Shown here in pieces: positions 1 to 64,000 of a DNA stretch of 64,000 bases. Within the stretch, counting starts at the first letter, position 1. The number at the start of each line of letters is the position of its first letter. This DNA comes from Adineta ricciae (taxonomy: Eukaryota; Rotifera; Eurotatoria; Adinetida; Adinetidae). The stretch spans positions 248,001 to 312,000 of the forward strand of contig CAJNOJ010000007.1 of the NCBI GenBank assembly GCA_905250025.1, given 5' to 3'. The notes below the pieces were generated by a model, which was not told the DNA's origin, made no database searches, and worked only from the letters and a program-made list of their open reading frames with translations. The position numbers and the translations under genes are program-made.

Positions 1-1780
1 GGGCTTGATACGCATAAATACAGATGCACGAATCAAGGGGGCAGACTGACTTTGAGAAACGATATTGTTGATTAATGATCGTTGTATGTGTCGAAGATGG
101 AAAGCAGCAATGAAAAGGCTTGTTTTATTAATTAAAACATTTCAATCCATGACACAGCGGCATCTCCCCATTTCTACCTATATTGGTCAAAACGACTAGT
201 TGATGGGTACGGTACGTACGTACAATCAATCGTTCTCGCATCTCATCGCATCGCTTTCATACACATACACACACGTATTAGCACTCCAATTCTTTCTTTC
301 TTTTTCTTTTCTTTTCTGCTATTCTAACAACTAAAAACAGTCAAAAGGCTAAATGGTACTCATCATCATCAGCAGCAACATCCTGTTCTTTGTCTGTCTT
401 CTCTCGAACATTTATGTGTATGTAATCATGAAAAATTGTTTCTATTAGTTTTTTCTCTTGTCTTGAATGTTTTATTTGCAATATCAATGCATACATATGT
501 ATACGTGTGTATTGAATACCATTTCATGAGCAGTCAGTCAGTCATTCGGAAGAGACATCAATATCGAATATAATGACTTTTGAGCAATACTTGTCTCAAC
601 GAAATAGAAACGGTAACAGCTGCTGTTATTCTTTCTCTCGTGAACAAATCTGACCACTAGTACTATTGAGTGTACATAAACATTTGTATATGTTTGCTAT
701 TAATCAGCTAAGAAGAGAGAGAGAGAGAGAGAGAGATTTGATTATGCATAGTTGATTCCGTTCGATGTTTTGTCATTGTTCCTGTCTTTGAGAATTAATA
801 AAATAGAAAAGCTCATTTTCTATAATGATCGATAGTTGACAGTTGTATATACTGTATACAGGAAAAAAGAAAGAAGAGCATTTATCTTGTCTTGGAGTTC
901 ACTTCAGAATCTAAGAGGATTACATCACACCAATGATGACGATAGAATGATGAAGTCAGATCTGTTCACGTTCATCTCCTGGGCTATCTTTTTCTCTTAC
1001 TTATCCAAGTCAATATACATGTATGTATATATTTCATTTTTATTTCTGTATTTCTCTACACTAAGTAGGTATATAATCGAACAGCTTGGAAAGATTTCTC
1101 ATGTGAAACATATGATTGCAATCAGCTGGAAGCACAATCATTGAGCTGTTAGCATTGAGATGAGAAACACGCATATATACGCGTGCGCAGAGATAACGAT
1201 AGATAGAACAATTTCTTTACTAATAACATTATAACATGTGCACGCATGTGCAACAATGAATGTAATTAAGAAAATCTCTTCGATTCTCATGTAAAGTGAA
1301 TGAATAAAATTTCTCTTTCAGACAAATCAAAGTCTGCGCTTTTTTATCCTTTCCATTCATGTGACGATGAACGTATGAAGTATCATCACGTTCAATTATT
1401 GTTATACTAACAAATCTCTTTCTCTTTTCTCTTCTTTGTCTGTCTCTGGTTCTGTCTTTCTTTCTGCTCTCTCTCTTTTCTCCCTCTCCCTCTCTTGTGA
1501 TCGTAACACATATATCAAGAATAGACATAATAACATCTAGCCAGCACAAAAAAAAGGGCAAAGCACTTTTTACATTGCCAATAATATCCATCTCACATAG
1601 CCGTACATATATGCGCGTAAAAAAATGCCATTGACTTCATCTGCTTTCTTCTTCTTTTATCTTTTTAGTATAAACATTGAAAGCATCTGTGTCGCATTTC
1701 ATCTACCTGTATGTGTGTGATGATCATTTTAGAATTGAATCGATTTCGATAGAGAACGCTATGTCGATCGATACAATTCG
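1..1780. other. Non-coding 5' flank
   Basis: I see no supportable gene here. The sequence is AT-rich with many stops in all frames. The open stretches at 836-1144 (+) and 1229-1591 (-) have low-complexity translations and no recognisable motif. A GA dinucleotide run lies near 714-736 and a pyrimidine-rich tract near 1410-1500. The stretch just before 1781 may hold the promoter and 5' UTR of the kinase gene. Confidence 0.6.
714..736. repeat. GA microsatellite
   Basis: A run of about eleven GA dinucleotides sits in the intergenic flank of the RSKR-like gene. It is simple-sequence repeat with no other visible role. Confidence 0.85.
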
Positions 1781-4411
1781 ATGGGCAATAAAAATTCATC
1801 CTCACATTTAACAAATCATCGTTCGACTCATCAGCAAAAATCAGCTAATTACATAACAAACGACGACGTCGACGACGACGATAGCAACAATAATATTCCT
1901 GCGTCATCAGATCGAAATCTCAATAGTAAAAAGCATGGTCCATCACCTCGGTTTCGTCGACGCCATGCACGACAAGTTCATCTCGATAAGAAAACAAAAC
2001 GACCGCAAGTATGATTTATATTCTCAAATCATTTCAGTTACGTTTACATTTTGCGATCAATCTACATATTGAATATTGATAACAAAAAAAGAGAAAGAAA
2101 ACGAATGAAAGTTGTCTTTCAATGTTCAATACTCTATCTATTTATGACATAATAGACGAGAATGTTATCTTTATTAACATGTACATGACTGTATCGTGAA
2201 AGAATTCGAGCATGTGATAATGGAGGACTCTCTGAAGCTGAGGAAAGATGGTGAAAATTGAAAAAATCGATTGTTTGATAATATTCGAACACATTGGCCT
2301 TTTCTCTCTCGTTAAATGTCTTTGCGCTTGTTCAGCTTCTTGAAATTCCTTTACATCTTAAGTCTTCACTTTCGAAGTGTTTATTTTGGTATGTCACTTA
2401 GAAAACATGGGCACCAGTTCCTATTTGCTGAGTGATGATCAATTGAAAAGGTTTCGTGATTATCATCCATACAAATAAACACTCCGTTCTTCTTTCGGTT
2501 TAAGTCATGATTAAAATAAACTTCGACGAAATATTACATCTAACACTCTGCTTTCTATCTAGACGGTTTCGTCCTATCTCAATGTTAGTCTGCAGTCAAT
2601 TGGTGGTCAAACGCTTAGTTTATTCTCTCGTAGTTTTAATTTTCTTCATCCATCATCGTCGTCATCACCACCCATTGATGTTCTCGAAGCAACTCGTTCT
2701 AAATTACCATTAACCAATGGTAATCATCGAGTGTATCACCTCGGGACACATTCAGGTGTCTATAAAAATCAATCACGTCGCAAATATCAAACATCCTCTT
2801 TACGAAATCCATATCGACGTTCAAGTACAAACTTTCCTGTTCATGGACATGAAGCACTCTTCTTACCAGAATTTTCTATCAAAGGCAAAATAACTGAAGC
2901 TGACTTCGAAGTACAAACAAACCGTTGTCAATGTTAATGTTCTTCGTTTTCACTCTTAGGTAATTGGTATTATAGCACGCGGTGCCTTCGGAAATGTGAT
3001 ACAAGTATGTTCGATACATGACAAACAAATCTATGCAATGAAAATTATGAGTAAATCACAAATTGTGAAAGATAATGCTGTTCAACAAGTCAAAGGTAAT
3101 TATCTATTCATTGAAAATTCAATTGAATGGAGAGATTTAGACACTGTCCTATGCAAATAGTGAGGTTTGTTTTGTTATACTAAACCTAACGCTTTCTTAT
3201 TCTGTCTATCGAATGTTATTTTTCGCGTTGAAATGAATAACCGCTTATAGTAAATGATGCTCATTTGATAAACGAAACGAATTGAAAGTGCCCAATGAGA
3301 TCAATCAGCTTCTACGTATCCTATTTCTTCTTTACCTACGATTCTTCATATCACTTTCAACATATTCAATATACACATCTACACTTCAACTTGTCACATG
3401 TGACAGTCTAATATCCTCTTAATTATAAAGATGAAGAAAACAAAAACGTCAAGTTGCTTACTATGCTAAACGACTTCGAACGCCTGAAGTATAAACTTTT
3501 TCTATTTAGACGAAGTAACGATCGCACAATCATGTCTTTCTTATCCATTTATTGTTCATACACATTATTATTGGCAATCTCGTCGTTATTTATATATAAT
3601 TACTGATTACGTCGAAAATGGTGAATTATTATCTTTGTGGTTACGTATACGTCGGTTTCCTCAATTAATTGTACAAATCTTTATCGCACAAGTAGCCATG
3701 GTGCTTGACTATTTACACACCAAAGGTATCATTTATCGAGATGTCAAAATGGAAAACATTCTCCTGGATGAAAGTGGAAACATCAAAATCATCGATTTCG
3801 GTCTATCCAAATGGCTTCCTTTAGGTCAGCGAACATCAACAATATGTGGAACATTACAATGTAAATAAGGCCAATTTCAGTTTCATCTTCACGTTTTTCT
3901 TTTCTATTTAGATATCGCACCTGAAGTACTTAGTGTTCGACCGTATGACCATCGTGTTGATTGGTGGAGTTTAGGTATTCTTATGTATGCCTGTCTTTTT
4001 GGTGAATATCCGGTGTCAGCAACCAAAGACCATGTAACAATGGCAAATAAAGTATTAAATCATACATTTAATCTGCCCTCAATTGCCTTGGAAAATAAAA
4101 TTCAAGTTAAAGAATTGTTATTACATTTACTCGAGAAAGATCCGAATCAACGTCTATGTTCTCTCGATGAATTACGTCAATCGTCTTTTATGGCTAAACT
4201 TGATTTCAATCGTGTTTACACCAAGTCATATTCTCCATTGGAAATCCTCATGTATATGAAGTCCGAGTGGCGTCATGAACTTCAAACGCATTACAATTAC
4301 AAGCGTAAAGATTTGAAAAACGGAAAACATCCGTCAACATCTTCCTCTCCTCGACAGAAAATCCCTTGTCACACTTTCGACAATCACGTTTTCCAGAGAT
4401 TTTCGGAGTGA
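1781..4411 (+). CDS. RSKR: RSKR-like (SgK494) serine/threonine kinase
   Basis: Predicted AGC-related protein kinase of the ribosomal protein S6 kinase-related (RSKR/SgK494) type. Exons 1781-2008, 2563-2910, 2960-3095, 3510-3860 and 3912-4411 join in frame to give 520 residues. The start MGNKNSSS fits an N-myristoylation signal, suggesting membrane association. The kinase domain runs from about residue 193: glycine loop GIIARGAFG, VAIK-type lysine in YAMK (about 220), catalytic YRDVKMEN (about 313-320), DFG (about 333-335) and the activation segment ending in CGTLQYIAPEVL. The block LFLPEF just before the kinase domain and the phrase DWWSLGILM are, from memory, shared with vertebrate RSKR. HRD is replaced by YRD, a tolerated change. 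No C-terminal hydrophobic motif is evident, unlike S6K or RSK. A poly(A) signal lies at 4558-4563. Family assignment is confident; substrates are unknown. Confidence 0.88.
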
Positions 4412-5243
4412 ATTTCAGTCTATTTTTGTTTTGCCCTACACATACTTATATACATATATCTATTCTTCTTTCTTTTTCGCATTGTTTCATAAGAATTTCT
4501 GTCTTGTTTTTATAAGATATTTCGAATATTTTTTCGTTTTTTAATCCTGATATATACAATAAATGAGATTAGTTTCAAGAAATTTGTTGTCGATTTCAGC
4601 GCGTAAGACACCATTTCAACCCTGTTCTGCAAATACGTAATTAAAAATTAATATTATTACAGATGGTAGCAATCAAAGAAGGCCATCTGTTTTGAGCTGT
4701 TGGCGCTTTTTTATCAAAAGAAAACATAATTTAATAAATAAATACACAATACATCATTTGCAGCGTTCTGACGATTCACACACTTGTTTAAAAGGAACTT
4801 CAAAACGAATGTTTCATGCATGGATTCCTTGTTTTACGACAGAACCGTTTTTCTCACGAGTTGTTGAGGAATATGAGTAGGCTTTTGAAATATTTCACTG
4901 AGAAATTGACGCAATTGTGAGAAAAGCAAGGAGAAAAATTATTTTTCCTCAATGTGCTCGGCTTTATTCAAGAAAAATATTGACAAGAATAAATATGTAT
5001 ACGTTTAGTTTTACTGATTTAATATTAAAAAAATTTCTTTGTGGTATTAGTCATGTTCCCTCCAGAACAATAATAATAAAATGCAATGGAAAAAAAGGGT
5101 TTTATAGATTTATGTCAACTATACTCAATTAATCTTCTTTGTTGAATGTTGACAAAAGGGGAAAATATGAGAATATGCTTCTGTAGTTGAACATATTTTT
5201 GAGTTCTACATTTAACACAATCATTTGCTTTGCCATTCTAGTC
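4412..5243. other. Intergenic spacer with kinase 3' UTR
   Basis: This stretch contains the AATAAA at 4558-4563, about 150 nt after the kinase stop. Open frames at 4692-4880 and 4917-5132 are short, AT-driven and without motifs. I see no further gene. Confidence 0.6.
4558..4563 (+). terminator. Poly(A) signal of RSKR-like gene
   Basis: AATAAA about 147 nt downstream of the kinase stop codon, on the same strand and before the next gene. Confidence 0.55.
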
Positions 5244-6276
5244 ATGCAGCGACGCTTATCGCCCATTCTGCTGTTCGTTACAAGTGTCATTGTCGAAGCT
5301 TCGACAATGAGTATGATGGAAATGAAATTGAATATATCGCATTGTCATGATCATAATTGTACACACATGACTATACGTTCCCAAATATGTTATCCATCCA
5401 CACCTAAGACTTATTATCTTCTCAAAGGTAATTTTTTGTCTGAAAATGTAATGCACGTTACGCAGATTAATTTCATCACTGCTCAGCAACGCCCTCCAAG
5501 TTATGGAGCTCAATCAGGTACCGCGTTTCGTTTGTCTTCGATTTCGTATTCCCTTTTCCGTTTTTTAAGAGATCTATTTAATGTTTCACCATGCACCACA
5601 TTTGGCAAACACTTCGTTTAGAATAAAAGAACAGAGGGCAAAGCTTCAACGCTTATTCGACCAGATACAATCTATTGATATGAGCAGATCGATAGTTATG
5701 TGCTCGTTTTTATCTGGTTCTTCGACACTACCAAGTCGACCGATCGGCTCATATCTAAACCCGCTATCGAATACGAGTCTTTTCGGTATCATTTTCCTTA
5801 GTGCATGTGCTATCCTTATCTGCGGTCTTTGCACGATCTGGTTTTCAGTGCTTTATTATCGCCGTTTTGTACAGGAACGAAAGCATAAAAAAGATCGTCA
5901 AGCACTAGCCAAGTCAGCTGAAGAAATACTTGCTAAATCACCTGTTATCATCTTCGACGCTGCGAATCAAAATCTTGAATTTCGTGATGAAAATCCCATG
6001 TGTGCAATTTGCTTGGAAACATTCAGCAATAAAGAAAAAATCCGTAAACTTGGTAAATTAAGAGATTTTTCTTAAGTTCGTTCATGTATATTGTTTCTCT
6101 TTAAAGCCTGTACACATTATTATCATATCGACTGCATCGATCCATGGTTATTATCTCATCAAAGCTGTCCACTCTGCAATCAAAGTATTCTGCAAACTGC
6201 AATACCTTCGATATCATCGATAATTGAGCCACCCAGCACTGGCCAACCTACCCCATCGACTCATTCAAATTTATAA
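5244..6276 (+). CDS. Single-pass membrane RING-H2 E3 ubiquitin ligase
   Basis: Predicted membrane-anchored E3 ubiquitin ligase. Exons 5244-5427, 5487-5517 (31 nt), 5622-6052 and 6107-6276 keep the frame and encode 271 residues. It starts with a hydrophobic signal-like segment (MQRRLSPILLFVTSVIVEAS). A short lumenal part contains N-glycosylation-type and Cys/His residues. A strong transmembrane helix (IIFLSACAILICGLCTIWF, about residues 137-155) follows, then a basic cytosolic stretch and a C-terminal RING-H2 finger. The finger is CAICLETF, then CTHYYHIDCIDPWL, then CPLC, so all eight zinc ligands are present. The RING is split by an intron. The layout resembles short TM-RING ligases (goliath/RNF13 or RNF24/RNF122 types), but no PA domain is visible, so I do not assign an orthologue. 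AATAAA follows at 6466-6471. Confidence 0.85.
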
Positions 6277-9017
6277 ATCCGAAAATCAAGACGATGTGCA
6301 TTGTTGTTGTTGCCTTTCGCACTGCTTCGGAACATAATTTTTGTAATACTCTGCTGATTTATCATCATGCTCTAATGTTTACATTTCTTGTTATTCTTAA
6401 CACTTCAATCCTTTTCTTTTTCTACTCGTATATACAATCTCGTTTTATAACATAGATGTCAACAAAATAAAAGACGCACTATTGATTCTCTTTTTTTCTT
6501 ATGAGAAAAGAAAACCCTTGCTCATGGTTATTACTCATAATTTGTTCACTATGATTATCCTGGTTTGATCGGAGGCGTTTCAAACAACAGCTGCATTATA
6601 TAAAATTCATTTCAATTGGTCACCTGTGCAATACGTGACAATTATATGAGAGTGAAAGAGACAGAAAGAAGAAAAAACAGTGTCCTTCATTCTTCCTCCC
6701 GTTTTGACAAATTACACAGCAGCTAAAGAACAAGCATCCATCTCTAATATGTCTATTTTGGCTTGCATTCAATGAGCGAACTCTTGACCTTCGATGTATA
6801 TGTATACATTTTTAATAGAGGCTGGAATATTTATTTCTTTCATGCGTTTTCAATTGTTTCAAACGTAGGATTCAACGTTCTGACATTGTATATAACAGAA
6901 AACAGAACGAACTACCAAAAGAAAGGGGAAAGAAATCTCTGGCAAATATATACTATTACACCTTGCTCGAACTCGCTCGTTTTCTTTTTCGTTTTCTTTC
7001 TCTTTGACATTGATGCCGTACATATTTATTTTGTAGGAGATGAAAAAAAATTTGATTATTATGAACGCTATCGTTTTCTCTGTCATTAAACTAGACAGAC
7101 AAACGTAATCCGTGCATATATGTACATCTCTTTTCTTATTTCAGATTCGTATTATATGATCCAGTGTTGTCATACTACTGGTCGTTATATATAGACATAT
7201 TTGATTGTTAAAAAATAATGGTTAAATAGAGCAGCGGAGTTGGATTTTATATAACCAACAATAAAAGCAAAAACGAAGAAGAATCATAAAAAACAAGGAT
7301 TTGCTTTTTTTTCTTTTACATTGGTCCACTTCAGAAACCGAATAAGGTAAGATGATAAAAAACGAAGAAAATATAACCGATAGGCAAAAAAACGTCAGAT
7401 TTCTTTTGCTCCTATGAAAGAAGTAATCGGATGTCAGAATACATTAGTTTTATTGAAAGTGATTTGAAGGCATTATGCGTAAGTCAGGTAGGTAGAAGTT
7501 CATTGGACACGTTCTCTTTTCTACATAGAAACAAGTTGTTTCGTGATCTCATGGGAAGATGGGAGTGAAATGTGTCGAATAGGATTGCGCACATAAGTTT
7601 CGAAGCGTTGCTTCCTTTGAGGTATTTTGAAGACAAAAATGAATTTGTGTTACTTTTAGTCAAGGTCTTACACTTTCATTCTTTTTTCGCTCTGTCGTCG
7701 TGTTTAATTTGTTCGTCAAACAATCCACCATCGACATTCTGAACGAAATGAATTGACCTTTTCCTCATTCGTATACGTATGAAGAGAAGCTACGTAGATC
7801 CATATCTAATACAATGTCCAATGTCTTGTTTCGTTCGTCTTTATTTTGTGTCTATACAGACTCGATGTTCACTTGAGAGATTAGATGACAACGACAACAT
7901 CGTCGTCTGCATTGTTTAATTATTTTGTCATTGAAATACAATCTGAAGAGGACTAGTCTAAATCAATAGTCCTCTGATATCACTTCTTTTTTTTTTCTTC
8001 TTATTAGAATTCAAACAAGGTAAGCAACTCTCAAGTTCTTGTACTTTCGAGGTCAGATATACCACTGATTAGAATATAATGAGTTCATCAGTTAGATACG
8101 CATCGTTAAACGTATGTATTCATGTGTTCCTTCATTAGAATGTCTGAATAAATATCGACTAGACAAAGAATACTGTCTGTAGTTAAATTCGATTAGCAAA
8201 GAATCGTTCGAGGTGAGAAGAAGAATTGTAGATCTTTCAGGTTTACTTTGATTTCAAATCGAATTAGTCGAAATTCGACTGTAAGTATGTAACCTTCATT
8301 CCAAGTCAATATTTTCTTTATCAAATGGATTTACTATTTTTCTTCTTTTTATGATTGCTTATCGAAGTATGAGGACAAATGTATAAGAAAGGAATGCATC
8401 ATATATACATAATTGCTTAATAAAAAATATTTATATTCATTCTTATTGGTGCACTATTTCTTTGAAGAGCAAAAACGAAAGAAAACATCTCTATCGAACC
8501 CATCGAAATCATTAACTATACGCGTGATTCGATAGGAAGAGGAAGAAGAAGAGGAATAATATTTGTTAAATTTTTTGTTCACACAAACACATCTAAGATG
8601 TTCGACGACGGGTGTTAATCGAAATAGATCCTCTCGGGGTGATTTGTTTAATATATCTATCGACACAATACAACTAATTGAGGTTCTAAGCTCTTTTAGT
8701 CTCTTTTTCTCAATTTCAAATGAGCGAAGTGAAGAGAAAGGTGTGTATATATATATGTGTGTGTATGAGCAAAGCAGCCTAAGGGTAAAAAGTGAACAAT
8801 CGATGACGATACTTCTCACTTGATGATATCGTCGTGTGAATAGATCTTTCGCATGCTGATAATAATGATTTACTTATCTTGACAAAAATTTAATCGCCTT
8901 AGATGGGTTGTTTCGCATAAATATTGGCATATATCTCATTTGCATAGACGCATGTACACACGCACATTCATCTCTAATACTATTTTTCTATTCATTCTAG
9001 TATCGAACGTTTAAACA
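6277..9017. other. Long intergenic region
   Basis: About 2.7 kb with no supportable gene. It holds the RING gene's poly(A) signal (6466-6471) and poly-T and poly-A tracts. Overlapping open frames at 6763-7089, 8454-8819 and 8563-8823 look like random AT-rich ORFs. TG/TA simple repeats occur near 8743-8766. The last kilobase probably includes the promoter and 5' UTR of the DENND2-like gene; a splice acceptor-like CTAG lies at 8997-9000. Confidence 0.55.
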
Positions 9018-12000
9018 ATGAAAACACAACGCGAATTGGATACAAATGTTATACGTTCAGATACACGTCTGCGCGAAAGTGTACGTAGTTTACCTCGCGG
9101 ACACTTTCAACAGATAAAACAAATGTTTGACAAACCATCATGTTCAACGAAAAAATTAGCAACTATTTATGAACAACAACAGCAGCAACAGAAATCATTT
9201 CCATCGCATGTTCTTCTCCGATTACCTGTGACTGATGACGAAAAATTAAAACATGCAACAAACAATGATGAAAACAAATTGACTGTGAATAAACCATCCG
9301 TCGAAGATTTATATCGAGATTATCTCGCTGAATATCAAGCATTTCGTTTGAAACTTACAAATGAATATCTCGAACATAAAACAATGTATCCAACAAAACA
9401 AGATAAGCTTCTGTTAACACAATCGACATCTCTGCCTCATGAGAATCATTCAAATAAAGGTAAAATACATGAGGGTATGCGTATGCGTGTGCATATATAT
9501 ATGTATTTCTCTTCGATGACATAGAACATAGACACGAAATCTGCTTTATTTCTTTTTTCATAAATCATCAGGGAATGATGAATAGTTATAGTTAAAAAAA
9601 AACAGATATAATCGAGCGAAGGTCGCCGCTTTCGTGTTCTCACTTTTTCTTCATGTATGAATTTCAAGCAGTCAGATATGTTGTCTAGAAGAAGCAAAAA
9701 AATGTCAGAAGAATAAACATCGGAACATTTCGAGATAACGAAAAACAATAAAATGAAAAGAAGAGAATGGCTTAGACTATAACGCTAAACGTGGGCGCGT
9801 AACATCAGTATTTCATTAGTCATTCTCCGCCTCCATATTTTCACTTGACTCTACTGTCGTTCTTTTCTTTTGTAACTCTTATATTCGTATGCGAAACAAA
9901 CTGTAAATAACTACTTGTCCATTCTAGAGACATTGTCCTATTCTTCGTCTTTACCTCTGCACTCGTCTTCGTCGGATACCGAAGAATCGATGTTAATCAC
10001 ATCCGAACTCAATAAAAAACCTCGTCAATTGTCCACATCAACGGCGGTCAATTATACGGACAGCTATGATTCATCTCCATCAAATCATTTGAATCGCGCT
10101 GGAAGTAGTCGACAATACGTATCGAGTATACAACGAGCTGTTGACATGAATGCTAATCCCAGTACTATCACACCTTCAGCAATATTCAGTCCATTGAAAG
10201 TGAATCCTTCAACAACTTTTCATGAACCTTATGATACAGTACAATCCTCAAGACGTTTCCATTCATCGACATCGTTGTCATCAACTGGTTATGATTCAAA
10301 TTCATCACCGTCGATGAAATCTAAACGAAATTCTATTGCAACTAATAATAGTAGTAACGATTGTTTAGTACATTCAACATATTCATCATCATCGTCGTCG
10401 TCTCCATCCAGCGATGATCAGCAACAACAGGTATCGAAACCTTGGGTAAGTTCTTTTTCATGACTGAAATTGATCCTACAAGTTCAAATCTACTTTCAGA
10501 TCCAACAAACCAGTCCAACGTCTTTTACTCGAATTCATGACGAGACTAATAATGAAGCAGCCGACGAACCATCGCCGCTAATAAGTCGTACACAAATCAA
10601 ATTGAACCAACCAGTATTTGAACAACGTCCTTCTCCACAAGTTCGTTATGCAGTTGTTCGTAATGCAACGTTTACTGTCGAGTCGCCATCAACGTCTTTG
10701 GCTGTTCACGAACCGGTCATCGGAAACAAGAAAGCACATAACTCATCGTACACAGTTCAAACTACATCATTCGCTGATAGTCCCGACAGTAGCATGGTAG
10801 ACAAGAAGATCCGTCGATGGAATAACGTCTATTCCGATCGTCGCGAACTTGTCAGTGCATTGAATAAGACTAAAAAATATCCATTGGCAACAACGGCGTC
10901 TACAGGTTTCGCCGTAGTACAATTGGATAACAGTCAACAACAACAGCCACAGAAATCGATTGTATCTGATCCGATTAATGAGCGAGACGAAAGTCCTGTC
11001 TCTGCACCAAACGATCCCGTATTTGATCGACTTCCACCGAAAAAGCCACCAAGAACGTTCAAAACTGAGAATAAAACTGAACGTAAACTACAAGCAAACG
11101 ATCAAAAAGTTCCAACATCACTGGATAATAATTCCTCGTTATTCGATCTCGGTATGAATACTTGTCTGATTTATTCATTTAGAAATTATTAGTAGAACGT
11201 AGGAAGTGAGAGATCACGAATAACAGAACAGAATAGATTAAATACTTGTGACAATCTGGTATTCATATATTTCTATGAGTAATCATTCAGGAAGTATGTT
11301 ATGAATTGTTCGGAGATTATTTCCCATCGATAGTGCAGATAGTTATTTTATGAGAGCTGCATTGTGTAAATCGTATACTTGAATTGACACATGCAATTGT
11401 GGTTCAAATGTCAAATATCAAGTGTTGTCCTTTAGTCTTTATCTATCTGAATGTTAAGCTGATGACATATTTCTGATTGAATGCTTGACGCAGAAATTTA
11501 AATCTAAAAGTCCATGACACATCGAACTCTGCACGAACATGAACATTTGATTATCTTTGTTGTATTTAGGTGCACGTTCCATTAGTTGCATGAATCTAAC
11601 TGCTGGTGCTACGCCAACTGGCCTGTCCTCACCATTGGGTGTTCTACCATCGAAACATGATCATTATCAAATGCCTCGTCGATCCAGTGTGACATCGGAG
11701 AAAATATCGAGTAACACCAGTCGAAACGGTAATGTCTATGAAGAACTACGAAATGCGTCATCGTCAACAACATTGATTAAAATAACCGATTCACCACAAG
11801 TATTGGTGAACAGTTCTGAATCTTCGAAGGCAAATGCTAACCATCATATTCTTCGTACGCCAACAACAAAGTCAAAAATGGCACAGCCATCACTCACAGT
11901 GAAGTCTGTTATGAAGAAAGGTGTGAGCGAGCCTAATCTTGCTAAAACATCGTCAAATAAATCAGCATTCTCTCCACGTGGCATCCTTGAACGTTTTAGA

Positions 12001-13688
12001 CGTCTACTTCCATTATCATCATCCAAACAATCATTAAATGAGAAGTCAAATAATCCAAATGATAGCGATGATTCAACTAGTACATCATCGGAAACGACCG
12101 ACAACATTCGAACGTCGAGACTCGATCATGTCAGTCGAGTAAAAACTGTCTATGATTCACTAGGTAATACTAGTCACATGTCAAGTTTATTAACCGATCC
12201 TAATTTGGACAATTCAGTCAATGAATTAACAACTCTTTATGAATACGTTGTTCATATCGTACCTGAACAGGAAATCGGGTATTTCTCACATGGCACCGGT
12301 TGTTTATTATCGTCAAATTTTCAAACATTACAGCAAATGTCAACATCAACATCAGTACGTTTTAAGTATCCGCCGGATGCAAATGACGAAGCGAGACTGA
12401 AACATTTCTGTTTTCCTGATCAACACGATGCAAATAATAATCCATTACTGTTGACCAAAAAGACAACGCAAGAATACTTTCGTTTTATATTAACCAACAT
12501 GCATGGTACGAGACAATATGGTTATTGCTCACGATTCTTTCACAAGGGTACTCTGAATGCTCTATGCATAGTTTCGCCGTATGACATGATTGAAATCTAT
12601 GAGAAAATACTTTCGACAACCACCGAATTGTTCATTTCGTATAAAGATGATGATGCCAGAAGATTCTTAGAAGAAATCTATCCACATCAATTACCTGCAC
12701 GTGGCGATACCATTCATATCGATACCACAACCGTTGGATTGTATACATTGAGATGTGAAGAAGATAGAAGAAAAGAATTGATCGATTCCGTAATACTACT
12801 CAGCTTATCGACAGGTATGCCATTTTAATCTTGAAAAAAACAAATTTTGAATAAAATATTTTGTCATATTTAGAAACAATCATCAAAATCTTCTCTGCAA
12901 TACTTTACGAACAAAAACTAATCTTCATCGGTAATGAAATTGGTCCACTGACACGTTTGATCAATACATTAATTTGTCTTATGTATCCATTTTCATGGCC
13001 ACATACGTACGTACCTATTCTTCCGGCATTGATGCTCGACATCATTCAAGCACCAACACCTTACATTGTCGGCATTTTACGTTCTTGTGAATCCTATCTC
13101 TCGGCTAATGACGATCTTCTCACTCAAGATAATTCCGATATAATTATTGTCGATATTGATCATGATCGTATACGTTCGATCAACGATTATGCAACTGGTG
13201 GTTCTGTAGATACTTTGCATAGTCTTCCATTGGCTCATGCTGAACCAGCACGTTTTCAAATTCTACCGAAAATTTTCAAAATCGAATTAAAACAAGAAAT
13301 ATCCTTATTACGAAAGACAAAATTAAGTTTGTCGTTAGATGAATGTCAACAGCGATTACGCGATGTTTTCATGTCCATATTTGTTCAATCGTGTTATAAC
13401 TATCGAGAATATTATTATGAAAGTTTTCGTCGCGAAGACTTTCTCCAATCAAAACAGCATACAATCGAATTGTTTCTTGAATGGTTTACGCGTACACAAA
13501 TATTCGAATTGTTCATTCGACAAAAATTCGAATTCAACCAGTCAAATCAGTTCGGACGAACATTTGACGTCGCTTGTGAAAAATATAGTAAGACAATGAA
13601 TAAACAAATATCCACACAGCGTATTACCGCCAAATCAGTCAAAAGAAAATCGGCAACCCGAACCAATAAACAAGAAAATCGATTTTAA
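9018..13688 (+). CDS. DENND2-like DENN-domain Rab GEF
   Basis: Predicted DENN-domain protein of the DENND2 family, whose vertebrate members act as guanine nucleotide exchange factors for Rab GTPases in membrane trafficking. Exons 9018-9459, 9928-10445, 10500-11151, 11570-12814 and 12874-13688 join in phase to 1223 residues. Roughly the first 740 residues are Ser/Thr/Gln-rich and probably disordered, with poly-Ser and poly-Gln runs and proline motifs such as LPPKKPPR. A short basic segment, SPRGILERFRRLLP, lies ahead of the DENN module. The tripartite DENN region starts near residue 755 (LYEYVVHIVPEQE). It continues with FCFPD, GYCSRFF and the central core LICLMYPFSWPHTYVPILPA, then PTPYIVGIL. 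The dDENN part ends near the C-terminus (ELFIRQKFE). These core blocks match DENND2A-D as I remember them. The Rab target cannot be read from sequence. Confidence 0.87.
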
Positions 13689-14096
13689 TCCACCACAAGC
13701 AACAATTAGTCAGTCAGATATCATCCATTTTTGTACAAAGTTTCATACGAGTGTTGGCGCTCTTTGATTATATGTAACAGTCATTGGATATAAATAATTG
13801 AAGAAGCAAAATTGAAAAACAATTCTTTATGTGCGTGTGCTTGTCGTTATGTTCGTTTCTTTTCAATATTAATTTATTTGTGTTCTTGCTTTTCATTTTC
13901 CATTGAATATAAGATAAAAAATAACTCTTTGATGATAAACAAAATGCTCGTTTACTCTCGGAGAAGTTTTATTTCATTCGACAAAAGAAGCATAGCCTTT
14001 TTTTTTCATACCAGTTCATGCAGATGCATTTGGACTTATGTTGCATCTAAAGCAAAATGAATATTTTTTATATCAAAAGGAAATACAACGTAGATA
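13689..14096. other. Intergenic spacer
   Basis: About 400 bp between the convergent DENND2-like and Ly6-like genes. It is AT-rich with no supportable gene; the 13812-14060 open frame has no motif. Confidence 0.55.
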
Positions 14097-14506
14097 TTAC
14101 AATGCAGTATCACAGAAGATCCATACAGCTTCCTGTTCATAGATTAACGTGTATGGAAGTTTTCGCTGCATGAATCCATATTCCCATGAACAACCACGGA
14201 ACATTTCTATACCGAGAAAATCATGTTTCAGTCCGAGAAAAACAAATTTTAGAAGTAGAACATACGATTCTCTTTTATGCGAATGTAGCATTGTCCATTA
14301 CATGGAACTCTCATATGCGCCATAGCAGTCGGATCGAGATTCAGCAGACACTTGGGTTCTCGATAGTCACATTGATAACACCAACCAGCAGCACTCGATA
14401 CTAAATGAAGATTGAGGAAAAACTGCTCTGTTATCAAGACATCTTTACCAGCTTCTATAAGACATATCCAAGTAATAGCGAAGGTCAAGAAATAACTAGC
14501 GATCAT
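14097..14506 (-). CDS. Small secreted Ly6/three-finger-like protein
   Basis: Small cysteine-rich secreted protein, about 100 residues. Minus-strand exons are 14449-14506, 14266-14400 and 14097-14206, joined in phase 1 both times, with introns of 48 and 59 nt. The start MIASYFLTFAITWICLIEA is a convincing signal peptide. The mature part begins GWCYQCDY, the WCYxC start typical of Ly6/uPAR three-finger domains. It continues with further cysteines in PKC, PCNGQC, RGCSW and a final FCDTAL. It stops just before where the near-invariant terminal Cys-Asn of Ly6 domains would be expected, and no GPI-type hydrophobic tail follows. Family membership is inferred from cysteine pattern and size only. It is convergent with the DENND2-like gene. 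Confidence 0.6.
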
Positions 14507-14850
14507 TGTATGACAACTGCTCGAATGAAAATGGAAAATGAATGATTCAAATCGATACTGTTAGATATTAAAGTCGTTTACATGTGTCATCAAATCCTTT
14601 ATGGAGTTTAAGAATATTTCAATTTGGAATTTGGGTTATTTTAGAGAGCATGGTATCCTTCGAAAATAATCTTTTTTAATTTTTCACAGATGTGAGCAAT
14701 TATCAGATCGCATTCTTCGATATTTACGGTTTTATTATCCTTTTCAAAAACATTTTAATTCTTTGCATAAAGAAATAGTATCTCTGATAAGATATTTTCT
14801 TATCGAAAAGAAAACAAAATATCATCGTTAGTAGACTAAAAGAAGGTTTT
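14507..14850. other. Intergenic spacer between divergent genes
   Basis: About 340 bp between the Ly6-like gene (-) and the first B-box paralogue (+). It presumably holds both promoters. No clear motif was recognised. Confidence 0.5.
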
Positions 14851-16331
14851 ATGGCGAGTGCGTCGTCATATGATTTATGTTCAAGATGTACAAGTAAATA
14901 CAATAGAAATCAACTGTCTCTATGCCAGTGCAAACATTGCTCGCAATCGTTTTGTTTCGATTGTTTCAAAGAGCATCGAGACGAAATCGATCACGACTAC
15001 GAGGAACTTTTAAATCGTTGTAACGAAGAAGACGTTGATTGTAAATGAAACCAGTCACGCCAAGAGACAGTTGAATGAATGGCTTCAGAATTACATTAAA
15101 AATTTAACAGCAGAGAAAGTCAAAATTGACGCCGAAATCGATGATGAAAATAAATGCACACAGGTTCCTCACTCGGCGTACGTTCTATGAATGGTGTTCA
15201 TTTACTTTATTTTAGGCATTCATATTGGAACTTGAAGCGAAACTACAAAGTTGCACTGCCGATTTCAAAAGTTCTGCAAAAGAGAATATGTATAAAGCAG
15301 AACATTTAAGAAAGCTTCTAAACGATGTTGAAGAGCTTAAACAACGAGTTGAGTCATTGACGCTCGTGATAGAATATGATCTACCATCGGCCATGCCAAA
15401 ATGTACATTTAAATTTAAGTGTTGCTCGAAAAGCACGATTGATGATGATCAACAAGATCAACAAAAATATGACACTAAGGAACGATGTCCACCATCAACC
15501 GAAAATGAAGATACTGATACTGATGATAGTGATATGTCATTTCCCGACGAAAATTACTTTTCTAATCGAGATAAACATGAGGCAACATCCTTCGTTGTTA
15601 ATTGTATGGCAACCGATGGAATAAACATCATGTATTCTTCAATTGCAGATCCGCACCAAGAATTGATAGCATATTGTTACTTACAAACGTCTGATGTTGG
15701 CTATAGAAAGGCTGACCCTAGCCGATTATGGAAACAATCACGTATTATTGATATGATTTGGTGGGATGCCATTGATAAGTTTGTCTGTGCGACAGATAAA
15801 GGAATTTATCTAGTGGAGTTTACAAATCCATTGTTTCGTATTTCGCATGTCAAACAAACTCCATTGCCGCAAGTGCGAATTGCAGCGACTGCTCATCATA
15901 TACGGATCCATACACTCACACAAATGATGATTTACGATACAAGTTTTCAGCTAATACGATCATTCAATTTTAGTTTTTCACGTTCTTTAAGAATGGCTAG
16001 TTTCTGTTTGACAGACAGCGTCGTCGCTTGTGCTTTGATACGTCATATAGAAAACGCCAAATATGTATTACAAGTTGAACTCTACAACCACAATATGGTA
16101 AGGGAAAAAAGAATTCGTATAGGAATAAGTGAAGCATCATGTACGATTCGAACGGATGGTAGTGACAGATTTTACGTGGCCTTTGGACAACAACGATTTT
16201 GTATTGTTTCGTCCAGTGGTAGTGTACAAACAGTTAATCTAGGAAAACAAGCTAACAATCTGGCTGTTGTGAATAGTCACAACGTCGTTTTAACGAAAGT
16301 ACGCTCTGATGTAGAACTGGTGCGGTGCTAA
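14851..16331 (+). pseudogene. B-box/propeller paralogue A, frameshifted
   Basis: First of three related genes. The N-terminus (MASASSYDLC) carries a B-box-like zinc cluster, CSRC then LCQCKHC, FCFDC and EH. A coiled-coil segment follows. Exon 2 (15216-16331) encodes an acidic linker and a C-terminal domain with WKQSRIIDMIWWD, also found in paralogues B and C. The first frame ends in a stop at 15046-15048. The coiled coil continues in the +1 frame: around 15017-15030 the alternative frame reads KKTLIVNET, matching KKKMIVDET in B and KQNMIVEET in C. About six residues present in B and C are missing at that point, so a small frame-changing deletion is the simplest explanation. The intron would be about 15164-15215. 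The 1.1-kb second exon is fully open, so the lesion is recent, an assembly error, or the gene is expressed in altered form. Confidence 0.65.
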
Positions 16332-16650
16332 ACATGTTGACTTAAGTCCTCTCTTTTGATGTAATTTTTCTTTGAAGTACTTGTGCACAGTTTTAACGTA
16401 TTTTCAAAAATTATAGCATCATGCACACAAGCCCTCTGCATACACGCCACGTTCTTTCACAATTTACACAAACATCCTACTCTCGTTGTTGTGAGAATTG
16501 TCGCTTTTCAGCTTTTTTACAAGGCTTCTGTGCTGACTGAAAGAACTTTTTTTTTCTCATATAACATCAGGAAGCGTTCCGTGACTTTGTTTTTTTATTT
16601 CTCGAAAAGAGCGAAGAGAAAAGGGTTTGACACAATCACACAAAAAAGCT
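16332..16650. other. Spacer between paralogues A and B
   Basis: About 320 bp between tandem B-box genes, AT-rich, presumably 3' UTR of A and promoter of B. I see no gene. Confidence 0.5.
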
Positions 16651-18283
16651 ATGGCAACTGCGGCAATACCACCGAGTATCAATGATTCCAAATCGTGTCT
16701 CTTCTGTTCTACCAAATATGATCGTTCAAGACCGTCAATTTGTCTATGCCAACATTGCTCTATTCCGCTATGTTTCGAGTGCATGAAACAACACCATGAT
16801 GATATTCTACAGGACACCGCTCAACTATCACATCAATATAATGAGTTGAGGCAACTTTTCGAAACGAAAAAGAAAATGATTGTTGATGAAACAGCAAGCA
16901 CAATTGAAACTGTTAACAACCACTTCAACTCTTACATAAATGAACTTCTGGATGCGCAACATCGAATCATTGAAGAATTAAAGACAACAGAACAACAAGC
17001 AAAAGTAATTACACTCAATCTATTGCAAAACTCATTATTTGTTAATATTCTTCTAGGAATCTTTAGTAGATGTCGATTCGAAGTTGCAATCGCTCAGTAC
17101 TGATATTGAAGCTTTGTCCAAAGACGGTATTGTTCAAAAAGAAAGAATGACTATTTTATCGACAGGAATGAAAACCCTCGAACAGCGACTGAATAATTAC
17201 CAAGTGATGAAAACTGAAAATCTTACTCGAACACGACAAATGCTTACGATGTCTTTTGGTTATTCTCCAACAGTAGAAGAGATACCATCCTCACGCAATC
17301 AAACAAATGAAAATACCCAAAATAAAGTAAAGACGGAAGAAAACACTTCTTCAGTGAATGCAATGGTCGTTTCAAAATTAGAAGTTGCGACATCAGACAA
17401 GCCTCTGGATAGCGTACAATCGGTCTCGAACGTTATACAGCCATGTTACGCCGTATACGGCTATGCTAGCGACGAGGAGGACGAAGATGAAATCAATATA
17501 AAGATTAGCTTTGATCAAACACCCCATAATATTGATCGAATTGCAAGTGATGGAGATAATATTCTTTATACAAGTTACTTTGATGACGGATGTGATACTA
17601 TAGAACACTTTATCTTAGATTACAAAGATGGTAGGTCCAACATCTGTCGTGATTGGAAACAATCACGAATTATAGACTTAGTATGGTGGAATAGCATTGA
17701 GAAATTCGTTTGTGTTACTATGAAAGGAATCTATACAGTACAACGTAGGGCTGAGACACTGAAGATTATGTGTACTATTAAAGACGACTGGTCATACGCT
17801 CGTGTTGCGACAAACGACTACACACTTTTCTTGTGGATAAACAGTGTGGATAGTGGATTTAATGGAATTGATGTGTACTCAACAAATTTCGATCGTCTTA
17901 AGATAATTGATTTCAATAATAATTCGCCTGGATCTTTTATAGATAACAGCACTAGTTTCTGTGCGACGAACAATACAATAGTGTCATTATGTACTCGTAC
18001 ACGACGCAATCGCAACGTGTTTCAGGCCACCTTTTGCAATCTACATATGAATAGATCGCATTATGTTATTCTTGGCAAATACAATAACGAAATAGAAATT
18101 CGTAGTGATAGTGAAGGCCGACTTTTTATTACAACAGGTCTGAATCGCCTACATATTATCTCTCCTACTGGGCAGAAGCGAACGATCAGATTGAGAAGCA
18201 ATGGTGAATCCATTGCTATTCTTAACAATCGACGCGTGGCAATCGGGAATGGAAGTCGACAAATGCAAATTATAGAATATTGA
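16651..18283 (+). CDS. B-box/coiled-coil/propeller-like protein, paralogue B
   Basis: Intact member of the local family. Exons 16651-17004 and 17057-18283 join in phase 0 to 526 residues. I chose the ATG at 16651 over the upstream in-frame one at 16627 because the paralogues start equally close to the zinc motif. The N-terminal zinc cluster is CLFC, CLCQHC, LCFEC, KQHH. A coiled coil follows over about residues 50-190, then an acidic disordered linker of about 80 residues. The C-terminal domain of about 260 residues has repeated beta-type blocks: RIASDGDNILYTSYF, WKQSRIIDLVWWNSIEKF, GIYTVQ, SYARVATNDYTLFLW. The layout recalls TRIM-NHL proteins without a RING, but the C-terminal domain does not show a clear NHL consensus. 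Function unknown; a ligand-binding or substrate-scaffold role is only a guess. Confidence 0.72.
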
Positions 18284-19021
18284 CGCTGAAGTCACACGTA
18301 TAAAAATTTTATAGTGGCCATTGTTTACTTCACATATATACATGTTCTCTCACTAGAAAACGTAGATATAATCTTTGAATAAAAAAGGCCAAAACAGCAG
18401 CTCACTATTAAGACTACACGATGATAGTACAAAGAAGAAAGGAGGAATCTTGAGTCCCTTCAAGCAAACAGGCAACTATCGACTTTTCCAAGTTTTTATG
18501 TAGTAATTTTGCTGAAATAGCTTGTATGTTATCTCATAATTGTTATAAATTGTTTTCACGATGCATGACAAGCTAGTGAGATCAATCTTACTTGTTATCA
18601 ATGAAGATACTGTCAAATATAGCTGAATATTAATATCCTACGGAAACAATATATGCTCTGGATTACGATCGTTGATCTGTTGTCAAAACATTCAACTACA
18701 TAGAATCTCTTGTATGAGGTCAAAGATGACAGTTTAGTTCTCCAAACATCTGTGTGAGTGACCAACACGAGCTGATCAATTTGTTCTTGTTTTCATACGC
18801 ATAGTTTTAGTGTAATTTCTTTCCCTTTTAGAGGAACACACTCTAATCGAATGATGCTCTGATTAATACATAGAAAAACAATTTTCGATGAAAACTAACT
18901 GCAACTGTTACCAGCAGAGATATTAAGCTTGAGTCAAAATACAAAACGATCTTCGTGAGACAATTTGTTTATTTAACAAAGTTTGCATCTGAATGCAAAT
19001 ATAATCATCATTTTCTTCCAT
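18284..19021. other. Intergenic spacer
   Basis: About 740 bp after paralogue B with no recognised coding content on either strand. On the minus strand it would hold the 3' UTR of the orphan exon at 19022-19202, including an AATAAA about 50-60 nt past its stop. Confidence 0.5.
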
Positions 19022-19202
19022 TCACACTGCATTCTTCTGTAACAGCTGTAGATACATATTCATATGCAATACTTGATCTAAACTTTTCTTATCATTTGGG
19101 AAGAAACCAACTTTCGTGAAACCTTTATAGGTCAACTTCATCCAATCTGAGCTACGATACAGATCGCAAGAACTCTGCCGATCTAGTAGCAGAATAAACT
19201 AG
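19022..19202 (-). pseudogene. Orphan 3' terminal exon or gene remnant
   Basis: On the minus strand a short frame reads with coding-like composition: DLYRSSDWMKLTYKGF, then TKVGFFPNDKKSLDQVL, then HMNMYLQLLQKNAV and a stop at 19022-19024. It is preceded by a splice acceptor-like TTTCTAG and followed, about 50-60 nt past the stop, by AATAAA. No matching upstream exon is visible between here and the plus-strand hexosaminidase start at 19601. It may be the 3' end of a truncated gene, or belong to a gene with a distant 5' part. I do not recognise the protein. Confidence 0.35.
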
Positions 19203-19600
19203 AAATCATTCAAAAGAGAATGCTTGTTATCTTTACATAACAACATTCTTTACTCTTAGAATTGACGCACAGTCATGAAGCATTTATTTTTTCGTTTCTT
19301 CGTTTACTTCATATAATAAGCATACATGTCCATCACAGGTTACCAAGAAACATTCAACATCAACTGATCAAGCGTAACCCTTTTCGCTTTTTTCTCTCTC
19401 TTATTTATAACTGTGTGTCTCATAGGTCACATAATCATCGACTAGTATTTTATTCGCAAAAAAAAATCGCCACAGCTACTAGTGTATTCATTTGAAAATA
19501 ATCCTCCACTGTCTAATTGACGCGATGGGTGTATGTTAAGCAAGATTCGTGATTATGATTCGTATTGGTCAGAAGATTTCTATTGCATCGATTTAATGTA
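19203..19600. other. Spacer upstream of GH20 gene
   Basis: About 400 bp, AT-rich, with no supportable gene. It is presumably the promoter and 5' UTR of the plus-strand hexosaminidase. The 19262-19495 open frame is not convincing. Confidence 0.5.
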
Positions 19601-21860
19601 ATGCTATTGACGAATATGTTCAAGATTCTATTTATATTCTTCTTGGTTGGTTTCTTGTTGCTTCTCTTTCGATTATTTTCAACTAATTCACCGTCGCAAT
19701 CAATCGATGCGTTCAATAAATCTCTCGAAAAGAAGATTCAAGATGATAAACAGAAATCTACTCCCCCGATAACACATGTTCGAGTTATACCGATGCCATA
19801 TGATGTCGAGCTAAAGTCGTCGAGTATTGTCTTGTCACGCGATTTACATATAGCAACGAGCCAGAAGCAGTCGAAATATCTCCAATCTGCGCTGACTCGC
19901 TATTCTAAATACATCTCTGAGCTAACAGGGATTTCAGTCAAAATCGATAAGTCTCCTTCTTCGTCTGGTAATCTGTTAACTATTAGTTGCAAATCGAAAA
20001 ATTGCAATGATGACAACTATCCTGAACTCAACGAAGATGAATCTTATATACTCAATGTCACAGAGACTGAATCGTCGCTATCAGCAATTACATTGACAGG
20101 TATCGTTCGAGGCCTTTCAACATTCGTCCAACTGATCGAACGAGACAAGTCATCAGGCACAGTTTTTATTCCCTGTGTGAATATCGTTGATCGACCCCGA
20201 TTTCCATGGCGTGGTCTATTGCTGGATGTTTCTCGACATTGGATGCCGATACCAGTCATCGAACGAACATTGAATGCAATGGAACTGAGTAAAATGAATG
20301 TTCTTCATTTGCATCTGTCAGATGATCAAGGTTTTCGTGTTGAAAGTCTGGTATATCCATTATTACACGATCGAAAAGATTACTTTAGTCAAAAAGATAT
20401 TCGATATCTGGTGGATTATGCTGCCCAGCGACGTATTCGTCTGATACCCGAATTTGATATTCCAGGTCACACAACGACGTACGTATTTCCACCATACAAT
20501 GAACGTTTTTGTTTATTTCTATTGAGCTATCTGTTTTAGTTGGTTTATTGGCTATCCTGATTTAGCTACAGAGCGAGGTCCATATGAAATTGCTACACAT
20601 TGGGGTATAATGAAAGCAACTATGGATCCGACAAAAGAAAGCACATATACTTTTATTGATAAGTTCTTCGAAGAAATGACACAGTTATTTCCTGACTCAT
20701 ATTTTCATATCGGTGGTGATGAAGTCGAGGGTAGTCAATGGAGAGAATCATTGTCTATTCGGAATTTTACTAGAGAACATAATATGGCAGGTAATCAAGA
20801 TCTGCAAGCTTATTTCAATAAGCGTATTCAAAAAATTCTCAAAAAATATGGAAGAGTTATGATTGGATGGGAAGAAATTCTGGAAAATCTAGTCATTGAC
20901 CGAGATGCTGCAATTCAATCATGGAAAAGTCGACAATCGTTGGTAGATGCTGTTCAGAAAGGTTACCAAGCATTGCTCTCTCATAGCTATTATCTGGATC
21001 ATATCAACACAGCGTTAACCTACTACCGAGTGGATCCTATTCATGATCACGAACTGAAAATGCTCAGTAAAGACCAGCAAAAGCGAATTCTTGGTGGAGA
21101 GGCTTGTATGTGGAGCGAATTCGTTTCAAACGAGACAGTCGATTCTCGCATATGGCCACATACCCTACCCATTGCTGAACGGTTTTGGTCACCGCCATCG
21201 ACAATCGATCTAAGATCTGTTCACGAACGCCTCTTTCGTATGAACCATTTACTCGATAAGATGCAAACGGGTGTGACACATCTGTCGTCATATAAATCTC
21301 GATTGCAAGATTTGATCATCGACACTGACAAAAAGAAGGACCTTCTTCATCCTTTAGTGATTTTAGCTGATGTTTGTGAACCCGGCGGTATTAATGATCG
21401 GGCTAAAACAGGAAAATATAAAACGAATACGCCTTTAACAACCTTCGCTGATATTTTACAAACTGAAAGCGAGCAAGTATGGAAAGTTCAACAACTTTCC
21501 ATTGATGATCCAAAATTAGCTGAAATCTTCAAAACATGGTCTCTCATTTATGTTCGTCTGCGGACTCTTTTTGATGGCAATGAAATTCACAAAAGTAGAA
21601 AGCTCTGGGGACAGGATATTGAAAAATTGTCCAAAAATCTCGCTCATGTCGGTCAAATCGGCCTAAAAATACTTGAATACAGTGGTAATAAAACATTCAA
21701 AGACGAAAAAGCCAATAGTACAAATTCGTGGAAGTTATCAGAGTGGATATCAAATCAGCGAGCAGCATTAGACGACTTAGAAAACAACGTTGCTGAAGTA
21801 CGTCTAGCAGCTGCCAGACCAGTTCGCCGTTTACTTGATTCCGTAAAGACAGCGAGTTAA
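19601..21860 (+). CDS. GH20 beta-N-acetylhexosaminidase, bacterial-like
   Basis: Predicted glycoside hydrolase family 20 enzyme that removes terminal GlcNAc/GalNAc from glycans or chito-oligosaccharides. Exons 19601-20478 and 20540-21860 join in phase 2 to 732 residues. The first ATG (19601) gives an N-terminal hydrophobic anchor (MFKILFIFFLVGFLLLLF), so a type II membrane or secreted protein is likely. A GH20b-type domain (VRVIPMPYDVEL) precedes the catalytic barrel. The barrel shows FPWRGLLLDVSRHW, HLHLSDDQGFR, PEFDIPGHT, HIGGDEVEG (catalytic Asp-Glu near 353-354), MIGWEEIL, GGEACMWSE and IAERFWS. A helical extension of about 200 residues (LADVCEPGG onward) is, from memory, typical of some bacterial GH20s and absent from animal HEXA/HEXB. 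It differs clearly from the second, animal-type GH20 gene at 44156-46383. AATAAA lies at 21882-21887, 22 nt past the stop. Confidence 0.88.
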
Positions 21861-22223
21861 TTTTGCTATCTATTGTTTTTTAATAAAAGAAAAAATGACG
21901 TATGAAAACTGTACGAAGGTTGCAAAGTTTTCTGATTATTGCGTTGAACAAACATTATTAGATTTGATACGCTGATATTGTTGTTAATAGTCATTTAATG
22001 AAGCCATTAAATACATATGTAAAAGATAAAATATGAAATTAAGTAAATGGGAATCAAATATAGATCTAGATGCGTATGAAACCAGAACTTTGTTATCAAA
22101 AACTATAGAAGTTTCTTTTCTTATCTACGCTATTCTCTAACAATGTGCTGTTCTCTGTTATTATCATTAAAACCACACAGAATTAAATCTATTCTCCCTC
22201 ATCATGTATTGCAATGAAAAAAC
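21861..22223. other. Spacer between GH20 gene and paralogue C
   Basis: About 360 bp containing the GH20 gene's poly(A) signal (21882-21887) and the likely promoter of paralogue C. I see no gene. Confidence 0.55.
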
Positions 22224-23813
22224 ATGACTAGTACACAGAACTACGACGTCGAATCTTGTTCTTTTTGTTTGACTACTCACAGCCGGACTCGGCCTTCGTT
22301 TTGTCAATGCAAACACTGCTTTATTTCTCTGTGTCTTGAATGTATAAGTCAGCATCATAATGATATCTTACAAGAAGTACTGCAGCTATCACATAAATGC
22401 AATGAATTACAAGAACTCGTGTTGAACAAACAAAATATGATTGTTGAAGAAACAAACAAGACTATCGAAGATACGAACAGCTATTTTGATTCGTACATAG
22501 ACGAACTTCGTGATACACAGCGCAGAGTTGTTAACGATCTACAAAAGACAAAACAAGACGCACAAGTAATATTATACGATGCTAACGAATAAATACCTTT
22601 CTTTATATCTGATTTGTAGACATACATCGCAAATGTGAATTCAGAAATACAATCACTGAATGGTGATGTTCAAGCATTAATTAAAGAAAACGTTGTTCAG
22701 CTGGCAAAAATGGCTCGTGTATCAATTGCGGCGAACAAGCTCGACCAACAAATGAACAATTATCAAATGACGAAAATTATCGATTTTGTTAAAGTAAATC
22801 CAGTGATAGCTATTAAATTCGGTGATATACCGACAGTATCCGAAGCACAACAAGATCATGTTATCACGGATCGAAGTAAAAGTTGTCTTCGAAATAACGA
22901 AGAATCAGAATCCGTCGTCGACGAGTCCGAATCACCAACTGAATTACCAGACGCAGAAGAACATACAGCAAATGCAACAGGAGAAGATGATGCTGAATCA
23001 TACACGACATGTCTTGACACGATGATTATAAAGCAGAATCGTATTGTAACCTCGTATAACGTCAATCGAATAGCAAGCGACGGTAAAAACATTCTCTACG
23101 CCAGCTATGTTCAAGATGCGCCTGATATCATCGCATACTGTCACTTCAATGATGACGGGAGACAGATTGATGAACATCGAAATTGGAATCAGTCCCAAAT
23201 TGAGGATCTGATATGGTGGGATGAGATTCAGAAATTCGTTTGTATAACTGAAAATGCAGTTTATACAGTTGAATATGTCAATCGAACATTGAAAATTATA
23301 CTTGTTATCCATGGCGCATGGTCGTACGCTCGAGTTGCAACAAATAAGCGCGAACTTTTCTTATGGGTGGATACTACCAACAGGAGATTCAACGGTATAG
23401 AAGTGTATTCAACAAATTTCGGTCGAATACGAACGATTGATTTCAATTGTGGTCAAATAGGACCTTATGCTGATGAGAGTGTTAGCTTTTGTGTAACTAA
23501 CAATAGTATAGCGTTGTTGTGTGTTCGCACTAGACACAAACGTCACAAGCTTAGTGCTAATTTCTGCGATTTTGAGATGCATAGATTAAATTTATTCCGA
23601 CTTGGCATATGCACTGGCGATGCAGAAATTCGCAGTGATGGCAAAGATCGACTCTTCGTTACGACCGGTAAACAAAAACTCTACATATTTTCATCGATGA
23701 ATCAAATGCGATGGATTACATTAGAAGATCCTGGTGAGTGTATTGCAGTTCTCAATGGTCGACGTCTTGCGGTCGGCAATGGTGGTCATGAAATTCAAGT
23801 CGTACACTACTGA
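22224..23813 (+). CDS. B-box/coiled-coil/propeller-like protein, paralogue C
   Basis: Second intact family member. Exons 22224-22565 and 22620-23813 join in phase 0 to 511 residues, with a 54-nt intron at the same place as in paralogue B. The zinc cluster is CSFC, FCQCKHC, LCLEC, QHH. A coiled coil follows (KQNMIVEETNKTIED), then an acidic Ser/Glu-rich linker. The C-terminal domain is shared with B: NRIASDGKNILYASYV, WNQSQIEDLIWWDEIQKF, SYARVATNKRELFLWVD, GIEVYSTNF, and the final block SVSFCVTN to GHEIQVVHY. Its 3' end is convergent with the deiodinase-like gene, 180 bp apart. Function unknown. Confidence 0.72.
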
Positions 23814-23848
23814 CGAACTTTGTAAAGGATGTTATTGAATTCGATTGT

Positions 23849-23854
23849 TTTATT
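23849..23854 (-). terminator. Poly(A) signal of deiodinase-like gene
   Basis: AATAAA on the minus strand (TTTATT on plus), about 140 nt beyond the deiodinase-like stop. It limits the 3' UTR where a SECIS element would have to lie. Confidence 0.5.
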
Positions 23855-23993
23855 TCATGGATAAAAGGGAAAATCGAAATGAATAGATTGAAACTAAAAA
23901 CAATGTAAAGATGTTCCGAATACAATTTGTTCTGATTTCATGCCGAGACTTTGAAATTGATTCATCATTAGAGTACATCATTTCTAATTCATT

Positions 23994-24949
23994 CTATTCG
24001 TTGGATTCTGCGATTATTCTCAAATGATCAATCAATTCTCGTAGTTCTAACATTGTTTCACTTGGCTGTGCTTTGTACACTAAGCGATGGTCTTTGTCAA
24101 TAATATAGATTCGCACCGGCCATGAAGAATATAACTTTTCAAATAGATTTTCATCAGGCTTATCAATCACAATTGGCATTTCGAGATTAAAATCACGAAT
24201 GAAATCTCTTGTAACTGCTATACGTTCTTCAACTGTCCGAGTTTGATTATATTTTATTGGCATTTGTGTTGGACTCCAGCGTGCACTACTAATTGGCCAC
24301 TCGTCTTGTGCATGTGCTTCGAGAATATAAACAAAGCGAAAATTGATCAATTCATAATAAGTTCTATACAAGTCAGATAATTGAGTCATAATCGCTCGTA
24401 GTGGTGGTCATGAATATGAACCGCCAATTAGTACAGTTGATGACGACGATTTCAATCCATCGAATAATTGACCTTCTTTTCCATCGACTTGAACGATGGG
24501 AACATTGGGCACGATGTCTCCGATTTGTAAATTTCCATCGGTAGCTCGATTGTATTTTGTATAGAATGGAATTTCCTTCAAATCAGGATAAATTTGGGTG
24601 GCACATCTTAAACATAGCAATGCAGCGTCCATTTCTTCATCAAGGTGAAACTCTCGTATCACTTGTTTTTGTAATTCATTCACGACGTCCAACCATGATG
24701 ACGAAGAGCTTTGTTCGGCTTCACTGAATTGCTTTTGATATTCATCGGATAAACGTAATTCATTTTCTCTTACAAGCATCTGCTTGAGTAAACTCTTCGG
24801 AATAAATGACTGAGGCACTGGCACCGACTAATAGAAATGCGTAATGATCATCAATTCAATAAGATGCATCGAGAAACACTTACGTTTGATTTAATCAAAT
24901 CGTCATAGGTGAAATTCGCCCGACCACTGGTTACATGAACCATGCCCAT
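23994..24949 (-). CDS. DIO: Iodothyronine deiodinase-family selenoprotein
   Basis: Predicted thioredoxin-fold oxidoreductase of the iodothyronine deiodinase family. Exon 1 (24884-24949) begins MGMVHVTSGRANFTYDD. Exon 2 (23994-24827) joins in phase 0. The frame is interrupted only by a TGA at 24408-24410, which falls exactly at the family's catalytic selenocysteine: GGSYS-UGA-PPLRAI against the known GSCT-Sec-PPF. Read as Sec (about residue 162), the protein is 299 residues. Downstream family blocks are intact: FVYILEAHAQDEWP, MPIVIDKPDENLF and RIYIIDKDHRLVYK. No N-terminal transmembrane anchor is visible, unlike vertebrate DIO1-3, so it may be soluble. Thyroid-hormone activity should not be assumed; a general reductive or dehalogenating role is possible. 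It is divergent from KDM5 and convergent with paralogue C. No canonical SECIS core was found by eye. Confidence 0.85.
24408..24410 (-). other. DIO: Predicted UGA selenocysteine codon
   Basis: TGA on the minus strand, in frame within the deiodinase-like coding sequence and aligned with the catalytic Sec of the family. The same frame continues 138 codons further with strong family similarity. Confidence 0.85.
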
Positions 24950-25688
24950 TTTTAATGAAGTCGTTGCTTTGCTCTGCTCTCACATGCTTTTATTATGCAT
25001 TCGGCTCGCTACGGTATGTCGCAATAACATGAATCACTTTGAACCGTACACGTAAGTGATATATTTGTCTACGTCTACAGATTTTTATATTATCTTCATG
25101 AGACATTCTTAGTCAGGATCGATATTGACTAATGTCTGTTTATATTCCGAAGAAAACTATATACCTGAATTTTTGCGTAAAAAAATTTGTTTTATCATTT
25201 ACTATTCTGTTTCATTAGAAATGTTTATCATTACATGTTTAAATCAGAGACCTTGTCCTCGCATATAACAGATACATAGTGGAGAGAAAAAAAATCATAA
25301 TCATGAATATTTTTCCTTGATCAAATGTTAAACAAGTATCAGCAATAATTGAAACAGTGTTTGATATTATTTTCTCATTTCGTTGTACAGACAGAATGAA
25401 ACTTGTATGAGCGAATAAGTAGACAGACAACGAACGAGTCGAATCTATTTATTTCTTCATTCTAAACAATAGACATGTGGCGCTCTCTATGATGATCTAG
25501 ACCTATAAAAAAGAAGGTCAATGGAAAGAGATGTCACTGAATGTTTTCTTTTTTTTTGGGAAGTCATCATTCATCAATAGAAACAGAGTTGTGTTTTTCC
25601 ATTCGACGTATCTTGATAGAGATATTGACAGTTGCTTGTTTATATTTACATCTCTCGTAGGTGCATGTAAAAGAAAAACGAAACAGCA
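24950..25688. other. Shared upstream region of deiodinase-like gene and KDM5
   Basis: About 740 bp between divergent genes, presumably both promoters. It is AT-rich with short poly-A and poly-T runs. The 25239-25430 and 25567-25800 minus-strand frames are not supportable. Confidence 0.5.
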
Positions 25689-31432
<5,744 letters not shown>

Positions 31433-31932
31433 AGAGCGAGTTAAGTATAGAATATTTGCAATCAAATAACAAATCTCTGTCTGTCTGACTGACTGTATTT
31501 TTGTTTTCGTTTCTTTTCTTCATATATAATTTAAAATTTCCTTTCGCATTTCGTGTCAGATAGACAAACAATTCTAAGCGTACATGTTCAAAAACGGGCC
31601 ATATGAGTAGTCAACATTGATCTTGTCTTGTCTGACTCGAGAAGTGAAAAAGAAACGGGAAAATACGTATTGGATATTGATTGTTTTCTTTTTCTTTCTC
31701 GTTCATTGTCATCTGTCAGCTCTATCTTTATGTTTCGGCTTGTTTGTTTTTTCGTTTGTTTTTCGGGATATTGACAAAAATCGTTTCTTGTAGATAGAAA
31801 TTCTTTATTTGTTTGTGTATGCGTGCATGTCTCGTATATGTTGTTCAAGCGGAAATCGAAATACAGGCAAACTTCTTATATACTGAGAAACACAATAAAT
31901 CACATACTGAAACTTGTCGCTTTTTCAATTAT
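31433..31932. other. Spacer between convergent KDM5 and PRISE genes
   Basis: About 500 bp with a TTTATT at 31804-31809 that may serve as minus-strand poly(A) signal for the PRISE gene. Open frames 31588-31848 and 31813-32082 are low-complexity shadows. Confidence 0.5.
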
Positions 31933-33245
31933 TTAAATCGAAGGAATAATTTGCATTTCCTTCAAGCGATCAAAACATCGAATGTAGCTCTCAACAGTAT
32001 TAACCGTTGTTTTCCAACCGTATTTTCGAGCTTTAGACATGTCACTGTGATCATCGAATGCTCGACCAAGAACAAAATCTAAGAAAGATAATAAATAGCA
32101 TTCATTGGATATACAGTTGATAGCGACTATTCACCAATGAAATTCCACGTTGCATAATTGAAAGCCGATGAGTCGAGTTGCTTGTGTTTTGTCAGTCGGT
32201 TCCAAGTTTCAATATGTTTTGGCATAAGTTCAGCAAGAGAAAATTGTGAAATACCAATCTCACCTGTTTGAATATCGTCGGCATCGAACATTTGTTTGTG
32301 TGGTGCGAAACCGAAGTATCTAAAATATATGTCAGAAGAATAAATAAAAATCATATATACATATATTACCTTTCGAAATATGGCCACAATGTACAAAATC
32401 GAACTTCATCCCCATTATGTATGTTGAACACTTCATTATGAATTTCATTATTTGTCGATGCCCATATTTGAAAACGTGCAGTGTTCATTGCATCGGAATG
32501 ATCGACAACGGCATTCCAAGCAACTTCGTTACCAGGAAACAATAGTGGTTGTCCTTCTTCCTTTTGTAGAGTGGCATACAGAGCAAAGCTGAGCGCAAAA
32601 TTCATGAAATTGCCACGGGATACACCAATAATTATATTCGGCCGTGTAACGATATACTTCCATCCATGTTTACCAGCATATTCTTTCAACAGATCCTCTT
32701 GTGTGTAATAAAAATTACTACCTTGATGACGCGGAGCATCTTCTTGATAAGGACGTGTTGCAAGATATTCACCACCTTTGTGTACACCATAATACTACAA
32801 AGAAAGGGAAAAGAATAGTTGTTTGGTTCGACCGTTGAAATACTACTTTGTAGCCAGTTTGAAGTGTAACACATTTTATATGTTCACCAGCGACTTCAAT
32901 CGAAGCATCCAATGCTTTTTGAAAAAGGACTTTATTAACTTCGTCCAATTCATTTTCATCCTGTTTTTCGATGTATGTAAAGTGATAAACATGTGTTATG
33001 TTTTTCCCACCTGCTTTTTTCAGTTCCGTAACGATTTCGTTAACACTAGATTCAAGTAAATCGATTGAAATAAAATAAATTCGATCATCATCAACGTCTA
33101 ATTGCGTTGGTCGTCTCGATATACATATAATTCGATTCCAGTTACTTCGATCCTGTTCGATTAATGCATCGACCATAGCTACACCAGATATCCCATTCGC
33201 GCCCCAAACGCACGCAACATTTACTGGAGATGACGACGCAGCCAT
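31933..33245 (-). CDS. PRISE-family SDR reductase (iridoid synthase-like)
   Basis: Predicted NAD(P)H-dependent enone reductase of the PRISE group (progesterone 5-beta-reductase/iridoid synthase-like) of short-chain dehydrogenases. Minus-strand exons 32847-33245, 32370-32794, 32135-32319 and 31933-32078 join in phase to 384 residues, the usual family length. The Rossmann loop is WGANGISG near the N-terminus. The family catalytic Lys motif is QTGYKYYG (plant form QTGxKHY), with the catalytic Tyr in NFYYTQEDLL. The later block RPNIIIGVSRGNFMN, followed by LLFPGNEVAWN and VFNIHNGDE, matches the plant and microbial family as I remember it. Such proteins are common in plants, fungi and bacteria and unusual in animals, so horizontal origin is plausible. 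It is head to head with the KUP gene, 364 bp apart. The substrate is unknown. Confidence 0.85.
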
Positions 33246-33609
33246 AGTTTTATTTGACGATGGTATACACTCGTTGATGGTTGTTACTTTTATCTGTATA
33301 CTTTCTCTCGTTATGCTTGAATAGCTTCACTTGTTCTTCTTTCTCGTGAATATTCTATTCGTATCTCAACATAGAACAAGCGCTGTATGAATATTTTCCC
33401 AATTCGAACAACAATTTCGATTCCAGTGACATGCGTTCATTCCATCTAAAATACATTTGTTGTTCGAAATCTTTTGTCCATGTGACGATTCTATGGCACA
33501 GACGAGGCGACGCTTCTCTTTTCTCTCATTCCTCGTCTGTCTGACTATGTACATGTGTATATAAATGTAGATAACCAATGAAGAAAATCATTTATTTCAT
33601 TTCTACAAA
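33246..33609. promoter_or_regulatory. Shared divergent promoter region, PRISE and KUP
   Basis: A 364-bp interval separates the start codons of two divergent genes, so both promoters probably lie here. No specific TATA or operator motif was identified with confidence. Confidence 0.45.
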
Positions 33610-36447
33610 ATGGTTCAAAGTGTGTAACTTCGTATCGTTGAGAGCGTCGTATCTATTTTTCTCTTATGAATAGGTCCGATTTTGAACAAAAGTAGTGCTG
33701 TTAATGGAGCTGCAATTGATAGTAAAATCAAACATCGTTTGGAAATGTCTGAACATGCCCCAGATACAACGAAAATCTCGCCTCGAAATAATCTACGATT
33801 GTTTCTTTCGTTGACATTTGGTTCGCTTGGAATTATATTCGGTGATATTGGTACAAGTCCATTGTATGTCGTTCATACAATCTTTGCTGAAAATTTAAAT
33901 CCTACACGTGAGCAATGCATTGGAGCGATATCATTAATTATTTGGAATTTGCTCATTGTTGTTACGATTAAATACGCTGTTTTTATTCTGATGGCCGATA
34001 ATCGAGGTGAAGGTGGAACGTTTGCTCTTTGCGGATTACTAACAGGAGATCAGAGTAGGCTGCGTGCTCGTGCGAAGCATGCCATTAGTATTGTTTCAAT
34101 TCTTGCTGCTTCATTGCTAATCGGTAAATGAAACGGTTTGAATTATCGATGGCAAAATGCAAGAATCTGTTTGTTCTAGGCGATGGAGCAATAACACCGG
34201 CGATTAGTGTATTATCAGCTGTCGAAGGTATCACAACTTCGTCAGAATCACTAGCTAAATGGATTCTTCCAATTACCATTGTCATTATTATTGCTCTATT
34301 TTTCGTGCAAATGTTCGGAACATCAAAAATCGGTAGAGAAGAAAACGTTTTATTTATATGTCAAATGAAAGCTTTACTCCTAGGTTTAACTTTTGCCCCG
34401 ATTATGATTGTTTGGTTTGCTGTTCTATTTGCAATTGGTATATGGCGAGTTACATTTGATCCAGTTATTCTACGAGCATTCAATCCTTGGGAAGCGATAT
34501 CCTATTTAATTCGTGAAAAAAAACAAGGCTTTCTCCAAATTGGTATTAGAAAACCAGTGGCGAAAACCAACCGTTATGTATTCTGTTTTAGGTGGTGTCT
34601 TCCTTTCTGTCACAGGTCTCGAAGCACTCTATGCTGATCTAGGTACAAGAAACTGATGAATCAAAAAACAAAGAAGAAAAGCTAATTTCCTTTCGTTCAG
34701 GACATTTTGGTCGATGGCCAGTGAGAACTAGTTGGCTATTTATTGTTCTACCATCGGTTATGGCTAACTATCTTGGTCAAGGAGCTTTAATCATGAGCCA
34801 TCCGGACACGATTGCTAATCCATTCTATAATGCTGGTCCGGCATGGGCACGTTGGCCGTTGATCGTCTTATCAACACTCGCCACAAGTAAATAATCTGTT
34901 TTTGTTTGAAAATTTCTTCTATCAATGTAATGTCGGAATCTTTAGTTATTGCTTCACAAGCAATTATAACAGGTGTGTTCTCATTAGTAAGTCAAGCATC
35001 TGCTCTTGGCTATTCACCACCATTACGCGTAATTCATACAAGTAAAAAAATAATCGGTCAAATATACGTTCCAGTACGAATTATAATCCAGTTCAATTCT
35101 CACAGTTCATTTCTATCGCATCTTTAGGGTATTAATTGGATAATTATGTTGCTAACATTGGCAATTACTCTCTTTTTTGGTAGCAGCACCAATCTAGCAC
35201 ATGCTTGTAAGTCAATACATACGACAAATATCACATAATGACGAGTTTCGTCTTCTAGATGGTGTGACTGTCTGCTCAGTTATGTTCGTAACAACAATAC
35301 TCTATATGTGTGTAATGCGCTACGTTTGGAATCAACATTGGATACTAGTTCTCCTGTTCGGCATCTTCATCGTCATTGATCTATACTTTTTAGCAGCTAA
35401 TGCGATTAAATTTCTTGAAGGTTCGTTGTATTCACAGAAAAATCTAACTACTAATAATCTCTTTTGTTAGGTGCATGGGTGGCAGTGCTGATTGCTCTAG
35501 TCTTCTTTATTATTGGCTTTTGCTGGTATTACGGTCAAACTACGCTTCGTCGGTATCTCCATACGAATGCTCAAACAACGGCTCTTGCACAATTGCCTCG
35601 CCGTCTTGGTATTGACACTCCCGATGAACCAATACTGGAAGCAAATAATCACACCCATTCACGTGAAAATAGCCTACCTGTCCAACATCAACAAGCCAGT
35701 AGTGATGAAGATGATGACGAGAAAACAGATCCAAGAAGTAACATACTTCCGCCAATTAGTAATGGCAACAACGGATCGACGGGTCATCGAATATCATTTG
35801 TTAATGCAAATGATGAACATGAATTTCATATCAGTTCTACAAATCACATTTCCTGTACAGTTACACCTGGCCTAGGCGTTTTTCTCACGACGTCATCCAG
35901 ACATACACCACACGTTTTCGAACGTGTCTTAGCACGTATGCATGCAGTAAGCTTACCTATCGATCTCCTTTCATCTTGAACAATCAATTGTGGTATGTTC
36001 TAGCTTCCGCAAGTAGCGATCTTTCTTAAAATGGAATATGCACGTGTACCCACCGTTGATGTTAGCCGACGATTAAAAATTCGTACTTATGGAAATGCAC
36101 AAAGACATATTTATCATATTACAGCATGTTTTGGTTACTCTGAACATAAAATTCGACTACTTGATATGTATGTTAATACCTAATACTCCCACTATTACTA
36201 GTTCTTCGTATTTAGTTTACAATTGGCTGCCACAGAACACAATGTTCCAGTTCCTGAAGACAGAAACATAACATTCTACATTCCAGCTATATCCATTCGT
36301 GTCAAACGGAAAGGATGGCGTGTATTCTTCAGTAAATATATATTAGTTATCTATTCAGTGATAAAAAATATGTTTCCATTCGGCCAAAAGAACATTCAAC
36401 TACCACCTGATCAAACAGTCAGCGTTGGAATGCTTGTACCTTTATAA
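33610..36447 (+). CDS. KUP/HAK/KT potassium transporter
   Basis: Predicted plasma-membrane K+ uptake transporter of the KUP/HAK/KT family, known in bacteria, fungi and plants and not a normal animal family. I place 12 exons: 33610-33619 (10 nt, start MVQ), 33674-34123, 34180-34332, 34384-34542, 34592-34642, 34701-34886, 34946-35073, 35128-35206, 35259-35420, 35471-35946, 36004-36167, 36216-36447. They close in phase to 749 residues. The signature [14 protein letters not shown] begins the membrane domain. Further family blocks are [71 protein letters not shown] and the C-terminal [14 protein letters not shown]. About 12 hydrophobic helices precede a hydrophilic tail with an inserted acidic Asn-rich stretch. 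The rest of the frame lacks a good upstream ATG, so the mini-exon start is inferred. AATAAA lies at 36535-36540. Confidence 0.92.
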
Positions 36448-36534
36448 ATATCAGAAAACGAGTATTTCTTATATCTTTTCCTTTATTAGTCATCTGTGAA
36501 TTCTTTTTCCCTTGATAATGTTATTATTCGTATG

Positions 36535-36552
36535 AATAAAAAGTTATTTATT
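36535..36552. terminator. Opposed poly(A) signals of KUP and cyclophilin genes
   Basis: AATAAA for the plus-strand KUP gene at 36535-36540 and TTTATT (minus-strand AATAAA) at 36547-36552, only 3 nt past the cyclophilin stop. The two transcripts should therefore overlap at their 3' ends. Confidence 0.55.
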
Positions 36553-36555
36553 CTT

Positions 36556-37267
36556 CTATACTTGACCACAATCCATAATGACAACATTCGCTAATGGTGT
36601 GCCTTCGTCCGTGCCACAGCTTTCCATTTTTTTCACAATATCTTGACCTTGCAAGACACGGCCAAAGACAACATGTTTATTATCAAGCCTAAAACGAAGA
36701 AGAGTAGACAGAATAATGGTTATATAGAACAAGTCAAACTAGACTTCACCATGGTGTAGGAGCAACAGTAATGAAAAACTGTGAACCATTTGTATTCGGA
36801 CCTGAATTAGCCATGGACAAGAGAAATGGTACTTCGTGTTTGAAACGGAAGTTTTCATCTGGAAAATTCGCACCATAGATGCTACGACCTTAAAAAAAAA
36901 GAGCTTTACATAGTTCGAGAAGGGCTTAGGTAATCTATTTACCTCCTGTTCCGTCACGTAAATCGAAATCACCACCTTGCACCATAAATCCAGGAATAAT
37001 TCGATGAAATGGACAACCGCGAAAGCCAAAGCCCGGTGCACCAGTGCACAATTGCCGAAAATTTTCTTAACAGTAACATTGCCTTGCTTTGAATATTAGA
37101 TAACAGGAAAAAGATTACCTGCTGTTTTTGGTACAACATCAGAAAAGAGCTAAATATGATATCTAATGAAATTGAGAGAAAAGTAAAGTCAAACAAACCT
37201 CGAAAACAATGGCACCTTGAGGTTGTCCATTGATTGCTATTTTGAAAAAAACTTTTGGTCGCTGCAT
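36556..37267 (-). CDS. Cyclophilin A-type peptidyl-prolyl isomerase
   Basis: Predicted cytosolic peptidyl-prolyl cis-trans isomerase that assists protein folding. Minus-strand exons 37199-37267, 37119-37149 (31 nt), 36943-37065, 36750-36888 and 36556-36688 close in phase to 164 residues, the size of cyclophilin A. Active-site features are complete: [15 protein letters not shown] with the catalytic Arg, [33 protein letters not shown], and the cyclosporin-binding Trp in [11 protein letters not shown]. There is no signal peptide, transit peptide or extra domain, so a cytosolic or nuclear location is expected. It is convergent with KUP and divergent from the LRR gene. Confidence 0.95.
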
Positions 37268-37758
37268 GATTCAACGGTTGAATTGAAGTGCAAATGGAGA
37301 TATAGGATTAAAACTTGCCAATACACATTGATGCGCTCGAGTGATCTTTCGACTCGTTTACACAAAGCAAGTCAATAGCTCAATATGATACTGATCAGTT
37401 CAATGAATATCTATATGCACAACCAACTATTAACACTTTCATACCTGAAGATTTTACAATCACATCTTTTATATTGAGAAACGACTCAAGATGTTCTCTT
37501 GTCTTTGATGCTGTTCGATTCGATTCGATTAATTAAAGTATGAGCATAACAATCTCACAAGAAGTGAAACATGCCGTGCATTTGAATGTGTACTACTTAA
37601 CATATTGCCGTTCCTTACGTACAATCTTCAATGTGATTACATTAGGTTTATTCAGTCCAGATCATTGAACTATTGAAATTGAAAATATAGAATATGCCTA
37701 TTATGGGCATTCATCCTACTGCAGTGGTGTTCTGTGCGATACATCGAATCGACTCAGA
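37268..37758. other. Upstream region of LRR gene
   Basis: About 490 bp between the cyclophilin start and the first ATG I can tie to the LRR gene. The frame of that ATG is already open from about 37669, and acceptor-like AG sites occur at 37641-37642 and 37689-37690, so part of this stretch may be coding. Confidence 0.4.
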
Positions 37759-40700
37759 ATGGTGTTGAATTATAGTAAAACGTATAGGAATAAATTCCTT
37801 TTTAAGACAGAACTTGAATGCAAAACACACGATTTGGGTTTTGTTGGTATAAAATGCAATCTCTTTCAATGCAATTGTAATATATTTGCTGATGTCTTTC
37901 TTTATACGTTACCAAATAATTATTTACCTAGTTGGATCAATCGACTAGAACTTTGCCTGCAGCGAGTCCAATGCATGCAACGACTATTTCAAGAAGACGA
38001 AGATATTAGTGCAAAAATCATAATGGCACTGTATATCAAATCTGCTGATAATCAAACATAGTAAATCACATTTGCAACGGGAAATTTTCATTCAAAGAGG
38101 TATTCTTTTTAGCGGATAATCAAAGATTAATAACAATCTATGAAGTGATGCTCGAAAATCATATATCTCGTGGAATCATTCCTAATTTTCATCATCTACG
38201 TCAATCATCTGAACCACGAGTTCAAACTCGATTAATGTATGTTGAGCATGATTTTCTTTCTGCGTTTCCAGCACAACAATTCATTACTTTGAATAGGCTC
38301 TTCGACGTTCTGACTTCGCTTCAACAACAAATTCACCGACTAGAAAGGAAATATATTCTGATTGAAGAGAAAAACTTCTGTCAGGTCATATATGTCTCGT
38401 TTTTGCAAAGCTGACGCGTTCTGATTGTTTAATTATTGCTGTAGACATCGGTTTTTTTCTTCTTGCCAAGAAGGTTGTTACTAAGAAACAAAACTTCTAA
38501 ATGGACTTTTTTTTTATTTGATGCCTGTATGTCTTGTTATTGACATACGCACAACAAGCAGCTGATTCATTGGAGTTGTATGAAATACAAACTCTGTTAT
38601 TTTTTCTCCCCTCGTCAGCAACTCTCCAACTCAATCGAAGAAAAGAATTCGCTCTTCAGAATGATGAAGACTATAAAAATGAATAGAAGGATAGAAAAGA
38701 AATTCTTGACAAATCACAGTATTCATTCGTGCTTCTTTACACAGATTTCGAGAAGCGTGCCCAATGTACCTTTCTTATCAGCTTTGTTCGGTATTCCCTA
38801 TGGTATCATTTCTTTAGATTATTTTGATTGCAGTCATATCAATGAAGGTCCTTACCCGAGTAAGTTCATCTTCGAAAGTAACTGGAGGACTTCTCAAATC
38901 GAACAATTGTTAGGTGCCGTTGACGAAACATCCGAATGTCGAAGAAAAGCAAGACTATGCCGACTACAGCCAAACAAGACTAAGTAAGACCGGTCGTTTT
39001 ATCTCTCGATTGAATTAGTTCTAGTGGAATATCTTCTTTCGACATTAATGTTTATCGATGAAACTGTAGGATTGAAATTGATTCCTGTCAGATATTTTTC
39101 TCACGGTTCTTCAAAGCTGAGCTAAATTTAAGTTGAGCGATGTTTTTCTTCGCCTAATCAAATGTGTTTTTTTTCCTCCGCTGTTACGTTGCGCTTTGAA
39201 GTGTATAATCGAATTAATGCGAAGTTTTTCATTCATTCGGGAAGAAATTGATTGATAAAGATTTTCAAGTCTGTTGTTTTAAAAGTAAAGTTTTCTTTAA
39301 GAGAATAAACAGCACGTACTAAAGTATGTTTATGTTCAAGAAATCATCATAAAAATCCGAAATTCGAAATTTTACGGTAGAGAAATAACAAATAGTACCT
39401 TCAATTTGTTAATTGTAAACAACTTTTCCAATACAACGTTCTTTATTTAGTCACTCTGCTTCAAATACCTCATTACGAACATTTACAAATTCTTATCTGC
39501 AATGGTAATTCGTTGACCACATTGGCCGGTATTGAAAATTTGAAACATTTGTGGAAACTGGATGTTGGAAATAACCAAGTGCTTACTTTTCTTGTAGTTA
39601 GATCGATTGACAATCATTTCGATTGATTCTAGATTCGAAGTCTTCAACATTTAACACGCTTTATCGCATTTGGCTCATTAATTCTTTCGAATAATCATTT
39701 AACATGGTTCGAATTTCAACATATTCGTCATATGTTCATTCTCGATCTCCGCACCGATGGAAATCCTATTCTTGATTCCGATCCGAATTGTCAGTTTTAA
39801 ATTAAGGAATAATCGCTTCCGAGTCCTTTATTTATCTAGATCGTCAACATGTGTTAGATTGCTTACCTCGAGTATGGATGTGTGATGGGGTCTTCGTCTC
39901 AAGTAAATCTACACGAATCGAATTCATTGCAAAGATACGTTTTGATATCTTTTTAAGCTAACGAACGTAATCAAGTCGACGAATTCTTCACACAATCATC
40001 ATTGACCCAAAAACCTGTGGTAAAACATCGATTTTCGGTGCGAATTTCCAGTTCGTGCTTTTCTATTTCTAGCGACATAAATTAGCTCGTGATATGTTCA
40101 TGCCAACGAATTTAAAAGATCGTTCAGTGAATGGTTTATTTGGAAGCAAAGTATGACCAATAATGAATAGAAGTCATCGGTAAAAGTTTACTATTCTGTA
40201 GACAACAGAATTACTGGCGAAGTTTCCATCGAATGCATTCATCAATGCAGGTAGAAAACGAATGATTGTCAATTCCAAATATTGTTTCTCCATTTCATCC
40301 CAGAACTTGATCGCAAGAGAATCAAGCACTTAGCTTCAACGATCCAAGATTTATTTCTTATAGAAATGAAATATGATGTCACGAAGTACATTGGCGTATG
40401 TCAAACAATTGAATCTCTTTGTATGAGTTTCTTTTAGAAAATACAACGAATTTCTAACTGAGAATCGTCATAATTTCTATCATTTGACCGATCTTCGACA
40501 AGCACACATCGAAGAATTCAACATGCTACTAATTATACTTTTAGTAAGCGACTTATTCTCTTTAGATTTATGGTGGTATTGAATTTCTGATTAGACTGAT
40601 CTTCTATTTAAAATTCCTGGTGATCTATTGGACAATATTATGGAAGTAACACGCATTAAAACGATCGAGTAAAATAAATTCAAATGTATTTCGATTTCAA

Positions 40701-43350
40701 ATTGAATTTGTTTGTTTTCTCGTAGAACTTTAAATGTTTCTCAGATATTTTCTGCTAGCAGTCAACTAAAATGTTTGATTGCATCACTCGTTCATGCCGG
40801 TGCTCGACTCGATCGCGATGAAAATCATGTAAATGAAACTTTTTCCGCTCGATCGGAAAAATTTCATTCGTTTCTGTGCTTAGCCTTCAGCATTCTATGA
40901 CAAACTTTTCAGCAGTCTTTCAATTGTCGTCACGAATCAAATGCGACAATTATCACCCTCGATTACAAATCAAACTTATCAAAATAGCGGATTGTACGTT
41001 ATGAAATATTGTAGAATCTTCTCTACTTTATCTGTTGTGATTCAGAGTTTCCGAAGCAAAGGCAATGGTTTGCCTGGAAGTCATGCAAGTTTTCATCATG
41101 TGCCCAGTTTTTTATACACTCGTCGATCATCCAAGTATGCTGTCATCTCCGTGAATGAAGTTAACACTGTTCTTTTATTTGAAGATGTGAATGCTATCTT
41201 ACAGCAAGCATTAGGTCGATCACCTGCTTATGGAAGTATTCGGGATGTTTTACAAAGTTTTGTTGCTGATCAAGTGAACGATTCATTTCAATTGTTGAGT
41301 AATTCGCTCGTGTTATCTGTTTAGAAAACTGCTGAAGAACAAAAGGATTTGCTCAGCCCGATACTTGGTAATATTTTGAAGATGACTATTCGAACATTGT
41401 CTACGAAGCGAATGAAAAAATCGAAGGCACCGTCGCTTGTTGCTAATGTAAGAGATCAAAACGAGAAGGATTCATATTTCTGTTGTTCTGATAACTTTGA
41501 TAGGAACCATTACGAGTGGAAAGTACAAACTCAAATCAACACTCGCAAGAACATAGTGCGCCTTCATCACGATCATCACAACGTCCAAACACGCATCGTG
41601 TACCGAGTACGTATCTGAATAGTTTCATCTACCTTCAAAGACATGCAAGCGGTACTGTTGCTTGTCTTCTAGACATTGGTGATCGTGTTCTTACAGCTCC
41701 TCAACGTATTGGTCGCATTGTAACAATACCAGATACCGAAATTGCTATGGTACAATTCGATCACATTCTGTCTGCATATGGAGCGATGGTAAGCAATGGT
41801 TCGCTATCCGACCATACAAACTATATTCATCTGAGTGACTTTGAATGGGACATTGTACATGAATATTGGAAACCTAAGTGTGCATCGGGTGATAAAATAA
41901 CTCTACAAATGACAACAATACGAAATGAAACAACCCGATTGCCAACCCCTCCACAACCGTTGCTACAGCCCTCGCCACGAACATCACCACCACCACCGCG
42001 AAATATGACGCGATCAAAAGTAAGCAATCCAATGATTCGTACCATATATTTGTAAACTTTTTTCTCTATGTTGAAATAGACGCCTGAATCAGTAGAACGA
42101 GAGTGTCTTACACCGAAAATTTTTGATATGGGTAAGAGCATACTATAGTTTTTTTTTATTGCAAACTAACATCATTCTCTGGTATGTGTTTTCTTCTATA
42201 GATCTTCACGAGCCAATGTATGTAAAAGTCTTTATGAACATTCGATATTATTCTATTGTAAATTTAGCGAACCTGCCCTTGATGTTTCTCGTGAAGTCAC
42301 TCCACAACCTTCACCTGTTCCAGCTATTGAAAATCCTACGGATAATCACGAAGAAACAGTTTTCAGTCCTCACGAAGTATCCAAGTCACCATCACCGATT
42401 CCTCCTACTCCCGAACCTAGAGTAGTCACTCCAGACGAGTACACGCAATTATCTTCATGTTCCATCTTTTTAATAAGTTCTGTCGTTCGCTATTTCAGAC
42501 CTTCCAATGAGCGTCCGTTATATGTTCGTATAACAAAGCAGAAACAAGAACAGCAGCCTAAGTTGTTCTCGAATCGTGAAATAATAATTCCGTCACCGGT
42601 GCTTATTGAATCGACAGTTGTCTTTATACCTGAGCGAATTCAGACACCTTCGGTAACAACTGAATATATACAACAGCCAACTACTAGCTCTAAAGCACAT
42701 ATCAACGAATCGAGATCATCGCGTATCAGTTCAACGTTTGAACGTTCACCTATTCTTCGCTCTGCAACAACAGCTTGTCCTCGATCGACGACACATCGCG
42801 TTCATGTACCAGTACACAATGCATCACAATGGTTCAGTGGACCAGACATGAAAAATGAACGAACAGGTCGAATGGAACGAGTTGTCGCTGCACTTGTACA
42901 TCGATCATATCGACCGCCTGCTACATATGGGTATGCTTTTCAAGTTGTATCAAAAGAATTTTCTAGTTTCCATTTCATAGTATGCGACGCGTACCAACAT
43001 TAACATCTCCGTCCTCGAAAGATCATGTCCATTCGAAAGGTAAATATATTGCTATCGAGAAAGTGTTCTATTGCTCAATTTAGGAATTCGTCCGGGAACA
43101 TCTTATGATTTTCACATCGACACTCATCGAATGACACCAGCTCCATTGATTGCTCCTCGTCCATCACAATCATCTAAAAACTACCGGTAAGTTATCGCTC
43201 TTTTCATCACATACATTCGAATATTTAACATCGTACAGTACTGCATCGATGCATTCTAATGGTGTCAATCATTCGACACCTACGAATTCAAATATCAATC
43301 GTGTTAGATCATTGCTCAATCCACCGTGCCCATCACCTGCTTGGATGTGA
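37759..43350 (+). CDS. Large leucine-rich-repeat protein, 5' end uncertain
   Basis: A long multi-exon gene with well-supported exons from about 39451 to 43350: 39451-39578, 39633-39789, 39840-39902, 39958-40019, 40073-40150, 40202-40250, 40304-40385, 40438-40543, 40595-40668, 40726-40828, then further exons to the stop at 43348-43350. Leucine-rich repeats appear early: LQILICNGNSLTTLAGIENL, LWKLDVGNNQIRSL, LILSNNHLTW. A cap-like segment follows (HVLDCLPRVWMCDG). A helical middle region of about 300 residues comes next, then a beta-rich module (DIGDRVLTAPQRIGRIVTIP). The tail is Pro/Ser/Thr-rich. Upstream frames at 37759-38061, about 38113-38385 and 38621-38861 look coding, but I could not join them all. 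The join after 40828 also does not close cleanly in phase. I do not recognise an orthologue; LRR proteins of this kind are often ciliary or cytoskeletal, which is only a guess. Confidence 0.6.
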
Positions 43351-43711
43351 TCGATATCCTGTGCCTTGCTCATCTGTGATAGACAGTCTACAGAGAAACA
43401 TGAGGTTTTTCCCTTCTAATCGAAAATGTATATTTTTGTTCGATGGATTTAATCCATAGATTTGTTGCGCCTATTTTATACCGTTTTGCATTTTTTTTGT
43501 GCCTTTCTTTTTGTGAAATTCCTTCTACTTCCTTATCTTTCACCTGAATACAACTGACTCATAATGCGAAAATGACGCGGGGTTTTTTTCCAAAACTATG
43601 CGATTGTTTTCTTCCTACATGAGTCAAGGGACAGAAAGGAAAAAATTGTGTTAAATACATCTATGAGATCGGATACATATAGTACTGGATAATTTCATAG
43701 GGCAAACTGCA
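43351..43711. other. Intergenic spacer
   Basis: About 360 bp of AT-rich sequence with T-runs between the LRR gene and the short B-box gene. I see no gene. Confidence 0.55.
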
Positions 43712-44140
43712 ATGTCTACTGTCAACGAACTAAACCAATGTACATTCTGTTCTCAATTAAAAGTAACCCCGCCACACCAATGTGTTCATTGTTTATCTTT
43801 CTATTGCACTCAATGTCTAATCAAACATCACCATTATGCTGTTAAAGAAGAATTTCTGGATTTGATTAAACAAATTGATGCCATTCTTGGACGATACCTC
43901 TTTCATGCACACAGCGATACGGAATGGACTAATCATCTAACTCAGGATTGCCAAAGATTGAAAGATTATGTCAAGTTTATAGAAAATTACTTCCCCAACC
44001 AGCCAATTGTCGCACTTCCGAGTTCAGAATGGATGAATCATGTCAAAAGACTTCTATGCAAACAGACCTATGCTGTATATGAGGACTGTACGAAAATTTT
44101 CTTTTCTTATGTGAATAACTTTAATAAGTCAAATAAATGA
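43712..44140 (+). CDS. Short B-box-like zinc protein, paralogue D
   Basis: Single-exon protein of 142 residues. Its N-terminus (MSTVNELNQCTFC) resembles that of paralogues A-C: CTFC, QCVHC, YCTQC, KHHH form a similar B-box-like zinc cluster. The rest is helical and shares little obvious sequence with the A-C coiled coils, and the WW-containing C-terminal domain is absent. It may be a minimal zinc-finger/helix protein or a 3'-truncated family copy. It ends 15 bp from the end of the convergent hexosaminidase gene, and its AATAAA (44140-44145) overlaps the stop. Function unknown. Confidence 0.6.
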   Translation: MSTVNELNQCTFCSQLKVTPPHQCVHCLSFYCTQCLIKHHHYAVKEEFLDLIKQIDAILGRYLFHAHSDTEWTNHLTQDCQRLKDYVKFIENYFPNQPIVALPSSEWMNHVKRLLCKQTYAVYEDCTKIFFSYVNNFNKSNK

Positions 44141-44155
44141 ATAAAATTCATCAAA

Positions 44156-46383
44156 TCATGTTAAATGGCTGAAAACAGGTTCATCCACCATTGATTGTTT
44201 CATTCCTACTTCATAAGCACCACAATAGCCATTTAAAATTGGTGCAGCTGGAATACCACGTCTACAAAATAGGAAATCTTGTTAGTTGATATTCGACGAA
44301 AGATTAGTTCTAACCTGAGCATTCGACAGCGATGAACGTCAAGTCGAAATTGTGCATCTTCTGGGTTCTTGACATCGATAGAACTCCATAGACGTTCAGC
44401 AACAGCAGATGCACGTGGCCAAAGACGAGACAATGTATTCGTGCCATCAACAAATTCTGCCCACAGTGCGGCTTCTCCACCAACCAATCGTTCTCGAGCA
44501 GCTTGGTCACCTTTAAATAACGACAAGTCATATGTTTTTCTTAAATCTACTATATATTACCAGTAAAGTTAGCGAATAGATCGATATTATACCATTTGAA
44601 AAATTCTAAATTCATTACTGAATCATTGGTATTATATTTTCCATATTCGATCCTAAATAAACAATCCAGTTCACTCGTATTCTCCATTTCATTGACTCAC
44701 ATATTTAGATAAAATGGCGAAGCGAGAACGGCATCGTAACCTTCACTTGTTGCTTTGGATAGATAGTATGACCATGGTTGACTTTCAGATACAAGTGTAG
44801 TATCTTTCCAGATTTCAATGACAGTTCCTGGTGGCAATTTCACTCCATCATCCCAAACATCTTGCCATACCATTGACTTCGCACCGATCGATCTATTGAT
44901 TTCTAAGATTTTACTCGAGTAATAAGTCATTAAATCCGTCGAATTAAACATATTATTTTCTTCTAAAAACTTGCGAATGTATGGATTTGATAACCTAATA
45001 GAGAAAGATCTTTTTTCTTTAATTCGTTTTCGGATTTTGTGAAATTTCTTACCAACAAGCAGGATACACTTCATCCATTCCGAGATGAATATAAGGTTCA
45101 TATTTAAAAGTATATTTGACTTCTTGAAGCAGTGCTTTCATGAACTCATAGACTTCTGGATTTGTCGGATTGAGAATTTCTCGTGCGGCATGAACACCAT
45201 AAATAGCTTGACGAGGAACAGTACCATTGTAACAATCAGTTAAAAATTCAGGAAATGCACGTCCAAGTGCAGCAACATGACCTGGAGTATCGAATTCCGG
45301 AATAGTACGAATGCCACGAAGACGGGCATGTGTAATGATATCCTGAACATCGGCAGGAGTATAAACATGATCAGGTGAATAAGCTCCCTAAAACCGAAGC
45401 AACATATACGTAAAAAACAGAAACATGTTTATATGACAACCTTTGCGCTTAGTTGTGGAAATGTTTTCGATACAAATGGCCATGATTGATCATCCGTGAT
45501 ATGCCAGTGAAACACATTGAATTTGTTATAAGCCATCGTATCCTACTCAACAACATAAGTTATTTCGATGAGCTCATTGGAAATATGTACACGAACTTAC
45601 CAGATGTTGTTTCAAGATTGGAACTGGCAAGTAATGACGCGCGGTATCTAAAAGTACTCCACGATACGGAAAACGAGGCCAATCTTGAATACTGATGGAT
45701 GCATTAGTTGCTAACTATGAAAATAGAAAACTTATGACATATTTTCGTCTACATATCTCAAATATTTCCTACGTAATTGTCCTTTGTAATGAAAAGTAAT
45801 TGAGAAAATGTTTCCAAGCCATTCAATGCACCCCAGACATTTTCAGCAGTAATTTTTCCATAGGAATCTTCGATTGTTATATTATCTAAATCAATTCGCT
45901 TATTCCATCTATCGAAAATCAGTTTATTCGTAACATACACGATTGATCATCACGAAGTTCAGGATAGACAGCACATGTTCTTAATCGAATGTGTATTAAA
46001 ACTGAAATGAGAACGCGACTGTCGTCGAACGAATTTGGGCTTTGTAGTGGTATTTTCGGAGGAAAAAATATCGGTTTATAACGTTCGAGAGCTTGATCAA
46101 TGATATCGCAATTCTTCAAGTTCGAATAGATGATAAAAAAGTTTGGATCGATGTAGACATAATCCGAACTAGCATTTAACATTTGAGGCTGTGGCCATGG
46201 TGCATTCGGTGCAGATGGTTTCCCCTAAACGAACATACAGTCGTTGGATTTGCTCAATCCAAAACAGATTCGACATACTCTTAGTGGATATTTTGCTTCG
46301 ATATAATCTATGAATGCATACGTACGATGTATGCAGACAGTGAACGTGAACAAAATCACAAAAACATGTGCTAGTAATGACAT
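44156..46383 (-). CDS. Animal-type lysosomal beta-hexosaminidase (HEXA/B-like)
   Basis: Predicted secreted or lysosomal GH20 beta-hexosaminidase that cleaves terminal GlcNAc/GalNAc from glycoconjugates. Minus-strand exons 46279-46383, 45941-46224, 45773-45908, 45601-45714, 45441-45542, 45053-45387, 44701-44994, 44561-44652, 44315-44510 and 44156-44261 close in phase to 587 residues. A signal peptide ([17 protein letters not shown]) is followed by the GH20b domain. The catalytic barrel shows [88 protein letters not shown] and [12 protein letters not shown]. The catalytic Asp-Glu (about 352-353) is intact, but the residue before it is Met where family members usually have Gly. This is the animal HEXA/HEXB layout, distinct from the bacterial-like GH20 at 19601-21860. 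Confidence 0.93.
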
Positions 46384-47390
46384 GATCGACGAGAAACGTA
46401 CAAGTAAGCAATTGAATTTTGTCGACAAGTTTAAATACACATCGAAAAACAAACGAATAAAAATAACTAGATAGAAGAGAATGAGGAGAAGAACGCTAAC
46501 AGATCATATACGTTTGTATTCATGGATTATGTCGCGACTTCAGTCAAATACATTATAAGACCGACGATCTTTACCATCTTAGATTTTCTTCTTTGGTGAG
46601 TCATCGATCAATTCTCGAGATTTAATTATCGACATTGGTATTGCGAAATCAATTCACTTAGAATTTCTTTCTCTCAATCCATTGATTTCAATAAAACAGT
46701 TCGATTGACACGCGTAACAATTTGACTTACAAATTCATTTGCTTTTTTGCATCATACTTGATATTAAACAAAAGAATCAAATGTCTCTTTCGCTTTTTCA
46801 ATCATCTCCAAGTGCAATCTGTTGTATCTTTCGACGAAATATACTGAACACATTGAAGGGAAAAAAAAAAGAAACTCATCTTCTTTATGGTCATATCAAT
46901 TCAACATAAATCAATTCACCAATCATTGTTAAATAGAAAACCAATAAGAATCAAGCAGACCAGCAATCATTTCGATTGACACATGTAATCCAATTACGTG
47001 CTCAATCAACCGATCGGATATATATTCAAACTGTTTATACAATTATTCATATCATTTCTTGCATCTCCATATGAATCGTAAGTATCACGAATGAATTCTT
47101 TCTGTGTGAGACGTCATAAATCAGCTGATCGAGTCAAACGAACTCGTATTTCTTCTTATAGTCATATTTAGTACAAATCTTGTTATGATTACTTTGACAT
47201 TGAGAATTATTTCTAACCTATGCGCACTTCCACATGTCGAATACTTATGCTCATCGTCAGATAAACATTCGCAAGTTGATTTGTTGTTCATTAGACTACA
47301 TGAGCTCTCATTCCGCCACCGTTTTGAAGATTATGTTCATCCTTGTTGTATATATTCGTTTTCGTTATTTAAGGTCATATCTCAAGTGCT
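46384..47390. other. Intergenic region
   Basis: About 1 kb between the divergent hexosaminidase and RA-domain genes, AT-rich with A-runs. The 47185-47400 open frame has no motif. A first exon of the RA-domain gene could lie here but is not identifiable. Confidence 0.5.
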
Positions 47391-47956
47391 ATGTTTATAA
47401 GTGAAATACCTGTTCGTTGCATGCAGAATGGTGAAAAATCTATTAAATGGATCAATAATTTAACTTGTCATACAACTGCACGCGACATTATTATTTCGTT
47501 ACTGCCAGCATGTGATTGGAGAAATTATTCGTTGTACGTTCACATCGATCAGAAGAAACATGTTTTAAAAGATTCAACAAGGATATATAAAGTTGTTGAA
47601 AAGATCAATCGACGAAAAGCATCCGGAAGATTACTGTTTGAAATCGTATGTAACAAACGAGTGAGATTTGCAGACGAAATCATCACTCGAACGGTTCGTC
47701 AAGGACAGTCGATTCTATTAGAACAATTGAAAGAAAATGTTGAGAAACATCTTATTCGACAAACAAATACAAAGCGGTGAGTCGAATTGAGGCAAATCAG
47801 TGAACATCAATTGTTTCATTCCATTCGTTTAGATCATCGTTGAAAGTAATTAATAAGAATGTTCCACATTCGTCGAGTGAATCCGGCATCAGTTCAATAT
47901 CCTCAACAGATGATTTGTACATGTGGACCAAGCCAGTCTTAGAAACACTTGTATAA
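47391..47956 (+). CDS. RASSF-like Ras-association domain protein
   Basis: Small protein of 169 residues from exons 47391-47776 and 47833-47956, joined in phase 2. The first 80 residues look like the N-terminal Ras-association (ubiquitin-fold) domain of the RASSF7-10 group: IPVRCMQNGEKSIKWI, then TTARDIIISLLP and YSLYVHIDQKKHVLKDSTRI. A basic helical segment (ILLEQLKENVEKHL) and a Ser-rich tail (SSSESGISSISSTDD) follow. The protein is much shorter than RASSF7-10 and lacks a long coiled coil. It could bind a Ras-family GTPase, but the assignment rests on fold-like pattern only. An upstream exon cannot be excluded. Confidence 0.6.
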
Positions 47957-48596
47957 AAGTGCTCGAATGTTTTTAACTTTTTCTTTTACATTCTTATGAA
48001 TAAAAAGTTTGATGCACGACCACATATTCTCCCATGATGTAATTCGAGGTGGAAAGATGTTTTTCTCGAGATTAATATCAAGAGTTGTATACATATATGT
48101 CGATTGATTTTACAGATGAATACTCAATTTTGATTGAAGTATGTTGTCAAATTTCTTTGATGAATTTATTTATTAAAAGAAAACAATGTGAAACGACTGA
48201 GCTTTCATTTCTCGTTCGCTCTGTCTGTGCCGATCGATTTAATAAGGTTAGAAATAGGTCAGGAGATTTCCGTTGTTAATTAAACAGACAATTAAATAAC
48301 AAAGAGACGTATGTGCATGTCAGTCATCTAATAACGTTTATTTTCCTCCTTCTTGCTCTCGAGTTGGTGACGCAAAAAAAACAGCAGAGAACGTAGATAA
48401 AAAAATTGGTCTCTCTTCTCTTTCTCTCCTGTTTGCTGCCTTGCCTTCGTTATTTATGATCAACGGCAGCAGCAGGCCACCACGCCTTTGTCTGTTCTAT
48501 CGTCTCCTAACATACACTATACATATCCGTCGAATTTCTTGTCAATATAGAAAATGAATTCCATGGAAAATCTTATACATCTACCAATCTGTGAGA
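47957..48596. other. Intergenic spacer
   Basis: About 640 bp with no supportable gene. A small frame at 48085-48279 has no motif. The right part probably carries the promoter of the EF-hand gene. Confidence 0.5.
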
Positions 48597-49393
48597 ATGT
48601 CATCAGGTGACGGAATAGTCGATGCAATCAAACGAAAGTTTCAACGTTTTCTTTCGTTTCTGCGTTCTAGGCGGTACGGTAAATACACGAAGAAGGTTAA
48701 TGGTGAACTAGTGAAAGGTTTGTATAGATTCTTTTATTTGCTAAATGAGAGAAATTTGTAATGGAATTGATCAATGATGTCGACGTGGTTGACCTTGAGA
48801 GATGATTATTGTATTCGATGAATTGATGATAATCTCCATTTAGTGATTTATGATTGGTTCGAACGTGAAAACAGCGAGCAGGATAAATATCATGGTCATC
48901 AGTATAAATTAGGTTTAACTAAACAGCAATACGATCAAATGAAAACACTCGTTTTACCGATGGGTATGTGTGTGTGTGTGAGGATAATTAGAAGACGATA
49001 GTGTACTGTCTTGTAGGTTCATTAGGAAGCGATTTAACATTTGATCAGTTTTGCGATATACTTATACCGGTTATTACCGGTGGCGAAAGCGCTCAACATG
49101 ATGATTATTCCATCTGGTTAGCATTTCGTTCGTTTGATAAAAATGGTGATCATTATATTCAAACAGACGAATTGGAAACATTAATGCGTATTATCGGTAA
49201 ATCGATCAGTCGAGAGCGTATTCGATCACTTATCGATAAAGTCGATTGGGATTATAATGGTAAACTGGATTACAATGAATTTCGAGAATTTATTGTACGT
49301 GGTTATGCACGGGAACTGTTGATGATGGATATAACAAGAGAAATCGTTTATTCACATGATCAAATGAAAGTCCCAACAAAGGATACGACGTAA
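48597..49393 (+). CDS. EF-hand calcium-binding protein
   Basis: Predicted calcium sensor of 205 residues, from exons 48597-48717, 48844-48963 and 49017-49393, all joined in phase 1. The N-terminus is strongly basic (AIKRKFQRFLSFLRSRRYGK), suggesting membrane or acidic-partner contact. Two canonical EF-hand loops lie in the second half: DKNGDHYIQTDE and DWDYNGKLDYNE, each with acidic residues at the calcium-coordinating positions. A segment before them (DLTFDQFCDILIP) looks like the end of a degenerate EF-hand. It is calmodulin-like in core but not calmodulin. AATAAA lies at 49431-49436. It is convergent with the innexin gene. Confidence 0.85.
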
Positions 49394-49631
49394 ATGTGTC
49401 TTTTCAGTATGTTGTATATTTTTCTTTCGAAATAAAAATAAAACCTACGGAGATCTTCACTAGTCTTGTAACCTTATAACCTTGACGAATTCGTTTGGAT
49501 AATTAATGCAGCGGACTCCTAGAGATAGAGAAATATGTTGTTGTTCTAATAGAAAATAAACAATCGTTGATTACAGTTATCAAGAATATTTATTGAATAC
49601 ATCTAGATAAAAAATACAACGAAAATATTAC

Positions 49632-51217
49632 TCAAAGATTTGTACTTGTTTTATTATAATCGAATAGGGAGCTGTTTTGTTCTTCATTTCGACTGTACAA
49701 CCCTCGATTTCCCGTCGCTGTCAACGAGACCGTTGCACCGATCGAAGATTCCGTTGTTGTTATCGTTGTCGATGTTGTTGTGTTTTTTTCAGGCCGTTGG
49801 AAATTCTTCCACAAATTTGTCAATATAGTCGATGTCACATCATCACCCACGTTTGAATGAATCAAACGTAGAATGAAAAAGCCGTCTTGTTGTAAATAAT
49901 CGTACACGAATGCGCGCATACTCGTGCGGATCGTCGCAATACTTTGCTGTGTATGAATACGTTGGGTAAAGAATGAATAACGAAGTCGTGGAAAGAGTAA
50001 AAATATGCACCAAGAAAGAAAATCATAAACTGTAATGACAAGAACGATGTTCATCCAAATATATAGAACAGTGAAGATTTGTTCATTGTAAACATTAATC
50101 GTCAGAACACCTAAAGCATCAAATAGAGATCTTTATATCTCTCGTACATGCGATATTTCGTCTTTACTGATTAACAGATTTCCCTGAAGTTTTGTGATCT
50201 TATCGAATTCTTCTTCCTTAACTAGTCTCTATCTAAACATTTCTGCGATTACTTACACTGTACGGTGTATTTATGTCCATCATCGCTGTTCGGTTCGATA
50301 ATACGAAAATCACACATGCTAATTTTAGGGAAATATTTCGAGAGTGGATTCGTTTTTAAGATTCCACCTGAAAATATTTGTCGGAAACTTTTCATCGTTT
50401 CGTTCACAGTCCATTTTTGTTCCAGTAGAAGACGTATGGCGTACAACTGAACGAATGTACTGATAATAAACAAGATTTTAATAAATAAATAAAGTAGAAA
50501 TAAATAAGAATTAAATGTATTCGTTGTGCCAATGATACAATGAAGAATGCCTTGTATATAAGCGTTTATTCGACTATTTTCTTGCTTAATTTTCTTTCGT
50601 GGATCGCCAACGTATTGGTGAATCAACGAAACCAGATAAGTCATGATCGTCTTATGCTTATGAAATCGTTTAACTGTTTTTAAATTATGTGCTGCGTCCA
50701 TTAGATTTCGAACGTCAAGTCCAGAATGACGACTAAATGAACGCCAACATAAACGTGGAAGTAAATATAATAATGCTTGAATAAGTAGAATAAATGGAAC
50801 AAACTGATAGTATCTCAGAACGTAATGCTTCTCATTCGATCGTTGAACGCTTGCTTCGCTTATATTTACATGATACGTCTATAATAAATCGATCGGATCA
50901 CTCATCATTCGTTTTCACTTCACTTACATTGTGAATCCAACAGTAATTTGAAACATAGATCTCGTAATTTCGAGTGAAGATTGCAGGAACCCAACTAAAT
51001 AGAAAGTGCTCGAGAATATTTTAACGAATATTCAAGATAGTTGCCGTTACCATTGAATATGGTCGTTGGAAAATTGTTTACTAGCGATGATAATAGAGAA
51101 GAATATCAATAGACCAACAGTGTATTTGTAGTTTAATCGATCAGCAAAGTCGTCATCGCGTCGAACACCGAAATAACTGATTTGTGGTAAACGATGAAAT
51201 GCATTGAGAATGTCCAT
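49632..51217 (-). CDS. Innexin gap-junction protein
   Basis: Predicted four-pass invertebrate gap-junction or hemichannel protein. Minus-strand exons 51051-51217, 50928-50994, 50257-50878 and 49632-50110 close in phase to 444 residues. The N-terminus MDILNAFHRLPQISYFG precedes TM1. The first extracellular loop has the paired cysteines (IQCWVP and YCWIHN). The innexin signature after it reads YYQFVPFILLIQALLYLLP, with Phe where most innexins have Trp. The second extracellular loop shows FPKISMCDF and YTVQCVLTINVYNEQIF, both family hallmarks, followed by TM4. The C-terminal tail is Thr/Ser-rich. Gating partners and location are unknown. Confidence 0.93.
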
Positions 51218-52225
51218 TCTCAAAACAGAAAGGTAGTTTTCTTATTTACTTTCAAGTGACAAACAACTAATCATGTAGAAATCAATCATTGCAGATTCAT
51301 GCCGATGAAAAGACTCGTTTTCTCTTTTCTCGTCGACTTACTCTTCTTTCCGGAAGAAAGAGAGAGAATCAACCATACACAACGACTGATAACAATAAGT
51401 ATAAGAAGTACATTGCTTATTTGCCTTTAAGCCACGAGGAATTGCAAGTAATGCAACTATACATATATGGTGCTATTTTCTTAGTGTTCTGTTTCCGTCT
51501 CATTCTCATTTACTGCATCAGTACAACTGTCTATCATGGAGAGGAAATAGATAAATAAATCCATCTGTACAGTATCATCAATGATAGACTCTTCCCTTTT
51601 GCTTTTCTTCTTATGATTATTTCTATCAGTCGACATTAATAAGAACATCTTCTCTTTAGTGCTGCGCTTTTCTCTCTACCGTAATTTATGATTGGCATAT
51701 GCTCGAAAGAGACAGCTCGAATGGTATGTTTCAATGGAAATATGACGGATGATTGCTGAAGATGACTTTGTCTTTGTTGAATTAGAACAAGTGTTCTTGA
51801 TTTCTCATAATCATCAACCGAGTAACAGTAGGAGGAAAAAACGTCGAGAGCACAACTGATTGTTATTGTAGATGTTCATATCAATGACTATATAAACTTG
51901 TATGCAAGTAAACAACTATGTTATTGTCTGCGGAACATCAACGGGAGCTCTTGATGAATGAATACGGATCCAAAACGATAGAGTTGATATAAGAATGATG
52001 CATATTTGATGAAAAGAAAGAGAGAAAAAAAACAAAGTAAAAAGTCACATTTGTACATACAGAACAACAAATCTGTTTTGATCTATTGACTCGCTTCATT
52101 CACGTCAAGGAAAAAGACGAAAAAAACTATGCAAATTCTAGATGTCAAATAAATATGAATTACAAATGTGTAGAAAAAGCAAAAGTTTATCGAGTTTATA
52201 AAATTCACCGGGATTTGGTAGTTAT
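51218..52225. other. Intergenic region
   Basis: About 1 kb between two minus-strand genes: promoter of innexin on the left and 3' flank of the EGF protein on the right. The 51289-51558 open frame has no recognisable motif. I see no gene. Confidence 0.5.
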
Positions 52226-54812
52226 TTAAGCACCTAGAATAATCCCATAGATAGAAATTTTTCGAACGAGAACACTATGTAACTTACTAAGTTCACAGAA
52301 ACGACCGACTCGTCCAGATGGACAACGGCATTCTGCTGTTGAACCGACAAAGACACACAGACCACCGGCTTGACATTTGAGTGGACAGTATTTTGCATTA
52401 TCTGATTGTTCAACTGCAATGGAAAACTTCATGTTAGTGATCTACTGCGTAAAACTGAGAACAACTTACTTCGCTCACATAAAACACCTGATGTACCCTT
52501 TTGACAGACACATTGTGCACCAGCACTTGCCGTTATACATTTACCATTGTTCATACATGGATTACTTGGTGAACAAGATTTGGGTCGATTCACTAATGGA
52601 AAAGAATGTATGTGAAGATCAGCGTCGATTTCGAACAAAACATCGACTTACTAAGTTCGCATCGTTCTCCGTAGTATTCGTTTGGACACGAACAACGAGC
52701 TTGTCCTCCTTGTTGTTCATCGGTATAGCATTCACCGCCATTCAAACAGGTTAAGTTGCAACGTCTTGATGTCAATGATCGGGCTGCTCGACCTGTGAAC
52801 AAACGATGAAAAGGATTTTTAGAGAAGAAAACGAGTGTCGGTTTTCTTATTGCAACGTACGGAATTGGCAATAGTATCCTTGGTAACTATCTGGACACCA
52901 ACATTTAGCTGCATTATTCTGCACAGAACATCCGCCCATGTTTTGACTGAAAAAAAGAAACACTATTTTCTCTTGTACTAGAATGAAGAATGAAGCAAAC
53001 CATGGATTTGGTGCGCATGGATTCGTAATCACTACCATCGGACATGGAATCACAACACATGCACAACTACCTCCACATGGCGCGCGTGTTGCGATAGTTG
53101 TTGTTGCTGTTGTAGTTGTACTAATTACTAAAAGAATAAATAGAAAAAGATTAGCAGACAAAATGATCAGATAAAGGAGTATACTTTGTTGACAATTAGT
53201 GCCAGTGAATGGATACGAACATGAGCAAATATATCCAGCCGTTGTTTGTGTACAAATGCCATTGTTAGAACATGGATTGGGCATACAGTAGTTACGCGAC
53301 TCACAGCGAGTACCATAGAAACCGGTTTGACATTGACAGAGATATGCTTGAAAGAGACGAGAAACAGACATGCGAATATATTTCCAATTGATCAATTTCA
53401 ACTTACAATTGCCATTTGGAATGCACTGACCGCCGTTTTGACAGGGCGATTGAGCACATGGGTTGTATGGTGTAGTTGTTGTAATACGATTTTCACAGCA
53501 GAGACCGTTGTACATTGGCGGGCATTGACAGAAGAATGAAGAACCTTGTGGAATGCATACACCACCGTTTTGACATGGTGACTGAGCACATGGGTTGTAT
53601 GGTGTAGTTGTTGTAATACGGTTCTCACAGCAGAGACCGTTGTACATTGGCGGGCATTGACAGAAGAACGATGAACCTTGTGGAATGCATACACCACCGT
53701 TTTGGCATGGAGATTGTGCACATGGGTTGTAAGGTGTTGTGGTGGTAATACGGGTCTCACAGCAGAGACCATTGTACATTGGCGGGCATTGGCAGAAGAA
53801 CGATGAACCTTGTGGTATACATACACCACCGTTTTGACATGGTGATTGTGCACATGGATTGTAAGGTGTTGTGGTGGTAATACGGGTCTCACAGCAGAGA
53901 CCATTGTACATTGGTGGGCATTGGCAGAAGAACGATGAACCTTGTGGAATGCATACACCACCGTTTTGACATGGATTTGGTTGGCATGGTGTTCGAGCTA
54001 ATAGAAATCAGTTGGAATCACCTATCGAATACGTCCTGTGAATAACATACCTGGTGCTTCACAACGATTTCCAGTATGTGTTTGTGGGCAGTTGCAGATA
54101 AATCCTTGTCCTGAAGGTATACATTGACCACCGTTGAGACCTATGAAAATAAATATGCCATTTTAAAATTATTTCAATTCGCACAATTCAGGATACTTAC
54201 ATGGGTTGACTGCACACGGATTGCGTGGTTGAACTACAAGAAGAAGAATTCATATAGAAAGATGAAATATGTCGTCGTACTAGTTGGTGGTTGAGTAGGT
54301 GCTGGTGGACATTGATTGTTACCACAAATGCATTGGATTGTATTAACAATGATACCACAAACGCCAGTACCACAAAATGAGCATCCGTATTGTTTTGGTG
54401 TAACAATTGGGCCAAGCGCGCGAGCTTCATCTAATGTTCGACCGACAGCAATGTTGTTAAGTGCATCTTCATCAGCATCGTAGATGATCATGCCATTGGT
54501 AGTTTCGGTTTCAATATTACGTTGTTGGTGAACACGTTTACATGCTTCAACTTGTTCTGTCCATACACATGTTTTCAGTGAATTTTCCCAAGCTGTACCA
54601 GCAGCACATGTGAATCGAATTCGAATATTACCAAAGCATCGTATGAATTTGGTGCAGTTATTTGCATCCGGTGCAAAATCTTCGCATGCTTCTATATAGA
54701 AATTGGAAAATAATTCAATTCCAGAAATATATCACCACTCACGTTGACCAAGAACAGTAAGACCAATTGTAGCTAAAATACATACAGTCAGGGACTGATG
54801 TGCAAATACCAT
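52226..54812 (-). CDS. Secreted CBM14 plus multi-EGF protein
   Basis: Predicted secreted matrix-type protein on many exons. Exon 1 (54743-54812) encodes the signal peptide MVFAHQSLTVCILATIGLTV. Exon 2 encodes a peritrophin-A/CBM14 chitin-binding domain (ACEDFAPDANNCTKFIRCF onward, six Cys) and a Cys-rich linker. About 11 EGF-like domains follow, most on their own exon with phase-1 borders. Four near-identical ones sit in the tandem array at about 53417-53980 (NPCAQSPCQNGGVCIPQGSS). A Thr-rich and Cys-rich spacer (ITNPCAPNPC) interrupts them. The last exon is only 8 nt (52226-52233), completing CELSA and the stop. The array domains carry a seventh cysteine (NGLCCE). No transmembrane helix is seen. 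A TATA-like box lies about 70 nt upstream. It could bind chitin or glycans, but no specific orthologue is evident. Confidence 0.82.
53417..53980 (-). repeat. 132-bp tandem repeat encoding EGF domains
   Basis: Four or more head-to-tail copies with an exact 132-bp period: the CACATGG landmark recurs at 53455, 53587, 53719 and 53851. Each unit encodes one 44-residue EGF-like domain plus an ITTTTPY linker. Copies differ at only a few positions, some shared by neighbouring copies, consistent with recent duplication or gene conversion. Confidence 0.9.
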
Positions 54813-54878
54813 CCTAGTTGTTATCTGTGGGCAGAATAAGATGAAGATCGAATGAGTAGAATCCGAAGAAACACTGCC

Positions 54879-54886
54879 TTTATATA
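54879..54886 (-). promoter_or_regulatory. TATA-like box of CBM14/EGF gene
   Basis: TATATAAA on the minus strand, 67-74 nt upstream of the start codon, a spacing compatible with a TATA box and short 5' UTR. Confidence 0.5.
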
Positions 54887-57594
54887 TGAACCACAGAATC
54901 GATGACTTTTACAAATAAAAATTAATGCGTGGTAGTAATGTTAGTCATGTGTGCCGTACACATACAGATTGAGTTTAACACCACGCAAAGATCATCTTGA
55001 TCCTCTCGATTTTTACTTTTGTCGTGTTTTTTTCTTCTTGTCACTCACAGATCGTGGGCGATATTGTAATCTTCTTGTTGCCTATTTTGATGTTTTTCTT
55101 GCAATTGTTCTTTTTTATCATAACGAAATCAAAGCAAAGGATAAAGATGAGGGACGCGCACACAAAGAGACTTGTGGGTCGTAGGATGATATTTGAGTAG
55201 GACGAGCATCGATCATTCGATAATCCTTTCCTTTTCGATCATCAATATTATTATATTTTCAAATAAGATAAAGAATGTGTATAACAGTATTATTCAAAAC
55301 AATAATACCACCACAAGGGTTGATACTGACATGATTAAGCCGAAGCCGAGGAAGTCATGCTTTGTTATTCGACATGATAGTATTAAAAACTTCTACACAG
55401 GAGTGATGGGAATTTTCGATCTAAGATCGTATTTGCAACATTGTTAGTCCAATGATTATCCCGTAGGGTAAACAACCGATTATTCTGTATTTCCAACAAG
55501 GTACAAGATTGATTCTAAGTGAGATGTTCAATTGAATAGTGCCTTTAGAAAATCAACTATCGAGTCTTCGTAAAAATAGAATCGAGTGAGGTGATTCTGT
55601 AAATATTATCGTCCTTGAGAATGTACTTTCAAATTATTTCATTAATTGTATGCCTAAAAGATGATAACATGACTCTGTAATAATATGAGACAGATTATAG
55701 AACGTGACATTTATTTTTTTGTATATAATTTGGCTTATTCTCCCGTTTTCCCTGTGGCATTCTTATAAAAAAAACACGAAAACTCAAATCACGGTATTCA
55801 TCAATATAAAATTCAAAAACTTTGATTCATCTTGACTAGCTGTCGAATTTTAATCGATGCTTTTCTCCGTATTTAATTAACAAACAACGTCATTAAACTT
55901 CGCACATTACCGATGCCGCATTTGTTTTGTCAACTTTAACAATCATTAATATCTTTCACATTATAGTAAATACGTATATTTAATTATATATTCGGACGCC
56001 TTTTTTTCTATTTGAATAATGGTGACTGTAACAATTCTTTTCATTTATTATCAACGACGTTGACAGAACGGAAAACGGGGTTTTAGTACAAGCATCACAA
56101 TTGCTACTCTAAAATTCTTTTCGTGTTTTCTTTTTTATTTCTAAAGAGCATGCTCGTCGATAGCATTATAGTCTTTTGTCAACGAAGAGCAGTGAGCGCG
56201 CACACACACATATATATATTTCTCTGCGATAAAAGAGAAAAGACAGTCGAGCGAGAAGAGAGTATAAAAAAAAAGATAATTCAAAAAGGCATACTCCTAA
56301 CACAAGGACATCAAATGAATAATAGCTAGTCTTGTCTTTCATCTTTCTTCCTATAGGCTGTCGTATGAGGTGTTGATGTGCATAGGTTACTAGTAAAGTG
56401 AGTGTCACTTGATTTCAAGTATATAACCGTTCATTCAATATGATAGATAAGAAGGTAAAGAAAACGCCTGAAGCTATCATCATTTTTTTCTCTTTTTTCA
56501 GAGCTTTGCTGATCTATCTCTCACTCTTTCTCTTCATCGTTTTCTTGATTGCATCAGTGCACATGCACGCACAGGAAATTTGCTACTATGATCATCTATT
56601 CTGACTGTTTTTCTCCTTCTGTCTCTCTCTCTCTTTTTCCCTGACTATAAGCTGTTTCACCAGCGAAGGGCATATGTGCATACAAGGTCTCTGAAAAGAC
56701 AAGTATCATCTAATCTTCTCGATATGAGCCCATGAGAGCATACTAGAAAAAAATAATATATATATATGTGTGTGTGTGCGTAAGTATTGGTAGTTTTCTT
56801 TCTCTTTTGCTTCTCCGAATTTTTCGATGTGTTAAAGTCGTTCATCGTTCCATTGTGTATGTTGACAAACAATCACAAGAAATTGGTTGCCTCGTCTATT
56901 GTCTTTTGTTAGTCAAGCAGATTAGACAAGGAACAAGAGAGGGAGAGAGCATCTTTGCTAATGTGAATCAGGACTGGGCTTATTCATTCAAGCAAATGAA
57001 ATCGAAACCAACCGATGAACAACCTAATTGAACGCCATATGAGTAGATAGAAGGAAAAAAAGATGCAACATGACATTTTGACAGAAGTTCACTCATCATC
57101 ATCAGCGTCATATAAACAGAGAAACGTACTATTTATCGTTGGCTATAGTAATATATATGTGTAACAGCCGACATACGTCTTGATTACACGAGAAATGGAA
57201 GAAAACGAACGTTAGGTTGCATATTAATGGCAATAATTTGCCTTTTTTTCTCGATCGTACAAGAAAATCTTTGGCTTTGAATAGAACAGACTGCGAATAA
57301 GATCATTATCTCCGTTGTACAGTAACAAAGCAGTATGTAGTCTGATGCTATTTAGTTTATACTAGTATTCTTATTCTTCTAATCAAATAAGAACGAGGAG
57401 AAAAATCGGCTAACGACAAAGAAGAGAAAGAGGAAAATCATTTCGGCTTGTTCTTCCTTTAGCATCTCAATTACATCATGACAAAAGAAAAAAAACAGAT
57501 GAATTATGCTAGAAGGAGCACAAAAAAAGAACGATGACGAAGAGAGAAACAGGGAACAAGAAGAAAAATAAGTATGTATTAGTTGATTCTTTAG
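54887..57594. other. Long intergenic region
   Basis: About 2.7 kb with no supportable gene. Open frames at 54951-55184, 55193-55447, 56123-56329 and 56768-57031 are AT-rich, overlapping and without motif. A TA/TG dinucleotide tract lies near 56756-56779. The missing 5' exon of the LDLR-A gene should lie somewhere in the right part but was not identified. Confidence 0.5.
56756..56779. repeat. TA/TG dinucleotide tract
   Basis: An alternating AT run merges into a TG run of about 24 nt. It is a simple sequence repeat in a non-coding region. Confidence 0.7.
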
Positions 57595-58437
57595 ATGTCC
57601 TATTGAATACGGAAGAAAGAGATTAGCACAAATGAATCCATCGCATCTGCCGACATGTGACCGAGGAAATCGAACATTACGTTGGTCCCAATTTTGTGAT
57701 GGAATATTTGATTGTCAAGATCGTTCTGATGAAGAAGGTCAATTTTGTAGTAAGTTTCAACTAATTGCATATTTATTCTTTTACTTTTCTTTAAATAGAA
57801 CTCTGTATCAACAATCTCTATTCATGCTCATCTGAAGATGAATTGCGCTGTGATTTAGCATGTAAAGCACTTCATTACGTACCATGTCAGGTCATACAAG
57901 ATCGTCGTGCATGCCTTCGTCTTCAACAAAATTGTAAGAGGAATTGAATCGAACGAAGACAAAAGTGAACTTTGTCTGCATTCATAGATGATAACTATTC
58001 GCCTTATCGATTTCTCACAGATATTAATTTCTACATTGGTAAAGACAAACCCCTGACAATTCGACATGTCTAAATGATTCTTTGTCTTTTCTCAGCTGTT
58101 GCAATAGCTACAATTGTTATTCTTCTCGTCGCTACCGGTATTGCGATACTAATCAAATATTGTATTCGTACACAACGGCAGCGAATAAGCAGATTTACTC
58201 CTAAAGTATACCTTTTTTCCAAACAAATTTGTTACTCAAGATTAGATTCCTTTTTCTCACTTCCAGAGATTGCATCTTCCCACAGCACCACCACCTCCGT
58301 ATTTTTCAACTCCTCATCGATCGCCCGAATATGATCGAACATCGAATCACATCTATGAACAATGCTACGAACCGCCACCGTACAAAGATGTGCATAAATA
58401 TCCAATGACAAGAACCCACTATGAACATGTATTATGA
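57595..58437 (+). CDS. LDLR class A single-pass membrane protein with PPxY tail
   Basis: Type I-like membrane protein, 5' end incomplete. Exons 57595-57749, 57799-57933, 57988-58038, 58096-58205 and 58267-58437 join in phase. The frame is open from an acceptor at 57593-57594, so a signal-peptide exon probably lies upstream; the ATG at 57632 falls inside the first LDLR-A module. That module shows WSQFCDGIFDCQDRSDEEG, with the acidic calcium-binding residues of the family. A second cysteine-rich segment follows (LRCDLACKALHYVPCQ). The transmembrane helix is AVAIATIVILLVATGIAILI, followed by basic residues. The cytosolic tail contains two PPxY-type motifs (APPPPYFS and EPPPYKD) that in other proteins bind WW domains of Nedd4-type ligases. 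No orthologue is recognised. Confidence 0.72.
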
Positions 58438-58514
58438 TGCTTGAAAGCAACGAACGCCTTCGCAGAGTTTTTTTATTCGCTATTCTAATACGGCAAAGCA
58501 CAAACATCTGTCTA

Positions 58515-59212
58515 TCAAGAATCCAAAAATTCTTTTTCGTTTGTACCAGTAAATATTCGAATGGCGTGGATATTAGGTAATTGTTTGCTGATTGCATCGG
58601 ACACTAAACGATGTTGATTCACAGTGCGCATTTTGGCAAACTCATCGGTGACAACAACGATTTCATAACTTGCGCCACAGCCAGCTAAAAAAGAAAAAAG
58701 AAATTCGCATGATTCTTTTCTATTATTACGCTTGATTGTACGTTAAATTTATTTTATTTATTAATATATTCCAAATTTGATCTCTGTCAGTTTCGACGAC
58801 AATCATAATCATCTTTAGCTGTCGATCAAACAATATATCAGACGTAGTTAATTGTCTGTTGACATAGGCAGTGATTTAGAAACCAGTGAAGGTTGTTTCC
58901 TCACTCTCTCAGCTGATAACCAGAAGAAATTTTTCCGAGACACATGAGTCCGACTGTTGACAAACTGATTATTCTCTTAGAATCAGTTGTAAAACAATGA
59001 TTAGAAAGAAAATCTATTGGATATTTACATGAAGTATCTTTTACATTAACAAGGCGTGCGTTTGCAAAGCGACTTTTCAAAACATCACTAAGTTTCTTTT
59101 CACCCTCCGTCTGTGATTGTGTGTTCACATTGGCACATCGTAAGAAATTGAGAGTCTTCTGACTTGTTAGCAAATTCGAAAGACGAACACGATTCATAGT
59201 CGATAGAAACAT
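58515..59212 (-). CDS. BOLA3: BolA-like protein 3, mitochondrial
   Basis: Predicted mitochondrial BolA-family protein that helps deliver 4Fe-4S clusters to target enzymes together with GLRX5/NFU-type partners. Exons 59029-59212 and 58515-58684 join in phase 1 to 117 residues, with a 344-nt intron that is long for this window. An N-terminal basic, Ser/Thr/Leu-rich segment (MFLSTMNRVRLSNLL) fits a mitochondrial targeting sequence. The BolA fold shows QTEGEKKLSDVLKSRF, the SGCGASYEIVV loop and HRLVSDAI with the conserved metal-binding His. These match human BOLA3, including the QTEGE start of the domain. It is convergent with the LDLR-A gene, with 77 nt between stop codons. Confidence 0.92.
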
Positions 59213-59585
59213 CTACAATATGATATATATGTACTCAGGAGAGAAATATTTTGATATTTATTTGGGTTTTTGGCCAAAAATCAGGAAAACAAACGCAAAA
59301 GTACATCTTCACGCTAAACATAAGTATATGTAGAATCTATTTATATATAAATAAGGAAAGCCGATCAACAAGCGAAAAACAAAACAACGACTCTTCACGT
59401 TTCTTCATTGTGCTGGTCTTGTTTCTATACAAAGTTACATATACGCATGAAAAATAAACTTTCATAGTGGAACAAAAGAAGACACAAAACAAAATTGAAT
59501 TTTCATATGAGATATTTGGCATGTGTGCGCGTTTTGCATGATGCTAGTTACTATTTTCTCAAATGTTGGAGATAAGTTAGATAGA
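59213..59585. other. Intergenic spacer
   Basis: About 370 bp between BOLA3 (start) and RALBP1 (3' end), both minus strand, AT-rich. Frames at 59251-59457 and 59337-59522 are not supportable. Confidence 0.55.
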
Positions 59586-62101
59586 TCAGAGTTTAGTCAC
59601 TTGAACAAGTGGATTTGCCGGCGAGTGAAGTGAATTCGTATTGGTATGAAGATGAATTTTACTCGATAATCTTCCGAAACGTAAGTCAACGCATAGTTCT
59701 TCAATACGTTCATTTTCATTTTCGATATTACGTTTAATCGCTTCGATTTTTGTCTAAAATAAAGGAGATGTTGCAATGAACTACTATTCTGCCAAGTTCG
59801 ATCTCATACCTCTAGTTGATTATTTAGTTTGATCGTATTTAACAGTTCTTGTAAAATATCTACAGTTTGACTTGATGATGTTTCATGATCCGCACTCGCT
59901 GTTGTCATGACTGGAGTTATATTTGATAGATCTAATGGCTTTTCACTCATTTGTTGTTCTAGTTTAGTTAAGTTTTCTTTTTCATTCATAAATGAATTGT
60001 ATATTGTTTTCACTAGAAGATTCGAACGTGTATAACGAAATACAAGGAGAGAATGCTTACATCGAGCTATAAGACGTGCTTCAATGATTTTTTCTTTCAA
60101 TAATTCTTCTTCGAATACACCAGGAGTACCATCCATGGCTCGTTGTATCTGCGCAAGAAGGTCATCATCATCGGTCTCTACACCACTTCGTTCACGTTGT
60201 CGGACAGGCTTTGGGCTTATCGGACCAGGTGTAGTTTTCGTTGTTTCATCCGCTGTACTTGGCGTTTGTTGATGTTTAGATGCGTCATCGCGTTTATTAA
60301 CGATTAAGATGACTTCTGGTTGATGCGATGGTGCTAAAAGAAGATCGACGCGCATGTTTGAGATGTTTTTTTTTCTTAGAAACAGAGGAAAAAAAGATTT
60401 TACTCGATTGAGAAACGGATGCACTAGCTGTGGTTGATGCTGAATGTTCAAGAAAGGATGAGAGACGATTTTGTTGCAGTCGACGAGTTTCTTGTTTGAT
60501 CTGAATTTGAATAAGAACAATGATATTCGTGTTTGGGAAATATTGCAATTACTTTGCGTTTCAACGCTGTGACAAGCCGTTGTTGAGCCCATAATTGTTC
60601 TTCTTTATCTTTATCTACATTAGTTGGTGTTGTTGTCCCGTACGTTGATGAGACTGGTTGTGATTGTTGCATTTCTTCGTGCATTTTATTCAGTAATGCT
60701 TCTTGTTTGTTTAATTCGGCCTCCAATTCTCTACAAGACGAGTTTTAAACAACGCAATATTCTTCTTTTATCAAGCAACTTACTCAATCGTTTCCGAATG
60801 AAGGGAAGAACGTGAGACATTCTTTATTAATGAAACTCTACATTAAATAAATCATACCTTCGTTTTACTACGAAAAGGAAAGTTCCCTATTGAACATACC
60901 GTGATGTCGATGAGGTTCGTGGTCGTTCGAAAATATCTGTTGCATGCTGAATTAGATATTTAACAGTACGTTCTTTACTCTTGATCAATGCAGCTATTGT
61001 AACAGGTATAGAAGATGAGTCACTGTTTTTCGATGACGGCGTTTGCGATGGTGACATGGTATTAAATCGATGGATAATATCGTGAAGATGAAGAAATAGT
61101 AAACGAATCGTATCTCGATTAGGCTTCGGGATCTTCTGAATGAGATTACGAATTTCAGCGAATCGCGTTGCATCAGCACCTAAAGAAAAATAAAATGAAA
61201 AGGTGTCAAAGGAAAATCGAAGTGGAATACAAATCTTACTTGGATCGTTTATTATTTTAAACATCCCTGTGCTTTGTTCAGGGGGAATCAATTGTTCAGG
61301 TAGTTCTTTGAGAAAACGTTTTAGTAAACTGACAGCAAATGCGGGTGTTAACGGTTGTTTTAAAGCGTTTTCCAGATCAGCCGGTTGTTTGATTTTCACT
61401 GGTTCTTGCCGATACACATTATCCTGCCCGTGACCTTTTCAAGAAAACAAATAAGAAAAAAGCCGTTGTTCCAATAAGAAAAAAGCCAAACGAAATACCT
61501 TGTTCAATAATATGTATACAATCAACAAGGAAACGTGGTACTGCAAGATCATCATTTTGAAGAGGATTGTGCTTAATCGCTTCATCTAATGTCAGACCAA
61601 GTATTGGACGAAGTTGTTCGACTAAAGCTAAACAAAAAATCGTCAAGTTCTTCGCGATCAGTAATGTAATAAAACAAACCTGCTGTGCTTGCAATACTAT
61701 CACGATTTGCCTTTGATTTTCGTTTTTCATCTTTCAAACCTAAACGAAGATAAATTGGATTTTGTATCAACAGTCATTTCGCACATTACTTGTTCGTCTT
61801 TCTTTTTGTTCGGATGAAACTTTCGTTTTTGTTTTTATTAATTTAAAGCCATTCTTTTTCTTTGGTCTTAGCAAACTTTTGAAATCTTGCGCAGTTGTTA
61901 ATGCTTCTTCGCTTGCTTCAGCGCCAATCAACAATGTACTACTTTTCTCTTTCGAAACATTCGATTTTGTTGAAAATAACTTTCGTTTACGATCGCGTTC
62001 GTCTTCACCTAAAGAAGAATTCTCGTTCTCTTCCATCCAAATTCCATTGATATCAAAAACAAACCTTCATTTGGATCTCGATCATCTGGCAGCGTAGTCA
62101 T
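59586..62101 (-). CDS. RALBP1: RALBP1 (RLIP76)-like Ral effector with RhoGAP domain
   Basis: Predicted Ral GTPase effector linking Ral to Rac/Cdc42 and endocytosis. I place 12 exons: 62065-62101, 61790-62008, 61680-61739, 61499-61621, 61240-61434, 60900-61179, 60784-60837, 60553-60730, 60404-60500, 60061-60333, 59810-60012, 59586-59753. They close to 628 residues, against about 655 in human. The N-terminus is Lys-rich (RPKKKNGFKLIKTKTK). The RhoGAP region (about 105-270) contains GLTLDEAIKHN, the arginine-finger position in NVYRQEP, and SLLKRFLKELPEQLIP. The second half of the GAP domain is diverged. The Ral-binding segment matches the human protein well (LNKQEALLNKMHEEM, then LWAQQRLVTALKRK). 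A C-terminal coiled coil ends the protein. It is divergent from RPL27A. Confidence 0.88.
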
Positions 62102-62612
62102 AGTTGGCAAAAGTCTAATAGAATAAGTTCGTTGAAATGTATCACATAGTGTTACATTGCATTCCAAGTAAATACAAAATTTGTTATTCTTACCACTAGC
62201 CAATCAAGTAAATGTCGCTAGTGTAGTTCAATGTTGGAGAGTTGCGTTTTATTTTTATATATTCAAATGAGTAGAAAAAGAATTTTTAAAATTAGTTTTC
62301 CGAAATCAGAATTCTGGAAAAAAGGACAACATGGATGCATGAGCGAATCTTGATTGGTCCATATGTTATTGGTTGCTTGCTTGTTGTACTGCTTTTGATT
62401 TCCATGTTTTTTTTTCGTAAAACCTGAACTTCATCGCTGAGAATTGACTCTTTCAGTCATTTAAATTAACACTTCGATTGAGGGAAAATTCCGAGTACGA
62501 AGTCTCGAGATTGTCATTGACTGAGATCCATGAAGATTTTCTACGAAATTCGAACATAATATCTAATTTTATTTCTAGATTACATTTCTATTAGTTCTCT
62601 TGCAACAACATA
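62102..62612. promoter_or_regulatory. Divergent promoter region, RALBP1 and RPL27A
   Basis: A 510-bp interval between two divergent start codons. An acceptor-like TTTCTAG near 62573-62579 suggests a spliced 5' UTR for RPL27A. No other element was identified. Confidence 0.45.
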
Positions 62613-63146
62613 ATGGCAGCACGTGGATCAGCACGTAATACTCGTTTGAATAAAAAACCCAAAAAGACCAAATTACGTGGTAGGTTAATTCATTCGCTAA
62701 ATCCAATTAAGTGATCGTTTTCGAATTTTACCAAAGGTAACGTGTCCCATGGTCATGGTCGTATCGGTAAACATCGTAAGCATCCAGGTGGTCGTGGTAA
62801 TGCTGGTGGTCTCCATCACCATCGTACACTCTTCGACAAATATCACCCGGGTTATTTTGGTAAAGTTGGTCAACGTGAATTTCACAAACTCAAAAACCGT
62901 CGCTGGTGCCCAACCGTCAATCTTGACCGTCTCTGGTCATTGTTAAGTCAACGTACACAAGCAAAATACTCGGAAGGCGAAGCTGCCGTAACGCCTGTTA
63001 TCAATGTTGTCCGATCGGGCTATTTCAAGGTGTTAGGCAAAGGTGTTCTACCTAAACAACCACTTATCGTAAAGGCCAAATTCTTCTCAAGAACAGCCGA
63101 AGAAAAAATCAAAGCTGCCGGCGGTGCTTGTGTATTAGTTGCATGA
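62613..63146 (+). CDS. RPL27A: Large-subunit ribosomal protein uL15 (RPL27A)
   Basis: Structural protein of the cytosolic 60S ribosome. Exons 62613-62679 and 62737-63146 join in phase 1 to 158 residues, about ten more than human RPL27A because of a longer basic N-terminus ([18 protein letters not shown]). The hallmark block [18 protein letters not shown] is complete, followed by [20 protein letters not shown]. The C-terminal fold ends [10 protein letters not shown]. The second exon has many C-ending codons (ATC, TAC, CAC, AAG), fitting a highly expressed gene. AATAAA repeats lie at 63191-63200. Confidence 0.97.
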
Positions 63147-64000
63147 GACATTTCAATATCTTTTGTCTCGCAGAAAAGAAGGAAAAATTAAATAAATAAA
63201 TTATCATCATCGTTTTTCGTTTGGTATTTCAACACGAACTGCTTATCTCGTTCCTTTCCTCTTCGAATAGGAAAATCTTTTATTTAAATGAACACTCATC
63301 AGAGAACAAAGTATATGAACGTGAAGTGCTATCAATTAGCCATGAAATACAACTCTAGTAATCAACGTTCGTATCTGTTCTATGCGCATAGTTGAAGTAT
63401 AAACATTATTTGTGTGAACAAGTTAGTACAAAGCAGATAGACAAGCACATACATTTTCGAAATTCATTCATTCATTGGAGAATTTCTTCTACTATATGTA
63501 AGATTTTATTTCTTGTTTGGTTATATGAATACATGAAGAGAAGAAAAGACCACGACAGTTGATAATAATTGTTAATGTAGTTTTCATATCAAAAGAAAAC
63601 GAGAGAAAACAACAAGAATAAATCTCACTAATTTCAACTAAGAAGTTCTGCTTGCTCCTTGATATAGATCAAATCAATAACAAAACACGTATACATGTGT
63701 AAACGATCAACAACAAATGACTTTATCACACGAGTATTATATAAGAGAAGAAAATCAACTCACAAAGATAGAGACAGCAAGAGAGAGAGAGAAAGAAAGA
63801 AAGAGATACAAAAAACACCGATCTATGAGAAGAAGAGAATAAAATGGATTTTGGAAAGAAATACTTGGTCTATGGCAGAGAGGGATCAGTGTATGCAGTA
63901 GAAAATAAAAACTCGTTTACTATTTTTGACGAGAAAACCAAATATGTGCGTTCGAGCAAATCATATAGAGGACATTTAGACGCGTCCAAGCGTAGTACAA
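63147..64000. other. 3' flank of RPL27A and right edge
   Basis: Contains the RPL27A 3' UTR with AATAAATAAA at 63191-63200. No other gene is supportable; the 63695-63901 frame is purine-rich low complexity. A GA/AAAG microsatellite lies at about 63781-63806. Confidence 0.6.
63781..63806. repeat. GA/GAAA microsatellite
   Basis: A purine-only simple repeat of about 26 nt in the right non-coding flank. Confidence 0.75.

Follow-up and report, generated by a model that had tools for sequence, protein, structure and literature searches.

We identified, in a 64,000-nucleotide window of Adineta ricciae DNA (the whole stretch that was analysed), a minus-strand gene that, judged by its sequence, is an intact-looking selenoprotein gene of the deiodinase superfamily. 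The joint explanation that fits the findings best, and in which we place high confidence, is that the gene encodes a selenoenzyme with selenocysteine (Sec) at an in-frame UGA, namely an anchor-free reductase of the deiodinase superfamily whose substrate is probably not an iodothyronine. This reading builds on the reading frame, the conservation of the UGA, the Sec machinery genes in the genome, the pattern of active-site residues and the predicted fold.

Gene model, family membership and predicted fold

The gene comprises two coding exons on the minus strand. Exon 1 (24884..24949; 22 codons, MGMVHVTSGRANFTYDDLIKSN) has an inferred start codon, and exon 2 (23994..24827) encodes the deiodinase-like thioredoxin-fold domain and includes the stop codon TAG at 23996-23994. 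A predicted GT-AG intron of 56 nt (24828..24883) was placed between them by analysis of the spliced frame. After splicing, the gene has 299 codons plus stop, intact splice sites and a single in-frame TGA at codon 162 (24408..24410, minus strand), a putative Sec codon in the context SYS-U-PPL. A sequence-only reading of this DNA had located a single TGA at the deiodinase Sec site, precisely where the spliced frame has it, but had taken 23994-24949 to be one frame; without splicing, the frame starting at 24949 is full of stops. The family similarity that it described beyond the TGA was recovered as well, over 137 codons and not 138, a figure reached only by counting the stop.

With the TGA read as U, as the same reading had advised for a family search, the window protein matched PF00837 (T4_deiodinase) above the curated cut-off of 27 (1.6e-18, 67.3 bits). 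The piece behind the TGA matched this family on its own (2.1e-10, 40.7 bits), and the exon-2 piece upstream of the TGA had no Pfam match by itself (E up to 1). Both the Sec site of the deiodinase superfamily (S-x-T/S-U-P) and its EAH motif are present. Among solved structures, Dio3 (1.5e-9) and Dio2 (1.5e-6) are closest in sequence, and a Foldseek search with an AlphaFold model of exon 2 returned mouse Dio2 and Dio3 as its top two matches (target TM 0.82 and 0.80). Mean pLDDT of this model is 68.9, with values mostly of 75-93 in the thioredoxin part; the N-terminal helices and one loop (pLDDT 43-50) are modelled with low confidence. No relative was found in IMG/VR (two queries) or in phage records, and an exact search with a 23-nt bdelloid spliced-leader sequence gave 0 matches.

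Two deiodinase types in one genome

Searching the 130.46-Mb genome, whose 1033 contigs carry C-labels here, uncovered six PF00837 loci. Two of them, both on C102, are identical in the compared part, so that the six loci represent five distinct genes. Based on their residue patterns, given in Dio3 numbering throughout, these genes are of two types: canonical deiodinases on C142 and C437, and window-type genes in the window, on C66 and on C102. For Dio3, PMC12025243 describes a His219-Glu200-Ser167 proton relay acting with Tyr197 and Thr169, a substrate clamp formed by His202 and Arg275, and two resolving cysteines, Cys168 and Cys239.

The window protein shares with mouse Dio3 (4tr3) and Dio2 (9h48) a thioredoxin-type fold, as predicted, and a Sec site with S167 and PP, together with Y197, E200, A201, H202 and W207. 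In contrast to both, it has no anchor-like segment and no GPxGY motif, carries Y, T, M and P at sites 168, 219, 239 and 275, and possesses an extra N-terminal part of ~100 residues (helical in the low-confidence part of the model) as well as an insert of 7-8 residues. The full set of substitutions relative to Dio3 comprises C168 to Y, T169 to S, H219 to T, C239 to M, R275 to P, G276-P277 to S-E and Y280 to L. Its only two cysteines, at positions 94 and 97, form a CLRC motif in the N-terminal part; none lies behind the UGA.

The canonical proteins from C142 and C437 keep Cys168, His219, G276-P277 and Y280, and C437 matches mouse Dio3 at 3.2e-26. Within the window type, the C102 protein is 34% identical to the window protein and 29% to that of C66, and the latter two share 33% identity over the domain. 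Site 168 is Y in the window, S in C66 and Y in C102, and site 219 is T, P and P, respectively. Pro277 is absent from all three; G276 is kept in C66, and Y280 in C66 and C102. Cys239 and Arg275 do not part the types, because both are missing from all five genes.

His219 combined with a GPxGY end motif would mark an iodothyronine deiodinase, and the window protein has neither. GPxGY is kept in Dio3, C142 and C437, and Dio2 has His219 with GPFSY. The resolving cysteines 168 and 239 and Arg275, replaced by Y, M and P in the window protein, form a weak marker, since Dio2 and C142/C437 deviate as well; as C239 and R275 are lost in the canonical paralogs and C168 in Dio2, these losses alone would leave iodothyronines possible as substrates. 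Averaged over 19 residues, the hydropathy of the window protein peaks at 0.8, at the active site, compared with 1.59 at the N-terminus of C437, which argues, by hydropathy and with the inferred exon 1 start, that there is no N-terminal membrane anchor. Two suggestions made from the DNA alone, that the protein is anchor-free and that it may be a non-thyroid family member, thus gain support, the second through the missing Cys168, His219 and Pro277; the window protein probably does not act on iodothyronines.

Bacterial relatives and possible origin

Deiodinase-like selenoproteins are known from prokaryotes, as stated in PMC13188914. A scan of genome contigs yielded seven relatives: the site is TGA in four and Cys in two, and the seventh is a fragment that lacks it. 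Among the best-scoring 30 loci of Planctomycetota, 27 contain one TGA inside the PF00837 match, and the planctomycete deiodinase-like gene encodes a common bacterial selenoprotein that is apparently little studied. In this phylum, to which locus L031 belongs, PF00837 was found in 118 of 392 genomes, in 115 of them above the cut-off.

For a residue comparison, 39 bacterial loci were entered and 31 sequences kept: L066-L069 were dropped as repeats of L031, L032, L035 and L034, and L085, L087, L089 and L093 were not picked up. Cys forms are under-represented in this set, because the motif missed L085, L089 and L093, which have a GNFTC Cys form. By eye, EF-hand-like motifs lie ahead of the Cys-form domains of these three. 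Of the 31 rows, 28 have Y or F at site 168; at site 219, P is found in 27, H in three and Q in one. The window protein, with Y at 168 and a residue other than His at 219, agrees with 28 of 31 rows at either site. G276 and P277, absent from the window protein, are present in all 31 rows, and the window gene further differs in having an intron and an element in the 3' untranslated region (UTR). Pro258 is common to the bacteria and both types from the rotifer genome and is therefore no discriminator. A stretch resembling R..G.L..GD..P ahead of the domain is shared, by eye, between the window protein and L075, L076 and L090. Overall, the active site of the window protein looks more like that of its bacterial relatives than like that of hormone-converting deiodinases, and all three window-type genes bear a resemblance to the deiodinase-like selenoproteins of planctomycetes.

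A tree of 38 rows split C142, C437, Dio2 and Dio3 from the bacteria and the window clade with support of 100/96, the window clade itself receiving 94/90. The window row was the sole end branch flagged as over-long (1.64); when it was removed together with L035 and L036, C102 and C66 joined L075 and L076 at 99/95. With the own-genome and mouse rows constrained to one clade, the AU test gave p 0.225 for all rows and p 0.307 when the window row and L035/L036 were left out.

These data bear on a reading in which the window protein would be an iodothyronine deiodinase after all, changed only by rapid divergence and the loss of its anchor. Its membership in PF00837, the first PDB and fold matches to Dio2 and Dio3, the retained E200 and H202, the likewise missing C239 and R275 of the canonical paralogs, and an AU test that does not reject a single clade of own-genome and mouse rows are all compatible with it. 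However, the window protein lacks C168, H219 and G276-P277, which C142 and C437 keep in the very same genome, and these two are the ones that group with mouse Dio2 and Dio3. We thus consider fast divergence from a hormone deiodinase unlikely and prefer an anchor-free reductase with another substrate.

The grouping suggests that the window-type gene was acquired from bacteria by transfer. It is a suggestion because the AU test does not reject the alternative, the tree is unrooted with long end branches, and its own-genome, mouse and bacterial rows include no invertebrate or protist sequences.

Exon 1 adds a hint of a different kind. Its sequence, MGMVHVTSGRANF, resembles the stretch behind ubiquitin (RGG-M-Y/F-H-x-T/P-S-G-R-x-D/N-F) in other genes of the same genome. 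This post-ubiquitin stretch has 13 matches in the genome, and the motif was seen in 7 of 12 loci fetched. At both C102 loci, a ubiquitin-like frame lies directly upstream of the deiodinase-like frame, and the joined protein matches PF00240 at 2.4e-21. A TGA separates the two frames in all three C102 copies; by eye, a 48-nt intron could join them in two copies, and the truncated third has no such donor. The likeness of exon 1 and the C102 arrangement hint at a possible past fusion. As side observations, the deiodinase-like pair in C102:~144000-161000 of this genome (G000; loci L019, L020, L054-L056) is inverted and identical in the coding part read, the ubiquitin-like frames ahead of it differ from each other, and the third copy, at C102:164088, is broken off soon after its deiodinase-like frame starts.

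A fuller scenario, tentative and as a whole somewhat doubtful, would be that an animal lineage took in a planctomycete-type Sec gene, whose Sec codon survived the passage between domains as a eukaryotic 3' UTR SECIS replaced the bacterial in-frame one, and that the gene expanded beside the canonical deiodinases, with one branch coming to lie directly behind a ubiquitin-like gene and the product being a soluble, non-thyroid selenoreductase.

The UGA as a very probable Sec codon

At the codon homologous to the window's UGA, all six PF00837 loci of the genome carry TGA (at C66, the PF00837 match begins behind it), and a sequencing error in one gene is therefore no explanation. The TGA has been retained though the paralogs are only about one-third identical.

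The earlier claim that this organism has an active Sec insertion system, to be checked in its genome, was borne out at the level of gene content. Two tRNA-Sec genes with anticodon UCA lie on C165 and C275 (69.8 bits; gathering score 47). A SepSecS gene is present (487.4 bits including neighbours; cut-off 224.85), and C76 holds an eEFSec gene, of which 60 residues match the eEFSec PDB chains 5izk, which we take to be the human protein, and 7zjw at 1e-22. Two SPS2 genes each have a KG-TGA-GCKVP active site, and PSTK yielded a weak match only (38.9 bits; cut-off 382.35). None of the 28 matches to the SelB profile exceeded its cut-off; several appeared by eye to be EF-Tu-, GUF1-, HBS1- or eEF1A-like, and the one on C76 is eEFSec. 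Hairpins were also seen by eye in the 3' UTRs of the SPS2 loci (G000 C10:~805600-806700 and C29:~82200-83200), with one matching helix change.

A SECIS-like hairpin in the 3' UTR

The sequence-only reading had pointed to 23700-24000 (minus strand) as the place to look for a SECIS element, and scanners located a SECIS-like hairpin there, at 23895..23986 on the minus strand in the 3' UTR of the window gene. In the minimum-energy fold, helix I pairs 23986-23974 with 23907-23895 (13 bp). An ATGA quartet follows at 23968-23965, with 25 nt between the stop codon and ATGA, and helix II pairs 23963-23954 with 23928-23918 (10 bp, one bulge at 23922). Together with AAA at 23952-23950 and GGA at 23917-23915, this gives the layout ATGA, 12 nt, AAA, loop, GGA. 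A possible poly(A) signal, AATAAA, lies downstream at 23849..23854 on the minus strand.

The first, looser scanner was composed after the C142 and C437 elements had been seen and the window's had been missed by eye, and was later tightened. At all six deiodinase loci (five distinct), the UTR contains a hairpin of 10 bp with [AG]TGA and, 10-12 nt further on, an A run. The tightened version matched seven of eight UTRs, with 10 bp in the six deiodinase UTRs (two of them identical) and 9 bp in the SPS2 UTR on C29; it found nothing in the first 250 nt of the C10 SPS2 UTR, where a similar hairpin is seen by eye. Dinucleotide shuffles did equally well in 15 of 1000 cases for the window UTR; per 1000 shuffles, the count was 1-22 for the remaining deiodinase UTRs and 27 for C29. 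Across 510 tiles of 250 nt from both window strands, 10 had any match and 2 had one of 10 bp, one of which may be the element itself. A stricter scanner, composed after the elements had been seen, matched five of six deiodinase UTRs (all but C66), with 0-5 of 2000 shuffles each; it had no match in either SPS2 UTR, not even when a wider spacing was allowed.

Rfam reported no SECIS over the window, and with E up to 5 it was equally silent at the remaining deiodinase loci and at the SPS2 loci, so that the lack of a match in the window says little. Genome-wide, Rfam SECIS_1 had five matches with E no higher than 10, of which one (on C201) exceeded the cut-off. These were set aside because no selenoprotein frame was seen adjoining them and three had repeat-like flanks by eye. 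A MAFFT alignment of all five elements failed, so a model, R1, was built on three paralog elements. R1 recovered its own sources and the second C102 copy, and missed the held-out elements of the window (contig C7) and C66. In the three aligned elements, 81% of cells pair, compared with 43-62% when slid; two-sided pair changes did not stand out from those in shuffles (79 of 500 reached that level), and the fold energy of the window hairpin is ordinary (z -0.28; 75 of 200 shuffles equally good). Taken together, the hairpin is likely to be a SECIS.

The Sec site, the TGA in six of six loci, the Sec machinery genes and the SECIS-like hairpin make it very likely that the window UGA encodes Sec. The SECIS call is modest taken alone, as would fit a plain stop or a decaying pseudogene. 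Against this, codons with family similarity stay open beyond the UGA, splice sites and stop are intact, the TGA is kept among distant paralogs and the genome carries Sec machinery genes; we regard a stop or pseudogene as highly improbable. Decoding of the UGA through general read-through, or as Trp or Cys under a reassigned code, is scarcely credible: the C142 frame terminates with TGA, the window TGA occupies the family's Sec site, and the genome encodes a tRNA-Sec with a UCA anticodon as well as SPS2 genes that themselves contain TGA.

Proposed mechanism and wider context

From gene content and anatomy, we infer that the ribosome would insert Sec at the UGA with the aid of tRNA-Sec, eEFSec and the 3' UTR hairpin, yielding a deiodinase-superfamily reductase with a thioredoxin fold and no anchor. 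In this enzyme, the Sec selenolate, set amid conserved Ser, Tyr, Glu and His sites, would attack a small substrate; our guess would be a peroxide or some other small molecule that is halogenated or oxidised. The oxidised selenium would then be reduced by an outside thiol or, in the window copy, by the N-terminal CLRC. An outside thiol is probable, because no Cys follows the Sec and both Dio3 resolving-Cys sites hold other residues.

With canonical and bacterial-type genes side by side in one genome, it can be tested which residues made a hormone deiodinase out of a general selenoreductase. Bacteria and animals use different RNA signals to read UGA as Sec; whether a Sec gene can pass from bacteria to animals despite this difference becomes testable, too. 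Deiodinase-family selenoproteins reach far beyond thyroid biology: they include a Dictyostelium homolog with Sec (PMC2375036), the several DI genes of Trichoplax, Lottia, Capitella and amphioxus, which are counted as selenoproteins (PMC3473315), and bacterial proteins (PMC13188914). Several family copies per animal genome are a trait that these invertebrates, compared by description only, share with the rotifer. Among open-access titles and abstract openings, no report of the window-type clade was found, which is weak evidence of novelty.

Elsewhere in the window, several plus-strand frames in 15216-18283 and 22620-23813 are mutually alike by eye, the last being convergent with the deiodinase-like gene. 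Neither of the two that were searched (17057-18280 and 22620-23810) matched a Pfam family. A glycosyl hydrolase family 20 (beta-hexosaminidase-like) gene lies at 19559-21860. On the minus strand, 52847-54007 holds EGF repeats whose protein sequences are almost identical; a second long reading frame is open across these repeats.
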